This document shows positions 1-64,000 of a stretch of DNA of 64,000 nucleotides, piece after piece. Positions within the stretch are counted from its first letter, which is position 1, and each line of letters opens with the position of its first letter. This DNA is from an uncultured Cohaesibacter sp. (lineage in GTDB: Bacteria; Pseudomonadota; Alphaproteobacteria; Rhizobiales; Cohaesibacteraceae). The stretch lies in NCBI RefSeq assembly GCF_963678225.1, contig NZ_OY782763.1:62001-126000 (forward strand). The letters run 5' to 3'. The notes under the pieces were generated by a model. That model was given only the letters and a program-made list of their open reading frames with translations, was not told the origin of the DNA and ran no database searches. A program made the position numbers and the translations under genes.

Positions 1-1
1 C

Positions 2-76
2 GTAAAGATCAAATTGATGCGCAAGTCCATTGCCGAAGTCCGCTCCAAGAGCGAACCAGCTGGCGACGCTAAATAA
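2..76 (+). CDS. yajC: YajC preprotein translocase subunit, C-terminal end (partial)
   Basis: Only the last 24 codons are in the window, followed by TAA at 74-76; the gene enters from the left edge. The visible tail, which includes KLMRKSIAEVRSK, is a basic cytoplasmic end like that of YajC, a small single-span inner-membrane protein that associates with SecDF. The identification rests mostly on position: 76 bases upstream of secD on the same strand, where alphaproteobacteria carry yajC. The fragment alone is too short to identify by sequence. Confidence 0.7.
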   Translation, partial: VKIKLMRKSIAEVRSKSEPAGDAK

Positions 77-152
77 TCGCATTCAAATATTTGATACTCA
101 TAAGCACTCGGACATGATCCGGGTGCACTGCCAATGGTGGTAGGATAGCCTT

Positions 153-1787
153 ATGCTACATTTTGCCCGATGGAAGGTTGCGCTGGTTTTACTAGTCGTG
201 CTCGTAGGCCTTCTCTTTTCTCTTCCCAACCTCTTTTCCGATCAGGAACTGCAAGACGATTATCCAAGCTGGCTGCCGAACAGCAAGATTGTGCTTGGAC
301 TTGACTTGCAGGGTGGTGCGCACATTCTCATGCAGGTGGAAAAAGACGGTATTATCGAGGATCGGCTCGAGATCCTCCGTGGTGATGTCCGTTCTGCTTT
401 GCGTGAAGATAAAATCGGTTACACCGGTTTGGCTGCCAGAGATGGCGCTGTTCAGGTCCGAATCCGCGATATCACGCAGCTGGATGCTGCACGTGAAAAA
501 TTGCAAGACCTGGTTCAACCAGTCTCAACCTCTTTGCTCACCGGTGGCGGTGCGATGGAAACCTCGCTCGAAGTCAATGACGATGGCCTGATGCGCCTAG
601 TGTTGACCGAAGAGGGCATCACCGCGCGCGTATCAAGTGCCGTGGCTCAGTCGGTTGAAGTCATTCGCCGCCGCGTTGACGAACTTGGAACGACCGAACC
701 ATCCATCCAGCGCGAAGGGGAAGATCGTATTCTTGTTCAGGTTCCGGGCCTGCAGGATCCAGACCGCTTGAAAGACATTCTGGAAACAACTGCGAACCTG
801 TCCTTCCGTATGGTCGATACGTCCATGGCACCGGAAACGGCTCTTCAGACGCGCCCACCTCTGGATTCAGAAATTCTCTACGAAGCGGACGATCCGCAGA
901 ACCCGACGGCTCAGGAAAACCGCGTTCCTTATCTCGTTAAGAAACGTGTTCTGATTTCAGGTGACGAATTGGATGATGCGCAGCCGACCTTTGATTCCCG
1001 CACAAACGAACCGGTTGTTTCATTCCGTTTCAATACATCGGGCGCGAAAAAGTTCGCCCGAGTTACCGAACAGAATGTTGGCCTGCCATTCGCCATCGTG
1101 CTTGATGACGAGGTTATCTCAGCACCATCCATTCGCGAACCTATCCGTGGTGGGTCCGGCATTATTTCCGGCTCATTCACAGCCGAAAGCGCCAATGACC
1201 TTGCCGTTCTGATGCGCGCTGGTGCTTTGCCTGCAAAGTTGACAATCGTCGAAGAAAGAACGGTTGGTCCGGGCCTTGGTGCAGACTCCATTGCCGCCGG
1301 CGAAATTGCCGGTATCGTGGGTGCTTTTGCTGTCGTGATCTTCATGATCATTGCCTATGGCCTGTTCGGCATCTTTGCCAACATTGCGCTAGCGGTGAAT
1401 GTTTGCCTGTTGCTCGGGGTTCTTTCCTTCCTCGGCGCAACGCTCACATTGCCGGGCATCGCCGGTATCGTGTTGACCGTCGGTATGGCCGTGGACGCCA
1501 ACGTGCTAATTTTCGAACGCATACGAGAAGAAAACAATTATGGTCGTTCAACGATTGCTGCAATTGATGCGGGTTACTCCCGCGCTCTGGGCACCATTCT
1601 CGACGCCAACATCACGACCTTCATCGCCGCTGTGATCCTCTTTTCTCTGGGCTCTGGTCCAGTGCGAGGCTTTGCGATTACGCTGGCCGTTGGTATCGTA
1701 ACGACCGTCTTCTCGGCATTTACTTTCAACCGACTGATTGTTGCGACATGGATCAAATACCGTCGTCCATCCAATCTGCCAATCTGA
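153..1787 (+). CDS. secD: Protein translocase subunit SecD
   Basis: Inner-membrane RND-type subunit that uses the proton gradient to help pull exported proteins through SecYEG. The 544-residue protein starts with one membrane span (about residues 8-28), then a large periplasmic region (to about 375), then a block of five spans. The signature near residues 445-465, GMAVDANVLIFERIREE, is the conserved SecD transmembrane motif with its functional Asp. A purine-rich AGGATAG lies just upstream of the ATG. It sits between yajC and secF, 18 bases before secF, so the three form one operon. Length is ordinary for an alphaproteobacterial SecD. Confidence 0.97.
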   Translation: MLHFARWKVALVLLVVLVGLLFSLPNLFSDQELQDDYPSWLPNSKIVLGLDLQGGAHILMQVEKDGIIEDRLEILRGDVRSALREDKIGYTGLAARDGAVQVRIRDITQLDAAREKLQDLVQPVSTSLLTGGGAMETSLEVNDDGLMRLVLTEEGITARVSSAVAQSVEVIRRRVDELGTTEPSIQREGEDRILVQVPGLQDPDRLKDILETTANLSFRMVDTSMAPETALQTRPPLDSEILYEADDPQNPTAQENRVPYLVKKRVLISGDELDDAQPTFDSRTNEPVVSFRFNTSGAKKFARVTEQNVGLPFAIVLDDEVISAPSIREPIRGGSGIISGSFTAESANDLAVLMRAGALPAKLTIVEERTVGPGLGADSIAAGEIAGIVGAFAVVIFMIIAYGLFGIFANIALAVNVCLLLGVLSFLGATLTLPGIAGIVLTVGMAVDANVLIFERIREENNYGRSTIAAIDAGYSRALGTILDANITTFIAAVILFSLGSGPVRGFAITLAVGIVTTVFSAFTFNRLIVATWIKYRRPSNLPI

Positions 1788-1805
1788 CCTACCGGAGATA
1801 AGAAA

Positions 1806-2765
1806 ATGAAACCAATTCGTTTTATCCCGGATGGCACCAAAATCCGGTTCATGCGGCATCGGTACTGGAGCTTTCCGCTTTCAGCCACCTTGCTTGTCGC
1901 ATCCATTGTATTGTTCTTGATCGCAGGCCTCAATTACGGCATCGACTTCAAGGGTGGTACGCTGATTGAAATCCAGACGGCCGAAGATGTCGCCGACCTG
2001 GCGTCTATCCGAGGCAACCTCAATGCATTGGATCTGGGCGATGTGGAAGTACAGGAATTCGGTGCACCGAATGACGTACTGATTCGCGTTCAAACCCAAG
2101 GCGGCGAAGGCGAAAGCGCAGAAGAGGCGCAGCAGCGCGTTGTCTCTCTGGTCAAGGAAACCCTCGGAAACGCAGTGACCTACCGCCGCGTTGAGGTGGT
2201 GGGCCCCCGAGTTTCCGGTGAGCTGGCGACCACAGGTGCCATCTCGGTGCTGTCTGCCTTGCTCGCCATCATGGTCTATATCTGGTTCCGGTTCGAGTGG
2301 CAGTTCGCTGTTGGGGCTGTTGCGGCTACGGCGCACGACGTGATCATGACCATCGGTGTGTTTGCATTGTTGCAGATTGACTTCAACCTGACGACCATCG
2401 CAGCGATCCTGACGATTGTCGGTTACTCTTTGAACGATACCGTGGTTGTTTATGACCGTATTCGCGAAGACTTGCGCAAGTTCAAGAAGATGCCACTCAA
2501 GGAAGTGCTTGACCAGTCCATCAACCGGACGCTCTCTCGCACGACCCTGACATCCTTCACGACCTTGCTGGCGCTTGGCTCACTCTATTTCCTTGGCGGG
2601 GAGGTTATTCGCTCCTTCACCTTCGCCATGATCTGGGGTGTTTTCGTCGGCACCTACTCATCGATCTTTATCGCAGCACCACTGCTTATCTTCTTCAATT
2701 TGCGGTCTGAACATGTTCAGAAGCCTGATGATGGAGATGAAGTAGAAGGCGCGGCGGCGTCCTGA
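1806..2765 (+). CDS. secF: Protein translocase subunit SecF
   Basis: Partner of SecD in the SecDF complex at the inner membrane. The 319-residue protein has an N-terminal span (about 20-40) followed by a short periplasmic domain and five C-terminal spans. The motif YSLNDTVVVYDRIRE near residues 215-230 is the SecF counterpart of the SecD signature. GGAGATAAGAAA precedes the ATG. The stop is three bases before the next gene, so translation is probably coupled to the downstream Mth938-type protein. Confidence 0.97.
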   Translation: MKPIRFIPDGTKIRFMRHRYWSFPLSATLLVASIVLFLIAGLNYGIDFKGGTLIEIQTAEDVADLASIRGNLNALDLGDVEVQEFGAPNDVLIRVQTQGGEGESAEEAQQRVVSLVKETLGNAVTYRRVEVVGPRVSGELATTGAISVLSALLAIMVYIWFRFEWQFAVGAVAATAHDVIMTIGVFALLQIDFNLTTIAAILTIVGYSLNDTVVVYDRIREDLRKFKKMPLKEVLDQSINRTLSRTTLTSFTTLLALGSLYFLGGEVIRSFTFAMIWGVFVGTYSSIFIAAPLLIFFNLRSEHVQKPDDGDEVEGAAAS

Positions 2766-2768
2766 TCG

Positions 2769-3284
2769 ATGGCATTCAAATGGCTGCAGGGCAAAAAGGC
2801 CTCGTCCAGTTTGAAAGACAATTCCCACGCCGGAGAGACACTCTCTGGCGTGGACACTGATCCAACAATTGAATCAGACCAAGACACCAAGGCTCCTGCA
2901 TCCGGCCTTGAAATGACAGATGCCTATTATCCCGGACATGACCCGATCGATTTTTACGGCAATGGCGGCTTCCGCTTTGGCGAAATGTCCCATCAGGGAG
3001 CCATTCTCTTTTTGCCCAGCGGCGTTCACCGCTGGGACGTAGAAACAGTCAATGCTCTGACAACTGATCACTTTGACAAACTACTGGCTGAAAGCCGCGA
3101 AATCGAACTTCTGATCCTGGGAACGGGCAATCTCATTGTGCCACTGGCCCAGCCGCTTGCGAACCATATTCGTCAAGCGGGCATAAAGCTGGATATCATG
3201 GACACGGGCGCTGCAGTAAGAACCTTGAATATACTGCTATCAGAGGACCGGGCCGTCGCTGCAGCGCTGTTTCCGGTGTCATAA
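2769..3284 (+). CDS. Mth938-like (DUF498) domain protein, NDUFAF3 homologue
   Basis: A 171-residue soluble protein. The first 45 residues are polar and probably disordered; the rest is an Mth938/DUF498 domain with recognisable segments IDFYGNGGFRFG, GAILFLPSGVHRW and ELLILGTGN. The eukaryotic member of this family, NDUFAF3, is an assembly factor for respiratory complex I. The gene starts three bases after secF, which agrees with the known alphaproteobacterial association of this family with secDF. The bacterial role is not visible from sequence; a part in assembling membrane complexes is inferred from the homologue and from the next gene, which resembles another complex I assembly factor. Confidence 0.88.
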   Translation: MAFKWLQGKKASSSLKDNSHAGETLSGVDTDPTIESDQDTKAPASGLEMTDAYYPGHDPIDFYGNGGFRFGEMSHQGAILFLPSGVHRWDVETVNALTTDHFDKLLAESREIELLILGTGNLIVPLAQPLANHIRQAGIKLDIMDTGAAVRTLNILLSEDRAVAAALFPVS

Positions 3285-3308
3285 CCGATCCCCAACGCGG
3301 AGCACTCC

Positions 3309-4178
3309 ATGTCAGGTTCCGAAGATGTCTTTTCTTTTTGCCAGAGTGAATTAAAGGCCCTCAGTCCTGTCAGCCATTTCGCGGCTTTGACGGCCCCGCA
3401 AGACAAGCGGCCTGCACTGATGGCGCTTTATGCCTTTCTCGTCACTCTTCGCCGCATACCCGCTCAGGTCAGCTCAAAGGAAATGGGCGAAATCAGACTG
3501 CAATGGTGGCGAGACATCCTGTCTGACACCCAATCAAACTTTGCCGACGGATGCGGACTAGACAATATTGGCCCCCTGGCTACAGCACTCAAGCAAACGC
3601 AGAGGCAGTTCCAGCTTCCCTCCGATCAACTGGAAGCCATTGTGGATGCACATTCATTGGATCTTGCCCCTGGTTCGATGCCGGATGGCAACACCTATGA
3701 CAGCTACGCGAGATCGACAAAGGGCATGCGCCTTGCTCTTGCCTGCCGCATATTGAATGATGGCCAATCACCAGATCACCTTGCCCAGCTATTCATCACA
3801 GCAGGCAAGGCGATAAGTCTGGCAGAACATCTTCGTACGTGGCCAGAAGCAGCAAAGGCAAAACAGCTCTTTCTGCCGCTTGATATGTTTGAGAATTTTG
3901 GCCTTTCCGAGCAGGACCTTTACGCTTCCCCGCATTCGAAACAGAGCGCAGAGGCAATCAAAGCCTTGTGTCAAAACGCATCTGACCTGCACAAGGAGAC
4001 CTTAGAGGCTCTTAAAGACATAAAAGAGGGAGGGCAGGCCCATCTGGCTCCAGCCTTCATGGCGCTCGGCCCCGTTCCGCTGATATTAAAAAAACGCCAG
4101 CGGAGACCTCATGATCATCTTGAGATATCCAACTGGCGTAGCTATTGGTGCATCTGGCGTATGGCCAGAAAATTCTAG
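3309..4178 (+). CDS. Squalene/phytoene synthase family protein (NDUFAF6-like)
   Basis: A 289-residue trans-isoprenyl-synthase-fold protein. The N-terminus reads ALTAPQDKRPALMALYAF, the usual family entry helix, and the C-terminus ends with an ISNWRSYWCIWRMAR segment typical of the short alphaproteobacterial branch. The two Asp-rich DxxxD metal-binding motifs of true synthases are not obvious, which favours the branch that includes NDUFAF6, a complex I assembly factor, over a pigment enzyme. GGAG lies upstream of the ATG. It follows the NDUFAF3 homologue by 24 bases and ends 4 bases from the convergent trmFO. No carotenoid or hopanoid genes lie nearby. Confidence 0.82.
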   Translation: MSGSEDVFSFCQSELKALSPVSHFAALTAPQDKRPALMALYAFLVTLRRIPAQVSSKEMGEIRLQWWRDILSDTQSNFADGCGLDNIGPLATALKQTQRQFQLPSDQLEAIVDAHSLDLAPGSMPDGNTYDSYARSTKGMRLALACRILNDGQSPDHLAQLFITAGKAISLAEHLRTWPEAAKAKQLFLPLDMFENFGLSEQDLYASPHSKQSAEAIKALCQNASDLHKETLEALKDIKEGGQAHLAPAFMALGPVPLILKKRQRRPHDHLEISNWRSYWCIWRMARKF

Positions 4179-4182
4179 AAAC

Positions 4183-5589
4183 TTAGCTGATTTGAATGGC
4201 GGCCAACCATGCTTTGGTATCATCCAGCGCGCGTTTGGAAAGAGCCTTCTTCTTGGAAAGTTGCTTTTCAACGCCACGCATCTTGGACCCATCCTCGCGT
4301 CTACGGGAAAATTCGACCGGTGGAAACAGGCCGAAATTGACATTCATCGGCTGGAAAGACCGCTTGCCTCCGTTGGAGTCAATCAAGTGCCCACCAGTGA
4401 TGTGTGCCAACAAGGCACCAAAAGCGGTTGTCTCTGGCGGAGGAACCGCAGTCTGTTCATGCATTTCAGCTGCAATGAAACGACCGGCAAGCAGACCGAT
4501 TGAGGCAGATTCCACATAGCCTTCGCAGCCGGTAATCTGTCCGGCAAAGCGCAGGTGCGGGTGGCTCTTCAGACGCAGAGTTTCATCGAGCAGCTTGGGC
4601 GAATTCAGGAAAGTGTTGCGATGAATACCGCCAAGCCGCGCAAATTGAGCATTTTCCAACCCCGGAATCATACGAAACACTTCAGCTTGCGCACCATATT
4701 TCATCTTGGTCTGAAAGCCGACGATATTGAACAAGGTACCCAACTTGTTATCCTGCCTGAGCTGCACGACAGCAAACGGGTCTTCATCCGGCTTGTGCGG
4801 GTTGGTGAGGCCAACCGGTTTCATCGGACCATAGCGGGGCGTGTCACGCCCACGTTCGGCCATAACTTCTATGGGCAAACAGCCGTCAAAATATTTTGCC
4901 TTTTCCCACTCCTTGAACTCGGCTTTATCTGCGCCCAGCATAGCATCGAGGAAGGCGTTATACTCCGCTTCATTCATGGCGCAATTGATATAGTCAGCCC
5001 CGGTGCCAGACGGGCCTTTCTTGTCATATCGCGACTGAAACCAGGCCTTATCCATATCAATGGAATCGAAATGGATGATTGGCGCAATTGCGTCATAAAA
5101 GGCAAGGGACTCTTCGCCCGTTAGCGCCAATATGGACTTGGATAAAGCCTCAGACGTCAACGGCCCGGTCGCCACCAGACAAAGGCCTTCATCGGCAGAG
5201 GGCAGGGTGTCCAGCTCGCCCCGTTCAATCGTTATCAGCGGATGACTGGAAAGCTTTTCCGTTACCGCTTCAGAAAAGGCCTCCCTTGCAACAGCCAAAG
5301 CGCCGCCAGCGGGAATGGAATTGGCATCTGCGCACTCCATGATCAGCGAACCAGCTTCACGCATTTCCTGATGTAACAGGCCAACCGCATTTGCTTCATG
5401 ATCATCAGAGCGAAATGAATTGGAGCAAACAAGCTCGGCGCAATGATCCGTCACATGAGCATCCGTTGAACGATTCGGCCTCATTTCATGAAGGATAACC
5501 GGAATGCCCGCATTGGCCAATTGCCAAGCGGCCTCTGATCCGGCAAGCCCAGCCCCGATGATACGCACCGATTTATTGCTCTTTGTCAC
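4183..5589 (-). CDS. trmFO: tRNA (uracil-54) methyltransferase TrmFO, folate-dependent
   Basis: Flavoenzyme that makes 5-methyluridine (T54) in the T-loop of tRNAs with methylene-tetrahydrofolate as carbon donor. The 468-residue protein begins with a Rossmann dinucleotide motif ([16 protein letters not shown]) and keeps both functional cysteine regions of the family, [11 protein letters not shown] near residue 55 and [12 protein letters not shown] near residue 205. The start is GTG at 5587-5589; no ATG lies between it and the Rossmann motif. It is transcribed toward the phytoene-synthase-like gene, with only four bases between the stops and no clear terminator. Confidence 0.97.
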
Positions 5590-5832
5590 TTCGCTGATCT
5601 TTCTGTTTGGATTAAATATGCCTGACGAACCGGCAGAAATCCGTCAAGTAGCGATACCTAACACTGTTTTCGAAAAATGCAAGACACGGCAAAAACCCCA
5701 AACGAATTTCATCGCAGGAAACTCAGGTCTTCTTCGTAGGGCAATAGCTACTTTTTTTGTTGGCAGTTTGACGACGCAGTGATAACACACATTGAACCAC
5801 GGATCGAAGGCTTATAAGCGGGAACAATCTTC

Positions 5833-6453
5833 ATGAAATTCAAACTCGTAACAACCGTTCCCCTTTTGATTGCTCTGGCAGGTTGCAACGCTCAGACATC
5901 CAGCTCCACCAGCGGTTGGATCAGCGCTATGAACAATCGCGCCCCCACGAAAACAACCATCTATGTTTGCCACACATTCGGTTGCAGCCTGAAATATGGC
6001 TATCACTTTACCAAGGTCGATCTTGCAAAACTCAAGAGAATACTTCACGCCGGACGCAAAAGTCCCGAGGCGGAGCTCAAGGCCATAGGCAATGCGGTTG
6101 CATGGTTTGAAAAGCGTGTTGGCCCCTATGTCGGATCAGACAAAGACAAGGGTGGGCTGGATATGAGAAATGCCGGCGTCCCGGGTCAGATGGACTGTAT
6201 CGATGAAGCCAGCAACACCACATCGCTCATCACCTTTGCCCAGAAGCATGGCTTCTTGAAATATCACAAGGTCCAATCGCCGGTCGCCAGAGGCTTCTTC
6301 CTTGATGGCCGATATCCGCATGCAACGGCCGTCGTGCTCAATACCGAAAATGACAAGCGCTACGCGATCGATAGCTGGATCTATGACAACGGCGTATTCC
6401 CCAAGATCAAGCCACTGGAAGACTGGATGGCTGAATCGCCCGCCAGATACTAG
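5833..6453 (+). CDS. Lipoprotein of unknown function with candidate Cys-His-Asp site
   Basis: A 206-residue protein with a lipoprotein signal peptide: a basic start, a hydrophobic stretch, and the lipobox LAGC with Cys18. I do not recognise a named family. The mature part has Gln119-Met-Asp-Cys122, His163 (in YPHATAVVL) and Asp180 (in YAIDSW). That spacing, with the His and Asp on what look like adjacent strands, is like transglutaminase and papain-fold cysteine hydrolases, so an envelope cysteine hydrolase is possible. Two further cysteines (46 and 51, in VCHTFGC) could form a disulfide. The function is inference. AGCGGGAA precedes the ATG. It is monocistronic. Confidence 0.75.
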   Translation: MKFKLVTTVPLLIALAGCNAQTSSSTSGWISAMNNRAPTKTTIYVCHTFGCSLKYGYHFTKVDLAKLKRILHAGRKSPEAELKAIGNAVAWFEKRVGPYVGSDKDKGGLDMRNAGVPGQMDCIDEASNTTSLITFAQKHGFLKYHKVQSPVARGFFLDGRYPHATAVVLNTENDKRYAIDSWIYDNGVFPKIKPLEDWMAESPARY

Positions 6454-6600
6454 AGCCTGACTTATCTCTCAGTTCGTCACAACGCCCAGCCGCCGAGCTA
6501 GGAGATACCTCGCATGCAGCACATTCACGCATAGCTACAGGCGCATTCGCCGGGTCCTGACCGTCGAGCATTTATCTTTTGGATAGGACAAGCTAGAATT

Positions 6601-6707
6601 AGAAAAGCCCACCGGGGGAGGAGATCCGGTGGGCTTCTAAGGGTGTTTCAAAACGGGGAGGAATCGTTTCGAAACGTCTCAGACTTTCGGGAGGAGGAGA
6701 AAGTCTG
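6601..6707 (-). ncRNA. Three tandem cuckoo-type sRNA hairpins with CCUCCUCCC-type loops
   Basis: Read on the minus strand, three consecutive stem-loops follow the DUF1127 gene. The first (6707-6680) has a perfect 9 bp stem and the loop TCCTCCTCCC. The second (6675-6645) has an 11 bp stem with one G-U pair and the loop ATTCCTCCC. The third (6636-6605) has an 11 bp GC-rich stem, the loop ATCTCCTCCC, and then TTTTCT, so it doubles as a rho-independent terminator. The C/U loops are anti-Shine-Dalgarno-like. This is the architecture of the cuckoo RNA family, exemplified by CcsR1-4 of Rhodobacter sphaeroides, which are co-transcribed with a DUF1127 gene and induced by stress. Three copies, the loops and the neighbour gene are seen directly; regulation is inferred from the family. 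Confidence 0.88.
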
Positions 6708-6723
6708 AATTCCTATAAATCTG

Positions 6724-6873
6724 TTACATACCAACCGCGCGTCTTGCGGTCTGCGTTACGTCTGCGCGAGAAATGCTGACTTCACATTCTCTATTGGACA
6801 GACGATTAAGATTATCGACTGTGTCACGAAAATTGCGCCACTGCCTATAATTCTGAACAACCGTATCAAGCAT
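6724..6873 (-). CDS. DUF1127 small arginine-rich protein
   Basis: A 49-residue basic protein. The core YRQWRNFRDTVDNLNRLS and the following ISRADVTQTARRA match the DUF1127 pattern (aromatic-Arg helix, then a short I/V-S-R-x-D-I helix). I chose the ATG at 6871-6873 because AGGA sits 8 bases upstream and because DUF1127 proteins are usually 45-50 residues; an ATG at 6913-6915 would add 14 residues and lacks a good ribosome-binding site. The R. sphaeroides homologue linked to CcsR RNAs (CcaF1) is an RNA-binding protein. Seventeen bases after the stop the first of three anti-SD hairpins begins, so mRNA and small RNAs are probably one transcript. Confidence 0.85.
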   Translation of the reverse strand: MLDTVVQNYRQWRNFRDTVDNLNRLSNRECEVSISRADVTQTARRAVGM

Positions 6874-6915
6874 CTTTTCGATCCTACGTTGCCGAACCTT
6901 CAAGTGACTCTGCAT

Positions 6916-7445
6916 CTTTAATAAGATGACTGTTTCGTTTTTTAATCAACATCTCATTGCTGTTGATAAATAGATAGCAAAAGACTCCCGATATTTGCAC
7001 TGCAAAAATATGCATAGCTGTCTTGCACATCATGCAAAACCGTCATTGCTTTGCTAAGGAACCTGCACATTTCGCATAGCGGGAACAGAATTGAGGAAAT
7101 CTTCCCATAAATTCAATAGCTTGGAGATATGCGGTTTCAAATCTCTAAAATGCGCAAACATACGTAATAGGACGTATACTTATTTGGTCAAGAGCAGGGG
7201 GCTTGTGAAAAGCAAAAATATTGAGAGGGAAAGTCAGAAAATTACGATATTCACTATTGTGAATTTTGCATCGCAACACAAACGGCGATCACATAAATGA
7301 TTTATATCAATGCGCGCTAGACCACAACGAGGGTTTTGAAAAAAAACAAGCAAGTTCAATAGCTTATATTTTTTTCCAAAAACAAATCTCATTGTGCATC
7401 GCCGAAAGTATTACGTATTTCCCCTCAGCAAGAATCTAAAAGGAC
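6916..7445. other. AT-rich 530 bp gap upstream of the DUF1127/sRNA unit
   Basis: This stretch lies between the 5' side of the DUF1127 gene and the 3' end of uvrA, both on the minus strand. It is clearly more AT-rich than its surroundings and holds A/T runs such as those around 7330-7385. I see no convincing gene; an open frame at 7091-7300 has no ribosome-binding site or recognisable content. It must contain the promoter of the DUF1127/sRNA unit. I could not pick out a clear heat-shock (RpoH) or sigma-70 promoter. The notable content is the palindrome pair listed separately. Confidence 0.6.
6995..7037. promoter_or_regulatory. Two phased TTGCA/TGCAA palindromes (candidate operator)
   Basis: TTGCA-C-TGCAA lies at 6995-7005 and TTGCA-CATCA-TGCAA at 7023-7037. 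Their centres are 30 bp apart, close to three helical turns, so both would face the same side of DNA. They are 120-165 bp upstream of the chosen DUF1127 start. No regulator is assigned. The palindromes are seen directly; the operator role is inference. Confidence 0.4.
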
Positions 7446-10337
7446 TCACGATTTAGAATCGCGTCGTTCCTTCAGTTCTTTCAAGAACTGACCTGTATAG
7501 CTTTCTTCGCACTTCATGACGTCCTCAGGCGTTCCTTCAATGACGATTTGTCCACCGCCGTCACCACCTTCCGGTCCCAGATCCAGAATCCAATCTGCAG
7601 TCTGGATCACTTCAAGATTATGCTCGATCACTGCAACCGTGTTGCCCTGATTGACCAATTCATGAAGAACTTCGAGCAGCTTGGCCACATCATGGAAATG
7701 CAATCCGGTGGTTGGTTCATCCAGAATATAGAGCGTTCGCCCCGTAGAACGTTTTGAAAGCTCCTTGGCGAGCTTGACCCTTTGCGCCTCGCCCCCAGAA
7801 AGAGTCGTGGCTTGTTGCCCCACTTTCACATAGCCCAAACCGACCCGCTGCAAAGTCACCATCTTGTCACGCACGGCAGGAACAGCCGAGAAGAAGTCGG
7901 CCGCTTCATCGACCGTCATTTCCAGAACGTCAGAAATCGATTTGCCCTTGAACTGCACTTCCAGCGTTTCACGGTTATAGCGATGCCCTTTGCAAACATC
8001 ACATGTTACATAGACATCCGGCAGGAAATGCATCTCGATCTTGATGACGCCGTCGCCCTGACAAGCTTCACAGCGCCCGCCTTTAACGTTGAAGGAAAAG
8101 CGACCGGGCGCATAGCCGCGCGCCTTGGCTTCAGGCAATCCCGCAAACCAGTCGCGGATGGGCGTGAAGGCACCGGTATAGGTGGCCGGGTTTGAGCGCG
8201 GCGTACGCCCGATGGGTGACTGATCGATGTCGATCACCTTGTCGACATGTTCCAACCCTTCAATCCGATCATGCGGGGAGGGCATATCCCGCGCCCGGTT
8301 CAGCTTCATGGCTGCGCTTTTGTAAAGCGTATCGATAAGGAAGGTGGATTTGCCGCCCCCAGAAACACCGGTCACGCACGTAAAAGTGCCAAGAGGAATG
8401 GAAGCCGTTACGTTCTTGAGGTTGTTGCCACGCGCATTGACCACCGTGATCTGCTTCTTCTTGCCCTTGCGGCGACTATGGTCAACGGAAATGGTTTTCG
8501 CACCAGACAAATACTGACCAGTAAGAGACGCCGGATCGGCCATGATTTCAGCGGGCGTACCTTGAGATACGATATGACCACCATGAATGCCGGCGCCAGG
8601 GCCCACATCGACAACGAAGTCGGCTTCCAGCACAGCATCTTCATCATGCTCAACCACGATCACCGTATTGCCCAGATCGCGCAGATGCTTCAACGTTTCA
8701 AGCAGCCGTGCGTTATCGCGCTGATGCAAGCCAATGGATGGCTCATCCAACACATAAAGAACGCCAGTCAAACCAGAGCCAATCTGGGAGGCCAGCCGGA
8801 TGCGCTGGCTTTCTCCGCCAGAGAGCGACCCCGAGCCCCGCGAGAGCGTCAGATATTCAAGGCCAACATCGTTGAGGAACTTCAGCCGCTCGCGAATTTC
8901 TTTAAGGATACGTTCCGCAATCTCGGTCTGCTTTTCAGACAAAGTGGCGGGAAGATCCTGCACCCACTGGGCCGCAGCACGAATGGAAAGGCTCGAAATC
9001 TGCGAGATATGCTTGCCATCCAGCTTGACCGCAAGTGCTTCTGGTTTGAGGCGATGACCATCACAGGCAGAGCAAGCGTGAGCGGACTGATATTTGCCGA
9101 TATCCTCGCGCACCATGCTGCTCTCGGTTTCTCTGAACCGACGCTCAAGATTGGGAATAACACCTTCAAACGGCTTGGTCGTCTTGTAGGATCGCGCCCC
9201 GTCATCATAAACAAAGAGCAGCTTCTCCTTGCCGGTACCATAGAGAATGACTTCCTGCGCCTTGAAGGGCAGTTCGATCCACGGCACCGTAAGTGAAAAG
9301 TCAAAATGCTTGGCCAACGCCTCCAGTGTCTGGCGATAGAAGGGGGACGAGGTCTTGGACCAAGGCGCAATGGCCCCATCCTTGATGCTGCGAGAGGTAT
9401 CGGGGATGACGAGCTCTGGGCTTACCTGAAGCTCACTACCCAAGCCATCACAAACAGGGCAGGCGCCGAAAGGGTTGTTAAAGGAGAAGAGACGCGGTTC
9501 GATCTCCGGAATCGTAAAACCGGAAACAGGACAGGCGAATTTCTCTGAAAAAGTAATCCGCTTCGCTTCGCCATTCTCTTCCTTCTTATCCACCATCTCG
9601 ACAATGGCCAACCCATCGGCCAGTTCCAGAGCCAATTCAAGGGAGTCGGCAAGGCGTTTCTCGATGCCTTCCTTGACCACCATACGGTGGACGACAACCT
9701 CGATATTGTGTTTGAACTTCTTGTCCAGCGTCGGCAAATCACCGTCATCATACATCTGCCCGTCGATCCGGAAGCGCGTGAGCCCGCGCTTGACCAACTC
9801 GGCCAACTCCTTGCGGAACTCGCCCTTGCGCCCACGCACAATGGGCGCCAAGAGCAGGAAGCGCGTTTTCTCGGGCAGCTCCATGACACGGTCCACCATC
9901 TGGCTGACCGTCTGGCTTTCAATCGGCAAGCCTGTCGCCGGACTATAGGGAATACCCACGCGCGCGAACAAAAGGCGCAGATAGTCATAGATCTCTGTTA
10001 CAGTCCCGACCGTCGAGCGCGGGTTACGCGAGGTCGTTTTCTGCTCGATAGAAATGGCAGGCGAAAGACCCTCAATGGAATCCACATCGGGCTTCTGCAT
10101 CATTTCAAGAAACTGCCGCGCATAGGCCGAGAGGGATTCAACATAGCGCCGCTGCCCCTCTGCATAGACGGTATCAAACGCCAGCGAGCTTTTGCCAGAC
10201 CCTGACAGGCCGGTCATCACAACCAGCTGATCGCGCGGAATATCAAGATCAACATTCTTGAGATTATGTTCCCGTGCACCGCGAATCGATATCGCTTTCA
10301 TCGAAGGTGCAACGGACACTTTTTTATCAATCGTCAT
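7446..10337 (-). CDS. uvrA: Excinuclease ABC subunit UvrA
   Basis: Damage-sensing ATPase of nucleotide excision repair; a UvrA dimer loads UvrB at lesions. The 963-residue protein has two ABC ATPase modules, the first with [14 protein letters not shown] near residue 45 and [12 protein letters not shown], the second with [14 protein letters not shown] and [12 protein letters not shown]. The second zinc module (CEACQGDG...CDVCKGH) is complete. The first reads CPVSG...ACPVCDG, so one of its four cysteines is Ser. I chose the ATG at 10335-10337; a longer frame from a TTG at 10382 adds residues unlike the family, and an internal Met before KAISIRG is also possible. It is divergent from ssb, the common bacterial arrangement. 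Confidence 0.97.
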
Positions 10338-10723
10338 GTCAAACAGTCTTTCTATCAGCGCGAAGCAGGCGTCTGGTTTCAACCCGACTATGCTTTACGA
10401 TGCATAGAGAGCCAGAGATCACAGCTCCCTTTGCAACGGGTCACATTTTTCTCCCGATGCAATATCGGTTTATAAAAATCAAGGCAATGGCCAATTTTGA
10501 TTGCGTCCAATCAGGACCATGTTAGGCGCAGGGCTTTTATTTGTACCTGATTTGTTCTATGTTGTGAACCTATTCATTGCAACACGACTATGCAAATTGC
10601 GCATGAACCAAAGGATGGGGATTGCGCCAAAGCCCATATGGAAGTCAGCAGCGAAGCCGCATATGCTGTGCCAAAACCCTGATCGGATCATCAGGACACA
10701 GCAAAGAAACAAAGGACAAAGCA
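10338..10723. other. uvrA-ssb divergent intergenic region
   Basis: 386 bp between divergent uvrA and ssb, so promoters for both genes must be here. I searched by eye for the alphaproteobacterial SOS box, a direct repeat GTTC-N7-GTTC, and did not find it. A GTTC-N8-GAAC inverted repeat exists near 10555-10570, but that is not the LexA consensus. A CATATG repeat flanks the ssb leader near 10638-10665. No small gene is convincing. Confidence 0.5.
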
Positions 10724-11260
10724 ATGGCCGGTAGCGTAAACAAAGTCATTCTGGTTGGCAATCTGGGAGCAGATCCCGATATTCGCAGAACTCAGGATGG
10801 CCGCCCGATCTGCAACCTGTCTGTCGCCACTTCCGAAAGCTGGAAAGATCGCAATTCTGGCGAACGGCGCGAACGGACCGAATGGCACCGCGTGGTCATT
10901 TTCAATGAGGGCCTGTGTCGGATCGCCGAGCAGTATCTCAGAAAAGGCTCCAAAGTCTATCTGGAAGGCCAGCTGCAGACGCGCAAATGGCAAGACCAGA
11001 GCGGACAGGATCGATATTCCACCGAAGTCGTCTTGCAGGGCTTCAATGGCAACCTCACCATGCTGGATAACCGCGGCGAAGGCGGCGGTGGTGGCGGATT
11101 TGGCGGCGGCCAGTCCGGTGGCGATTTCGGCGGCCCTGGTGGCGGTGGCTATGGTGGCGGAAACCCGGGCGGCTTCGGCGGCGGCGGGCAGGGCCCTTCA
11201 GGCGGAGGACAGCCATCTGGTGGCTTCCGCGACGAAATGGACGACGATATTCCGTTCTGA
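10724..11260 (+). CDS. ssb: Single-stranded DNA-binding protein
   Basis: Tetrameric protein that coats single-stranded DNA in replication, recombination and repair. The 178-residue protein has an OB-fold domain (about 1-110, opening [12 protein letters not shown]), a glycine-rich linker (about 117-165), and the acidic tip DDDIPF that docks partner proteins. The ATG at 10724 has AAAGGA 7 bases upstream; an in-frame TTG farther upstream would add an unrelated leader and is rejected. It is divergent from uvrA and ends in a strong terminator. Confidence 0.97.
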
Positions 11261-11287
11261 TGCGTATTCCATCATCGACAAAGAATC

Positions 11288-11314
11288 AAAAACCCGGCTC
11301 AATGCCGGGTTTTT
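11288..11314 (+). terminator. Rho-independent terminator of ssb
   Basis: An 11 bp stem, AAAAACCCGGC with GCCGGGTTTTT, around a 5-base loop TCAAT, with the T-run inside and after the stem. It lies 28 bases after the ssb stop. The A-tract on the other side could also let it act on the convergent transporter gene. Confidence 0.9.
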
Positions 11315-11381
11315 CTGTTTCAGATCTAGCTCTTGTAGCCAACCGTCACTACGCATGACGGTTCAAAGGGCCCCGCGCAAT

Positions 11382-12374
11382 TCAATGCGATGAAGTCAAC
11401 TGAGCTTCGACCGATTTGTGGTCTACATAAGACTGCGCTTCAATATAGACGCGATGGACCTGCGGCACACGCTCGCGAATGTGACGCTCAAGATCTGCAA
11501 TCACAGTCTCTAGCTGCCCCACAATCATGTCATTGCGGAAATCGAGACTAAGCGCGAGCAGGATTTCGTTTGGTCCGCGATGCATAGTGCGCAATTCATT
11601 GACCATGGTCACTGCCGGATGCGCATTGACGATTGCGGCGATCTCGGCCTCACTCTCGGTTGATGCGGCTTCCCCGATCAACAGGCTCTTCGTTTCATAA
11701 GCCAACAATATCGCAGTCATGCCAAGAATAAGGCCGATAACAATAGAGGCCGCCCCATCCATCCAGGGAAGCTCAAGATAATGGGAAAGGCCAATGCCAA
11801 CAGCCGCGACAATCAGGCCGAGCATGGCTGCACTGTCTTCAAACAGCACTGTAAAGACCGTAGGATCTTTGGAATCGGCAACCGCCTGAAAATAACTCCG
11901 TTTGCCCTTCGTATTGCGAAACTCGCGCAAGGCTACAAACCACGCCCACCCTTCAAAACAGAAGGCGACTCCCAATACGATGAAGTTGATTGTCGGGTCT
12001 CCGATGGGTTCTGGATGCAGCACTTTTTCAATGCCCTCATAAAGAGACAATCCGGCACCTACGGCAAAAATGAGCAGCGCAACAACGAAGGCCCAGAAAT
12101 ACAATTCTGCACCATAGCCGAAAGGATGCTTGATATCGGCAGGTCTGCCCGAGCGCCTTATACCATAGAGTAACAATCCCTGATTACCGGTATCGACAAG
12201 GCTATGGATGCCTTCCGACAGCATTGCGGATGATCCTGTAATTGTAGCTGCGACGAATTTCGTAATTGAAATCAACGTATTGCCAGCCAATGCTGCATAT
12301 ATGACTTTCTTTGAACCGTGAGATGCCACGTTTTTTCTCCCAACGAGGGTATCTAGAAGCAAATTGTCGCTCAT
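11382..12374 (-). CDS. Cation diffusion facilitator family transporter
   Basis: Inner-membrane antiporter of the CDF family, which exports divalent metals such as Zn, Fe, Mn or Co against protons. The 330-residue protein has the usual six-span core. The segment SSAMLSEGIHSLVDTGNQ near residues 45-62 aligns with the span II region, where classical members have HxxxD; here the first ligand is Ser and the rest reads EGIHSLVD. HPFGYG near 80 is also family-typical. The C-terminal cytoplasmic domain begins near 240. Metal specificity cannot be read. The ATG at 12372-12374 is chosen because the longer frame from 12512 overlaps the divergent promoter and efflux gene. Confidence 0.9.
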   Translation of the reverse strand: MSDNLLLDTLVGRKNVASHGSKKVIYAALAGNTLISITKFVAATITGSSAMLSEGIHSLVDTGNQGLLLYGIRRSGRPADIKHPFGYGAELYFWAFVVALLIFAVGAGLSLYEGIEKVLHPEPIGDPTINFIVLGVAFCFEGWAWFVALREFRNTKGKRSYFQAVADSKDPTVFTVLFEDSAAMLGLIVAAVGIGLSHYLELPWMDGAASIVIGLILGMTAILLAYETKSLLIGEAASTESEAEIAAIVNAHPAVTMVNELRTMHRGPNEILLALSLDFRNDMIVGQLETVIADLERHIRERVPQVHRVYIEAQSYVDHKSVEAQLTSSH

Positions 12375-12428
12375 TCTTCTACCGGATAGACCTGAGTATG
12401 AAAATAGACAAAAACTGGAGATGAGGCT

Positions 12429-12478
12429 TTGACAATGTAATTGTTTTCTTATATTCGTAATTACTAATATACGTAATT
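12429..12478 (+). promoter_or_regulatory. Promoter and candidate operator of the RND efflux operon
   Basis: TTGACA at 12429-12434 is a perfect -35 hexamer; TATATT at 12450-12455 is a -10 candidate with a short 15-base spacer. GTAATT occurs at 12437, 12457 and 12473, and AATTAC (12459-12464) with GTAATT (12473-12478) forms an inverted repeat just downstream of the -10. This is what a repressor site of TetR or MarR type would look like, but no such regulator gene lies beside the operon. The motifs are seen; the role is inference. Confidence 0.5.
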
Positions 12479-12499
12479 TGACAGCAGGAGAGAGTTTCC

Positions 12500-13513
12500 A
12501 TGCGCAAGGCACTCCAAAAACGAGGCACTTTTCTTTCAGCCTGTTTGTTCGCTCTGACCCTCGCAGGCTATGCGACTACCGCGAACAGCTTCACGGTCCA
12601 GCAAACATCCATTGAAGACAAAAAGGCGGTTTTTGCCACCGTGCAGAGCACTGATTCCCTCTCGGCCCGCGTGCGAACCTCCGGCACCGTAGAGGAACTG
12701 AACGTCACCGAAGGCAGCTATGTTGAGGCCGGCGAAACCATTGCCATGGTGCGCGACCCCAAACTGAGCCTTCAGGTCGAAGCCCTTGATGCCCAGATCA
12801 ATGCAGCGCAGCGACAGGTTGCCAACCTCAAGACCGAACTGGACAGGGCCCAACAGCTTTTCGAACGCGGTTCTACCACGAAAGCGCGGCTTGATTCTGC
12901 AAACACACAATTTGATGTCGCCCAGAGCAATCTCGAAGCAGCGAAAGCACAAAAAGCCGTCGTTGTTCGCCAGATGGAAGAGGGGGCCGTTTTGGCGCCC
13001 CAGGCTGGCCGCGTGCTAGAAGTGCCCATCACGGTTGGTGCCGTGGTGATGACCGGCGAATCCCTCGCCACTATCGCCAAGGACAACTACATCCTGCGCA
13101 TGGCTCTGCCAGAACGCCACGCCCAATTCCTCAAGAAGGGCGACCCAATCGAACTGGCTGGTCGAGGTGTAGAGTGCGATTCTTCCTGCCTGCAAACCGG
13201 CGAGATCGTCAAGGTATATCCGGAAATCTCGGATGGGCGGGTTCTTGCCGATGCCAGTGTTGAAGGTCTGGGTGACTATTTTGTTGGCGAACGGATTCAG
13301 GTTCGCGTCGGAGCGGGTAGCCGCATGGCGTATCTTGTGCCGCGAGATCTGGTCTTCACCCGTTCAGGCATCGATTTTGTGCGTGCCAAGGGCATAGATG
13401 GCCAACCGACAGAAATCGCGGTGCAGGTGGGCCAACCCTATAATCAGAATGGCAAGAACATGATTGAAATTCTGACCGGCGTTGCTGTCGGTGACGAACT
13501 CATTCAGCCATAA
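12500..13513 (+). CDS. RND efflux periplasmic adaptor (membrane fusion protein)
   Basis: Adaptor that links an inner-membrane RND pump to an outer-membrane channel. The 337-residue protein has an N-terminal signal sequence (about 1-30), a biotinyl-lipoyl half (GTVEELNVTEGSYVEAGETI), a coiled-coil hairpin (about 95-155, rich in Ala, Gln and Glu), the second lipoyl half (APQAGRVLEVPITVGAVV), and a beta-barrel and membrane-proximal C-terminus. GGAGAG precedes the ATG. The pump gene starts 18 bases after the stop. No outer-membrane channel gene is nearby, so a TolC-like protein encoded elsewhere is presumably shared. Confidence 0.93.
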   Translation: MRKALQKRGTFLSACLFALTLAGYATTANSFTVQQTSIEDKKAVFATVQSTDSLSARVRTSGTVEELNVTEGSYVEAGETIAMVRDPKLSLQVEALDAQINAAQRQVANLKTELDRAQQLFERGSTTKARLDSANTQFDVAQSNLEAAKAQKAVVVRQMEEGAVLAPQAGRVLEVPITVGAVVMTGESLATIAKDNYILRMALPERHAQFLKKGDPIELAGRGVECDSSCLQTGEIVKVYPEISDGRVLADASVEGLGDYFVGERIQVRVGAGSRMAYLVPRDLVFTRSGIDFVRAKGIDGQPTEIAVQVGQPYNQNGKNMIEILTGVAVGDELIQP

Positions 13514-13531
13514 AGGGACGAAAGTCATAAA

Positions 13532-16500
13532 ATGAGTAAGAAATCCCATGCTCTTGGCATTTCGGGCAACCTGGCCAAGAATTTTATCACGTCGCCCCTG
13601 ACGCCCTTGATGCTGATAACGGCCTTTGCGCTTGGCCTCATAGCCCTGATGATGCTGCCTCGCGAGGAAGAGCCCCAAATTTCAGTACCGATGGTTGATA
13701 TTCAGGTCTCCGCGAATGGCCTCAAGGCAGAAGATGCCGTCAAGCTCATAACCGAGCCGCTAGAAACCATTATCAAGAGCATCAATGGCATAGACCATGT
13801 CTATTCCAACACCTATGACGATCGCGTCGTCGTAACGGCCCGTTTCCTTGTGGGGACGGATTCAGATGCTGCCGTTCTCAGGGTGCACGACAAAATCCGC
13901 GCCAATCTGGACCGGATGCCAGTGGGCATATCCGAACCCCTTATCGTTGGGCGTGGCATTGATGACGTCGCCATCACGGTGCTCACTCTGTCTCCCGAGC
14001 CATCGGTTGCCGACAAATGGAACGACACCGCCCTTTATGACATCGCGGACGAATTGCGCGTAGAACTGGCCAAGCTCGACAATATCGGCCTGACCTATAT
14101 CGTCGGCGGCCAGACCAACCAGATCCGTGTAGAGCCGGACCCGGAAAAACTGGCTCTTTATGGCGTCACCCTGCAACAGTTGGTTGGCAAGGTGCAGGCT
14201 GCCAATAAATCCTTCACGGCTAGCTCCGTACGTGAAGCGGGCAAAACCGTGCCTGTTGCCGTTGGTCAGACCCTTGATGGCATGCCCGATATCGGCCTTT
14301 TGCTCCTCACCACGCTTGATGGACGCCCGGTCTACGTCAAGGATGTAGCCACCATCGTGGTTGGAGGCAGTCAGGATGACCATCGTGTCTGGAACCTGAC
14401 GCCAAAAGAAGGGGGCGGTTTCAACAGATTGCCCGCTGTTGAGCTGGCCATTGCCAAGCGCAAGGGGGCCAACGCCGTTGTCATCGCGCATTCCATTCTG
14501 GATCGCGTCGAACAGCTCAAAGGGGAAATCATCCCTCAGGGCATTCAGGTGGACGTAACACGAGACTATGGTGAAACGGCCAACGAAAAAGCCAACGAGC
14601 TACTCTATCATCTGGGGCTGGCGACCGTATCCATCGTTATTCTTGTGGGGCTCGCCATTGGCGTTCGCGAGGGTATCGTTGTGTTGATCGTCATCCCGAC
14701 AACCATCCTTCTGACACTCGCCGCGGCCTATCTGATGGGCTACACGATCAACCGCGTGTCCCTGTTCGCGCTGATCTTCGCCATCGGTATCCTCGTGGAT
14801 GATGCTATCGTGATGATTGAGAATATTTCGCGACACTGGGCCATGAAGGATGATCGATCCAAAATTCAGGCAGCCATCGAAGGCGTAGCCGAGGTGGGCA
14901 ACCCGACTGTTATTGCCACGCTGACTGTTGTGGCAGCACTTCTGCCAATGATGTTTGTATCCGGCATGATGGGCCCCTATATGAGTCCGATTCCGGCCGT
15001 TGCCTCTGCCGCAATGGTGCTGTCCTTCTTCGTTGCTGTCATGCTGACCCCATGGCTGATGAACCTCATCGGCAAACCGGGCCATAGCGAAGCTGAGGAC
15101 GGTGGCGTGTTGGGCCGCATCTATCGCTCCTTTGCCAGACCCGTACTCCACGGACGCAGCCACGCCTGGGCCTTCCTGCTGATCGTCGGCTTTGCCACCA
15201 TCGGCTCCACCATGCTGATCTATACCAAGCATGTAACCGTGAAGCTCTTGCCCTTTGACAACAAGTCGGAAATGCAGCTCATTGCAGATCTGCCCGAGGG
15301 TTCTTCCATGGAAGATACCGACCGGCTTCTGCTGGCGGCAGCCCACAAACTGGAGGGCGTTGAAGAAATCAAGTCCATCCAGTCTCACGCGGGCACAGCG
15401 GCTCCGTTTGGCTTCAATGGCCTCGTGCGGCACTATTTCTTCCGCTCCAATCCGGAAATGGGCGATCTGCAGATCAACCTGTCCGGCAAGGCGGATAGAA
15501 GCCGCACAAGCCATGAGATCGCCCTTGAAGTGCGTGACCTGATCAAGGATCTGCCAGCCCCTGAAGGCACCGTACTGAAGGTAGTGGAAGTGCCGCCCGG
15601 ACCGCCGGTTCTCTCGACGCTTCTTGCCGAGATCTACGGGCCCGATCCGGAAACCCGTCGCGCCGTGGCAACCGAAGTTCGCAAACTGTTTGAGGAAGTC
15701 CCGTTCATTGTCGATGTCGACGATAGCTTCGGCACACCGACGACACGGGCACGCCTACGCATCGATCAGGATAATCTGGAATATCACAATGTCTCACAAG
15801 GCGATGTGTACAACACCATCTCCTATTATCTAAACGGCCAGGTGGTCGGCTATTCCCATAAGGGCGGCGGACGTCGACCGGTTGAGATCGCCGTGAAACC
15901 GGACAAATCCGACCTCACTATTTCCGAACGGCTCCTGACCATTCCGGTGCCGCAGAACTCCATTCCCGACGAACGCGGCGTGGTGGAACTTGGTGACGTG
16001 ATCCGCATTGATCGCGAGCAGGCAAGTTTCCCGATCTATCGCCACAATGGACGCCCGAACGAAATGGTTCAGGCAGACCTTGCGGGTGACTTCGAGGCGC
16101 CAATTTACGGCATGCTGGCTGTACAGGACAAAATTGACGCCCATGACTGGGGTGATCTGCCAAAGCCAAAGATCATTCTGCACGGGCAACCTGAGGATGA
16201 TTCAGAGGTCGCTCTTTTGTGGGACGGCGAATGGGAAGTCACGTGGGTCACCTTCCGTGACATGGGGGCTGCCTTTGGCATCGCCATCCTTGCCATCTAT
16301 GCCCTTGTGGTTGCGCAGTTCCACTCATTCCGCGTGCCGCTGGTGGTCTTGACGCCAATCCCGCTGACACTCATCGGCATCATGATCGGTCACTGGATCT
16401 TCCATGCGCCATTCTCGGCCACCTCGATGATTGGTTTCATTGCGCTTGCCGGTATCATCGTCAGGAACTCGATCCTGCTGGTTGATTTCGTTGGCCATGA

Positions 16501-16738
16501 AAAGGGCTCCGGCCGACCGCTCGAGGAAGTCCTTCTGGAAGCGGGCTCCATCCGCTTCAAACCCATCATGCTCACGGCGCTTGCCGCGATGATTGGTGCA
16601 GTGGTCATTCTCGCAGACCCGATCTTCCAGGGCCTCGCCATTTCGCTTCTGTTCGGCTTGGCGTCCTCAACCCTGCTGACAGTGCTGGTGATCCCGGCCA
16701 TCTATATCGCCCTCAAAGGGACTGATCGGCCGGTCTAG
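13532..16738 (+). CDS. RND efflux transporter permease
   Basis: Proton-driven inner-membrane pump of the hydrophobe/amphiphile efflux (AcrB-like) group. The 1068-residue protein has the duplicated RND layout: one span at the N-terminus, a large periplasmic loop, a block of spans from about residue 365, and the repeat in the second half. The segment GILVDDAIVMIENISRHW near residues 425-440 holds the paired Asp of the proton relay in span 4. The second half ends with LFGLASSTLLTVLVIPAIY. Substrates cannot be told from the sequence. It follows the adaptor gene in an operon and is closed by a terminator. Confidence 0.95.
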   Translation: MSKKSHALGISGNLAKNFITSPLTPLMLITAFALGLIALMMLPREEEPQISVPMVDIQVSANGLKAEDAVKLITEPLETIIKSINGIDHVYSNTYDDRVVVTARFLVGTDSDAAVLRVHDKIRANLDRMPVGISEPLIVGRGIDDVAITVLTLSPEPSVADKWNDTALYDIADELRVELAKLDNIGLTYIVGGQTNQIRVEPDPEKLALYGVTLQQLVGKVQAANKSFTASSVREAGKTVPVAVGQTLDGMPDIGLLLLTTLDGRPVYVKDVATIVVGGSQDDHRVWNLTPKEGGGFNRLPAVELAIAKRKGANAVVIAHSILDRVEQLKGEIIPQGIQVDVTRDYGETANEKANELLYHLGLATVSIVILVGLAIGVREGIVVLIVIPTTILLTLAAAYLMGYTINRVSLFALIFAIGILVDDAIVMIENISRHWAMKDDRSKIQAAIEGVAEVGNPTVIATLTVVAALLPMMFVSGMMGPYMSPIPAVASAAMVLSFFVAVMLTPWLMNLIGKPGHSEAEDGGVLGRIYRSFARPVLHGRSHAWAFLLIVGFATIGSTMLIYTKHVTVKLLPFDNKSEMQLIADLPEGSSMEDTDRLLLAAAHKLEGVEEIKSIQSHAGTAAPFGFNGLVRHYFFRSNPEMGDLQINLSGKADRSRTSHEIALEVRDLIKDLPAPEGTVLKVVEVPPGPPVLSTLLAEIYGPDPETRRAVATEVRKLFEEVPFIVDVDDSFGTPTTRARLRIDQDNLEYHNVSQGDVYNTISYYLNGQVVGYSHKGGGRRPVEIAVKPDKSDLTISERLLTIPVPQNSIPDERGVVELGDVIRIDREQASFPIYRHNGRPNEMVQADLAGDFEAPIYGMLAVQDKIDAHDWGDLPKPKIILHGQPEDDSEVALLWDGEWEVTWVTFRDMGAAFGIAILAIYALVVAQFHSFRVPLVVLTPIPLTLIGIMIGHWIFHAPFSATSMIGFIALAGIIVRNSILLVDFVGHEKGSGRPLEEVLLEAGSIRFKPIMLTALAAMIGAVVILADPIFQGLAISLLFGLASSTLLTVLVIPAIYIALKGTDRPV

Positions 16739-16765
16739 CGAGAAGAAAGAGCACACAAACAAAAG

Positions 16766-16795
16766 AAAAGCCCGGCACATCCTGTCGGGCTTTTT
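16766..16795 (+). terminator. Terminator of the RND efflux operon
   Basis: Stem AAAAGCCCGGCA with TGTCGGGCTTTT (one G-U pair), loop CATCC, T-run to 16795. It begins 27 bases after the stop of the permease gene. Confidence 0.88.
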
Positions 16796-16864
16796 GTTGA
16801 GACATTTTATACTGACGAACAAGTTTCAGCTATGCGGACATTGATGGCATTCAACTAGCCAGCA

Positions 16865-16975
16865 GCCAAAAGACTGATTAAAGACCGAACAATCGACAAC
16901 AACAGCAACAGGCCCCATACTGCTCTTGATGGGCTAACCCCAATCGAGTTTGCAAATAGGTGCAGACAAGAATAA
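16865..16975 (+). pseudogene. Remnant of an IS3-family transposase (orfB C-terminus)
   Basis: The frame 16865-16975 reads about 36 codons ending in TAA and includes NRPHTALDGLTPIEFANR. This is the well-known C-terminal end of IS3-type DDE transposases (RPHsaLggLTPaEFa). A TAG lies in frame just upstream (about 16856) and nothing further upstream belongs to the transposase, so only the tail is left. The bases after the stop, to about 17025 with ACCGGCAAATTAAGG..GATCA, look like the right end of such an element, although the inverted repeat cannot be confirmed without its partner. It marks an old insertion next to the FRG gene. Confidence 0.82.
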
Positions 16976-17072
16976 AATAGGAACAGAGCTAACTTTTAGA
17001 CCGGCAAATTAAGGAGAGAAGATCAGTGTATTAAGCCGACTTTCCATTACGTATTGCCAGCTAGGGTGAAAA

Positions 17073-17984
17073 ATGTCCGATTTTCTTAGTGAGTTTTCTT
17101 TCAATTCTGCTACCGAATTCTTGGGTGCGCTCTCACCTTTAACATCGCCCTCAAACTTGGAAGGCTATATTTTCCGCGGCCACTCTGACGACGCATACAA
17201 GCTCATCCCCACATCCGTCCGCGCTGAAAAGAAAGACGAATTGTGGAGCAAATGCGCACTAGGAAAACCTATCGATCCTCAGTCAGAATGGGAAATTTGG
17301 CATTCACAAGCTGAATATTACTATTTGAGAGAATTTTTCAAACTTGCAGATCGGAGAGGTCTCTATGTTCCCCATGCTGACAGGGTTCGAGCGCACATGA
17401 TCTCAACATACGACACATTCTCTGACCTTATGCTTTCTGCCGGAGAGTGGTTGCCGGACGATCTTCTCGAACTCGCTGGCTTGGCTCAACACTATGGCTT
17501 GCCAACAAGGCTTCTAGATTGGAGCCATGACCCGCTGGTTTCGGCCTACTTCGCAGCTGCTTCCGCCGAGCCAGGTACGTGTCTGTCAGTATGGGCGCTG
17601 GATGCTGACCAGATGAGCTATATGAACCAAACTGTTAAACGATCTCCTTTAAAACTCGTGACGCCTCCATACCACGGGAACCCAAATCTTGCAGCACAAT
17701 CGGGCGTTTTTACCTGTTGGTCGGTTCGATTACCGAGTTTATTAGAAATCGCAAATAGCGGGCCATTGCTTGTGGACCGAAGCCCTTTGGAAGAGCTCAT
17801 TGAATCACACGCAAAGCGCCGAGAGTGGAAATTCCACCGTAGCGCTTTCTTGAAATTCAAACTTTCGTCAGAACACGCAAAGGACGTCATGAAATTATTG
17901 GAGCGGGCTGGCTACGGTACCTCACGTTTGTTTCCTGGTTATGATGGAGTTGCGAAAGAAATTATCCTAAGACATAAGTCATAA
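17073..17984 (+). CDS. FRG domain-containing protein
   Basis: A 303-residue protein with the FRG domain, named after its Phe-Arg-Gly motif, here residues 34-36 in GYIFRGHSDD. The second hallmark, LAQHYGLPTRLLDWS at about 137-151, is also present, followed by DPLVSAYFAA. The biochemical function of the family is unknown; members are scattered among bacteria and phages and are often in accessory DNA. No signal peptide or membrane span is seen. The gene is more AT-rich than its neighbours, stands alone, and follows a transposase remnant, which suggests it came by transfer. GGTG upstream of the ATG is a weak ribosome-binding site. Confidence 0.88.
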   Translation: MSDFLSEFSFNSATEFLGALSPLTSPSNLEGYIFRGHSDDAYKLIPTSVRAEKKDELWSKCALGKPIDPQSEWEIWHSQAEYYYLREFFKLADRRGLYVPHADRVRAHMISTYDTFSDLMLSAGEWLPDDLLELAGLAQHYGLPTRLLDWSHDPLVSAYFAAASAEPGTCLSVWALDADQMSYMNQTVKRSPLKLVTPPYHGNPNLAAQSGVFTCWSVRLPSLLEIANSGPLLVDRSPLEELIESHAKRREWKFHRSAFLKFKLSSEHAKDVMKLLERAGYGTSRLFPGYDGVAKEIILRHKS

Positions 17985-18295
17985 GAATGATGGGGAATAG
18001 AAGAAACCAGCGATAATTGCAGCTTTCAACCACGCCCCGTTTTCCCGCAGTTGTTTGGTACAGACAACGAGGACATTAGTTATGCAAATGCGAAGATTCA
18101 GTCTGAGCGGCAATGGCCGGGTGACTGCAACGCAAGCGGCGGCGTCGACGTTTGCCATTGCGCGCTAAGCAAGCATGCCGCTGAGCAACACGTAGTAAGC
18201 AAAAGTCACTATCTGCGCATCACCGCAAGTTTTCGTTGAAGGCTTAAGTCTCATACAGCAATTTTCAACGCCCACCTCGGACTCCCCCTAGACCT
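17985..18295. other. Gap between the FRG gene and marC
   Basis: 311 bp with no gene I can support. A short frame at about 18081-18167 (20 residues or more, Ser/Ala-rich) and a longer one at 18051-18239 have no family resemblance or good ribosome-binding site. Base composition shifts from AT-rich beside the FRG gene to GC-rich near 18100-18180, so a decayed fragment of another gene is possible, but I cannot identify it. Confidence 0.4.
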
Positions 18296-18928
18296 TCACC
18301 CAACAGCAATGATCGCCTTGATGCCATCGGCGATGAATTGCACCGAAAGTGCGGCGAGAAGAACGCCGAGCAGGCGGGTCAGGATGTTCCGTCCGCTTTC
18401 GCCCATCATCTTCTCCACCCAGCCCGCAACGACGAAGGTCAGCAGCACCAGCATCAGCACAAAAATAACGATCGCGAAGATCGCCCCGCGGCTGATCCAG
18501 TCAGAGGATTGAGAGCCCAAAAGCAGCACGGCGGAAATCGCGCCGGGCCCGGCGATGAGCGGGATCGCCAACGGGAAAACAGCAATGTCATGCATTTCAT
18601 CATCTGAGAGCGCTTGCTCGGCAGACTGCGATTTCCGCTTTTCGCGCTTTTCAAACACCATTTCGAAGGCAATGGCAAACAACAGAAGACCACCGGCGAT
18701 TCGGAAGGCTGGCAGCGAAATACCCAGCACCTGCAGTATGACATGGCCAATCAGCGCGAAAATCAACAAAATCCCCGCAGCCACGATCACCGCCCGCGTC
18801 CCGATTTTAATGCGTGCCTGCTTGGACGCACCACTGGTCACAGCAAGAAAGATCGGCGCAAGACCAATCGGATCAATGGTAACGAAAAGGGTGACAAATG
18901 CATTGAGCATGACGTCAATTGGCGGCAT
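18296..18928 (-). CDS. MarC family integral membrane protein
   Basis: A 210-residue inner-membrane protein with about six hydrophobic spans. The opening VTLFVTIDPIGLAPIFLAVT and the mid-protein segment FPLAIPLIAGPGAISAVLLL are the two repeat motifs of the MarC/UPF0056 family. Early reports of a role in multidrug resistance were not upheld, and the function is unknown. A polar, charged loop (KREKRKSQSAEQ) separates the halves at about residues 93-112. It is divergent from gyrA, sharing a 216 bp region. Confidence 0.94.
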   Translation of the reverse strand: MPPIDVMLNAFVTLFVTIDPIGLAPIFLAVTSGASKQARIKIGTRAVIVAAGILLIFALIGHVILQVLGISLPAFRIAGGLLLFAIAFEMVFEKREKRKSQSAEQALSDDEMHDIAVFPLAIPLIAGPGAISAVLLLGSQSSDWISRGAIFAIVIFVLMLVLLTFVVAGWVEKMMGESGRNILTRLLGVLLAALSVQFIADGIKAIIAVG

Positions 18929-19144
18929 TCAGGGCGCCTTTCTGCGAAAAACAGGGTTGGACAATGTGCGATAAAGCGATGCGATATCAAATGTGAAACC
19001 CATCATTGACCATGCGTGCAACATATTCAACATCCATCCTGTGATTGTTGCGCCATTTTGCGCACAGGAAGCGAGCAAAACTTTGCTGCGCGAGGCTAAA
19101 TCAGCTATACAGGGATACCTTTTGACAGGGATAGAGATTCTCCT

Positions 19145-21946
19145 TTGACAGATACACAAGATACACTCTCGGGCGACGGTCCCGGTACCGATATCAAGCC
19201 CGTATCCATAACGGATGAAATGAAGCGCAGTTATCTCGATTATGCGATGAGCGTGATCGTGTCTCGTGCGCTGCCCGATGTTCGCGACGGCCTCAAGCCG
19301 GTGCATCGCCGTATTCTTTATTCGATGCATGAAAATGGCTACGAGTGGAATAAGGCGTACCGCAAGTCTGCGCGTGTTGTCGGTGACGTCATGGGTAAAT
19401 ATCACCCTCATGGTGATAGTGCCATTTATGACGCATTGGTGCGCATGACGCAGGACTTCTCCCTGCGCGTTCCGCTCGTCGAGGGCCAGGGTAACTTCGG
19501 CTCGGTCGATGGCGACAGTGCTGCTGCCATGCGTTATACGGAATGTCGCCTTGAAAAGGTCGCCTCCACATTGCTGGACGATCTGGACAAGGACACCGTT
19601 GATTTCGTCGATAACTATGACGGCTCCGAAAGCGAACCGGCTGTTCTGCCTGCCAAATTCCCGGACCTGCTGGTCAACGGGGCAGGGGGTATCGCCGTCG
19701 GCATGGCAACCAATATTCCGCCGCACAATCTGGGCGAAGTGATTGACGCCTCCGTCGCTCTTATCGACAATCCGAGCCTCAGCCCCGAAGAACTGATGGA
19801 AATCGTCCCGGGTCCGGATTTCCCGACTGGCGGTATCATTCTTGGCCGCGCCGGCATTCGCAGCGCATATGCAACGGGCCGCGGCTCGGTCATGATGCGA
19901 AGCAAGGTCGACGTGGAAGAGATCCGCAAAGACCGCATGGCGCTGATCGTTCACGAGATTCCCTATCAGGTGAACAAGGCGACGATGATCGAGAAGATCG
20001 CGGAAGCCGTGCGCGACAAGCGCATTGAAGGCATCTCCGATATTCGCGACGAATCTGACCGTCAGGGCATGCGCGTAGTTATTGAGCTGAAACGCGACGC
20101 GGTCCCCGATGTCGTTCTCAATCAGCTCTACCGCTTTAGCCAGCTGCAAACCTCGTTTGGTTGCAACATGGTTGCGCTGAATGGTGGCAAACCAGAGCTG
20201 ATGAACCTGCGTGATATTCTGGTCGCCTTCAACGCCTTCCGCGAAGAAGTTGTCAGCCGCCGGACCAAGTTCCTGCTCAACAAGGCCCGCGATCGGGCTC
20301 ATGTGCTGGTTGGCTTGGCCATCGCTGTTGCCAACATTGACGAAGTCATCCGTACCATCCGTCAGGCACCGGATCCGGCAACGGCCCGGGCCCAGTTGAT
20401 GGAACGCCGCTGGCCTGCGGAAGATGTCGCTCCCCTGATCACACTGATCGACGATCCGCGTCACACGATTCATGAAGATGGCACCTATAACCTCTCGGAA
20501 GAGCAGGCACGCGCCATTCTCGATCTGCGCCTGCAGCGTTTGACAGCTCTGGGTCGTGATGAAGTTGGCGATGAACTGAATGCGCTGGGTGAAAAGATTT
20601 CGGACTATCTTGATATCCTGCGCTCACGTGAACGCATTTTCACCATCGTTAAAGATGAAATGCTCGCGCTCAAGGAAGAGTTCGCCACCCCGCGTAAAAC
20701 GGAAATTGTCGAGGGCGGCGCAGACTTTGACGACGAGGATCTGATCCAGCGCGAAGACATGGTCGTGACCTTCTCGCACTCTGGCTACATCAAGCGTGTT
20801 CCGCTTTCCACCTACCGCGCACAGCGTCGTGGTGGCAAAGGACGCTCGGGCATGGCCACCAAGGATGAGGATTTCGTCACACGGCTGTTTGTGGGCAACA
20901 CCCACACACCGGTGCTGTTCTTCTCCTCGCGCGGCATTGCCTACAAGATGAAGGTCTGGCGCCTGCCGCTCTCTGCCCCACAAGGCAAGGGCAAGGCCCT
21001 GATCAACCTGCTACCACTGCAACAAGGCGAAATCATCACGTCGATCCTTCCTCTGCCGGAAGATGAAGAGAGCTGGGATACGCTCGACCTGATGTTCGCC
21101 ACCGTTTCCGGCTCTGTGCGTCGTAACAAGCTGTCGGACTTCAAACAGGTCAACCGCAACGGTAAGATCGCCATGAAGTTCGAAGAAGGTGTTGAAGATG
21201 GGATCGTTGGCGTTGAAACCTGCAGCGCGACCGATGATGTTCTTCTGACCACAGCCAAGGGCCAATGCATCCGCTTCCCGGTTGAAGATGTGCGCGTCTT
21301 CCAGTCTCGCGGGTCCACCGGCGTACGCGGCATCCGTCTTGAAGAAGACGACAAGGTCATCTCCATGTCGATCCTTCATCACTTCGATGCAACGCCTGAA
21401 GAAAGAAACGAGTATCTGCGTCAGGCAAACGCTGCCCGTCGCGCCGTCAATGGCGAGGATGGGGCAGAAGTCGCCGCAGATGCACCAACCACCGCATTGC
21501 CGGTTGAACGCTACGCTGAAATGGGAGCGGCAGAACAGTTTGTTCTGACCCTTTCCGAAAATGGCTACGGTAAACGCTCTTCCTGCTATGAATATCGCAC
21601 CTCGGGTCGTGGCGGCAAAGGCATCGTCGCTATGGCGGTCAACGAGCGCAACGGACGTCTGGTCGCCAGCTTCCCGGCGGAAGAAACCGACCAGATCATG
21701 CTCGTCACCAATGGCGGCCAGCTTATTCGTTGTCCGATTGACGGTATCCGCATCGCCGGTCGCTCCACTCAGGGTGTCACGGTCTTCAAGACCCGTGAAA
21801 ACGAGAGTGTGGTTTCGGTAGAGCGTATTCCTGAGGATGAGAAAGAGGAAACCGACGAAACGAGTGTTGATCCGACAGGTGAAGCACCATCCGGCGAAAC
21901 GCCTTCTGACGATACGCCTTCGGATGATACGCCAGAACAGGAATAA
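19145..21946 (+). CDS. gyrA: DNA gyrase subunit A
   Basis: Breakage-reunion subunit of gyrase, which introduces negative supercoils. The 933-residue protein has the catalytic tyrosine in [10 protein letters not shown] (near residue 125), the quinolone-contact helix [15 protein letters not shown] with Ser and Asp at the two main resistance positions, and the GyrA box QRRGGKG that starts the DNA-wrapping C-terminal domain. A 30-residue alphaproteobacterial-type insertion (about 775-800) and an acidic Ser/Thr/Asp/Pro-rich tail follow. The start is TTG at 19145, with GGGATAGAGA upstream; the first Met after it would remove conserved N-terminal residues. Confidence 0.98.
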
Positions 21947-21979
21947 GCGCTCGGCGCGCATTCTCAATATGATCACGAA

Positions 21980-22006
21980 AAAAAGGGCTCCTATGGAGCC
22001 CTTTTT
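21980..22006 (+). terminator. Terminator of gyrA
   Basis: Stem AAAAAGGGCTCC with GGAGCCCTTTTT around a three-base loop TAT, T-run to 22006, starting 34 bases after the gyrA stop. Confidence 0.92.
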
Positions 22007-22040
22007 ATTTGCCCAAAACGGCAGAGATAAAGAAGTCACT

Positions 22041-22076
22041 AAAAAAATAAGCAAGTGATCCGTCAAGATCACTTGC
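22041..22076 (-). terminator. Minus-strand terminator of the small exported protein gene
   Basis: A perfect 10 bp stem, GCAAGTGATC with GATCACTTGC (22051-22076), is preceded on the plus strand by AAAAAAATAA, so on the minus strand it is followed by a T-rich run. It lies about 80 bases after the stop at 22157 and supports that gene as a real transcription unit. Confidence 0.8.
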
Positions 22077-22156
22077 TCATTCTACCAGGTCAGAAATCTC
22101 GGTGGTGTCGCCATGGACCATCGTCCAAGCCACCGGGGTAGGGTATTCTATGAAAT

Positions 22157-22420
22157 TCAGAGGCTCACTGGTTCACAGGTTTGCGCGCCTTTTCGCGCAA
22201 TGCACTGGCCAGATGGGACATCATTCCAAAGAGACAGACTTGAGAGTTCAAAATCGGAACCATAGCCTTCAGAGAGGGCGGCGTGCCCGCTTGCTGCAAT
22301 AAAGGTCAGCCCCATGAAGCAAACAAGAAGGCCGGTTGCTACGATTAACTTGGTTCTTTTAAGAGCAGTCATTTTATCAGTCCCGAATACGGGATCCTCA
22401 TTCTGTCTTTTCATGTCCAT
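22157..22420 (-). CDS. Small predicted exported protein, unknown function
   Basis: An 87-residue protein. Residues about 22-45 form a basic-then-hydrophobic segment (KRTKLIVATGLLVCFMGLTF) like a signal peptide or anchor, with a possible cleavage after SGHAALS. The mature part would be only about 40 residues, acidic, with two cysteines (GQCIARKGAQTCEP) that could pair. I recognise no family. The ATG at 22418-22420 is chosen because GAGGAG lies 7-8 bases upstream; a longer frame starts at 22447. Its own terminator downstream supports expression. It is convergent with gyrA and divergent from coaD. Confidence 0.65.
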   Translation of the reverse strand: MDMKRQNEDPVFGTDKMTALKRTKLIVATGLLVCFMGLTFIAASGHAALSEGYGSDFELSSLSLWNDVPSGQCIARKGAQTCEPVSL

Positions 22421-22599
22421 TTTAAAGCTCCTCAGATGAAAGGGCACTGAGCGAGCCGTTCATCTTTCATTCACCTTCGTTAACATCCTTCATATATAAG
22501 ACGCGCGAAGGGGCAGAATGGTTCAAATATTTTTTCTTCCTTGTTTGTTAGACCATTTCTGTCTTGTGCTTAAAGAGCGGTGAGTCTAGGACTTTCTAC

Positions 22600-23100
22600 A
22601 TGACAGACAAAATCGCCATATACCCGGGATCCTTCGATCCGATCACCTTGGGGCACCTCGATATCGTTGAGCGCGCGTGCCATATCGTGGACAAGCTCGT
22701 GCTCGCCATTGGTGTGCATCACGGCAAGAAACCATTCTTCTCCAAAGACGAGCGCTTTGCTCTCATCAACGAAGTGGTTGCGCCCATCGCACGGGATACG
22801 AACACTGTGCTTGAAGTGGTGGCCTTTGATGACCTTGTCATCGACGTTGCCAAACGCGTTGACGCAACCATTCTGATCCGGGGGCTGCGCGATGGCACAG
22901 ACTTCGACTACGAAATGCAAATGACGGGTATGAATGAAACGCTGGCGCCAGAAATTCATACAATCTATTTGCCTTCGAGCGGCGCAGTCCGCCACATTGC
23001 TGCCAGCCTTGTGCGGCAGGTAGCAACCTTGGGCGGAGACATATCTCCGTTTGTGCCTGATGCCGTTCAGGCCGCGTTCGAACAGAAGCTCTCTAGCTGA
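22600..23100 (+). CDS. coaD: Phosphopantetheine adenylyltransferase
   Basis: Transfers AMP from ATP to 4'-phosphopantetheine, the fourth step of coenzyme A synthesis, in the cytoplasm. The 166-residue protein begins AIYPGSFDPITLGHLDIVERA, with the TxGH nucleotidyl-transferase motif, and has RGLRDGTDFDYEMQM and the C-terminal LVRQVATLGGDISPFVP segment. The ATG at 22600 gives the normal N-terminus; an upstream TTG would add 12 unrelated residues. It is the first gene of a run toward tgt; ppiA follows 11 bases later. Confidence 0.96.
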   Translation: MTDKIAIYPGSFDPITLGHLDIVERACHIVDKLVLAIGVHHGKKPFFSKDERFALINEVVAPIARDTNTVLEVVAFDDLVIDVAKRVDATILIRGLRDGTDFDYEMQMTGMNETLAPEIHTIYLPSSGAVRHIAASLVRQVATLGGDISPFVPDAVQAAFEQKLSS

Positions 23101-23111
23101 CAGGAAATTTC

Positions 23112-23660
23112 ATGGCTCTCATCCATCGCACATTGGCATGCATCGCCCTAGTTATGGCGCTTGCGCTGACTGCTCCCCTGGCCGCACAGGCTCAGGACAA
23201 GGAAAACACGCTCTATCTGGACACCAAATATGGCCGCGTGGTCATCGAGTTGCTGCCCGACATTGCCCCAAATCATGTCAAACGCATCAAAACTCTGGCA
23301 CGCCAAGGCTTTTATGATGGCCTCAAATTCCATCGGGTCATCGATGGCTTTATGGCCCAGACGGGCGATCCCCTCGGGACGGGCTCAGGCGGGTCTGATC
23401 TTCCGGATCTGAAAGCCGAATTCAGCAACCACGCCTTTACGCGCGGCACCATTGGCATGGCCCGCACCAGCGATCCAAACAGCGCCAACAGCCAGTTTTT
23501 CATCACCTTCGATGATGCGCCATGGCTCAATCGCCAATATACCGTGTGGGGCGAAGTCGTCTCAGGCATGGAATATGTTGACCAGATCAACAAGGGTGAA
23601 CCACCGCGCAATCCGGACATCATCGTCAAAATGCAGGTCGCTGCAGACGCTGCTGAATAA
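23112..23660 (+). CDS. Periplasmic cyclophilin-type peptidyl-prolyl isomerase
   Basis: Catalyses cis-trans isomerisation of prolyl bonds during protein folding. The 182-residue protein has a cleavable signal peptide (about 1-27, ending AAQAQD), so it acts in the periplasm. The cyclophilin core is intact: FHRVIDGFMAQTGDP carries the catalytic Arg and the Phe and Gln of the active site, and NSANSQFFITFDDAPWL follows. AGGAAA precedes the ATG. The next gene is a cytoplasmic paralogue, a pairing typical of this order. Confidence 0.95.
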   Translation: MALIHRTLACIALVMALALTAPLAAQAQDKENTLYLDTKYGRVVIELLPDIAPNHVKRIKTLARQGFYDGLKFHRVIDGFMAQTGDPLGTGSGGSDLPDLKAEFSNHAFTRGTIGMARTSDPNSANSQFFITFDDAPWLNRQYTVWGEVVSGMEYVDQINKGEPPRNPDIIVKMQVAADAAE

Positions 23661-23688
23661 TTCCATTAACACACACTTCAACAGGATG

Positions 23689-23704
23689 AAGCCACCTGTG
23701 GCTT
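23689..23704. repeat. Tight palindrome between the two cyclophilin genes
   Basis: AAGCCAC-CT-GTGGCTT is a 7 bp inverted repeat with only two bases between the arms. The loop is too small for a good RNA hairpin, so a protein-binding site is as likely. It is 40 bases before the second cyclophilin start. Confidence 0.35.
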
Positions 23705-23743
23705 GAATTCAAGGACCCTTTCGAACCAATAAGGAAGAGACAA

Positions 23744-24217
23744 TTGGCAGAGATTAAAGATCCCGAAAACACACTCGTTATGGAAACCACCAAAGGCAAG
23801 GTTGTCATCGCCCTGCGCCCGGACCTGGCACCGGCCCATTGCGAACGCCTCAAAGAGTTGGCTCGTGAAGGCTTTTACGATGGCATCGTCTTCCACCGCG
23901 TGATCGACGGTTTCATGGCGCAGGTTGGCTGCCCGCATGGCACCGGCACCGGCGGATCCGACAAGCCGAACCTGAAAGCAGAATTCTCCACAACCAAGCA
24001 TGTTCGCGGCTCTTGCTCCATGGCTCGTGCCATGGACCCGAACTCTGCCAACAGCCAGTTCTTCATCTGCTTTGATACCGCTCCTTGGCTCGACAACCAG
24101 TATACCTACTGGGGTGACGTTATCGAGGGCATGGAAAATATCGACAAGATCAAACGCGGCGAGCCGGTTCAGGATCCTGACAGCATCGTTTCCATGAAAG
24201 TCGCAGCAGACCTTTAA
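23744..24217 (+). CDS. Cytoplasmic cyclophilin-type peptidyl-prolyl isomerase
   Basis: A 157-residue cyclophilin without a signal peptide, so it should act in the cytoplasm. The active site segment FHRVIDGFMAQVGCP and the loop NSANSQFFICFDTAPWLDNQ are complete. The start is TTG at 23744, supported by AAGGAAGAGA about 5 bases upstream; the next Met (in LVMETTKG) would cut into the first strand. It lies between the periplasmic paralogue and a VOC-family gene, all on the plus strand. Confidence 0.95.
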   Translation: MAEIKDPENTLVMETTKGKVVIALRPDLAPAHCERLKELAREGFYDGIVFHRVIDGFMAQVGCPHGTGTGGSDKPNLKAEFSTTKHVRGSCSMARAMDPNSANSQFFICFDTAPWLDNQYTYWGDVIEGMENIDKIKRGEPVQDPDSIVSMKVAADL

Positions 24218-24256
24218 GGTCTGGCGCACATTAAAGATTGAGGAGCCCGGACCGCA

Positions 24257-24661
24257 ATGAGCTATGACACCCGTTTTCCCAAAATGCGCGTTGCCCGCTC
24301 ATGTCGCGATTTCGAAGCCATCAAGCGCTTCTATTGCGATGGTCTGGGCTTTTCCCTTCTCGGCTCCTTTGAGGGGCACAATGGCTTTGATGGACTGTTC
24401 ATTGGCCACCCGAATGCACCCTATCATCTGGAATTCACCAGAGAGCAGGGGATAACCGCCCCCAAAGCCCCAGATGAAGAAGGCCTGCTCATCTTCTATC
24501 TGCCAGACACGGCAGAATGGCAGAAACGGGTTGATATGATGCGCGATGCGGGATATGAACCCGTTCAATCCAACAATACCTATTGGGATGTCGACGGGAT
24601 CACCTTTGAAGATCCCGATGGATATCGTGTTGTCCTGCAAAACCGCGCTTGGTCAAACTGA
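24257..24661 (+). CDS. VOC (glyoxalase/dioxygenase superfamily) protein
   Basis: A 134-residue single-domain vicinal oxygen chelate protein with two paired beta-alpha-beta-beta-beta units. Recognisable elements are the opening ARSCRDFEAIKRFYCDGLGF, the HLEFTREQG strand, and the closing WDVDGITFEDPDGYRVVLQN. The His and Glu residues that could hold a metal are present. Members include lyases, dioxygenases and antibiotic-binding proteins, and the substrate here cannot be told. GAGGAG precedes the ATG. It lies in the coaD-tgt run. Confidence 0.88.
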   Translation: MSYDTRFPKMRVARSCRDFEAIKRFYCDGLGFSLLGSFEGHNGFDGLFIGHPNAPYHLEFTREQGITAPKAPDEEGLLIFYLPDTAEWQKRVDMMRDAGYEPVQSNNTYWDVDGITFEDPDGYRVVLQNRAWSN

Positions 24662-24706
24662 ATGACCGGGCGCCCTGTAAACGCCCATTTGAGAATCGCC
24701 TGAACC

Positions 24707-27000
<2,294 letters not shown>

Positions 27001-27032
27001 AGCGCCAATCAGCGCGATGCACAAAAGACACC

Positions 27033-27070
27033 AAGGGCATAGTCTCTCGCAGAGGCTGTGGCCTTTTCTT
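27033..27070 (+). terminator. Terminator of the queA-tgt run
   Basis: A 14-position stem (27033-27046 with 27052-27065) containing G-U pairs and one mismatch, loop TCGCA, followed by TTTTCTTT. It is 32 bases after the tgt stop. Confidence 0.75.
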
Positions 27071-27149
27071 TATGTCAAAACCGAGAACGAAACCAGATGT
27101 GACATAAACCGACTATGACGAAAACGCAGATCAAAGTGGGAGAAGAGAG

Positions 27150-27225
27150 TGGTACGCCATCAAGGGTTCGAACCTTGGACCGTCCGATTAAGAGTCGGAT
27201 GCTCTACCAGCTGAGCTAATGGCGC
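27150..27225 (-). tRNA. tRNA-Lys (anticodon CUU)
   Basis: The minus strand folds as a 76-base tRNA with encoded CCA. The anticodon stem TCCGA/TCGGA holds the loop CTCTTAA, anticodon CTT, reading AAG lysine codons. D-loop (AGCTGGTAGAGC) and T-arm (GGTTCGAACC) are standard, and the discriminator is A. The acceptor pairs GCGCCAT with ATGGCGT, which puts a G-U pair at position 1-72. Confidence 0.96.
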
Positions 27226-27448
27226 TTAACCAACAACAAAACGAGAAGTCTTGTTTATCAATTTGATGACAGTCTTTTACCAGAGCAGGAGAAAAAATCA
27301 ATATACGCGTTAATACGCTTTCGGGTGTTCTGCACCGTTTTGTTGAATTTTTTCATCCATCCGAAAAACAACGGTCCAAAGCGCACAGCTTCAACAGCCA
27401 GGCCGGGAACCTTCTTTGCAATATCAATGATTTGGGGGAAGAGGGGAA

Positions 27449-27524
27449 TGGTATGCCCGGAAGGATTCGAACCTTCGACCGTCCGATTAAAAGTCGGATG
27501 CTCTACCAACTGAGCTACGGGCAC
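27449..27524 (-). tRNA. tRNA-Lys (anticodon UUU), copy 1
   Basis: A 76-base tRNA with encoded CCA on the minus strand. The anticodon loop CTTTTAA gives TTT, which reads AAA and AAG. The acceptor stem GTGCCCG pairs with CGGGCAT with G-U at 1-72, discriminator A. The sequence is identical to the copy at 27738-27813. Confidence 0.96.
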
Positions 27525-27737
27525 ATATTCCATAAGCGACAGTAAAACCATCGCATTGCCTTTGTATTAAAGGCCGGACCCTTGTAGCAGAATTTTCCAC
27601 TCAGTCGAGCGATGAATTCCGCTAAATATGGTTTTCTACAACAAATTTGCCAAGAAAACCAAACCACAACCGAAATCCAAAACCGCTCAATTCCACAATT
27701 AGGAGGATCACATAAACGCTTCAAATTTCAAGGAAAA

Positions 27738-27813
27738 TGGTATGCCCGGAAGGATTCGAACCTTCGACCGTCCGATTAAAAGTCGGATGCTCTACCAACT
27801 GAGCTACGGGCAC
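27738..27813 (-). tRNA. tRNA-Lys (anticodon UUU), copy 2
   Basis: Identical over all 76 bases to the copy 213 bases to the left, with the same G-U closing pair, anticodon TTT and encoded CCA. The flanks differ beyond a few bases, so the duplication is not very recent or only the tRNA is kept identical by selection or gene conversion. Confidence 0.96.
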
Positions 27814-28232
27814 TTAACGTTGGTGAGCGCTGTTGTAACGCATTTTACGCCCCAGTCAACACCCTCACCAAATTCATTTCACTTTTCGTGGAAAACCCTC
27901 ATTAAGGTCATAAATTCGTGATTTCAAATCCGAATAGAGAAGCGATCACGGCGTGTTTCCACGGCACGTTTCAATCTCTGGCTCTCTGTCCATCTGGAAT
28001 CGACCTGAGCGGAAGAAAGCCTGCTTGCCCGATCTCCAAGTGCAAAGGTGGATAAATAGGGATATTGGCATCATCTTTGAAATCGGCATGCTAAAGCTGG
28101 GTCTGAAGAAGTGTTCAAGCCATATCGCGACAGCGTGATTGGACAAGGCTATCTCTGCCCCCTAAGCAGGAAACCACGCTTTGAAAGTATGAAGTCGAGA
28201 ATTTGGTATTTTGCAATTGAAGGAGCTAGGAA
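27814..28232. other. Gap between tRNA-Lys and ccdA
   Basis: 419 bp. It should hold the promoter of the minus-strand tRNA-Lys and of ccdA. A 61-codon frame at 27953-28138 has no recognisable content or good ribosome-binding site, and I do not call it. No terminator or structured element stands out. Confidence 0.45.
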
Positions 28233-28970
28233 ATGAATTTTGATGTATCGATCACCGGCGCGATTCTCGCTGGCTTCATCTCCTTTATTTCCCCTTGCGT
28301 TCTTCCGTTGGTGCCACCTTATCTTTGCTATATCGCTGGCGTGAGCATGGATGAGTTCACCGGTAACGAAAACAAACAACGCGCGGCGACTCGCATTTTC
28401 ATTTCCGCTCTGGCCTTCGTTTTGGGTTTTACGACCATCTTTGTGCTGCTGGGAGCGGGGGCCTCGGCGATAGGACAATATCTCAAGCTCTACTCGGGTT
28501 TCTTTTCCTATGTTGCTGGCGCCATCATTATCATCATGGGTCTACATTTTCTCGGCGTGTTCCGCTTGGCCTTCCTTTACCGTGAAGCGCGCGTAAACGT
28601 TCAAAAGAAGCCGGCAGGGATCATTGGCGCCTATCTGATCGGGCTTGCCTTTGCCTTTGGTTGGACCCCCTGCATCGGCCCCGTTCTAGCAACGATTCTG
28701 GCGGTAGCTGGCACAGAAGAAAATGTTCAACGCGGCATGATACTCCTGACCGCCTACAGCCTTGGCCTTGGCGTACCATTCCTGCTCGCCGCGCTCTTTG
28801 CCGGGCAGTTCATGAGCACCATGCAGCGCTTTCGCAAACATATGGGAACCGTTGAAAAGGTCATGGGCGCCTTGTTGGTCCTGACGGGTATCCTTTTCAT
28901 CACCGGTCAGGTTCAGAATGCCGCTTTCTGGCTTCAGGAAATGCTGCCAGCTCTCAATTCCATCGGCTAA
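28233..28970 (+). CDS. ccdA: Cytochrome c biogenesis protein CcdA
   Basis: Inner-membrane thiol-electron transporter that passes reducing power from cytoplasmic thioredoxin to periplasmic apocytochrome c maturation and other disulfide targets. The 245-residue protein has six spans and both redox cysteines in the conserved settings FISPCVLPLVPPYLCYIAG near residue 25 and GWTPCIGPVLATIL near residue 145. GAAGGAGCTAGGAA precedes the ATG. It is monocistronic here, with no cytochrome genes beside it. Confidence 0.95.
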   Translation: MNFDVSITGAILAGFISFISPCVLPLVPPYLCYIAGVSMDEFTGNENKQRAATRIFISALAFVLGFTTIFVLLGAGASAIGQYLKLYSGFFSYVAGAIIIIMGLHFLGVFRLAFLYREARVNVQKKPAGIIGAYLIGLAFAFGWTPCIGPVLATILAVAGTEENVQRGMILLTAYSLGLGVPFLLAALFAGQFMSTMQRFRKHMGTVEKVMGALLVLTGILFITGQVQNAAFWLQEMLPALNSIG

Positions 28971-28972
28971 AG

Positions 28973-29009
28973 GGAAGGGGCTGGAATCAGCTCCCCCCCC
29001 CTTTTAAAG
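28973..29009 (+). terminator. Terminator of ccdA, with a C9 tract
   Basis: GGGGCTG and CAGCTCCCC form a short stem around GAAT, followed by a run of nine C (28993-29001) and TTTT. It ends 24 bases before the stop of the convergent transporter gene. The homopolymer is prone to slippage but lies outside coding sequence. Confidence 0.6.
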
Positions 29010-29032
29010 ACCCAGTCAAGATGACGGCTCGC

Positions 29033-29965
29033 TTATTCCTGCGCAACGGCGGCTGCCGTTTTATGCCTGCGCAGCAGACTAAGCGGGAAGGTCGCCAGAA
29101 CAACACCGCTCATCACCAGAATGAAGCCCACGAGATGGAATATTCTAAAATCCTCGCCAAGGAACATGACCGCCATAAAAATGCCGAAGGGTGGCATCAG
29201 ATACATCACCAGGCCAGCCGTCGCCGGACCGAGCACCCGGATCATATATTGATAGGCCAGTAGCGCCCCGATAGAGGCCGAAAAGACCAATCCGGCCACG
29301 CTCAACCATTGATCCACACGGGTGGGAAGCGTGTCAAAATTGGCCAGCTCCCAGATCATAAACGGGATCTGGATAGCAGCACCCACCAGCCCCACAATCG
29401 TGAACATACCAATCGTGGAAAGCGTCTGAAATAGCTTTTTCTTCGAGAGGACAGTATAGACTGCCCAAGAGGTTGCCGCAGCCACGAACAGCAGATCGCC
29501 GCTTGAGAATTCAATCGCCAATAGTGTTTCAAGGTGACCTTTGCACACAATCAGCAAAACACCGGTAAAGCCCAGAATGATGCCTATGGCTTCGCGTAGC
29601 GAGATCTTGCGTCCCCTGAAGATCCATTCAAGCAGGATGATAATGATCGGGCAGGAGGAATAGATCAGCGTGCCATTAGTGGCTGAGGTGTGTTTGAGCG
29701 CCATATAAACCCCCGAACCACTAAACCCCATCCCCATGAAAGCCGTCAGAAGAATAAGCTTCCAATCGGACAGGAGCGCCTTGCGGTTGGCATAAAGAGA
29801 TGACCACGCAAAAGGCAAAACGAGCACTGATGCGATTCCCCAACGCAAGAAGGTGAGCGTAAAGGGTTCAATCGTATGAACAGCAACAGCACCAACAACA
29901 ATATTCGAAGCGAGCAGAAACGGGCAGACCGCCATCAGCAGATAGGCAAAGACTTTGGGAGACAA
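29033..29965 (-). CDS. EamA family (DMT superfamily) transporter
   Basis: Inner-membrane metabolite exporter of the drug/metabolite superfamily. The protein has ten predicted spans in two EamA repeats, the first with LTFLRWGIASVLVLPF and the second with GALLAYQYMIRVLGPATAGLVMYLMPPFG, both family landmarks. Substrate unknown. The start is uncertain: I chose TTG at 29963-29965, giving 310 residues that begin SPKVFAYLLMAV just before span 1, with GGAA upstream; ATG at 29935 would give 300 residues, and the open frame runs on to 30040. Confidence 0.88.
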   Translation of the reverse strand: MSPKVFAYLLMAVCPFLLASNIVVGAVAVHTIEPFTLTFLRWGIASVLVLPFAWSSLYANRKALLSDWKLILLTAFMGMGFSGSGVYMALKHTSATNGTLIYSSCPIIIILLEWIFRGRKISLREAIGIILGFTGVLLIVCKGHLETLLAIEFSSGDLLFVAAATSWAVYTVLSKKKLFQTLSTIGMFTIVGLVGAAIQIPFMIWELANFDTLPTRVDQWLSVAGLVFSASIGALLAYQYMIRVLGPATAGLVMYLMPPFGIFMAVMFLGEDFRIFHLVGFILVMSGVVLATFPLSLLRRHKTAAAVAQE

Positions 29966-30101
29966 GAGACAATTCCGAAAAACTGGAAGGAAGGAGGGTA
30001 TTCTGGCGCTAATGATAATTGCTTTAAAGAGCTTAAACAATCTCTATCTGTCGACAGACACCATACAAAAGAGCAGGCTTAACGGAAAACAACAACGCGC
30101 T

Positions 30102-31166
30102 CTAGTTCAAAGCAAGGCTTTGTCCGCGATAGGCCGAAACCGAGCAGTCATAATTGGCATAATTCAATTGCGCACAAACCGACGCTGCCTGTGCTGCATT
30201 GGGAATTGGCCCGAGAACAAGGTGAAGAGCAAGCCGTCCATCGTCAAGTTCGGTGACTCGACTAAGCGGACGCAAATCACCGACCAGCGTCTTCTGTGAA
30301 GCAGACACGCCTTGCCAAGCCGCTCTGATATCACTGATTGAGACAAAGGCCCCAAGATCAATACCGAAGGATGTCTGGCTGCTCGACCGCACCACATTGG
30401 GTGTAGAAACGACTCGACTGACAGGCTGTAACGCACCATCTGAAGCCACGTGCTCTGCGGGTTTGTCTTTGGGGAGCATCTGTGCGCCTTGAGGCGCGGA
30501 GCTTTCAAAATCCATGGTCAAGGGCTGCTCGGTTACCTTGATGTTGGGTTGGTCATTCACCTTGAACGGGTCAAACGCACCACCATTGGCTTCCAAAGTG
30601 CCGGTTGCTCCGATCGACCCAGTTGACTGGGTATCGATAGGTTGCGAGAGTTGGCCATTGGCCAGAATAAAGGGATTGCGGCTATCGTCCCGTCGCGGAA
30701 GGTCCACGACACGCACAGAGCCACTTTGCCCAACAGGGCCATCAAGCTCCAGTTTGGCCAAACGCTGTTTCAGACGATCATTTTCATCACGCAACCGTTT
30801 CATTGTTACATGAAACGCACCGACTTCCTGCTTGATCTTGTGCAATTCAGCGATCAAGTCCTGCAACTGCTGGGCATTGATCTCAGTTCGTTTCGAAAAC
30901 GGATTGAAGGTCTGATTCTGTTGGTCGACGAGCGCTGTTTCCGACTCACCAAGTGCCTTTTCAAGGTTGGCGGGCGGCATTTGATCGATAGACCCGGTAA
31001 CAAGACGTGCATCGGCGCTGTCCAATGTTGCCATAACATTGGGGTTTCGGGCGGAATCACCGGTGTCATCCACCATCGTCAAGGCAACCAAACCTGTCAG
31101 CACTGCCGCAAACGCCCAACCGGCCATCATGGTCACATCGAAGATGGCTTTGCCTGGCCGCGCCAT
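30102..31166 (-). CDS. Single-span membrane protein with coiled coil and SPOR-like C-terminus
   Basis: A 354-residue protein: a short cytoplasmic start, one span at about 10-32 (WAFAAVLTGLVALTMV), a periplasmic coiled coil at about 92-140 (LQDLIAELHKIKQEV...LRDENDRLKQRLAKLE), a long low-complexity linker, and a C-terminal domain of about 80 residues (IDLGAFVSISDIRAAWQ...RLALHLVLGPIPNAAQAASVCAQL) that resembles a SPOR fold, which in other proteins binds denuded septal peptidoglycan. A role at the cell wall or division site is inference. It is divergent from glmU, which supplies cell-wall precursor, and the two may share a promoter region. Confidence 0.72.
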   Translation of the reverse strand: MARPGKAIFDVTMMAGWAFAAVLTGLVALTMVDDTGDSARNPNVMATLDSADARLVTGSIDQMPPANLEKALGESETALVDQQNQTFNPFSKRTEINAQQLQDLIAELHKIKQEVGAFHVTMKRLRDENDRLKQRLAKLELDGPVGQSGSVRVVDLPRRDDSRNPFILANGQLSQPIDTQSTGSIGATGTLEANGGAFDPFKVNDQPNIKVTEQPLTMDFESSAPQGAQMLPKDKPAEHVASDGALQPVSRVVSTPNVVRSSSQTSFGIDLGAFVSISDIRAAWQGVSASQKTLVGDLRPLSRVTELDDGRLALHLVLGPIPNAAQAASVCAQLNYANYDCSVSAYRGQSLALN

Positions 31167-31332
31167 ACAAATGCCTCCTTACACGCGCGAATCTTATGTT
31201 TCACGCATTTTTAAGGAAAGTCTTTTTTTGCTGTAACCGCAAGGCCCGTTCGTATATCTGTTTCAATTGTTCCTTAGGAAAATACTATAAACGGTCCTTT
31301 ACTCTGCAAAGACAGGTCTCAGGAGGCTAAAG

Positions 31333-32679
31333 ATGACACATCGCACATGCCAGGCAATCATTCTGGCAGCCGGACACGGCACCCGCATGAAATCAAAAAC
31401 ACCCAAGGTCCTTCACAAGATCGCCGGGCTGTCTATGGTTGGTCATGTGGCCCACGCCGCTCATCAGGCCGATGTCGATCAGGTCGCCCTCATCGTCGGA
31501 CCGGATATGGACCCTGTTTTGCAGGCTGCCCGCAAGATGCATCCATCCGTTCAAGCTTGCGAGCAGACAGACCGTCTGGGCACCGCCCATGCGGTTCTGG
31601 CCGCACGCGAAGCGCTGAAAGAGGCAAAGGACGATGTCATCGTGCTTTTTGGCGATACACCGCTCTTGCGCGCAGAAACGATCAGCGCCATGCGCGAAAA
31701 GCTGGCAGAGGGCTTTGACGTTGTCGTTCTGGGCTTTCGGACAGACACACCAGATCCTTACGGGCGCCTGCTCGAATCAGATGGCAATCTGGTCGCCATT
31801 CGCGAAGCCAAGGACTGCACCCCCGAGGAATTCCAGATCAATTTCTGCAACGGTGGAATCATGGGCTTCTCCGGGACTAATTTGCTCGAGCTTCTGGACA
31901 AGATAGAAAACAACAATTCCCAAGGCGAATATTATCTCACCGATGCGGTGGAACTGGCCAACGCGCAAGGGCTCAAAGTGACAGCAATCGAGGCCCCAGA
32001 ATCCGAGTTGCAAGGGGTCAACAGCCGCGCCCATCTGGCCAAGGTCGAAGCAACATTCCAACAAAGAGCCCGTCAGGAAGCCATGGAAAATGGTGTTACA
32101 CTGACCGCGCCAGAAACTGTTTTCTTTGCCTATGATACGAAATTGGGCCAAGACATCACCATTGAGCCAAACGTCTTTTTCGCACCCGGCGTAACCGTGG
32201 CGGACAATGTCACCATTCTGGCCAACTGCTATTTCGAAGATGCAGAAATCGGCGAGGGCTGCGCCATTGGCCCCTATGCACGTCTACGTCCGGGCACAGT
32301 TCTGGAAGCAAAAGCGAAGGTGGGCAACTTCGTGGAGATCAAGAAATCTCTTGTAGAAGAGGGCGCAAAGGTCAACCACCTGACCTATATCGGCGACGCT
32401 CGTATCGGCTCCAAGGCGAATATCGGCGCAGGCACCATCACTTGCAACTATGATGGCTTCAACAAGTTCAAGACGGATATCGGCAAGGGCGCTTTCATCG
32501 GCTCCAACACTTCGCTGGTCGCTCCGGCAACCATTGGAGACGGTGCAATCATTGGCGCAGGCAGCGTTATCACAGATCCTGTTAACGCTGATGATCTGGC
32601 ATTCACACGCGCAAGACCCATCGTCAAGGCAGGATGGGCCGCACAGTTTCGTTATAAAAAGAATAAAGATTCCAAATAA
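31333..32679 (+). CDS. glmU: Bifunctional UDP-N-acetylglucosamine pyrophosphorylase / GlcN-1-P acetyltransferase
   Basis: Makes UDP-GlcNAc from glucosamine-1-phosphate in two steps, for peptidoglycan and lipid A. The 448-residue protein has the N-terminal nucleotidyltransferase with LAAGHGTRMKS near residue 12 and a C-terminal left-handed beta helix of hexapeptide repeats (from about 250), with the acetyltransferase segment GAGTITCNYDGFNKFKT near residue 370. AGGAGG precedes the ATG. glmS follows after a terminator, so the two steps of the pathway are adjacent but separately transcribed. Confidence 0.97.
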   Translation: MTHRTCQAIILAAGHGTRMKSKTPKVLHKIAGLSMVGHVAHAAHQADVDQVALIVGPDMDPVLQAARKMHPSVQACEQTDRLGTAHAVLAAREALKEAKDDVIVLFGDTPLLRAETISAMREKLAEGFDVVVLGFRTDTPDPYGRLLESDGNLVAIREAKDCTPEEFQINFCNGGIMGFSGTNLLELLDKIENNNSQGEYYLTDAVELANAQGLKVTAIEAPESELQGVNSRAHLAKVEATFQQRARQEAMENGVTLTAPETVFFAYDTKLGQDITIEPNVFFAPGVTVADNVTILANCYFEDAEIGEGCAIGPYARLRPGTVLEAKAKVGNFVEIKKSLVEEGAKVNHLTYIGDARIGSKANIGAGTITCNYDGFNKFKTDIGKGAFIGSNTSLVAPATIGDGAIIGAGSVITDPVNADDLAFTRARPIVKAGWAAQFRYKKNKDSK

Positions 32680-32691
32680 TTAAGTGTGAAC

Positions 32692-32717
32692 AAAGGGGCG
32701 CTTTGCGTCCCTTTTTC
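32692..32717 (+). terminator. Terminator between glmU and glmS
   Basis: Stem AAAGGGGCGC with GCGTCCCTTT (one G-U pair), loop TTT, T-run to 32716, 13 bases after the glmU stop. Confidence 0.88.
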
Positions 32718-32826
32718 CGTTTTCGTTAGAAACTGCAATCGGATTTGATTTCAAGAATCTCACAACAGTGCGTTAGTGATTATTCAAATCAAATTATCCG
32801 TAGTCATTTGTTGGAAAGAGATTGCC

Positions 32827-34653
32827 ATGTGTGGAATTGTCGGAATTCTTGGTAAGGAAGCGGTAGCGCCACAATTGGTGGATGCCCTCAAGAGGCTTGA
32901 ATATCGCGGCTATGATTCCGCTGGTGTCGCCACGATCAACCAGAACAAACTCGACAGACGCCGCGCCGCTGGCAAACTGCGCAATCTGGAACAGTTGCTA
33001 AGCGAAAATCCATTGCCGGGCACCATCGGCATCGGCCACACCCGTTGGGCGACCCACGGCATTCCAAACGAGATCAATGCGCATCCCCATCAGGCTGGCA
33101 ACGTGGCTGCGGTGCATAACGGCATCATCGAGAATTTTCGTGAGTTGCGCGAAGAGCTGACGGCCAAGGGGCATAAATTCGAGACGGAAACCGACACCGA
33201 AACCGTCGTGCATCTCATTCATGACGAAATGCAGGCTGGCAAGCGCCCCATAGAAGCCGTCTCCGCCGTTCTGGGTCGCCTGGAAGGCGCGTTTTCTCTC
33301 GCGATCATCTTTGGCGGCGAAGAGGACCTGATGATCGGTGCCCGCCGAGGCTCTCCTCTGGCCGTTGGCCATGGGGATGGCGAGATGTATCTGGGCTCTG
33401 ATTCCTTTGCCCTTGCACCGTTCACCGATGAGGTGACCTATCTGGAAGAAGGCGACTGGGTGGTCCTGACCAGAACGTCGGCCACGTTCTATAATGAAGA
33501 CAACATGCATGTCGAACGGCAGGCCACCACGGCACTTGCGTCTGCCAACATCGTGGATAAGGGCAACTATAAGCATTTCATGGAAAAGGAAATCCATGAA
33601 CAGCCCGAAGTGATCCAGCATACGCTGGCCCATTATGTGGATTTTGCCAACGGAACAGTTCGCTTCAAGGGCAAACTGCCATTTGATTTTGCTACCCTTA
33701 ACCGCATCTCGCTTAGCGCTTGCGGCACGGCTTACTATGCAGGCGTGGTTGCCAAATACTGGTTTGAGAAGCTTGCACGCATTCCGGTCGACATGGATGT
33801 CGCCTCCGAATTCCGCTACCGCGAAATGCCGATGCAGGAGAATGGGCTGGCGCTCTTTATCTCCCAGTCGGGCGAAACCGCCGATACGCTGGCTTCCTTG
33901 CGCTATTGCAAACAGGAAGGCCAGCATATTGCCTCCATCGTCAATGTGCCCGAAAGCACCATCGCGCGCGAAAGTGATGTCATTTTCCCAACCCTTGCCG
34001 GGGCAGAAATCGGAGTCGCTTCAACCAAGGCCTTCACCTGCCAGCTCTCGGTTTTGCTCGCCCTTGCCATCATGGCTGGCCGTGCGCGTGGAACCATTTC
34101 GGCTGAAGAAGAGCAAGCCTATGTCAAGGCACTGAGCGAGTTGCCCAAATTCATCCGTCAGGCATTGAAAGCAGACAACACCATCGCCGATCTCGCCCAT
34201 GAGCTTTCCAAGGTCAAGCATGTGCTTTATCTGGGCCGCGGAACCAACTTCCCGCTGGCCATGGAAGGCGCGTTGAAACTGAAGGAAATCTCCTACATAC
34301 ACGCCGAAGGCTATGCGGCAGGAGAGCTCAAGCACGGCCCGATCGCGTTGATTGATGAAACCATGCCGGTCGTCGTTATCGCTCCTGATGACAGCTATTA
34401 CGACAAGACCGTTTCCAACATGCAGGAAGTCGCCGCCCGCGATGGCCGGATCATTCTCATCACCGATGAGTCGGGCGCCAAGAAGAATGCGCTGGAAGAC
34501 AGTACCACCATCGTCATGCCCACCGTACCAGACGTCATCGCACCGATTGTCTTTGCCCTGCCTGTGCAGATGCTGGCTTACTACACCGCCAATTTTATGG
34601 GTACCGACGTGGACCAACCACGCAACCTTGCAAAATCCGTAACTGTAGAATAA
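32827..34653 (+). CDS. glmS: Glucosamine-fructose-6-phosphate aminotransferase (isomerising)
   Basis: First committed step of amino-sugar synthesis: fructose-6-phosphate plus glutamine to glucosamine-6-phosphate. The 608-residue protein begins MCGIVGILG, where Cys2 becomes the N-terminal nucleophile of the glutaminase domain (about 1-240). Two SIS sugar-isomerase domains follow (about 285-425 and 455-600), with ISQSGETADTLASL in the first. The C-terminus DQPRNLAKSVTVE is the usual one. The ATG at 32827 is fixed by Cys2 and by GGAAAGAG upstream. No glmS ribozyme is seen in the leader. Confidence 0.98.
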   Translation: MCGIVGILGKEAVAPQLVDALKRLEYRGYDSAGVATINQNKLDRRRAAGKLRNLEQLLSENPLPGTIGIGHTRWATHGIPNEINAHPHQAGNVAAVHNGIIENFRELREELTAKGHKFETETDTETVVHLIHDEMQAGKRPIEAVSAVLGRLEGAFSLAIIFGGEEDLMIGARRGSPLAVGHGDGEMYLGSDSFALAPFTDEVTYLEEGDWVVLTRTSATFYNEDNMHVERQATTALASANIVDKGNYKHFMEKEIHEQPEVIQHTLAHYVDFANGTVRFKGKLPFDFATLNRISLSACGTAYYAGVVAKYWFEKLARIPVDMDVASEFRYREMPMQENGLALFISQSGETADTLASLRYCKQEGQHIASIVNVPESTIARESDVIFPTLAGAEIGVASTKAFTCQLSVLLALAIMAGRARGTISAEEEQAYVKALSELPKFIRQALKADNTIADLAHELSKVKHVLYLGRGTNFPLAMEGALKLKEISYIHAEGYAAGELKHGPIALIDETMPVVVIAPDDSYYDKTVSNMQEVAARDGRIILITDESGAKKNALEDSTTIVMPTVPDVIAPIVFALPVQMLAYYTANFMGTDVDQPRNLAKSVTVE

Positions 34654-34720
34654 GCCATCTGCACCATTCACACAAACAGGCCCGCTTGCCTTTGGCTGGC
34701 GGGCAGTCAAGTGTACCCCT

Positions 34721-35305
34721 ATGCCCCTTATCCTGCGGACCATAACGCTTGAAGATCTGCCACTATACCGCACCCTGATAGCCCCCAAACAGGCGTTTCA
34801 TCGTCTCAACGGCCCTTATCTGGGAATGCCGACAGAAGCAGATCAGAACAAGAAAATCATGGAATTCGGTTTCGAGCTGACCAAGCCGAACCCGTCTTTC
34901 AATTTTCAACTGGTTTGCGATGGAGAAGATGGCCGGATTCTGGGTGAGGTTTCCTACTACTGGAAAGACCAGCGAACCAACTGGCTGGAGGTGGGCATTG
35001 TCCTCTTCAATCAATCGCATTGGGGCAGGGGCATTGGTTCTAGGGCCTTGCCCATGTGGATAGACAAGCAATTGGCTGAGCGGCCTGCGCTTGTGCGGAT
35101 CGGACTGACAACATGGTCCGGCAACGCTGGCATGATGGCTCTTGCAGAAAAAATCGGTCTGAAGCAAGAAGCCTGCTACCGCAAGGCTCGCATTCTCGAT
35201 GGGAAATATTTTGACTCGCTGAGTTACGGCATCCTGCGCGAAGAATGGGAAGCGCTGAGAGAACAGCACCAGACAACGCCTTCAGCCTCAGCCATTCAGG
35301 GCTGA
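34721..35305 (+). CDS. GNAT family N-acetyltransferase
   Basis: A 194-residue acetyl-CoA-dependent acetyltransferase of the RimJ/RimL-like type. The fold elements are visible: LRTITLEDLPLYRTL at the start, LGEVSYYWKD, the beta-4 strand NWLEVGIVLFNQSHWGRGIGSRAL with the Q/RxxGxG/A acetyl-CoA motif as HWGRGIG, and GNAGMMALAEKIGLKQEACYRKARILDG. The substrate is unknown. It lies 68 bases after glmS with no terminator visible between, so it may be read through. Confidence 0.88.
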   Translation: MPLILRTITLEDLPLYRTLIAPKQAFHRLNGPYLGMPTEADQNKKIMEFGFELTKPNPSFNFQLVCDGEDGRILGEVSYYWKDQRTNWLEVGIVLFNQSHWGRGIGSRALPMWIDKQLAERPALVRIGLTTWSGNAGMMALAEKIGLKQEACYRKARILDGKYFDSLSYGILREEWEALREQHQTTPSASAIQG

Positions 35306-35321
35306 GCACCCACCACTCGGC

Positions 35322-35699
35322 TCAGTCGTCCGGGCCATCCGGCCGTGTGCCCACATAGAGCGCAGAACCGGCAAAAAACAGGATCACCGGGATCAAAAGC
35401 CAGACACCGGGCTGAACCGCCGTAACAAACATGGCAAAGCCCAGCGCCATGCCGCCAAAGGCAAAATATTTAGCCTTGCGCGGTATCGCCTTATGATCGC
35501 GCCATGCCAGAACCGGTGGCCCAAACACCCTGTGCTGCAAGAGCCAGGCTTCAAGCCGTGGTGACGATCTGGCAAAACAGAAGGTAGCCAGAATAAAAAA
35601 TATGGTCGAAGGCAGCAGAGGCAAAAAAGCGCCCACAATGCCAATGCCCGTCAAGACAAGACCCGCAAGCAGATAGAGGGGCTGTTGAAACCTTTTCAT
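35322..35699 (-). CDS. YbaN-type (DUF454) inner-membrane protein
   Basis: A 125-residue membrane protein with three to four spans. The opening YLLAGLVLTGIGIVGAFLP, then LPSTIFFILATFCFARSSPRLEAWLL, is the DUF454 signature. The conserved polar segment between the spans (HRVFGPPVLAWRDHKAIPRKAK) is complete. Function unknown across the family. It is convergent with the acetyltransferase gene. Confidence 0.9.
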   Translation of the reverse strand: MKRFQQPLYLLAGLVLTGIGIVGAFLPLLPSTIFFILATFCFARSSPRLEAWLLQHRVFGPPVLAWRDHKAIPRKAKYFAFGGMALGFAMFVTAVQPGVWLLIPVILFFAGSALYVGTRPDGPDD

Positions 35700-36010
35700 G
35701 CTTGTGCCCTTTTGGCCTTTAGCAACAAAAAACGGGGAAAATTCTGAACATTACATACAAGATATTGCGTTAAATGCCATTCTACAACTGGTCCCGCTCA
35801 TTTTTCGAGCAGGAAACCGCTTTCTTAATCTTTTAAGTCGAAGCAGGGCGCATTATCTTAGTATAGATTGAGTGCGTAAATTGATTGACAGCTTGCCATC
35901 TCACATCACGATCAGGCCCGAGGTAAAATCTGGCTCCTTCTGCGCCCCAAGGGAACATGGAAAGAGACAATTGACGCATCAGGAGCCAATCTCATACGGA
36001 ACGAACACAG
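35700..36010. other. Divergent intergenic region, DUF454 / DUF502
   Basis: 311 bp between divergent genes. TTGACA at 35885-35890 is a perfect -35 hexamer oriented toward the DUF502 gene, but the -10 position 17 bases on is a poor match. No gene, hairpin or repeat is convincing. Confidence 0.45.
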
Positions 36011-36847
36011 ATGACATCGAAGAATAATGAAGAAAAAAAAGGCCCTCTGGATCGCGGCAGGCTTACCTTTGGTGCCCGCGTGCGAAACTATTTTCTGACC
36101 GGCCTCGTCATCGCAGCCCCAATCGGGATCACGCTTTACATCACATGGGCCTTCATCGGCTGGGTTGATTCCACCGTAAAGCCTTATATTCCGCATATAT
36201 ACAACCCGGACAATTATCTGCCATTTTCCGTGCCCGGGGTAGGGCTCGTCTTTTCCTTCCTCATCCTGACGATACTGGGCTTCCTGACAGCCAACTTTGT
36301 TGGGCGCTCCCTATTGACCTTTGGTGAGGTGTTCGTCGGGCGGATGCCGCTCGTACGCAACCTTTACAATGCCCTCAAACAGATTTTCGAAACGGCTCTT
36401 TCGCAAAAGGGAAAGACATTCACCAAAGCCGTGGTTATCGAATATCCACGCCGCGACCTTTGGGCTCTTGCTTTCGTTGCCACTGAAACGACCGGTGAAG
36501 TGGCTCACCGCATCGAAGACAAGGAAAAGCCGGGTGATGCGCATCAGGGATATATCTCGGTCTTCCTGCCAACCACCCCGAACCCGACATCCGGTTTTCT
36601 GCTGTTTGTGCCACGTCGTGACATCATTATGCTCGACATGAGCGTTGAGGATGCCGCCAAGCTCGTGGTATCTGCCGGTTTGGTCTCTCCTGAATTCATC
36701 GCAAAGCATGCCGTTGAAGAAGACCACGAAAAGGCCAAAAAACTGATCGACATAGAGGTGGATGACGAAGAAAAGGCGCCATCGTCAAAGGATCAACTTC
36801 CTTCACTCAAGAAAGCAAAATCCAAAGAGTCAGAACCTGCCGAATAA
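36011..36847 (+). CDS. DUF502 family membrane protein
   Basis: A 278-residue inner-membrane protein with two spans near residues 30-50 and 80-105 and a cytoplasmic or periplasmic soluble domain. Family landmarks are NYFLTGLVIAAPIGITLYITW, GRMPLVRNLYNALKQI, and PNPTSGFLLFVPRRDIIMLDMSVEDAAKLVVSAG. The C-terminal 40 residues are highly charged. Function is not established. It faces recG, with a GGACGCCC/GGGCGTCC hairpin (36874-36897) between the two stops that lacks a T-run. Confidence 0.9.
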   Translation: MTSKNNEEKKGPLDRGRLTFGARVRNYFLTGLVIAAPIGITLYITWAFIGWVDSTVKPYIPHIYNPDNYLPFSVPGVGLVFSFLILTILGFLTANFVGRSLLTFGEVFVGRMPLVRNLYNALKQIFETALSQKGKTFTKAVVIEYPRRDLWALAFVATETTGEVAHRIEDKEKPGDAHQGYISVFLPTTPNPTSGFLLFVPRRDIIMLDMSVEDAAKLVVSAGLVSPEFIAKHAVEEDHEKAKKLIDIEVDDEEKAPSSKDQLPSLKKAKSKESEPAE

Positions 36848-36904
36848 GGCCTCACCTTCGCTCTTCCCGTCTTGGACGCCCCGATTGGCGGGCGTCCTTG
36901 CCGT

Positions 36905-39010
36905 CTATCCAGCTTTCAGAAGCCGAATGGCTTCATCTCTTCCGAACAGATACAGCAGATCACGCAAGGCATCCCCGCGTTTGCCAGTCAATCCCGGATC
37001 CATCTCGATAATGAGACGCGCTTCCTTGCGCGCCATTTCCATCAGATCCTTATGCACCTCAGGGTCAGTAACGCGAAAGCCCGGCATGCCAGATTGCTTT
37101 GTCCCAAGTACATCGCCTTCGCCCCGCAGGCGTAAATCGGCCTCAGCAATGCGGAACCCGTCCTCGGTTTCGCGCATCATATTCAGCCGCTCCTTGGCGA
37201 TATTGCCCAAAGGACCCTGAAACAGCAAAATGCAGGAAGAGGCCTTGTCACCGCGCCCGACACGCCCGCGCAACTGATGCAGCTGCGCCAAGCCAAAGCG
37301 CTCGGCATGTTCGATCACCATGATAGTGGCTTCGGGCACATCCACCCCCACTTCAATCACCGTGGTAGCAACAAGGATCTGGGCATCACCATCCTTGAAA
37401 TGCTCCATCGCCGCTTTTTTCTCATCAGCCGACATGCGGCCGTGGATAAGCTCAACCTTATCTCCAAACACCTTCTTGAGGCTCTCGTGCCTGTCTTCTG
37501 CGGCGGTGACTTCAAGCACTTCGGATTCTTCAACCAGCGGGCAGACCCAATAGCATTTGGCGCCTTTTTCAAGCGCAGTGTTAAGCCGACCGACTAACTC
37601 TCCAAGCCTGTCAAGCGACATGGTGCGGGTTTCAATGGGCTTCCGACCGGCTGGCTTTTCGGTCAACAGCGATACATCCATGTCACCATAATGGGTAAGC
37701 ACCAAGGTGCGCGGAATTGGCGTCGCGGTCATCACCAGAAGATCGGTCGCTACACCTTTGTCAGACAGCGTCAAACGCTGATGTACGCCAAACCGATGCT
37801 GCTCATCAACGATGGCCAGTCCCAGATCGGCAAACACCACAGACTGCTGGAAGAGGGCATGGGTTCCGATGAGAAAATCGATATCCCCCTGTTCGAGCGC
37901 CTTGAGCGTTTGTCGCTTCACTCCGGCGCTGTCCTTGCCCGTCATCACGGCGACGCGAATACCGACAGACTCGCAAAGCGCTTTGACGGACTGATAATGC
38001 TGCCGTGCCAAAAGGTCTGTCGGAGCCATCATGGCCACCTGTGCGCCAGACTCGATCACATCCGCAGCCGCCATCAGGGCGACCATCGTCTTACCGCTGC
38101 CCACATCGCCTTGAACCAGACGCAGCATCCGCTCGGGCAGGGCCAGATCTTCCTCAATCTCGGCGATGGCCTGTTGCTGGCTCCCCGTGAGCGTAAAGGG
38201 CAGGGCCTCTGTAAGCGCAGCTTTGAGTTTGCCCTCCCAACGACGCGCCAGCCCCTTGGCTTTCTTCACATTGCTGCGCACCAGCGACAGCGCAAGCTGA
38301 CTGGCCAGACATTCATCATAAGCCAACCGACGTCGGGCATTGGATGTCAGATCAAGATCCGCCAGCCCCAGAGGATTATGAATGCGGTCCAGCGCTTCAT
38401 GAAAGGCTGGCCAACCTTCACGATCGAGCAGAGCCTTTTCCTGCCACTCGGGCAGAGGCTCAAGATCCTCAAGACAGGCCTCAACAGTCTTGTGTACCAT
38501 CTTGCCTGATAGCCCGGCGGTCAAAGGATAGACCGGCTCAATCAGCGGCATGGTGGCGAAATCATCCTCGGATACCACATGATCCGGGTGCGTTATCTGC
38601 GGAACGCCGTTAAAGCGCTCCAGCTTGCCCGAAACATATCGCACAGAGCCAACGGGCATTTGCCGCTCGAGATAGCCGCCATTGGCATGGAAATAGGTGA
38701 TCGTAATTTCGTCGGTCTCGTCATGGGCCAGAATGCGATAGGGCACCCGCTTGTTATGCCGTGGTGGCGGCTGATGCTTGTCAATCGTCAGACACAGCGT
38801 CACGATCACGCCATCTGGCGCCTCGGCGAGTGCAGGCTGCAAACTGCGATCAATAACAGAGACGGGCATATGCAGCAGCAGATCGATCCGACGCGCTTCC
38901 AAAAGCACATCGCCGCGCAACAACCGCGCAAAGGACTGGCCGATTTTCGGGCCAACACCTTTCAGGGTCGTCAGGGACGCAAAATAGGGATTGAGACGGT
39001 TCGGGCGCAT
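36905..39010 (-). CDS. recG: ATP-dependent DNA helicase RecG
   Basis: Branch-migrating helicase that regresses stalled forks and processes Holliday junctions. The 701-residue protein has an N-terminal wedge (OB) domain with LKGVGPKIGQSFARLL, then two RecA-like domains with Walker A GDVGSGKTMVALMA (near residue 305), the DEQH box, MTATPIPRTL, and HQLRGRVGRGDKAS. It forms the recG-sdhE-mfd neighbourhood characteristic of this order, with sdhE divergent from it. Confidence 0.97.
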   Translation of the reverse strand: MRPNRLNPYFASLTTLKGVGPKIGQSFARLLRGDVLLEARRIDLLLHMPVSVIDRSLQPALAEAPDGVIVTLCLTIDKHQPPPRHNKRVPYRILAHDETDEITITYFHANGGYLERQMPVGSVRYVSGKLERFNGVPQITHPDHVVSEDDFATMPLIEPVYPLTAGLSGKMVHKTVEACLEDLEPLPEWQEKALLDREGWPAFHEALDRIHNPLGLADLDLTSNARRRLAYDECLASQLALSLVRSNVKKAKGLARRWEGKLKAALTEALPFTLTGSQQQAIAEIEEDLALPERMLRLVQGDVGSGKTMVALMAAADVIESGAQVAMMAPTDLLARQHYQSVKALCESVGIRVAVMTGKDSAGVKRQTLKALEQGDIDFLIGTHALFQQSVVFADLGLAIVDEQHRFGVHQRLTLSDKGVATDLLVMTATPIPRTLVLTHYGDMDVSLLTEKPAGRKPIETRTMSLDRLGELVGRLNTALEKGAKCYWVCPLVEESEVLEVTAAEDRHESLKKVFGDKVELIHGRMSADEKKAAMEHFKDGDAQILVATTVIEVGVDVPEATIMVIEHAERFGLAQLHQLRGRVGRGDKASSCILLFQGPLGNIAKERLNMMRETEDGFRIAEADLRLRGEGDVLGTKQSGMPGFRVTDPEVHKDLMEMARKEARLIIEMDPGLTGKRGDALRDLLYLFGRDEAIRLLKAG

Positions 39011-39192
39011 CGCAGTAAGTATGATTCTGTAGACGGGAACGGGCTTGCATCAAGCATGGCCAACTCAAAAGGCCGCGTCAATACATGTTCTCCTTTTGTT
39101 TTGTGATAGACGAACGATCTATAGCTGACAAGGCGCCTTCCAGCCGTTATACAGGGGCAAAGAATGACAACGCCCTAAAGGAGCAAATAACT

Positions 39193-39492
39193 ATGTCCCA
39201 TGGCACCACCCGCAGCAGTGAAGGTATGGATGTACGGCACAAAAAGATTTTGATGCGTGCCTGGCACCGTGGAGTCAAGGAAATGGACCTGATGCTGGGC
39301 CGCTTCGTCGACAACGAGCTGGACAACCTCACCGATGATGAATTGGACCAGTTGGAAATGCTCATGGACCAGCATGACAGAGACCTGATGCAGTGGTTCA
39401 CCAATGAGCTGCCAGTGCCTGAAGCATTCGATTGCCCGATGTTCCATAGAATCAAGCACTATCACAAAAATTTCGAGTCCGGGCTTCTCTAG
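39193..39492 (+). CDS. sdhE: FAD assembly factor SdhE (SDHAF2 family)
   Basis: Small protein that helps attach FAD covalently to the succinate dehydrogenase flavoprotein. The 99-residue protein carries HKKILMRAWHRGVKEMDLMLGRF, the alphaproteobacterial version of the family RGxxE motif (here RGVKEMD), and a helical bundle with LDQLEMLMDQHDRDLMQWF. The ATG at 39193 has AAGGAG about 9 bases upstream; a longer frame from 39085 has no family resemblance. It lies between recG (divergent) and mfd, the conserved position. Confidence 0.94.
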   Translation: MSHGTTRSSEGMDVRHKKILMRAWHRGVKEMDLMLGRFVDNELDNLTDDELDQLEMLMDQHDRDLMQWFTNELPVPEAFDCPMFHRIKHYHKNFESGLL

Positions 39493-39527
39493 GCCGCCCG
39501 CGACCCTACATTCAAAAGACCCAAGGG

Positions 39528-39568
39528 ACAGAAAGGCTCTATTCGTGCTATAGAGCCTTTTCCTGTCT
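39528..39568 (+). terminator. Terminator of sdhE
   Basis: An 11 bp perfect stem AAAGGCTCTAT with ATAGAGCCTTT, loop TCGTGCT, four T, extended by outer GACAG/CTGTC pairing. It lies 36 bases after sdhE and 33 before mfd, so mfd should have its own promoter within or beyond it. Confidence 0.85.
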
Positions 39569-39600
39569 TCTAGCACCAACCTTCTTGCTGTTTCTCCGCC

Positions 39601-42600
39601 ATGTCCACAATTGCCAAATCCCTTGACTCTTCCATGATGCTCCACGTCAGCCATGTGCCTGATGGACTGGAGGGATTGGCCGTTGCCGAAGTGGCCGAAG
39701 CGCATCTGAAGGCCGCCAAGGACGAGAAGATCGCTGCCGTCTATATAGCGCGCGATGACCGGCGCATGGCCTCCATGGAGCAGGCACTCAAATTCTTTTC
39801 GCCCAAGCTTACCTGCCTGTCTTTTCCGGCATGGGATTGCGTGCCCTATGACAGGGTGTCGCCCAATGCCGAAATTTCAGCCCGGCGCATGACCGCGCTG
39901 TCGCGGCTTGCCTACAATATCTTTGATGGCCCCGTCATCCTGCTCACCTCCGTCAATGCCATGCTCCAGCGCGTGCCGAGCAAAGAGTCGGTCAAAAAGC
40001 AGAGCTGGTCTGCCAAGCCGGGCAATTCGGTCGACATGGACGACCTCATCGTATGGCTGGAGACAAACGGCTTTCTGCGCACTCCCACAGTGCGCGAGCA
40101 TGGCGAATATGCTGTAAGAGGCGGTATTGTCGATCTGTTCGTGCCCGGTGCAGAGGAGCCGGTCAGACTGGACTTCTTTGGCGACACGCTGGAAAGCATC
40201 CGCAAGTTCGATCAACATACCCAGCGCACGGTCGGCCAACTGCGCGGTATTGATCTTGTCTCAGCGTCTGAAGTGGTTCTCACCGAAGACGCCATTTCCA
40301 ATTTCCGGCGGCGCTATACGTCCAATTTCGGCGCAACCACACGCGACGATCTGCTCTATCAAGCCATTTCAAACGGCCATCGCTATCAGGGCATCGAGCA
40401 CTGGTTGCCCTACTTCAATGAAGATCTGCAAACGCTGTTTGACTTCACCAATGACGCGCCGGTGATCCTCGACCCTCTTAGCGATGATGCCATCACCGAG
40501 CGACTGGAAGTTATTCAGGATCATTACGCCGCCCGCCGCGAAACCCTTGATAGCGGGTTGGATCAGGGCGTGCCCTATAAGCCGGTTGAGCCTCATCTGC
40601 TCTATCTGGATCGCGAAGGCTGGGCAGGCATTCTTGGCTCCCAAAAGCGCGTAAGGCTTTCACCCTTTGACGTGCCCGAAACCGGCGTTGAAACAGTCGT
40701 CAATATGGGCGGCAAACAGGGACGCACCTTTGCTGCCGAGCGCAGCGCAGAGAATGTCAACGTGTTCGACGCGGTCATCGAGCATATCAAGACCGTCAAG
40801 GAGAATAAAAAACGCGTCACCATCGCCTGCTGGACCCCGGGCTCAGCCGAGCGCATGCATCAGGTGCTGACAGACCATGAAATGCGGGGCCTTGTGCCCT
40901 ATGAAACATGGCAGGCGCGGCAGGTCATCAAGCCCAATCAGGTCGGCCTGACGGTCCTTGAGCTGGAAAGTGGCTTTGAGACCGAAAAGGATGTGGTGAT
41001 TGGCGAACAGGACATTCTGGGCGACCGGCTTGTCCGCTCCAAGCGCCGCCGCAAGAAAAGTTCTGACGTTCTGACCGAAGCCGCCAGCCTGACCGAAGGC
41101 GACATCGTCGTTCATATCGAGCATGGTATTGGTCGTTTTATGGGCCTTCAGACCGTCGATGCAGCGGGCGCACCGCATGATTGTCTGGAAATTCACTATG
41201 CCGGCGGCGACAAGCTCTTCCTGCCGGTAGAGAATATCGAACTGCTCTCGCGATACGGCTCCGAAGACACCGAAGCGCAGCTGGACAAGCTGGGCGGCGT
41301 TGCCTGGCAAGCGCGTAAATCCAAGATGAAAGAACGGATCCGCATGATGGCGGATCAGTTGATCAAGGTCGCTGCCGAACGTGAGTTGCGCAAGGCCGAG
41401 CGCATCACGCCCCCGGAAGGGCTGTATGACGAATTTGTCGCCCGCTTCCCGTTTGATGAGACCGAAGACCAGTTCAATGCCATCGAGCAGGTCTTCGACG
41501 ATATGGGCTCCGGCCGCCCGATGGATCGCCTCATTTGCGGCGATGTGGGCTTTGGCAAAACCGAGGTTGCCCTGCGTGCGGCCTTTATCGCGGCGATGAA
41601 CGGCCGTCAGGTCGCGGTGGTCGTGCCGACCACCTTGCTTGCGCGTCAGCATTACAAGAATTTCGTGGATCGCTTCGCCGGTTTCCCGCTGGTCATCGAA
41701 CAGGCCTCCCGGCTGGTCTCCACCAAAAAGCTCAATGAGACCAAGAGAGGCCTCAAGGACGGTTCTGTCGATATCGTCGTTGGCACCCATGCGTTGCTTG
41801 GCAAATCCGTCGATTTCCGCGATCTTGGGCTACTTATCATCGACGAAGAGCAGCATTTTGGCGTCAAACACAAGGAGCGCCTGAAAGAACTGCGCGCTGA
41901 TGTGCACGTATTGACCCTGTCCGCGACACCGATCCCGAGGACCCTGCAATTGGCACTTACGGGCGTTCGCGAATTGTCGCTGATCGCGACACCGCCGGTT
42001 GACCGGCTTGCCGTACGCACCTTTATTTCGCCCTTTGACAAGCTCACCATCCGTGAAGCCCTGCTGCGCGAGCGCTATCGCGGCGGTCAAAGCTTCTATG
42101 TCTGTCCGCGCGTGTCCGACATTGCACAAGTCCACACCTTCCTTGAAGAACAGGTGCCTGAAGTCAAGGTCGCGGTTGCCCACGGACAGATGCCCGCCGG
42201 TCAACTCGATGACATCATGACAGCCTTCTATGACGGCAAGTTCGATGTACTGCTCTCTACCACGATCGTGGAATCGGGCATTGACGTGCCAACGGCCAAC
42301 ACCCTGATCGTGCATCGCGCCGATATGTTTGGTCTTTCCCAGCTTTACCAGCTGCGCGGTCGGGTAGGGCGCTCCAAGACCCGTGCCTATGCGCTCTTTA
42401 CTGTTCCCGCTAAAAAGACCCTCACGCCAACCGCAGAGCGACGCCTCAAGGTTCTGCAAAGCCTCGATACCTTGGGTGCGGGCTTCCAGCTTGCCAGCCA
42501 CGACCTCGACATTCGCGGTGCAGGCAACCTGTTGGGCGAAGAACAATCCGGCCATGTCAAGGAAGTCGGTTACGAGCTTTATCAGCAGATGCTGGAAGAA

Positions 42601-43104
42601 GCCGTGGCATCCCTGCGTTCCGGTGATTTGACCATCATGGAAGACAAATGGTCACCGCAGATTTCCATCGGCACACCGGTACTCATTCCGGACAGTTATG
42701 TGCATGATCTGCAGCTCCGGCTCAATCTCTATCGCCGTCTGGCCGATCTGGTGGAAGCTGACGAGATTGATGAATTCGGGTCCGAGCTGACAGACCGGTT
42801 CGGCCCTCAGCCCGAAGAAGTCAAGCATCTGCTCAAGATCGTCTATATCAAAGGGCTCTGCCGCAAAGCCAATGTCGAGAAGATCGATGCAGGCCCCAAA
42901 GGCGCCGTGCTTGCTTTCCGCAACAACGAGTTCTCAAACCCTGCGGGGCTGGTTCAATATATTACCGAACAGGGAAGCCTTGCCAAGCTTCGGCCTGATC
43001 AGAAGATCTTCCTGGCCCGCAGCTGGAACTCTGCCAGCGACCGCCTCAAGGGCACGGCCGTAATCATGACGCAACTGGCCAAGCTGGCACAGAACGCCCA
43101 ATAA
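39601..43104 (+). CDS. mfd: Transcription-repair coupling factor Mfd
   Basis: Translocase that removes RNA polymerase stalled at DNA lesions and recruits UvrA. The 1167-residue protein has a UvrB-homology N-terminal region (to about 340) with the VPYDRVSPN segment, an RNA-polymerase interaction domain with GDIVVHIEHGIGRFMGL near 500, a RecG-like translocase with GDVGFGKTEVALRA near 645 and DEEQHFGV near 745, LSATPIPRTLQLALTG, YQLRGRVGRS, and the C-terminal regulatory domain. It is the functional partner of uvrA, about 30 kb to the left. Confidence 0.98.
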   Translation: MSTIAKSLDSSMMLHVSHVPDGLEGLAVAEVAEAHLKAAKDEKIAAVYIARDDRRMASMEQALKFFSPKLTCLSFPAWDCVPYDRVSPNAEISARRMTALSRLAYNIFDGPVILLTSVNAMLQRVPSKESVKKQSWSAKPGNSVDMDDLIVWLETNGFLRTPTVREHGEYAVRGGIVDLFVPGAEEPVRLDFFGDTLESIRKFDQHTQRTVGQLRGIDLVSASEVVLTEDAISNFRRRYTSNFGATTRDDLLYQAISNGHRYQGIEHWLPYFNEDLQTLFDFTNDAPVILDPLSDDAITERLEVIQDHYAARRETLDSGLDQGVPYKPVEPHLLYLDREGWAGILGSQKRVRLSPFDVPETGVETVVNMGGKQGRTFAAERSAENVNVFDAVIEHIKTVKENKKRVTIACWTPGSAERMHQVLTDHEMRGLVPYETWQARQVIKPNQVGLTVLELESGFETEKDVVIGEQDILGDRLVRSKRRRKKSSDVLTEAASLTEGDIVVHIEHGIGRFMGLQTVDAAGAPHDCLEIHYAGGDKLFLPVENIELLSRYGSEDTEAQLDKLGGVAWQARKSKMKERIRMMADQLIKVAAERELRKAERITPPEGLYDEFVARFPFDETEDQFNAIEQVFDDMGSGRPMDRLICGDVGFGKTEVALRAAFIAAMNGRQVAVVVPTTLLARQHYKNFVDRFAGFPLVIEQASRLVSTKKLNETKRGLKDGSVDIVVGTHALLGKSVDFRDLGLLIIDEEQHFGVKHKERLKELRADVHVLTLSATPIPRTLQLALTGVRELSLIATPPVDRLAVRTFISPFDKLTIREALLRERYRGGQSFYVCPRVSDIAQVHTFLEEQVPEVKVAVAHGQMPAGQLDDIMTAFYDGKFDVLLSTTIVESGIDVPTANTLIVHRADMFGLSQLYQLRGRVGRSKTRAYALFTVPAKKTLTPTAERRLKVLQSLDTLGAGFQLASHDLDIRGAGNLLGEEQSGHVKEVGYELYQQMLEEAVASLRSGDLTIMEDKWSPQISIGTPVLIPDSYVHDLQLRLNLYRRLADLVEADEIDEFGSELTDRFGPQPEEVKHLLKIVYIKGLCRKANVEKIDAGPKGAVLAFRNNEFSNPAGLVQYITEQGSLAKLRPDQKIFLARSWNSASDRLKGTAVIMTQLAKLAQNAQ

Positions 43105-43177
43105 CAGCGCTTGCGCCATTACCGGTGCAAGCATCTGAAAGCTGGATAGCCACTGGAGTTGTCAGGATTTTTGAGGC

Positions 43178-44527
43178 TCAAAAGCGCACAACAGGATTTT
43201 CAAACAGATCCTTGAGGATCTTGTCGACATCGAAATCCGGGCTGCGTGTATCGCAATAGTGCAGAGAGAAGTCCAGCGTGACATAGACCGCCCGCGTCGA
43301 ACTATGCTCCACAAACGGGCTGAGCTGAACAATAGAGCGAATGCGCTGCAACGCCATGCGAGCTTCAAACAGATCCGTATCCGGGAAAAAGGCAACCACT
43401 GCGCCATTATCAAGACGGGCCAGCATGTCTTCAGCCCGCATCAAGGAAGCAATGAGCCGACTGACCTTGGCCAGCAGAGCAGGGGGCAGACTCTCGCCAC
43501 CTCTTTTTTCATGCACCAGATCGAAAGTGATATCAAAACCAACGAAAGTTACCGAAGCTCCGGCGTCTTCCTCCCGCAGCACATCCAGATGAGACTTAAG
43601 AAACTCCTCTGAATAGAGCCGTGTCACTTCATCGGTCGGCATCAGCAATCGAGCTTCAGAGAAGATCTTGCGCAATTGCCGCCGATAACGTTCTTCCCGC
43701 ACGAGAATATCTATACGGTTCTCAAAGAAGCGTTCGGAGAAGGGGAAGGAGACAATATCCGTAGCCCCGGCCGCAAGACCTGCCAATCCATCCTGAACAG
43801 CCCGCTTGTGGCAGACCAGAATAATCGGGAATGAGAAATAATTTGGGTTGCGCCGAAGTTCGGAGATAAATTCGACAAGATGCTCATTATAGTCGCTAAG
43901 TTCCACGACGAGCGCATCAAATGGTTTCATTTCCAGATAATGCAAGGCCATGGAAGGCGTGAGGGCAGCCACCGTTTCCACCGTCTCGGGCAACGCCATC
44001 TGAACCGGCAAAAAAGCTGCACCAGCCCCAAGATAAAGCAGGCTTTGCTTATCGAGATCCTTAGGCGGCGGCACCACAGGCAAGCCCACGCCAAACCGCT
44101 TGAAAGTCAGCGACCGTCTCTCGGCCTCCCGCCGCATGGTTGCCAGACGCATAAGGGATGTCAGACGATTGGCGATCAGATCCTGCGTCAATGGCGGTTT
44201 GAGCACATCCGCGAAGGGTTTCATCTGTTCTTCGGTGAGGCTGATGGATGCATCGGCGATGGCCACCATCGGCACCCGCGCGTCGGCAAAACCGAACTGC
44301 TTGCGCAAGGCATCCGCCCGAGCGACCAAAGCAGGCACATCCTCGCTGTTTACATCGAACAGATCCAGCAGCAGGATACCAGCTTCTTGCGAGACCTTGT
44401 CCAGATCTTCATCCGAATGGACATAATGAGACCAGACAGCAAAATTGACTTGAATGAGAACATCTGCCCAAGCTGGAGTATCAAGGCCAAGATCAGAAGA
44501 AGTGAAAATGAGTGCATGCTTGGCCAT
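43178..44527 (-). CDS. Degenerate PleD-like protein (two receiver-like domains, inactive GGDEF)
   Basis: A 449-residue soluble protein. Residues about 1-130 and 165-285 look like two receiver folds, the second with PFDALVVELSDYNEHLVEFISEL where Glu stands at the usual phospho-Asp strand, followed by a GATDIVSFPF segment. The C-terminal 150 residues match a GGDEF fold: ASVTFVGFDITFDL, then LIASLMRAEDMLARL, but the active loop GGDEF is replaced by DNGAV (373-377). It therefore should not make c-di-GMP and more likely binds a partner or nucleotide. It is 68 bases downstream of the AMP-ligase-like gene on the same strand, probably co-transcribed. Receiver-GGDEF architecture is inferred by eye. 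Confidence 0.72.
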   Translation of the reverse strand: MAKHALIFTSSDLGLDTPAWADVLIQVNFAVWSHYVHSDEDLDKVSQEAGILLLDLFDVNSEDVPALVARADALRKQFGFADARVPMVAIADASISLTEEQMKPFADVLKPPLTQDLIANRLTSLMRLATMRREAERRSLTFKRFGVGLPVVPPPKDLDKQSLLYLGAGAAFLPVQMALPETVETVAALTPSMALHYLEMKPFDALVVELSDYNEHLVEFISELRRNPNYFSFPIILVCHKRAVQDGLAGLAAGATDIVSFPFSERFFENRIDILVREERYRRQLRKIFSEARLLMPTDEVTRLYSEEFLKSHLDVLREEDAGASVTFVGFDITFDLVHEKRGGESLPPALLAKVSRLIASLMRAEDMLARLDNGAVVAFFPDTDLFEARMALQRIRSIVQLSPFVEHSSTRAVYVTLDFSLHYCDTRSPDFDVDKILKDLFENPVVRF

Positions 44528-44595
44528 TCGGCTGACTTACGCCTTCATATGAAAAGGAACAGAAACACGCCATTCAAGAACAGCGCAAAACGGAT

Positions 44596-46302
44596 TTATG
44601 CAACGTTGGCCACCTGACTGGCCTCGATCAGGCTTTCTCGCATGACCTTGCCATTCGTCTGGCGCGGAATAGCTTCGACAAAAATGATATCGCGTGGCCA
44701 TTTCATGCTGGAAACGCGTTTTTCCTTCAGATAGGCGTAAAACTCTTCCCGCGCAGTCTCCTTGTCATCCACCACGAGTGCAGCCATCAAATGGGCAGGA
44801 TTGTTTTCCTCCGAAGGCACAACAAATGCCGCCGCATCGGTGACCACAATACAATCCCTATAAAGAGCATCAAGATCCGTCCCACGCTCGGTGAAGCCGC
44901 CAAAGGCCAATACATCGCCCAAATCACCAAGTGGGCGGAACAAAGCACGCTGATCGCCATGTTCCTCGGTTACGAGATGGCAGCCAATTTCCGTGTGAAT
45001 GAAGCCTTCCTCCGTCGCACGCAGGGCCTTGCCCTCTACAGCACCAGCCAGCGGAAAGGCGCAATGAGGCAGCATGGCCCCCTTGAGGCAGAGTTCACCC
45101 CCGACAATCGCGCTGTCGGTCTGTGCGCGAGATTCTTCCATGCCATAAAGGAAGGTTTCCATCCAGACGCGTGAAGGCTCATGTAGAGAATTGATTGCTC
45201 CCAAAGGAACCGATCCGACCTCGCTCGGATGACGCCGGATTTGCGAGAAGAGGGCAAGATCCTTGAAGTTGGTCAGGTCAATCAGGCGAGCTGCGGTTTC
45301 ATTCTCTGCAAAAACGGTCTGCTCTGCATGCACCCGATTCCACACCAGCATGATGCTGATCAGTTGCTCGCGCACCTGCATCGGCAGGAGTGCATGCGCG
45401 TCTTCCCAAAGGCCACCAGGCAACACCACATGCTGCCCGCCAAACTCGGCCAACGCATTGATATAGCGCCCGAGCGAACGGAAATTGTGGAACTGAAGTC
45501 GGGCCCCGACATCAAGAGCAGCAACCATTCCCACGGCGAAGCCGATCAGCCCGGACAAATGGTGGCTCACAAAAGAGCAATGCTCACCACTAAGATCCGT
45601 TTGTTCATGAACATAGCGCGCAATGGCAAGCAGCTGGTTGTGGCTGCGCCCGATAGGCATGGCCTGTTCACTCCCCGCAGAGCTCCAGTGGATCGCCAGA
45701 ACGCTGTTGGCGCTTATCTGACCGCCATGCTCGAACAATCCGTCCTCGGCCACATTGTCCTCGCCATCCAGAATATCGCCAAGATCAATAAGACCTTCAG
45801 GCGCATTCTCTCCGATGCAGAAAACAAAGCGAATGGAAAACATCTCGGCGGCCACATTGCGTACGCGCTCGGCCACGGCTTCTTCTTCATAATGGGAACA
45901 GCAAACGATGGCCTTGGCACCGACTTGCTCAAGCTTCTCGCGCAAATCCGCTTCACCGCTCGTCAGAGGAATTGGCGCCAGGATGATTCCCATGCGACTG
46001 GCAACCAGAGTTAGCACAGCAGCATCGGCACTGGGGGGAATGAGCATGGCAACCACCGTTTCGGCTTTCATGCCAATGCCGGTGAGAAACTCTGATAGCG
46101 CGACCACACGCCGCCATGTACGAATGAAAGAGAGGCATTGAGGTCTTCGACCGCTCACTGAATGCAAACCCTGATCATCAATCAGTGCAAGATCATCCGG
46201 CCGTTGCTCGGCGTGCCGCGCAAAAACCAAATCAAGGCGATCTTCCCCCCACAGACCTGATGAAGAATAGGTTTCGATTTGTTCAGGGGTTGAGAGGAGC
46301 AT
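44596..46302 (-). CDS. Degenerate AMP-binding (acyl-CoA ligase-like) protein
   Basis: A 568-residue member of the ANL adenylating superfamily. The N-terminal fold is recognisable (FARHAEQRPDDLALID; AMLIPPSADAAVLTLVASRMG), as is the C-terminal PRQTNGKVMRESL with the catalytic Lys at about 552. The phosphate-binding loop that normally reads YTSGTTGxPK is instead HWSSAGSEQAMPIGRS near residue 210: Thr and Gly residues are lost and the Lys is absent. LYGMEE stands where active enzymes have YGxTE. ATP use is therefore doubtful, though a divergent substrate is possible. It lies directly upstream of the degenerate PleD-like gene. Confidence 0.75.
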   Translation of the reverse strand: MLLSTPEQIETYSSSGLWGEDRLDLVFARHAEQRPDDLALIDDQGLHSVSGRRPQCLSFIRTWRRVVALSEFLTGIGMKAETVVAMLIPPSADAAVLTLVASRMGIILAPIPLTSGEADLREKLEQVGAKAIVCCSHYEEEAVAERVRNVAAEMFSIRFVFCIGENAPEGLIDLGDILDGEDNVAEDGLFEHGGQISANSVLAIHWSSAGSEQAMPIGRSHNQLLAIARYVHEQTDLSGEHCSFVSHHLSGLIGFAVGMVAALDVGARLQFHNFRSLGRYINALAEFGGQHVVLPGGLWEDAHALLPMQVREQLISIMLVWNRVHAEQTVFAENETAARLIDLTNFKDLALFSQIRRHPSEVGSVPLGAINSLHEPSRVWMETFLYGMEESRAQTDSAIVGGELCLKGAMLPHCAFPLAGAVEGKALRATEEGFIHTEIGCHLVTEEHGDQRALFRPLGDLGDVLAFGGFTERGTDLDALYRDCIVVTDAAAFVVPSEENNPAHLMAALVVDDKETAREEFYAYLKEKRVSSMKWPRDIIFVEAIPRQTNGKVMRESLIEASQVANVA

Positions 46303-46439
46303 TCTGGACCTCTTGGTATGTTAGACACGCAAACAATTTTACTAAATTGTAGCTGATTCCGATATCTGCAACACAGCTTTTATGAGGGCTATACTACCGT
46401 TTCTGCTTGTTTCTTGCAAAAAACAGCCGCTTTTGTCTG

Positions 46440-48314
46440 CTATTCCCCATCATACCAGAAGGTTGTCGGACGATATCCAGCCAAAGGACGCCCCTTGGCC
46501 TCCGATTCCGGATAGCGAATCCTCTTCCATAAACCAACCCATTGCTCGCCCTTATGAAAGAGCGGAACACCATAAAAGCCATTGATCAGTGTTCGGTCAA
46601 AGGCTCGGACGGCTGCCGTGAAATCTTCCTGACTGCGCGCAGAGAGGAGAGCATCGATCATCGCATCAATGGCTGGATCATCAGCGCCGGCCTGATTGAA
46701 CCACCCATCGACATCTCTCTGGGAGGAATGCCAACGGGACATTTGTTCATTCCCGGGTGAAAGGGATGCGCTCCAGGACATCTTCATCATATCGAAATCC
46801 ATGGTCTTTCGGCGCTCCCAATATTGCGCGGAATCGACGGTCCGTATATCCATCTTAATCCCCAGTCGCTCCAACACGCGCGCATAGACCAACGCAAGGC
46901 GCTCTTCCTCTTTGGAGGTCGACAGAAATTCAAAAGCAAGTGGCGCGCCGGTGTCCAGATTCACCATGGCCCCATCCTTCAGCCCATAGCCTTGAGAGGC
47001 CAGCGCCTTCATGGCGTTGCGCATCACTTTGCGCATCTCGTTGTTATTGGCAGCAGAAACCGGAGCGTAGCTACCATCCAGAACATCGGGGTCCATTTCA
47101 TCCAGATAAGGAGCCAGCAATTCCTTCTCCCGATCATTCATCGGAACACCTAGCGCAGAAAGAGAAGAATTCTGGAAATAGCTGCCTGAGCGCTTGAAAA
47201 GCCCGTGATAGAGATTTTTGTTCACCCAGTCGAAATCGAATAGCGTCGCCAGCGTGCGCCGGACAATGCGGTTTTGAAAGACGGGTTTGCGCGTATTGAA
47301 AACAAAGGCCGACATGCCGGTAGGCAGATTGGACTGGAAGATCTTTTTTTCTACGTCCCCCTTTTCAACGGCATTGAAATCATACTGATCGGCCCATCGC
47401 GCCGGGTCGGACTCAGGCTGAATATCAAACTTGCCTTTCTTGAAGGCCTCGAACATCGCCGTGCCATCCCTATAGTATTCGATATTGATTTCATTGAAAT
47501 TGTCTTTGCCCACCTTGATTGGCAGATCCTTGGCCCAATAATCGGGATTACGCTTGAGCAGAATTTTCGAACCGGCATCAACTTCATCAATCAGATAGGG
47601 GCCGGATCCGATAAACTGATACATACCGGACTTGGAGAATTTCTCCGGCTCGATTGCATGCTCGGGCAACACCGGCAGCATACCGATCAACAGGGGCAAT
47701 TCGCGGTCTTCCCCATTTTCAAACACGAAACGAATCTGCCCGTCGCCCGGTTCCTCCATCGCCGAAATGCGCTTGATTCGGCTTTTATACGCCGGTCGCC
47801 CGTATTCTCTGAGCAATTCGACCGTGAATTTGACATCTTCAACCGTGATCGGCGTGCCATCAGAAAAGCGCGCTTCATCACGAATCTTGAAGGTAATGGA
47901 AGAGCGATCTTCTGGCATATCGATCCATTCGGCAATCAGGCCATAAAGCGAGAAGGCCTCATCGTCACTGCGTGCCAACAATGCTTCATATACATTATGG
48001 CCGTAGTCCACGTCCCATAGACCGCGCGGCGCGACGCCCTTGAGCAAGAACGGATTGAGACTGTCAAAACTCCCCTGTAGCCCATACGTGATCTTGCCGC
48101 CTTTGGGTGCGTTTGGATTGACATAATCCAGATAGGCGAAATCCTTGTCATATTTGGGCTGCCCATGCATTGCGATGCCGTGAACAGGCTCTGCCTTAGT
48201 CTGACTTGCTGCGATTGGAGAGACCATCAACGCGCAAGCGGCAACCACCGAAAAGAATATCTTTTTGGAAGCCATCTTCTGCATCAATAGCTGGCGAATA
48301 TCTCCTAAAACCAT
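46440..48314 (-). CDS. Extracellular solute-binding protein, family 5 (peptide ABC type)
   Basis: A periplasmic ligand-binding protein of the oligopeptide/nickel ABC class, close to YejA in style. The 624-residue protein has a signal sequence ending near ASQTKAEP, then GIAMHGQPKYDKDFAYLDYVNP and GGKITYGLQGSFDSLNPFLL, standard for family 5, and ARFSDGTPITVEDVKFTVELL. I chose the ATG at 48312-48314, with AAAGGA 8 bases upstream; Met residues 10 and 13 codons later are alternatives and the frame is open to 48395. No permease or ATPase genes lie nearby, so it must serve a transporter encoded elsewhere or have another role. Confidence 0.92.
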   Translation of the reverse strand: MVLGDIRQLLMQKMASKKIFFSVVAACALMVSPIAASQTKAEPVHGIAMHGQPKYDKDFAYLDYVNPNAPKGGKITYGLQGSFDSLNPFLLKGVAPRGLWDVDYGHNVYEALLARSDDEAFSLYGLIAEWIDMPEDRSSITFKIRDEARFSDGTPITVEDVKFTVELLREYGRPAYKSRIKRISAMEEPGDGQIRFVFENGEDRELPLLIGMLPVLPEHAIEPEKFSKSGMYQFIGSGPYLIDEVDAGSKILLKRNPDYWAKDLPIKVGKDNFNEINIEYYRDGTAMFEAFKKGKFDIQPESDPARWADQYDFNAVEKGDVEKKIFQSNLPTGMSAFVFNTRKPVFQNRIVRRTLATLFDFDWVNKNLYHGLFKRSGSYFQNSSLSALGVPMNDREKELLAPYLDEMDPDVLDGSYAPVSAANNNEMRKVMRNAMKALASQGYGLKDGAMVNLDTGAPLAFEFLSTSKEEERLALVYARVLERLGIKMDIRTVDSAQYWERRKTMDFDMMKMSWSASLSPGNEQMSRWHSSQRDVDGWFNQAGADDPAIDAMIDALLSARSQEDFTAAVRAFDRTLINGFYGVPLFHKGEQWVGLWKRIRYPESEAKGRPLAGYRPTTFWYDGE

Positions 48315-48679
48315 TTGAAGGGTCCTTTGTCGCAAACCGGAGGAAATAAGTTGAATCAGTCTCTGCAAACAATCTAACACAGGCGGGAAAACCACCGCAG
48401 CATGATTCTGCCTCTGGAATTTTGTGCGGACAGCTTGTAGAAGAAATAGCGCATAGTCACTATTCTGCCCAATTCATTGTGAATGAAGAGGCTAGTTTTG
48501 GATTCAGGACTGCTGTTGAATTGCATCCGTTTGCCGCGTTTGGCATAGATGCCGGGAAAAGCAAAGACGAGATCTGCAATTACAATATCAGTCATAACGA
48601 TCGAGTGTCGCACAGATCGACATATAGAACAGGAACTTCGCCTTCCTGCAGTAACGGAACAAAATCGGGATTTTTATTA
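48315..48679. other. Divergent intergenic region, solute-binding protein / IalB-family gene
   Basis: 365 bp that must carry promoters for both divergent genes. Open frames exist across it on both strands (for example 48374-48613 minus) but have no signal or family resemblance. I see no strong hairpin or repeat. Confidence 0.45.
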
Positions 48680-49327
48680 ATGGTCATGTTTGACAGGGCT
48701 TTCAAAAGAATTTTGCCGGTTGCGTCGGCCACCATGGCCCTCACAGCGATCGCATTTCTTGCACCCGTGCACAGCGCCCAGGCACAAGCACAAGCACAAG
48801 CAAACAACGCCAATGCTCCGCATTGGATGAAATTCTGCAGCGAAGATGCGAAAACAAAAAAGCAGCTCTGCGCGATCACTCAGGAACTAAAGGCTGAAAC
48901 CGGTCAGTTCCTCGCTTCGATTTCGCTGCGTGAGCTGGAAGGGGCCAAGCGCAAGGCACTCGTCATAGCCATCACGCCGGGCATGCTGCTGCGTCACGGC
49001 CTGACCATTCAGATCGACAAAGGCAAGCAGATCAAGGGAACCTTCTCCATCTGTTTCCCCAATGCCTGCTTCTCTGACGTCGCTGTTGACGCCACATTCG
49101 TCGAACAGATGAAAAAGGGCGCAACAATCTCGGTGACCGCGCTCAACCAGCAAGCACAGCCAGTGCGCTTCGATCTGACCCTGAACGGCTTCACCGCAAG
49201 CTATGACGGCGACCCGATCGACCTGAAGAAAACCGCGGAAGAACAGCAGAAGCTTCAGGAACTGCTGCGCAAGCGTGCTGAAGAACAGCGCCAGAAGCTG
49301 CTTGATCAGAAGCAGAAGGCCGAATAG
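48680..49327 (+). CDS. Invasion-associated locus B (IalB) family protein
   Basis: A 215-residue exported protein of the IalB family, named after a Bartonella protein linked to erythrocyte invasion but widespread in free-living alphaproteobacteria, where the role is unclear. The signal peptide covers about 1-36 and ends VHSAQAQA. Family landmarks are WMKFCSEDAKTKKQLCAITQEL with a cysteine pair and FSICFPNACFSDVAVD with a second pair, followed by LTLNGFTASYDG. The last 35 residues are a charged helix (EEQQKLQELLRKRAEEQRQK). The ATG at 48680 is chosen to begin the signal peptide; six bases later is a second ATG. Confidence 0.88.
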   Translation: MVMFDRAFKRILPVASATMALTAIAFLAPVHSAQAQAQAQANNANAPHWMKFCSEDAKTKKQLCAITQELKAETGQFLASISLRELEGAKRKALVIAITPGMLLRHGLTIQIDKGKQIKGTFSICFPNACFSDVAVDATFVEQMKKGATISVTALNQQAQPVRFDLTLNGFTASYDGDPIDLKKTAEEQQKLQELLRKRAEEQRQKLLDQKQKAE

Positions 49328-49349
49328 GCCAGACATTGCTTTTACAAAT

Positions 49350-49387
49350 AAAAACCGCGATCCGTTCTTTTCGGATCGCGGTTTTTT
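49350..49387 (+). terminator. Terminator of the IalB-family gene
   Basis: A 14 bp perfect stem AAAACCGCGATCCG with CGGATCGCGGTTTT, loop TTCTTTT, T-run to 49387. The A-tract on the left side makes it potentially bidirectional, which would also serve the convergent hspQ. Confidence 0.93.
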
Positions 49388-49417
49388 ATTGCGACATTTC
49401 CAATCGGCTCATTTAGT

Positions 49418-49750
49418 CTAGTTCACCAGATCATCTTCCGGCTGATAGATGCCTTCTTTCATGCCCTTGAAGAGCTGCCGAACCTGCGGATGCCGAATAG
49501 GCTCACCTGAACTGTCCTTGAGTAAATTCTGCTCGGACACATAGGCCACATATTCCGTCTCATCATTCTCCGCAAAGATATGATAGAAAGGCTGATCGCG
49601 ACGCGGGCGAACATCTTCAGGAATGGAATCATACCATTCTTCCGAATTGTCAAACTCGGGATCGACGTCGAAAACGACGCCGCGGAAAGAATAAACCCGG
49701 TGGCGCACGATCTGACCGATCTGAAATTTTGCTATTTTCATTTCCGCCAT
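49418..49750 (-). CDS. hspQ: Heat shock protein HspQ (YccV-like)
   Basis: A 110-residue protein of the YccV/HspQ family, reported in enterobacteria to be a heat-shock protein that modulates Lon protease and binds hemimethylated DNA. The core KFQIGQIVRHRVYSFRGVVFDVDPEF, then DQPFYHIFAENDETEYVAYVSEQNLL, matches the family throughout. The ATG at 49748-49750 has GGAG about 10 bases upstream; the ATG three codons on is also possible. It is convergent with the IalB-family gene. Confidence 0.92.
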   Translation of the reverse strand: MAEMKIAKFQIGQIVRHRVYSFRGVVFDVDPEFDNSEEWYDSIPEDVRPRRDQPFYHIFAENDETEYVAYVSEQNLLKDSSGEPIRHPQVRQLFKGMKEGIYQPEDDLVN

Positions 49751-50017
49751 GAGACCAGGCTCCATTTTTCTTATCGTTGCCTAACGTTGCCTCGCAAAAG
49801 GCCATTGTCCTTAGCCTAGCATATTTTTTGATGCAGACGCTATGAACATTCTTTTGATCAGCTCGTTAAAAAGTGAAGGACTGTACTCATCACACTCGGC
49901 AAGCCAAGTCAATAAAGGCCAACACGAGGCTGGCCAATATTTGCTCGAATCCGTGCCATTTTGCGCATTTTATCTGCTTGCCAGTCCAAATAGACGACCG
50001 CATGGTTGATCACTGCT

Positions 50018-51067
50018 CTAGCTGGACAAACCATAAAGTGCGCCCATTTCCGGATCTTTCTCTGCCACCTGTTTGGCCAGATCGACGATGACCTTGGCTT
50101 GTTTCCAGGTGGCATCATCCTGCATTTTGCCGTCGATCATTACGGCTCCGGTTCCATCTGGCATGGCTTCCAGAATGCGCAAGGCCATTTTGACTTCGTC
50201 GACATCCGGGCTGAAGACACGCTTTGCAATGGCCACCTGTGAGGGATGCAGAGACCATGTTCCCATGCATCCCAAAAGGAAGCTGTTGCGGAACTGCGCT
50301 TCGCAGGCATCCGGATCGGAGAAATCCCCAAAGGGACCATAGAAAGCCTTGAGACCATAGGTCATGCAGGCATCGACCATCTTGGCCATGGTATAGTGCC
50401 AGAGATCCTGCTGATAGAAGGCACGCTCTGTGCCTTCTTCCACGTCACCGAGCACCCGATAGCCCGGATGGCCACCGCCAACCCGCGTGGTCTTCATGCC
50501 GCGGGATGCGGCAAGATCGGCTGGCCCAAGGGAAATACCATGCATTCGAGGGGAGGCAGCACAAATGGATTCCACATTGGCCACCCCCTCGGCTGTTTCC
50601 AAAATCGCATGGATCAGGATCGGCTTTTCAACCCCGTGCTTGGCCTCCAGTTGCGCGAGGAGCTGATCGAGATAGTGAATATCCCAAGCGCCTTCCACCT
50701 TGGGCAGCATGATGACATCAAGCTTGTTGCCCACTTGCGAAACAATGTCGATGACATCATCCAGAAACCACGGGGAATTGAGGCAATTAACGCGCGTCCA
50801 AAGGCCGGTAGAACCAAAATCATTGTCTTTTGCCAACTGGATGAAACCTGCTCGCGCTTCTTCTTTCATATCTGCCGGGATGGCATCTTCCAGATTGCCC
50901 AATATCACATCAACCGTCTGGATAAGATCAGGAATCTTGGCGCGCATCTTCTCGATATGCGGCGGCACGAAATGAATCATGCGCTCCACTCTAACCGGCA
51001 GGTCGCGATAGGGAGCAGGCGCCCCAATGGCCAATGGTTTGTAAAATGCACGTGGCGTTTTCATCAT
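50018..51067 (-). CDS. CoA ester lyase (malyl-CoA / beta-methylmalyl-CoA lyase-like)
   Basis: A 349-residue TIM-barrel enzyme of the HpcH/HpaI-CitE superfamily. The landmarks are [18 protein letters not shown] with the metal-binding acidic pair, [17 protein letters not shown] with the CoA-binding Arg, [11 protein letters not shown] and [15 protein letters not shown] with catalytic Glu. Close relatives cleave malyl-CoA to glyoxylate and acetyl-CoA. The substrate cannot be fixed by eye. The ATG at 51065-51067 has GGGGAGAGAG immediately upstream; the longer frame from 51148 is rejected. It is monocistronic. Confidence 0.88.
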
Positions 51068-51285
51068 CTCTCTCCCCTTATACGCGCTGCCGCGAGAGGC
51101 GCTCGATTTTGCCAAATCGAGCAGCGCAATCCTCGCGCCTATTTGCACCGCAAAAATTGCTGCAGCGCAATAAGACTGTAGGGGAAGATACGGAAGAGGT
51201 AGAAGCTATGGCCTATTGACGGGCCAGAAGGAGGGGGCAGAAGACGAGCCAGAGGATGGCGCGCGAGCAAGGCAGTTCGTCCCGC

Positions 51286-52158
51286 TTAGCCCCAGCGGCG
51301 ATGTGCCCACATCCATTGGTCCGGAGCTTCACGGATCCAACTCTCAAACTGGGCCTGTTCGGCAATGGTCGCTTGTAGAATATCGTCTTCAACTGCGTCA
51401 CTTTGGGGCATCGGAACGATTTCAGCCTGCACCTTGAAGTGAATGCCTCTGGTGCGTTTGATACGCAGCGCAATGAGCGGAGCCCCTTTCTTTCGAGCCA
51501 GTCGGGCGGGAAAGCTGTTAGTTGGGGCAGGGCGTCCAAAAAAGTCTATTGTGGCCCCGTGACGATCGCGCAAATCCCCCATGATCGCCACAGCCGTTCC
51601 GCCAGAAACCGACGTCAGCGCGCGCATACCGGCACGGTCGCCTTTCACAAACACGCCACCACTGAAGGTTTCGGCTCGCTTTCGCACCATATAGTCATGA
51701 ACCAGCGGATTCTTGAGCTTTTGCATGACGACAGAGCAATCAAACCCGTTATGCGAAGAAATCGCGCCGCCCAGTTCCCAGTTGCCAGAATGCAGAGATA
51801 CGATCACACCGCCAGAACGCTTGATCTCGCCCACGATCAGCCGATAGTTCTCTGGCTGCTCGACCAGTTCGTCCATGCGTTTGGCGATTTTGTCAGCCAG
51901 CACGGCTTCGGCGAACGTTCGTCCGAGATTTTCCCACATATCAAGGGTAATGGCATAAAGTTCGTCGTCGGACTTTTCAGGAAAAGCGAGCCGAAGATGC
52001 TCCATAGCCCGTTTCTGCCGTCTAAGGCGTGGTGCGATTGAGCGCCAGAGCCAGCCCATGAAACCGGAAGACACATACAGTGGCATCGATCGCAAGATAA
52101 AGATGACAAACATCAGCAATGCATATTCTATGCGATGAGCCAGCGTGACTTTCTTCAT
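51286..52158 (-). CDS. Lipid A biosynthesis acyltransferase (LpxL/HtrB family)
   Basis: Inner-membrane enzyme that adds a secondary acyl chain to lipid A. The 290-residue protein has an N-terminal anchor (about 10-30) and the catalytic HSGNWELGG (the HxxxxE dyad, with His near 130), then GGTAVAIMGDLRDRHGATIDFFG and SFPARLARKKGAPLIALRIKR, both family typical. The acyl-chain specificity is not apparent. The ATG at 52156-52158 starts the anchor segment, with AGG about 10 bases upstream. Confidence 0.92.
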   Translation of the reverse strand: MKKVTLAHRIEYALLMFVIFILRSMPLYVSSGFMGWLWRSIAPRLRRQKRAMEHLRLAFPEKSDDELYAITLDMWENLGRTFAEAVLADKIAKRMDELVEQPENYRLIVGEIKRSGGVIVSLHSGNWELGGAISSHNGFDCSVVMQKLKNPLVHDYMVRKRAETFSGGVFVKGDRAGMRALTSVSGGTAVAIMGDLRDRHGATIDFFGRPAPTNSFPARLARKKGAPLIALRIKRTRGIHFKVQAEIVPMPQSDAVEDDILQATIAEQAQFESWIREAPDQWMWAHRRWG

Positions 52159-52292
52159 GCAAAATACCTGCGGCCTTCTGTTAATTCCCACCGGACGGTT
52201 CGGTATCGGCCCTTTTTAGCTCAGTGACACAAAAGCGCAATGCACAATGTGGAAAGCTTGCGGAACCAGCCAAGCAACCACACCGGACAAAA

Positions 52293-53522
52293 CTAGGAAT
52301 GTTTCTCGCGCTTGTTGATGGCCTCTGTGGTCCAACCAATCTTCGTTGGCGCATCCAAACCCGCCTTCATCATCAACTTGCGTAAGGAAGGAACCATGTT
52401 GGCCAGAGCCAAACCGGCTGTGCGCGCACCTTGCCCGAAGGGCAGGGCGGAGATGAGCGACATATTGAGCATATGCACTCCTGCGGTGCGAGACCAGATA
52501 TCGCTGCGCCGTAGCTGACCATAGGTCTGCACCACATCATCTGCACCGGGATCGCCTGCGCCATCTTCTCGGATGACTTCTGCCAAACTGGAGATATCGC
52601 GCAGGCTGAGATTGAGCCCCTGTGCCCCGATTGGCGGGAAGGCATGGGCGCTTTCTGCAATCAACGCTGCGCGCGGACCGTAAAACTGTTTCGCCACCAT
52701 GCCAGAAAGCGGGAAGCTCTGAGGATCGCTGATCACCTCAAACGCGCCGTAAATAGAATGGGCCCGTCGTTCAAGCTCAAGCGCCAACAGATGCCGATCC
52801 ATCCCCTTGAGGCGCTCCGCATCTTCAGCCTTGACCACACAAACGAGACTTGATGTAAAGCCGTCCCGATATGGCACCAGCGTAAAGGGACCCGTCTTGG
52901 TGTGAAACTCTGTCGAGATATTGTTGTGCGGTGTTGAGGGATGATGCAGGTTGACCACCATAGCGGTCTGCGGGTAGGACCATTTGCGCATCTCGATACC
53001 GGCTGCCTCCCGCACGATGGACTTGCGTCCGTCCGCGGCAATGGCAAGCCGCGCCTGCCAGACAGAACCATCCTCCATCTCGATCATGGCCCCATGGCTC
53101 TCCAACCGAACAGAACGAGCGAGCTGCTTGTCCTGAATAACACGCTCCGGATCCAGCGCGTCTAAAGCGGCATGCAAGGTGGCAACGAGGCGATTGTTAT
53201 CAATATTATAGCCAAAGGCCTCCAGCTCGATCTCGGAGCTGTCAAATTCCGTCGTCGGCGCCTTGAAAAGGCGTCCGGTATCGTCAATGAGACGCATGAT
53301 CTTGAGGGCTTGCCCCTCCGCTGCAATCGCATCCCAAAGCCCCAGACTTTGAAGATAGGGCACCGAGCTGCCCAGAAGGGCCGTGGTTCGCCCGTCTTCA
53401 CCGCCATGCTCAGGGCCAATCAGAACACAAGAGAGTCCGAGCTTTGCCATTTGGATGGCAGCAACATGGCCAGCAGGCCCGCTTCCAACCACAGCAACAT
53501 CCACTTTTCTTTCGTGCGACAT
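52293..53522 (-). CDS. UbiH/UbiF/COQ6 family FAD-dependent hydroxylase
   Basis: Flavin monooxygenase of the class that hydroxylates the ring of ubiquinone precursors. The 409-residue protein has the FAD-binding GSGPAGHVAAIQMAKLG at the start, AADGRKSIVREAAG (the DG motif), and IAESAHAFPPIGAQGLNLSLRD, in which Glu-Ser replaces the usual Gly-Asp of GDAAH. Which ring position it acts on cannot be told. The ATG at 53520-53522 has GGGAG 5-6 bases upstream. It is monocistronic and divergent from the DUF2182 gene. Confidence 0.92.
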   Translation of the reverse strand: MSHERKVDVAVVGSGPAGHVAAIQMAKLGLSCVLIGPEHGGEDGRTTALLGSSVPYLQSLGLWDAIAAEGQALKIMRLIDDTGRLFKAPTTEFDSSEIELEAFGYNIDNNRLVATLHAALDALDPERVIQDKQLARSVRLESHGAMIEMEDGSVWQARLAIAADGRKSIVREAAGIEMRKWSYPQTAMVVNLHHPSTPHNNISTEFHTKTGPFTLVPYRDGFTSSLVCVVKAEDAERLKGMDRHLLALELERRAHSIYGAFEVISDPQSFPLSGMVAKQFYGPRAALIAESAHAFPPIGAQGLNLSLRDISSLAEVIREDGAGDPGADDVVQTYGQLRRSDIWSRTAGVHMLNMSLISALPFGQGARTAGLALANMVPSLRKLMMKAGLDAPTKIGWTTEAINKREKHS

Positions 53523-53725
53523 GACAGCTCCCTTTGCAGGCCGATTCCGCAGGATCATTTGAGTTCGCATGGGTCATAGCCTGTAAGGGGCAGAAAATCC
53601 AGCCTGAGCCGATCAAGGAATCTGCACGGCCTTTGCGCTATGACACCATGGCTAACTTGCAATTTGCACCAACTCCGGTTCATATGACAGCGTGAATCCA
53701 CTTACGAAGAAAAGGCGGTGTCCAG

Positions 53726-54721
53726 ATGAGTCCACTGGGAAATTTTTTCGACACCAGCAGCAGCCGGGAATTGCAAAAGCAAATGGCCCGTTTTCGTGCG
53801 GAGCATCCCGAACTCGCTGCAGCCGAAGCGAAACCACGCATCGCGCTCTTTCTGGCGATCGCAGCAGCCTCTCTTTTTGCATGGTTCTATCTATTTGCCA
53901 TGGTGGTCGACATGGCCCCGGACATGGACATGCGCGCGCTTGGGCCGGGCATGTCTGCCTTCAACGTTTTCAACGGATTTGAGAGCCTGGACCCGACAAC
54001 GCGAGCCTTCATCGCCGCTGTTTGCGCTCCGTCTGCTGCTATCGGCCATTTCGGCATGCCCAGTCAGGACGCCTGGGGCCTACAGGATCTCATCATCGTC
54101 TTTGCCATGTGGGTCATGATGGCGATTGCCATGATGCTGCCCACGGCGGCTCCAATCCTGAAGAGCTATGCGTCCGTGCAAGAAGCAAAGGGCAGAAAAG
54201 CCGGGCCATTGTCCGTCTTGTTGCTGACTTTGGGCTATCTAAGCATCTGGATCGGCTTTGCCTTCCTAGCGACCCTGCTACAATGGGGGCTGACAGAAAT
54301 CCAGACCATGTCGCCAGTTATGGCGCCCGCATCCATGGTGTTTTCCGCAAGCACATTGCTGCTGGCGGGCATCTATCAATTTACTCCGGCGAAACAGGCC
54401 TGCCTGTTGCGCTGCCAACTGCCCTTTCCCTATTTCAACCGCCGCACGGAGAAAGGTTTCTTCCGCTCTTTCGCTGGCTCTTACGTTATGGGACTGGAGC
54501 AGGGGCTCTTCTGCACCGGTTGCACCTGGGCACTCATGGTCGTCATGTTTGCCGTAGGCGTCATGAATGTGATCTGGATGGCAATTCTGGGATTATTGAT
54601 GGCAATAGAGAAGGTCGTTCCCAATCCTTGGGTAACCCGCGGCATCGGTATTTTCCTCATAATCTGGGGACTTTTAGTGCTCTCCATCTCCCCTGCGGGG
54701 CGAACCATTCTTGGCATTTGA
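53726..54721 (+). CDS. DUF2182 integral membrane protein
   Basis: A 331-residue inner-membrane protein with about seven spans. The DUF2182 hallmarks are all present: WVMMAIAMMLPTAAPIL, YQFTPAKQACLLRCQLPF with two Cys, EQGLFCTGCTWALM with two more Cys, and IEKVVPN near the end. The four cysteines and the Met-rich first motif suggest metal binding (these proteins are sometimes called metal-binding), but function is not established. The ATG at 53726 is the first in frame; upstream AAAGGCGG is a modest ribosome-binding site. Confidence 0.9.
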   Translation: MSPLGNFFDTSSSRELQKQMARFRAEHPELAAAEAKPRIALFLAIAAASLFAWFYLFAMVVDMAPDMDMRALGPGMSAFNVFNGFESLDPTTRAFIAAVCAPSAAIGHFGMPSQDAWGLQDLIIVFAMWVMMAIAMMLPTAAPILKSYASVQEAKGRKAGPLSVLLLTLGYLSIWIGFAFLATLLQWGLTEIQTMSPVMAPASMVFSASTLLLAGIYQFTPAKQACLLRCQLPFPYFNRRTEKGFFRSFAGSYVMGLEQGLFCTGCTWALMVVMFAVGVMNVIWMAILGLLMAIEKVVPNPWVTRGIGIFLIIWGLLVLSISPAGRTILGI

Positions 54722-54785
54722 TTTTTGTAGCGGATGCCTGATGTTTCCGATTGCTTCCCGCAGCAGTTTGGGATAGGGACAGCGC

Positions 54786-55481
54786 ATGCAAAAACAAACC
54801 GCATTTCTAGTTCATCTGTTGACTGCCTCTGGTGCAGCATTTGCCCTGTTGGCAACATTGGCCGCTTCGAACAGCGAATGGACAGCCTTGTTTTTCTGGC
54901 TGCTCGCCGCCCAGTTCGTCGATGGCATTGATGGACCGATTGCGCGCAAGATGAAAGTCACCCAGATTTTGCCCAACTGGAGTGGCAACAGTCTGGATTT
55001 TGTCATCGACTATGCCACCTATGTCTTCATCCCCGCTTTCGCCTTCATGAAAGCGGATTTGATGCCGATGCCTTATTCTCTTATAGCAGGCGCCATCATT
55101 GTTGTATCCGGCGGTTTGTATTTTGCCAATGACCAGATGAAATGCCCGTCGAATGCCTTTCGCGGCTTTCCTGCGGTCTGGAACGGGGTTCTCTTTTACT
55201 ATTTCCTCTTTACGCCAGATCCGATCATCGGCTTCATCGTCATTGCCCTGTTGGCTGCGGCCCAGTTTATTCCCGTTGAGTTCGTTCATCCGGTCCGGGT
55301 CAAATCGCTGCGCCCGCTGACACTGGTTTTTGTGGCGGTCTGGTCCGTATTTGCCTGCCACGTCGTTTTCAACAATATGGTGCCAACGTCACTGGATCGT
55401 ATTGTTCTGGCGATCAGCGGCATCTACCTGTTCGCCATCGGACCATTACTCCATTTCCGCAGGATCAGACCCGCAAGCTGA
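54786..55481 (+). CDS. pcs: Phosphatidylcholine synthase
   Basis: Inner-membrane enzyme that condenses CDP-diacylglycerol with choline to form phosphatidylcholine in one step, a pathway found mainly in host-associated and some free-living alphaproteobacteria. The 231-residue protein has the CDP-alcohol phosphotransferase motif DGIDGPIARKM...G...LDFVID, about residues 45-75, in the distinctive Pcs form, and six to eight spans. terC follows 43 bases later on the same strand. Confidence 0.95.
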   Translation: MQKQTAFLVHLLTASGAAFALLATLAASNSEWTALFFWLLAAQFVDGIDGPIARKMKVTQILPNWSGNSLDFVIDYATYVFIPAFAFMKADLMPMPYSLIAGAIIVVSGGLYFANDQMKCPSNAFRGFPAVWNGVLFYYFLFTPDPIIGFIVIALLAAAQFIPVEFVHPVRVKSLRPLTLVFVAVWSVFACHVVFNNMVPTSLDRIVLAISGIYLFAIGPLLHFRRIRPAS

Positions 55482-55524
55482 CAGCAGATCCTGACGGCAT
55501 TCTTTGCAAGAAAGCGGCCTGCCC

Positions 55525-56298
55525 ATGTTTCCCAATCTGCTTGACCCGACCATTCTGGCCAGCCTGCTTACTCTCACAGCCATGGAAATCGTCTTGGGCA
55601 TAGACAATGTCGTGTTCATTTCGGTGCTTGTCAGCAAGCTTCCCGCACATATGGGCAAGCGCGCACGCGCCATTGGCATCCTGCTTGCGCTTGTCTTCCG
55701 CATCGGTCTGCTCTTTGCGCTTTCCTGGCTGATCGGCCTCACACAGCCCGTTTTCACGTTGATGGACCATGCCTTTTCATGGCGCGATATCATCATGATC
55801 GCGGGTGGGGTTTTCCTCATCTACAAGGCTATGACGGAAATTCACCTCGAGCTGGAATTCAGCCATGAGGACGAAACAAAGATCCGCACCGGCAAGACAG
55901 AATATGTTTTCGGTGCCGCCATTTTGCAGATCATCGTTATCGATCTGGTCTTTTCCATCGACTCGATCGTAACGGCCATCGGCATGGCAGAACATATAGA
56001 AATCATGGTCGCCGCCATGGTTATAGCGATGATCATCATGTATGCCGCTTCCGGCCCTATTGCACGCTTTATCGAAGAACATCAGACAACCAAGATGCTG
56101 GCTCTCAGTTTTCTCATGCTGATTGGCTTTGCTCTGGTTGGCGATGGCATCAGCCTGCATATTCCGCGTGGCTATATCTATGCAATGATGGGCTTTGCTG
56201 TTCTGGTTGAATTTCTCAACATCATCGCTCTGGATGCCCGGCGCCGCAAGAAACTTGCAGCGATGAAGGCAACCCAAGAAACTCAAAACGCGCTCTGA
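55525..56298 (+). CDS. TerC family membrane protein
   Basis: A 257-residue membrane protein of the TerC/LysE-like group, many members of which handle manganese export or membrane metal loading. Seven spans are predicted. Conserved acidic motifs are MEIVLGIDNVVFISVL near residue 20-35 and IDLVFSIDSIVTAIGMA near residue 140, the paired Asp segments expected to line a metal path. An alternative start (TTG at 55504) would add seven residues; the ATG at 55525 begins a normal N-terminus. Probably co-transcribed with pcs. Confidence 0.93.
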   Translation: MFPNLLDPTILASLLTLTAMEIVLGIDNVVFISVLVSKLPAHMGKRARAIGILLALVFRIGLLFALSWLIGLTQPVFTLMDHAFSWRDIIMIAGGVFLIYKAMTEIHLELEFSHEDETKIRTGKTEYVFGAAILQIIVIDLVFSIDSIVTAIGMAEHIEIMVAAMVIAMIIMYAASGPIARFIEEHQTTKMLALSFLMLIGFALVGDGISLHIPRGYIYAMMGFAVLVEFLNIIALDARRRKKLAAMKATQETQNAL

Positions 56299-56475
56299 AA
56301 GACATCCATTGCTTTTTCGAGTGACGTCCTGTTCACTTCGATTGTTGCCATATTCAGACGTTGCCTTACACACAATGTGAACAACCCAATGCGCTTGGCA
56401 ATGCGTCGTGCTTGTTTCATCCTGCTATATATGTCAATGTCCTAGCAGAAAAACACCAAACCAAGGAGCAGCATC

Positions 56476-57393
56476 CTGGACCGCGCTCGACTTCTTTATT
56501 CTCCGGCTTTGCGTTATTTTGCGGCGGTCGCCGAGCATGGTGCGATCCGCGCGGCAAGTCGTGAGCTCAATGTTGCCTCCTCGGCCGTCAATCGACAAAT
56601 TCTCTGGCTCGAAGACAGCCTTGGTGTGCCGCTATTTGAGCGGGTAGGGCGCCGGCTGCAACTCTCACCTGCCGGTGAGATTCTTCTGCGACACGTCACC
56701 CATGTGCTGCGCGACTTCGAACAGACAACATCCGAACTTGACGCCCTTCGTGGCCTCAAGCGCGGTATTGTACGCATCGCCAGTGTGGAAAGCGTTGCCA
56801 CGGAACTTCTGTCCGATCTTGCCGCCTCCTTTGGTAAAAGCTATCCCGATATCCAGCTCAGGATCACAGTGACCCACTCAGACAATATCGCTCGTCAGAT
56901 CATCGATTCCGACGCCGATATCGGTTTCTGTTTCGATCCGCCGGATGAAGATCTGCTTGCAGTCAACTATTCCCACGCCTTTGAAATCGGTGCTGTGGTG
57001 AACAAGAATCACCCACTCGCACAAATGGACTCCTGCTGCTTTGACGATTGTCTGGATTTCCCGATCATCCTGCCATCGCGCGGGCTGTCCTTGCGCACGG
57101 CCCTTGATCGCTTGCTCTCAAAGACTGAAACCGAACCATCCATTTTTGCAGAAGTCAGCACACTTCAAATGATGCGCCGATTGGCGGCGCGGGATCTAGG
57201 GGTTTGTTTTCAAACCCGGATCGGCCTTAACGACTCGCTCGATCATGCCGAATTGTGTTTCGTGCCGCTTACCGATGAACAGCTCCATTATAATACGCTG
57301 TCCATCCTGACCCATCAGCAGCGCAAGTTGAAGCTGGCCCCGGCCATGTTCCTGACTCATGCTCAGCAATTCTTCAACAATCGTTTTTCCTGA
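56476..57393 (+). CDS. LysR family transcriptional regulator, apparent CTG start
   Basis: A LysR-type regulator with N-terminal winged helix-turn-helix (LRYFAAVAEHGAIRAASREL, then AVNRQILWLEDSLGVPLFERVG) and a C-terminal ligand-binding domain. AAGGAG at 56463-56468 sits exactly 7 bases before a CTG (56476) in frame, giving DRARLLYSPALRYFAAV, a normal LysR N-terminus. No ATG or GTG lies between that point and the helix-turn-helix; a TTG at 56509 would remove the first strand-helix segment and has no ribosome-binding site. I therefore annotate the CTG, giving 305 residues. It precedes the BMP operon on the same strand, and could regulate it. Confidence 0.88.
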   Translation: MDRARLLYSPALRYFAAVAEHGAIRAASRELNVASSAVNRQILWLEDSLGVPLFERVGRRLQLSPAGEILLRHVTHVLRDFEQTTSELDALRGLKRGIVRIASVESVATELLSDLAASFGKSYPDIQLRITVTHSDNIARQIIDSDADIGFCFDPPDEDLLAVNYSHAFEIGAVVNKNHPLAQMDSCCFDDCLDFPIILPSRGLSLRTALDRLLSKTETEPSIFAEVSTLQMMRRLAARDLGVCFQTRIGLNDSLDHAELCFVPLTDEQLHYNTLSILTHQQRKLKLAPAMFLTHAQQFFNNRFS

Positions 57394-57702
57394 GCAACAA
57401 TCACCCGATCATTAGACGCATATAGAGAACGGTCAAAGACCGTCTGATCACTAATTGTGCACATTTATTAGACTTGATTAATTTCCATTCAAAAAATTCG
57501 TTAAAAGGTCAAAATTTTAGCGACGAAAAGGATTTTGCGTATGGATTGTCAATTCATTGTCACTTAAACAGAGTGAGAACCCAAGCTGTAATAAGATTGG
57601 CGATTTTCCGCCGCTACACTGACTGCTGAAGAAGCATTCAGTGTTTTGCATTTATGGGAATGATGGGAAATCGTTCAAAACAAGCTCTGTAAACAGGTCG
57701 TG
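57394..57702. other. Leader region of the BMP transporter operon
   Basis: 309 bp, AT-rich in its first half. It contains a short hairpin ACGGTC-AAA-GACCGT (57431-57445) without T-run, a direct repeat ATTGTCA-ATTC-ATTGTCA near 57546-57563, and a terminator-like hairpin at 57616-57647 listed separately. The operon promoter is presumably upstream of that hairpin. No gene is present. Confidence 0.5.
57616..57647 (+). promoter_or_regulatory. Terminator-like leader hairpin before the BMP transporter operon
   Basis: ACACTGA-C-TGCT pairs with AGCA-T-TCAGTGT (one C/T mismatch) around GAAGA, followed by TTTTG. It sits about 55 bases before the start of the ATPase gene, where it could act as an attenuator or simply end the LysR transcript. 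It does not match a riboswitch class I know. Confidence 0.45.
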
Positions 57703-59292
57703 ATGACATCAGTTCCCCTTCTTGAAGCCAAAGGCCTTACCAAGCGCTTTGGCACTCTGCTGGCCAACGACGCCGTGGATCTGGTCGTACAACCGGGCGA
57801 AATCCACGCACTTCTGGGCGAGAATGGTGCAGGCAAATCGACCCTTGTTAAAATGCTTTACGGATCTCTTGAGCCCACCGCAGGCGAGATCATCTGGAAA
57901 GGCAAAAAAGTCCATCTCAAAGACCCGGCCGAAGCGCGAAAGCTCGGTATCGGCATGGTTTTCCAGCACTTTTCCCTGTTCGACAGCATGACAGTCGTCG
58001 AAAATATCGCCTTGGCTTTGCCAAAGGGGCAGAAGATGGCAGATCTGTCCAAACGCATTGAGCAGGTGAGTAATGAATATGGATTGCCTCTCAAGGCCAA
58101 CAATCTGGTTGCAGATCTGTCGGTCGGGGAACGCCAGCGCATCGAGATCGTACGGTGCCTGCTTCAAGACCCACAACTCATCATCATGGATGAGCCAACC
58201 TCCGTTTTGACCCCGCAAGAAGCTGAATTGTTGTTCAAGACGCTGCTGCGTCTGGCTAGCGAAGGGCGCTCGATCCTCTATATCAGCCACAGGCTGGAAG
58301 AGGTGCAGCGCATTTGTGATACGGCCACTATCCTGCGTCATGGCAAGCTGGTAGCCCAGTGCACGCCGTCTCAAGAAACGGCGTCTTCGCTCGCCAGCCT
58401 CATGGTTGGCTCGAGCGTCAAATCCGTTGAGCGCGAAAAAGCCGATCTGTCCAATGCGCCGGTAAGATTGCAACTGGAGCATCTGGATCTGCCCGCATCA
58501 GGGCCATTTGCCATTGAACTCAAGGATATCTGTCTCTCCCTCAAGGGGGGAGAAGTCGTTGCCATTGCCGGTGTGGCTGGCAATGGGCAGTCCGAATTGT
58601 TTGACGCCATTTCGGGCGAACGGGCGACACTGGCCGAAGCCGTCTTGATCGATGGTCAGAAAGTCGGCAACAAGAGCATCACGATACGCCGCAAGCTTGG
58701 CGCCGCCTTCGTGCCTGAAGAGCGGCTCAGTCATGCGGTTGTGCCATCCTTGCGGCTATCAGAAAATGTTCTGTTGACCCGCCATGGCTCCGATGTGCCA
58801 TCAATGACCCGCAAGGGCGTGTTCATCAAGCGCACAAAAACCGGCAAGGTCGGTCAGCGAATTGCCGAAAATTTCGATATTCGCAAAGGCGAACCAGACC
58901 CGAATGCTGGCAGCCTGTCTGGTGGTAACCTGCAAAAATTCGTTGTCGGTCGCGAGATTGACCGATCCCCGACCATTCTCATCGTCTCCCAGCCCACATG
59001 GGGCGTGGATGCAGGGGCAGCTGCACTTATCCGCCAGGCGCTCATCGATCTGGCCAGAAAAGGCACCGCCGTTTTGGTTATTTCACAGGATCTTGACGAG
59101 ATTTTCGAAATTGCAGACCGCATCGCGGTCATCAACAAGGGCTCCCTTTCTGAGGCGAAGCCAGTAGAAGAAATGACCCTTGAACGCGTTGGCCTGCTCA
59201 TGGGTGGGGTTCATGGCGATACGCCAGATGACGTTGATCTGTCGATCCCCGCCAAGGCAACGCCTGAAGATGGAGGCTCCAATGCGGCTTGA
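57703..59292 (+). CDS. ABC transporter ATP-binding protein (BMP/nucleoside type, two ATPase domains)
   Basis: Energy-coupling subunit of a BMP-class importer. The 529-residue protein holds two ABC domains in one chain. The first has Walker A GENGAGKSTLVKML and Walker B LIIMDEPTSVLTP; its signature is LSVGERQRIEIV. The second is degenerate as is usual in this class: GVAGNGQSELFDAI lacks the Walker A Lys, and LSGGNLQKFVVGREI is the signature. The start could be GTG at 57700 or ATG at 57703. It overlaps the permease gene by 11 bases. Confidence 0.94.
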   Translation: MTSVPLLEAKGLTKRFGTLLANDAVDLVVQPGEIHALLGENGAGKSTLVKMLYGSLEPTAGEIIWKGKKVHLKDPAEARKLGIGMVFQHFSLFDSMTVVENIALALPKGQKMADLSKRIEQVSNEYGLPLKANNLVADLSVGERQRIEIVRCLLQDPQLIIMDEPTSVLTPQEAELLFKTLLRLASEGRSILYISHRLEEVQRICDTATILRHGKLVAQCTPSQETASSLASLMVGSSVKSVEREKADLSNAPVRLQLEHLDLPASGPFAIELKDICLSLKGGEVVAIAGVAGNGQSELFDAISGERATLAEAVLIDGQKVGNKSITIRRKLGAAFVPEERLSHAVVPSLRLSENVLLTRHGSDVPSMTRKGVFIKRTKTGKVGQRIAENFDIRKGEPDPNAGSLSGGNLQKFVVGREIDRSPTILIVSQPTWGVDAGAAALIRQALIDLARKGTAVLVISQDLDEIFEIADRIAVINKGSLSEAKPVEEMTLERVGLLMGGVHGDTPDDVDLSIPAKATPEDGGSNAA

Positions 59293-60370
59293 AATGCAAA
59301 AGCGCGGCGCGCCATCCCAAGTCATGTCTCTCCTGTCACCCGTTTTGGCGATTATTCTGACGCTGATCACCGGCGCCATCATGTTCGGCCTGCTCGGCTT
59401 TAATCCCGGCAAGGCCCTCTATGTCTATTTCGTTGAGCCTCTGCTGGACCCATGGAGTCTTCAGGAGCTGGTCGTCAAGGCATCACCACTCATTCTGATC
59501 GCGGTGGGCCTGACAATCTGCTACCGCTCGAACAACTGGAATATCGGCGCTGAGGGGCAGTTTACCATGGGAGCCATCTTCGGCTCCGTGCTCCCGATCA
59601 TGTTCCCGGACTTCCAGAATTATGCCGTATTCCCGATCATGCTGGCCATGGGCGCGATCGGCGGCGGACTGTTTGCCTATATTCCGGCTTTGTTGAAGAA
59701 CCGTTTTGCAACCAACGAAATCCTGACCAGCCTGATGCTCACCTATGTAGCGCTGCTGTTCCTCGATTTTCTCGTGCGTGGCCCATGGAAAGACCCGGAT
59801 GGGTACAATTTCCCAGAAAGCCGCCTGTTCAATGATTATGCGCTGACGCCAAGCCTGTTTGAAGGTGGGCGGATGCATATCGGCGCGGTATTCGCCATCG
59901 TCGCTGCAATCCTTGTCTTCGTGCTCTTCATCCGTACGCTGAAAGGCTTTGAAATCAAGGTCATCGGCGAAACGCCGAGGGCAGGGAACTTTGCCGGTTT
60001 CTCAAAGGAAAAGATGACCGTGTTCGCCTTCGTCGTGTCTGGCGCGCTCACAGGGCTTGCCGGTATTCTCGAGGTTGCCGGACCGATTGGCCAGCTGCGC
60101 CCGACCATTTCGCCGGGCTATGGCTTCACCGCCATCATCGTGGCCTTTCTGGGCCGCCTCAACCCGATTGGCGCCATCTTTGCTGGCCTGTTGCTGGCTC
60201 TCTCCTATCTGGGTGGCGAGGCCGCACAGGTTGATCTAGGCATTTCGGAAAAAACAGCCAAGGCATTCCAGGGCATTCTGCTCTTCTATGTTCTGGCCTG
60301 TGACACGCTCATTCACTATCGTATACGTATTGTGTGGCGCAACAAGCTGCGCGCAAAAGAGGTCGCCTGA
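59282..60370 (+). CDS. ABC transporter permease (BMP/nucleoside type), first
   Basis: One of two inner-membrane permeases of the importer. The 362-residue protein has about ten spans and the class landmarks FNPGKALYVYFVEPL, AVGLTICYRSNNWNIGAEGQF, and ATNEILTSLMLTYVALLFLD. The ATG at 59282 lies inside the end of the ATPase gene with GGAGG upstream, so translation is coupled. The next permease starts in an ATGA overlap. Confidence 0.94.
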   Translation: MRLEMQKRGAPSQVMSLLSPVLAIILTLITGAIMFGLLGFNPGKALYVYFVEPLLDPWSLQELVVKASPLILIAVGLTICYRSNNWNIGAEGQFTMGAIFGSVLPIMFPDFQNYAVFPIMLAMGAIGGGLFAYIPALLKNRFATNEILTSLMLTYVALLFLDFLVRGPWKDPDGYNFPESRLFNDYALTPSLFEGGRMHIGAVFAIVAAILVFVLFIRTLKGFEIKVIGETPRAGNFAGFSKEKMTVFAFVVSGALTGLAGILEVAGPIGQLRPTISPGYGFTAIIVAFLGRLNPIGAIFAGLLLALSYLGGEAAQVDLGISEKTAKAFQGILLFYVLACDTLIHYRIRIVWRNKLRAKEVA

Positions 60371-61290
60371 TGGAATTCGCAGATGCCTTGCTTGTCTCTA
60401 TTGTAACGGCCTCAACCCCGCTTCTGCTTGCTGCAATTGGTGAGCTTGTCGTGGAACGGTCTGGCGTTCTCAACCTCGGAGTCGAGGGCATGATGATCAT
60501 GGGTGCGGTCTGTGCCTTTGCGACATCGCTGACAACCGGCAACCCCTATCTGGGCATTCTGGCTGGCATCACAGGGGGCGCAGTCATGGCACTTCTCTTT
60601 GCCTTCCTGACACTGAGCCTAGTGGCCAACCAATATGCCACCGGCCTTGCTCTCAGTCTCTTGGGGCTGGGTTTTTCTGGCATGATTGGTGAGAATTATG
60701 TTGGCACCCCCGGTGTCAAACTCCCGACCCTTGATATTCCGGTTCTATCTGACATTCCCGTCATCGGTGACGCTATATTCAATCAGGACATCCTGTTTTA
60801 TATGACCATTGCGCTCGTTTTTGGCGTCAGCTGGTTTCTTTTCAAGAGTCGCGCGGGCCTCATCTTGCGTTCTGTTGGCGAGAACCATAACTCCGCTCAT
60901 GCACTGGGTTATAATGTCAACCGGGTGCGCCTTTATGCGGTTTTGTTCGGCGGCGTGTGCGCGGGCCTTTCGGGCTCCTACCTGTCGCTCGTCTATACCA
61001 ACTTATGGATCGAGAATATGACAGCGGGCCGCGGCTGGATCGCTCTGGCGCTGGTTGTGTTCGCCTCCTGGCTGCCATGGCGCACGATTGCCGGAGCCTA
61101 TCTGTTTGGCGCGGTTCTCATCTTGCAGTTCCATGCGCAGGGCGCTGGCTGGGAAGTTCCTTCACAGCTACTGTCGGCTTTGCCCTATCTCGCAACAATC
61201 GTCGCATTGGTTTTCATTTCCCGCAACCGCACAGTGGCGCGGGTCAATACACCTTCCTGTCTGGGGCAATCCTTTGTTCCAGACCGTTGA
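60370..61290 (+). CDS. ABC transporter permease (BMP/nucleoside type), second
   Basis: The second permease, 306 residues, with eight to ten spans. It opens with ALLVSIVTASTPLLLAAIGEL and has ERSGVLNLGVEGMMIMGAV, the motif shared by this subunit across BMP importers, and later ENHNSAHALGYNVNRVRLYAVLFGG. Its ATG overlaps the stop of the first permease by one base. A 149 bp gap with a hairpin separates it from the binding protein gene. Confidence 0.94.
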   Translation: MEFADALLVSIVTASTPLLLAAIGELVVERSGVLNLGVEGMMIMGAVCAFATSLTTGNPYLGILAGITGGAVMALLFAFLTLSLVANQYATGLALSLLGLGFSGMIGENYVGTPGVKLPTLDIPVLSDIPVIGDAIFNQDILFYMTIALVFGVSWFLFKSRAGLILRSVGENHNSAHALGYNVNRVRLYAVLFGGVCAGLSGSYLSLVYTNLWIENMTAGRGWIALALVVFASWLPWRTIAGAYLFGAVLILQFHAQGAGWEVPSQLLSALPYLATIVALVFISRNRTVARVNTPSCLGQSFVPDR

Positions 61291-61395
61291 TGGCCAAGCT
61301 TTTGGTCGCTTTCTGCCATAAAGCTGGCAGCAACAAACAGTGTTCTGGTCTTCTCGCAAGAGCAGGGCGCGATAAAAGAGACAAGTCTCAGAACA

Positions 61396-61415
61396 TGATC
61401 CGAACCATCGGATCA
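61396..61415 (+). promoter_or_regulatory. Intercistronic hairpin before the BMP binding protein gene
   Basis: A perfect 8 bp stem TGATCCGA with TCGGATCA around ACCA, 24 bases upstream of the binding-protein start. In importer operons such hairpins often shield the mRNA of the abundant binding protein from 3'-5' decay, which is the likely role here. There is no T-run, so it is not a terminator. Confidence 0.5.
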
Positions 61416-61439
61416 GGCAATGAAAGAGGGATGCAACAT

Positions 61440-62510
61440 ATGCGTAAACTATTCGCAGCGGCAGCAGCCGTCGCTCTCGGCCTGACCGCCTCTCTGGGGG
61501 CTCAGGCTGCAGACAAAACAAAAGTCGGCTTTGTCTATGTCGGACCAGTGGGAGACATGGGCTGGTCCTATCAGCACGATCAGGGCCGTCAGGCTATCGA
61601 AAAGAAATTCGGCGACAAGGTTGAAACCACCTATGTCGAGAGCGTTTCTGAAGGCCCGGACGCTGAACGCGTTATCGAAAAGTTGGCCCGCGCTGGCAAC
61701 GACATCATCTTCACCACGTCTTTCGGTTACATGAACCCGACTGTTAAAGTGGCCAAGAAATACCCTGACGTGAAATTCGAACACGCAACCGGCTACAAAC
61801 GCGCAGACAACGTATCCACCTATGCTGCCCGTTTCTACGAAGGCCGCTACGTGATCGGCCAGATTGCTGCCAAGATGACCAAGTCCAAGATTGTTGGCTA
61901 TATCGGAGCAACCCCGATTCCGGAAGTTATCCGCGGTATCAACTCTTTCATGCTGGGCGCACAGTCCATCGATCCGGATATCAAGGTCAAGATCATCTGG
62001 ATCAACAGCTGGTTCGACCCGGGCAAAGAAGCTGATGCGGCCAAAGCCCTCATCGACCAGGGTGCCGACATTCTGGTTCAGCACACCGATTCCGCAGCAC
62101 CATTGCAGGTGGCAGCTGAGCGTGGTGTCGTCGGCTTCGGTCAGGCTTCCGACATGATCAAATTTGCTCCGAAAAACCAGTTGACCGCGATCGTCGACCA
62201 TTGGGATGAATATTACATCTCCCGCGTTCAGGCTGTCATGGATGGCACCTGGAAGTCTGAAGACACCTGGGGCGGCTTTGACATGGAAATGGTTCACATG
62301 GCCGACTTCACTAACATGCCGGAAGACGTTGCCAAAATGGCAGCTGAAACCGAAGCAAAGATCAAGTCTGGTGAAATGCATCCATTTGACGGACCGATCT
62401 ACAAGCAGGACGGTACCCTCGCGGTCAAAGAAGGGGAAACCCTTGACGATGGTACGCTGCTCGGCATGAACTGGTACGTTCAGGGCATCGACGGCAAAGT
62501 TCCGCAATAA
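61440..62510 (+). CDS. BMP family periplasmic substrate-binding protein
   Basis: Binding protein for the importer encoded just upstream; BMP relatives bind nucleosides or purines. The 356-residue protein has a signal peptide ending GAQAAD, then KVGFVYVGPVGDMGWSYQHDQG, VGYIGATPIPEVIRGINSFMLGA, and INSWFDPGKEADAAKALIDQGADILVQHTDSAAP, which hold the ligand pocket residues of the class. The ATG at 61440 is chosen because AGAGGG lies 9 bases upstream; an ATG nine bases earlier would have no spacing. Ligand specificity is inference. Confidence 0.94.
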   Translation: MRKLFAAAAAVALGLTASLGAQAADKTKVGFVYVGPVGDMGWSYQHDQGRQAIEKKFGDKVETTYVESVSEGPDAERVIEKLARAGNDIIFTTSFGYMNPTVKVAKKYPDVKFEHATGYKRADNVSTYAARFYEGRYVIGQIAAKMTKSKIVGYIGATPIPEVIRGINSFMLGAQSIDPDIKVKIIWINSWFDPGKEADAAKALIDQGADILVQHTDSAAPLQVAAERGVVGFGQASDMIKFAPKNQLTAIVDHWDEYYISRVQAVMDGTWKSEDTWGGFDMEMVHMADFTNMPEDVAKMAAETEAKIKSGEMHPFDGPIYKQDGTLAVKEGETLDDGTLLGMNWYVQGIDGKVPQ

Positions 62511-62547
62511 TAGACAGAGCTTGGCTTTTAGCTAGCCGTTACTGAAA

Positions 62548-62585
62548 AAGATCCCTCGTGACATAATGTCTCGGGGGATTATTTT
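62548..62585 (+). terminator. Terminator of the BMP transporter operon
   Basis: GATCCCTCG pairs with CGGGGGATT across a loop of about 13 bases, followed by ATTTTATT. It is about 38 bases after the binding-protein stop. Confidence 0.7.
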
Positions 62586-62784
62586 ATTCAGACCACTCAA
62601 TCGACCTACATTTCGTTCATTTTGCAGAAAAAATAGAATAAACACCCCAATCTATTCTCAGTTTTTCAAAAAGAAACACCTAACAGGATTAACAGAGAGA
62701 ATATCTCTTTCAAATCATAGTCAAACCACGCCCATTACGCGAAACTGACATCAAAGAAATCAACAATTCCTTTATCCTAAAGTA

Positions 62785-62984
62785 TATAATTTCAAGGATC
62801 TGCAATTGAACTGGTACATTTCTAGACTTGCATTTTGAGTTGAGTTGGAGCAAAATCCATAACGTTGATATTTTATCACCAGAAGTTTCCAGGGCAGCAA
62901 TCTAGGAGCCGTTTTATTTGGGGGACCCGTTCTAACGATTGCTGTCAATGAGGTCCAGCCAATAGGTCGGGCCTCATTTTTTTT
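62785..62984 (+). ncRNA. Orphan structured RNA candidate with its own terminator
   Basis: A strong plus-strand terminator (stem AATGAGGTCC at 62947-62956 with GGGCCTCATT at 62969-62978, then eight T) has no gene before it: the previous operon already ended at 62585. Just upstream, CAGCAATC (62895-62902) pairs with GATTGCTG (62937-62944) to form a long stem-loop, and a consensus TATAAT lies at 62785-62790, though no -35 hexamer is evident 17 bases upstream. Together these suggest a small RNA ending at about 62984, with the start uncertain. No open frame of note lies inside. It matches no RNA family I know. Confidence 0.45.
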
Positions 62985-63042
62985 GAGCCTCTCTCATAAC
63001 GCTCTTCACTCTAAATCGGATCCGAGACAAGCCAGTCCCACT

Positions 63043-63942
63043 CTAGGCCGGATGGAACGAACTGCTGATGGCATTCCTCAGCCAAACATGAGCCGGAGAC
63101 TTGTCAAAAGATTCATGCCAGACGAGCGCGACCGGAACTTCCCTTAGAGTGACTGGTGGCACGGCCACCTTGAAACCATGCTCCTGAGCAAAGCGCATGG
63201 CAATGCTTGAGGGCAGCGTGGACACCACTGACGCTTGCTTCAACAGATGCGGCACAAGCGTGAGCCGAGACGTTGTGGCCGCCACTTTCAGCCGCTTGTA
63301 GGTTTTGCCCAAAGCCCGCCTCAGAGGGTCGGGCTCCCCTTTGCTTTCCTGCATGACCAGATGTGGCAAAGCCAACCACGCTTCCAAATCATCAGGGAGG
63401 TTCTGATCGAAAAATAGCGGATTGTAAAGGCAAAGGAATTGCTCATAAAACATGAGTTTCCGCTTATGGTGTACCCGTCCTTCCAGATAGGCTCCGATTG
63501 CGAAATGAATGGAGCCACTATCGAGCTCATCATAGACATCGATCGATCCGAGAGGATTAAAATGCAGTGTCATGTTAGGCGCTTCGCTTCGGACCAAAGC
63601 CAGCAATCCGGGTGCAAAATCTGCTTCAGCGATATCCGGCAAAGCAATCACAAAGCTTTCGCGACATTGGGCAAGGTCCAGTCCCTGATCCTTTACGGCA
63701 AGTGCTTCCAAGCTGGCAAATACCTCATCAAGGGGGGATACCAGACCGTGCGCAAACGGGGTCATAACCATGTGTGCGCCCTGACGAGTCAAAAGTTCAT
63801 CCCCGAAATGGCTGCGCAGTCGAGCTAAGTTATAACTCATGGCTGACTGGCTCACGCCTTGAGCCTTGGCAGCCATCGTCACATTGCATGTTTTGAGCAA
63901 AACCTGAAGGCTCCGCAGAAGATTGAGATCAAGTTTGTCCAT
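63043..63942 (-). CDS. LysR family transcriptional regulator (NodD/LinR-like)
   Basis: A 299-residue LysR-type regulator of the group with the LDLNLLRSLQVLLKTCNVTMAA N-terminus, helix-turn-helix GVSQSAMSYNLARLRSHFGDELL, and the RQGAHMVMTPFA segment. The C-terminal domain has ESFVIALPDIAEADFAPGLL. This branch typically activates catabolic genes in response to an aromatic ligand, but no target lies in the window. The start is the ATG at 63940-63942; a TTG immediately before is an alternative. Any divergent target would lie past the right edge. Confidence 0.92.
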   Translation of the reverse strand: MDKLDLNLLRSLQVLLKTCNVTMAAKAQGVSQSAMSYNLARLRSHFGDELLTRQGAHMVMTPFAHGLVSPLDEVFASLEALAVKDQGLDLAQCRESFVIALPDIAEADFAPGLLALVRSEAPNMTLHFNPLGSIDVYDELDSGSIHFAIGAYLEGRVHHKRKLMFYEQFLCLYNPLFFDQNLPDDLEAWLALPHLVMQESKGEPDPLRRALGKTYKRLKVAATTSRLTLVPHLLKQASVVSTLPSSIAMRFAQEHGFKVAVPPVTLREVPVALVWHESFDKSPAHVWLRNAISSSFHPA

Positions 63943-64000
63943 CAATTTGACTTATTGCGGCTATGAGTTTCACTGATTGGCCTTTCGCAGACGATACTCA

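Follow-up and report, generated by a model that had tools for sequence, protein, structure and literature searches.

The window, as the whole analysed stretch of 64,000 nucleotides from an uncultured Cohaesibacter is called here, belongs to a genome of two contigs (4.94 Mb) and carries a three-hairpin small RNA behind a short gene of the DUF1127 type. The RNA sits between uvrA and a gene for a protein of 206 amino acids. The latter gene (5833-6453) encodes a product for which no match was found in Pfam or NCBIfam. Read along the window, the features of the locus are:

6600-6713, minus strand: ar14 small RNA (Rfam RF02344), model positions 1-123 of 123, 78 bits, E 2.4e-12
6603-6638, minus strand: hairpin 3 of this RNA, stem of 13 bp, loop AUCUCCUCCC at 6616-6625 (fold)
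6645-6675, minus strand: hairpin 2, stem of 11 bp, shortened loop of 9 nt, AUUCCUCCC, at 6656-6664 (fold and orthologue alignment)
6679-6708, minus strand: hairpin 1, stem of 10 bp, loop UCCUCCUCCC at 6689-6698 (fold and loop table)
6724-6873, minus strand: DUF1127 small protein gene, 49 amino acids; 10 nt separate its stop codon from the ar14 match
6969-6978, minus strand: -10-like element GCTATCTATT, of the CTATAT type in other copies (alignment and spacing table)
6996-7004, minus strand: TGCAGTGCA element, lying upstream of the -10-like element and downstream of the box (alignment)
7011-7025, minus strand: predicted VtlR/LsrB-type box CAAGACAGCTATGCA, which reads GCAT-N3-TG-N3-T on the plus strand

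Folding of the minus strand at 6600-6713 yields three hairpins with a minimum free energy of -48.2 kcal/mol (z -7.37), and none of 200 shuffled sequences was equally stable. According to the fold and a motif scan, each of the three loops of the window copy contains an unpaired UCCUCC; a pattern search of the own genome found the full CCUCCUCCC in hairpin 1 only (6689-6697). The scan covered both strands of the window for anti-Shine-Dalgarno (aSD) hairpins with a stem of at least 9 pairs (G-T allowed) and a loop of 7 to 12 nt containing TCCTCC. It returned the three hairpins of the array only, each twice in nested form, against a background of 0.17 listings per shuffled window (30 dinucleotide shuffles). 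An earlier note on this DNA, which had described three minus-strand hairpins with aSD loops, is thereby confirmed, and the letters it gave for the loops are correct. Its remark that the stems are unlike one another also holds, since the 5' arms of the three hairpins agree at 3 to 5 positions at best. The stem lengths of 9-11 bp that it gave apply to hairpins 1 and 2, whereas hairpin 3 has 13 bp. The last hairpin had been called a terminator, which is plausible from its GC-rich stem and the UUUUCUA that follows it, and hairpin 3 likely acts as a terminator as well, as far as its U tract can tell. The terminator scan is blind to it, because its loop limit is 8 nt and the loop of hairpin 3 has 10 nt; with this limit, the terminator and sigma-70 scans of 6400-7450 gave weak results and listed no terminator. 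Elsewhere in the window, three successive tRNA-Lys genes, one with a CTT and two with TTT anticodons, lie on the minus strand at 27150-27813.

The covariance-model search proposed in the earlier note was run against Rfam, and the model that matched was ar14, at 78 bits and thus above the gathering score of 58.8 for RF02344. The identity suggested at first, the cuckoo/CcsR RNAs of Rhodobacter, therefore stands as far as an aSD hairpin RNA behind a DUF1127 gene is concerned, but the matching model is that of the NfeR1 family. The three hairpins are a member of the already described αr14 family (NfeR1 type), small RNAs of bacteria that are regarded as silencing genes by masking ribosome-binding sites. 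The founding member is the 123-nt RNA NfeR1 (Smr14C2) of Sinorhizobium meliloti, as stated in the available text of PMC10746234. Members of αr14 are described there and in PMC7143759 as RNAs with three hairpins, an aSD motif in each and differing stems. Three loops in one unit, which had been regarded as a departure from the known arrangement, are hence the standard form of the family and were rejected as a novelty; SmelA075 and SmelA099 of S. meliloti have a like design. The wording of PMC7143759, an aSD motif that is unpaired in each of three hairpin loops, describes the window copy. In the stricter wording of PMC10746234, the identical CCUCCUCCC occupies all loops, and the window copy has it in one of three. 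Since 19 of the 37 genus copies above the Rfam cut-off deviate in this respect, CCUCCUCCC in all loops is taken as typical and not as defining. The own genome contains three ar14 copies, and the other two, with scores of 91.8 and 88.9 bits, have CCUCCUCCC in 3/3 loops each.

Matches to ar14 above the cut-off were obtained in 20/20 searched genomes of the family and in 0/14 control genomes. Order-wide, 40 of 121 genomes have a match, which is above the cut-off in 15 of the 121; 36 of the 40 lie outside the family, and gene context was taken from 26 of these 36, one locus each. Cohaesibacter itself is represented by 18 genomes including the own one, with 37 copies above the cut-off, 29 of them distinct; this count excludes six sub-cut-off matches of the genus (L053-L058) and seven matches of G018 and G019, which represent two other genera of the family. 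A literature search pairing "Cohaesibacter" with "sRNA" found no paper and one joining CIN1 and DUF1127 found PMC10253847 only, with some central papers outside the reach of the search. The design is already known; within this reach, no description appears to exist of this particular RNA, of the way it is wired into an operon or of the DUF1127-free locus dealt with below.

Conservation of the structure was analysed in an alignment of 28 of the 29 distinct genus sequences (L004 was left out) with 31 base pairs. Paired cells make up 98.8% of this alignment compared to 92.5% in shuffles, and two-sided changes occur in 11/31 pairs compared to 6.2 in shuffles. Further pair types number 25, compared to 22.5 in shuffles, a value reached by 17/500 shuffles. 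Sliding the partner by 1 to 3 columns left 28-58.5% of the cells paired. Among the 28 distinct copies, the mean pairwise identities of stems 1-3 are 0.83, 0.81 and 0.94, and those of loops 1-3 are 0.62, 0.84 and 0.91, the figure for loop 1 being lowered by its length variation; the linkers have an identity of 0.54. Taken together, the identities and the pairing statistics mean that two things are retained, the nucleotide sequence of loops 2 and 3 and the base pairing within the stems. The earlier view that selection is on the loops is thus valid for the comparison between the hairpins of one array; across the 28 copies, however, stems and loops are about equally conserved. Selection on the loops alone was rejected in view of the stem identities and the two-sided changes.

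The DUF1127 gene upstream of the RNA is likely real, judged by its sequence and that of its orthologues. Its start codon is conserved in the alignment and coincides with position 6873, the end coordinate that had been given for the array and its gene. The 49-aa protein scores 22.4 bits against PF06568, just below the gathering score of 23.3, and NCBIfam gave no family for it. It is 100% identical to a protein of Cohaesibacter marisflavi and 95% identical to one of C. haloalkalitolerans, and its C-terminal half deviates from the DLGISR / ELGISR pattern of the other two copies. Six orthologues (15 pairs) have dN values of 0.00-0.04 and dS values of 0.2-1.5; given this purifying selection on the 49-aa product, the transcription unit probably has two working products, a protein and an RNA. 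The association with DUF1127 reported at the outset extends through the genus, where a DUF1127 gene precedes 35 of the 37 ar14 copies. Outside the family, a DUF1127 match lies at most 400 nt before the RNA in 14/26 loci of the order and is absent in 12/26; among the 11 of these 26 loci that are above the Rfam cut-off, DUF1127 is present in 8. Two further genera of the family show DUF1127-plus-hairpin units that are repeated a few hundred bases apart (L050 in G018 and L051 in G019).

The neighbours of the window copy are themselves conserved. uvrA adjoins an ar14 copy in 16/18 genus genomes and the 206-aa gene in 17/18, and by at least one of these marker genes a copy can be placed at the uvrA locus in 17/18; in G007, where the contig is cut, the placement relies on the 206-aa gene only. 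G008 (L017) was left out of the uvrA-linked counts, as uvrA is missing from the 1,500 nt upstream of its copy and its downstream flank spans 74 nt. Its ar14 element is identical to that of G007, and its upstream flank contains what we take, by eye, to be a transposase-like ORF fragment. DUF1127 is present at the uvrA locus in 15/17 genomes and absent in G004 (L028) and G016 (L027). In these two genomes, the 90 nt that precede the RNA contain a promoter-like stretch, TGCAGAACTGCTATGCA ... TGCAGTGCA, which lacks the exact consensus and leaves no space for a DUF1127 gene; their copies contain the full CCUCCUCCC in 3/3 loops. Loss of DUF1127 in G004 and G016 appears to be the simpler reading.

Copies at the uvrA locus differ from the others in their loops. 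Three full CCUCCUCCC are found in 2/17 uvrA-linked copies versus 16/19 other copies (Fisher p 3e-5, with G008 excluded and shared descent ignored) and, if distinct sequences are counted, in 2/15 versus 11/14 (p 7e-4, shared descent likewise ignored). A degenerate loop is accordingly present in 15/17 uvrA-linked copies versus 3/19 others. The shortened middle loop, to which the earlier note had drawn attention, is a lasting trait: a middle loop of 9 nt, as in the window copy, occurs in 11/17 copies at the uvrA locus, and G006 has one of 8 nt. Pairing energies, computed with short made-up SD strings, are -22.4 kcal/mol for loop 1, -17.3 for loop 3, -14.4 for loop 2 and -20.2 for a canonical loop 2 with GGGAGGAGG; with a plain GGAGG site, all loops lie between -10.9 and -12.2 kcal/mol. 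The suggestion that the loops may differ in strength is therefore supported by the computed energies for extended SDs, but not for plain GGAGG, where they are near-equal. With loop 1 full and loops 2 and 3 clipped, the window copy should act more weakly or more narrowly within the three-copy set.

Upstream of the DUF1127 gene, the predicted box follows the consensus published for VtlR, GCAT-N3-TG-N3-T (PMC7486931), with the match at 7012-7024, and agrees at 12 of 15 letters (3 differ) with the form CAATGCAGCCATGCA given for Brucella in PMC12595884. Counted within 250 nt before the conserved Y-x-Q-W motif of the protein, the consensus is found upstream of 35/37 genus copies, the same 35 that follow DUF1127, with 1.96 expected from shuffles. 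The 15-letter pattern CAnnnCAGnnATGCA has an expectation of 0.02, which is unfair, since this pattern was composed after the sequences had been seen; the value of 1.96 for the published consensus is the fairer one. The -10-like word begins 29-35 nt past the box in 35/35 box-bearing copies, which are related sequences and not 35 independent events, and in which the -10 words were picked after inspection of the alignment. The copies without the exact consensus are L027 and L028, which have only a look-alike. Significance of the box by count alone was rejected, as four sites with up to 3 mismatches occur in the window and 4.5 are expected, and so was that of the 13-letter consensus (13 in the window, 15 expected). 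The weight of the box lies in its constant position within a single genus. For the window box, the NfeR1-type spacing TGCA-N6-GCAT was rejected, the nearest such site being at 7064-7077. This site lies approximately 40 nt upstream of the box, and the motif occurs 3 times in the window with 5.6 expected. Beyond the genus, the consensus was found within 450 nt before the RNA in 2/26 loci outside the family and before one (L022) of the seven matches that the other two genera of the family contributed. The own genome encodes an LsrB homologue adjoining trxB, whose entire length matches PDB 9HH1, the LsrB of A. tumefaciens (PMC11975290), at 409 bits, and S. meliloti LsrB is described in PMC10746234 as binding and activating the promoter of the ar14 RNA NfeR1. 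LsrB control of the ar14 unit in Cohaesibacter is thus likely from sequence comparison; its generality beyond the genus is not supported by the box counts.

The reading that we favour, with a probability of about three in four, is that the array is a trans-acting sRNA of the ar14 (NfeR1) type, which is derived from the 3' end of an LsrB-activated DUF1127 transcript and blocks purine-rich SD sites. The family match, structure, covariation, synteny, conserved promoter motifs and the presence of an LsrB homologue are observed; transcription, LsrB control, processing and targets are what we infer from them. LsrB/VtlR, a redox-responsive regulator of the LysR type, would activate one promoter, consisting of the box at 7011-7025 and the -10-like element at 6969-6978, and the transcript would cover the DUF1127 gene and all hairpins, with its end at hairpin 3. 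DUF1127 would be translated from this transcript, and an endonuclease such as RNase E, by analogy, might release the hairpin part from it. The three C/U-rich loops could then pair with purine-rich SD sites, thereby blocking the translation of many mRNAs, perhaps including those of transport and carbon-use genes. The own genome contains 18 sites of the form GGGAGGAG-N2-9-ATG compared to 7 for the reversed control. An ORF of 120 aa or more belongs to 12 of them; nine of these 12 were scanned in Pfam, and four of the nine encode transport parts. The sites could pair and are candidates at most, not targets. On contig C2, divergent genes for a methylmalonyl-CoA-mutase-like protein and a crotonyl-CoA carboxylase/reductase each have a GGGAGGAG ribosome site (L074/L075, 425490-425854), and their products are among the nine scanned. 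The same contig carries two genes for 499-aa proteins (L069/L080), which are alike in their first 120 residues and have the start region GGGAGGAGATTATG in common; the product of L069 is an FGGY carbohydrate kinase according to the Pfam scan.

Three other explanations have to be weighed against this one. The hairpins could do no more than stabilise and terminate the DUF1127 mRNA as its 3' UTR, with the protein as the product that matters; their closeness to the stop codon (10 nt) and the strong purifying selection on DUF1127 at this locus (dN 0.00-0.04 and dS 0.2-1.5 in 15 pairs) would speak for this. However, the loop motif and the pairing are maintained in 28 distinct copies, and the two of 17 uvrA-locus genomes without DUF1127 retain the RNA with three full CCUCCUCCC and a similar promoter. 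Together with the 12/26 loci in other families that have no DUF1127 in the 400 nt before the ar14-like RNA, this makes a mere 3' UTR very improbable. The order of a DUF1127 gene and aSD hairpin RNAs is that of the CIN1 locus (PMC10253847), and the unit might be a stress operon of the CcsR type under RpoH, as in Rhodobacter, in which DUF1127 acts as an RNA-binding maturation factor like CcaF1. This is improbable in view of the Rfam match to ar14 and the upstream elements conserved in the genus, which resemble an LsrB-type box and a CTATAT-like -10; moreover, PMC12501420 reports that other DUF1127 proteins act via protein binding.

An explanation that concerns the uvrA-linked copy in particular is that it is a decaying paralogue, the loops of which drift as two stronger copies cover the function. 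It has somewhat more in its favour than the former two, namely the scarcity of three full CCUCCUCCC at this locus (2/17 versus 16/19, p 3e-5, shared descent ignored), and is nevertheless unlikely: the stems of the window copy are intact, every loop still has an unpaired TCCTCC, the promoter elements and the protein are conserved, and a copy is present at the locus in 17/18 genus genomes.

A wider proposal is tentative and falls short of being probable. One LsrB-driven promoter of Cohaesibacter would make both DUF1127 and ar14, and the uvrA locus would be an operon on its way to a free-standing sRNA of the NfeR1 type, two genomes having lost the protein gene. If this is true, the operon of Rhodobacter and the lone sRNA of rhizobia would represent a single module in two different states, and the clipped uvrA-linked loops would mark a division of labour among copies. 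Hairpin sRNAs of the aSD type, DUF1127 proteins and probable control by LsrB/VtlR are joined here in a predicted transcription unit that is conserved within one genus. The uvrA locus, which occurs with a DUF1127 gene and lacking one, offers a natural comparison for deciding which of the two products, protein or RNA, does the work; this question is live because PMC12501420 reports RNA binding for DUF1127 proteins of one species and protein binding for those of others.

Compared to known systems, the window RNA is like αr14/NfeR1 in its full-length model match, its three hairpins with unrelated stems, the unpaired aSD loops, the predicted LsrB-type box and the presence of several copies in the genome. 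Unlike NfeR1, which the available text describes with a promoter of its own, it follows DUF1127 and probably shares the promoter of this gene; furthermore, its box is without the N6 spacing and its loops 2 and 3 do not have the full 9-mer. CcsR of Rhodobacter is a looser analogue of the window array. The loops of the CcsR RNAs are of the aSD type. For R. sphaeroides, PMC10253847 describes CcsR as a DUF1127-linked set of four homologous sRNAs with an RpoHI/RpoHII promoter. The window locus resembles CcsR1-4/CcaF1 (CIN1), as described there, in the sequence of a small DUF1127 gene, hairpin RNAs co-transcribed with it and a 3' terminator, co-transcription and termination being predictions for the window locus, and the arrangement that marks the cuckoo/CIN1 type, a short DUF1127 gene on the same strand before an aSD hairpin RNA, is found here with the stop codon 10 nt before the match. 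In place of four homologous sRNAs and an RpoHI/RpoHII promoter, it has a single ar14 unit of three hairpins, and its predicted promoter is of the LsrB type. AbcR (αr15, RF02345) is alike in its CU-rich aSD motifs and is tied to LsrB/VtlR in some species (PMC7486931, PMC7143759); it belongs to another Rfam family, and the AbcR-like RNA of the own genome lies elsewhere, after the lsrB homologue. This ar15 match (L037:1476-1612, contig C1 near 1215482) lies approximately 155 nt after that gene; its score of 33.2 bits does not reach the cut-off, which is 40, and its E value in the stretch searched is 3.4e-5. Redundant silencing by the three motifs has been reported for NfeR1 of S. meliloti in PMC7143759, and in the same species SmelA075 has three hairpins and SmelA099 four; their loops resemble CCUCCUCCC and their stems vary more, a design that was described in 2011 (PMC3927594).
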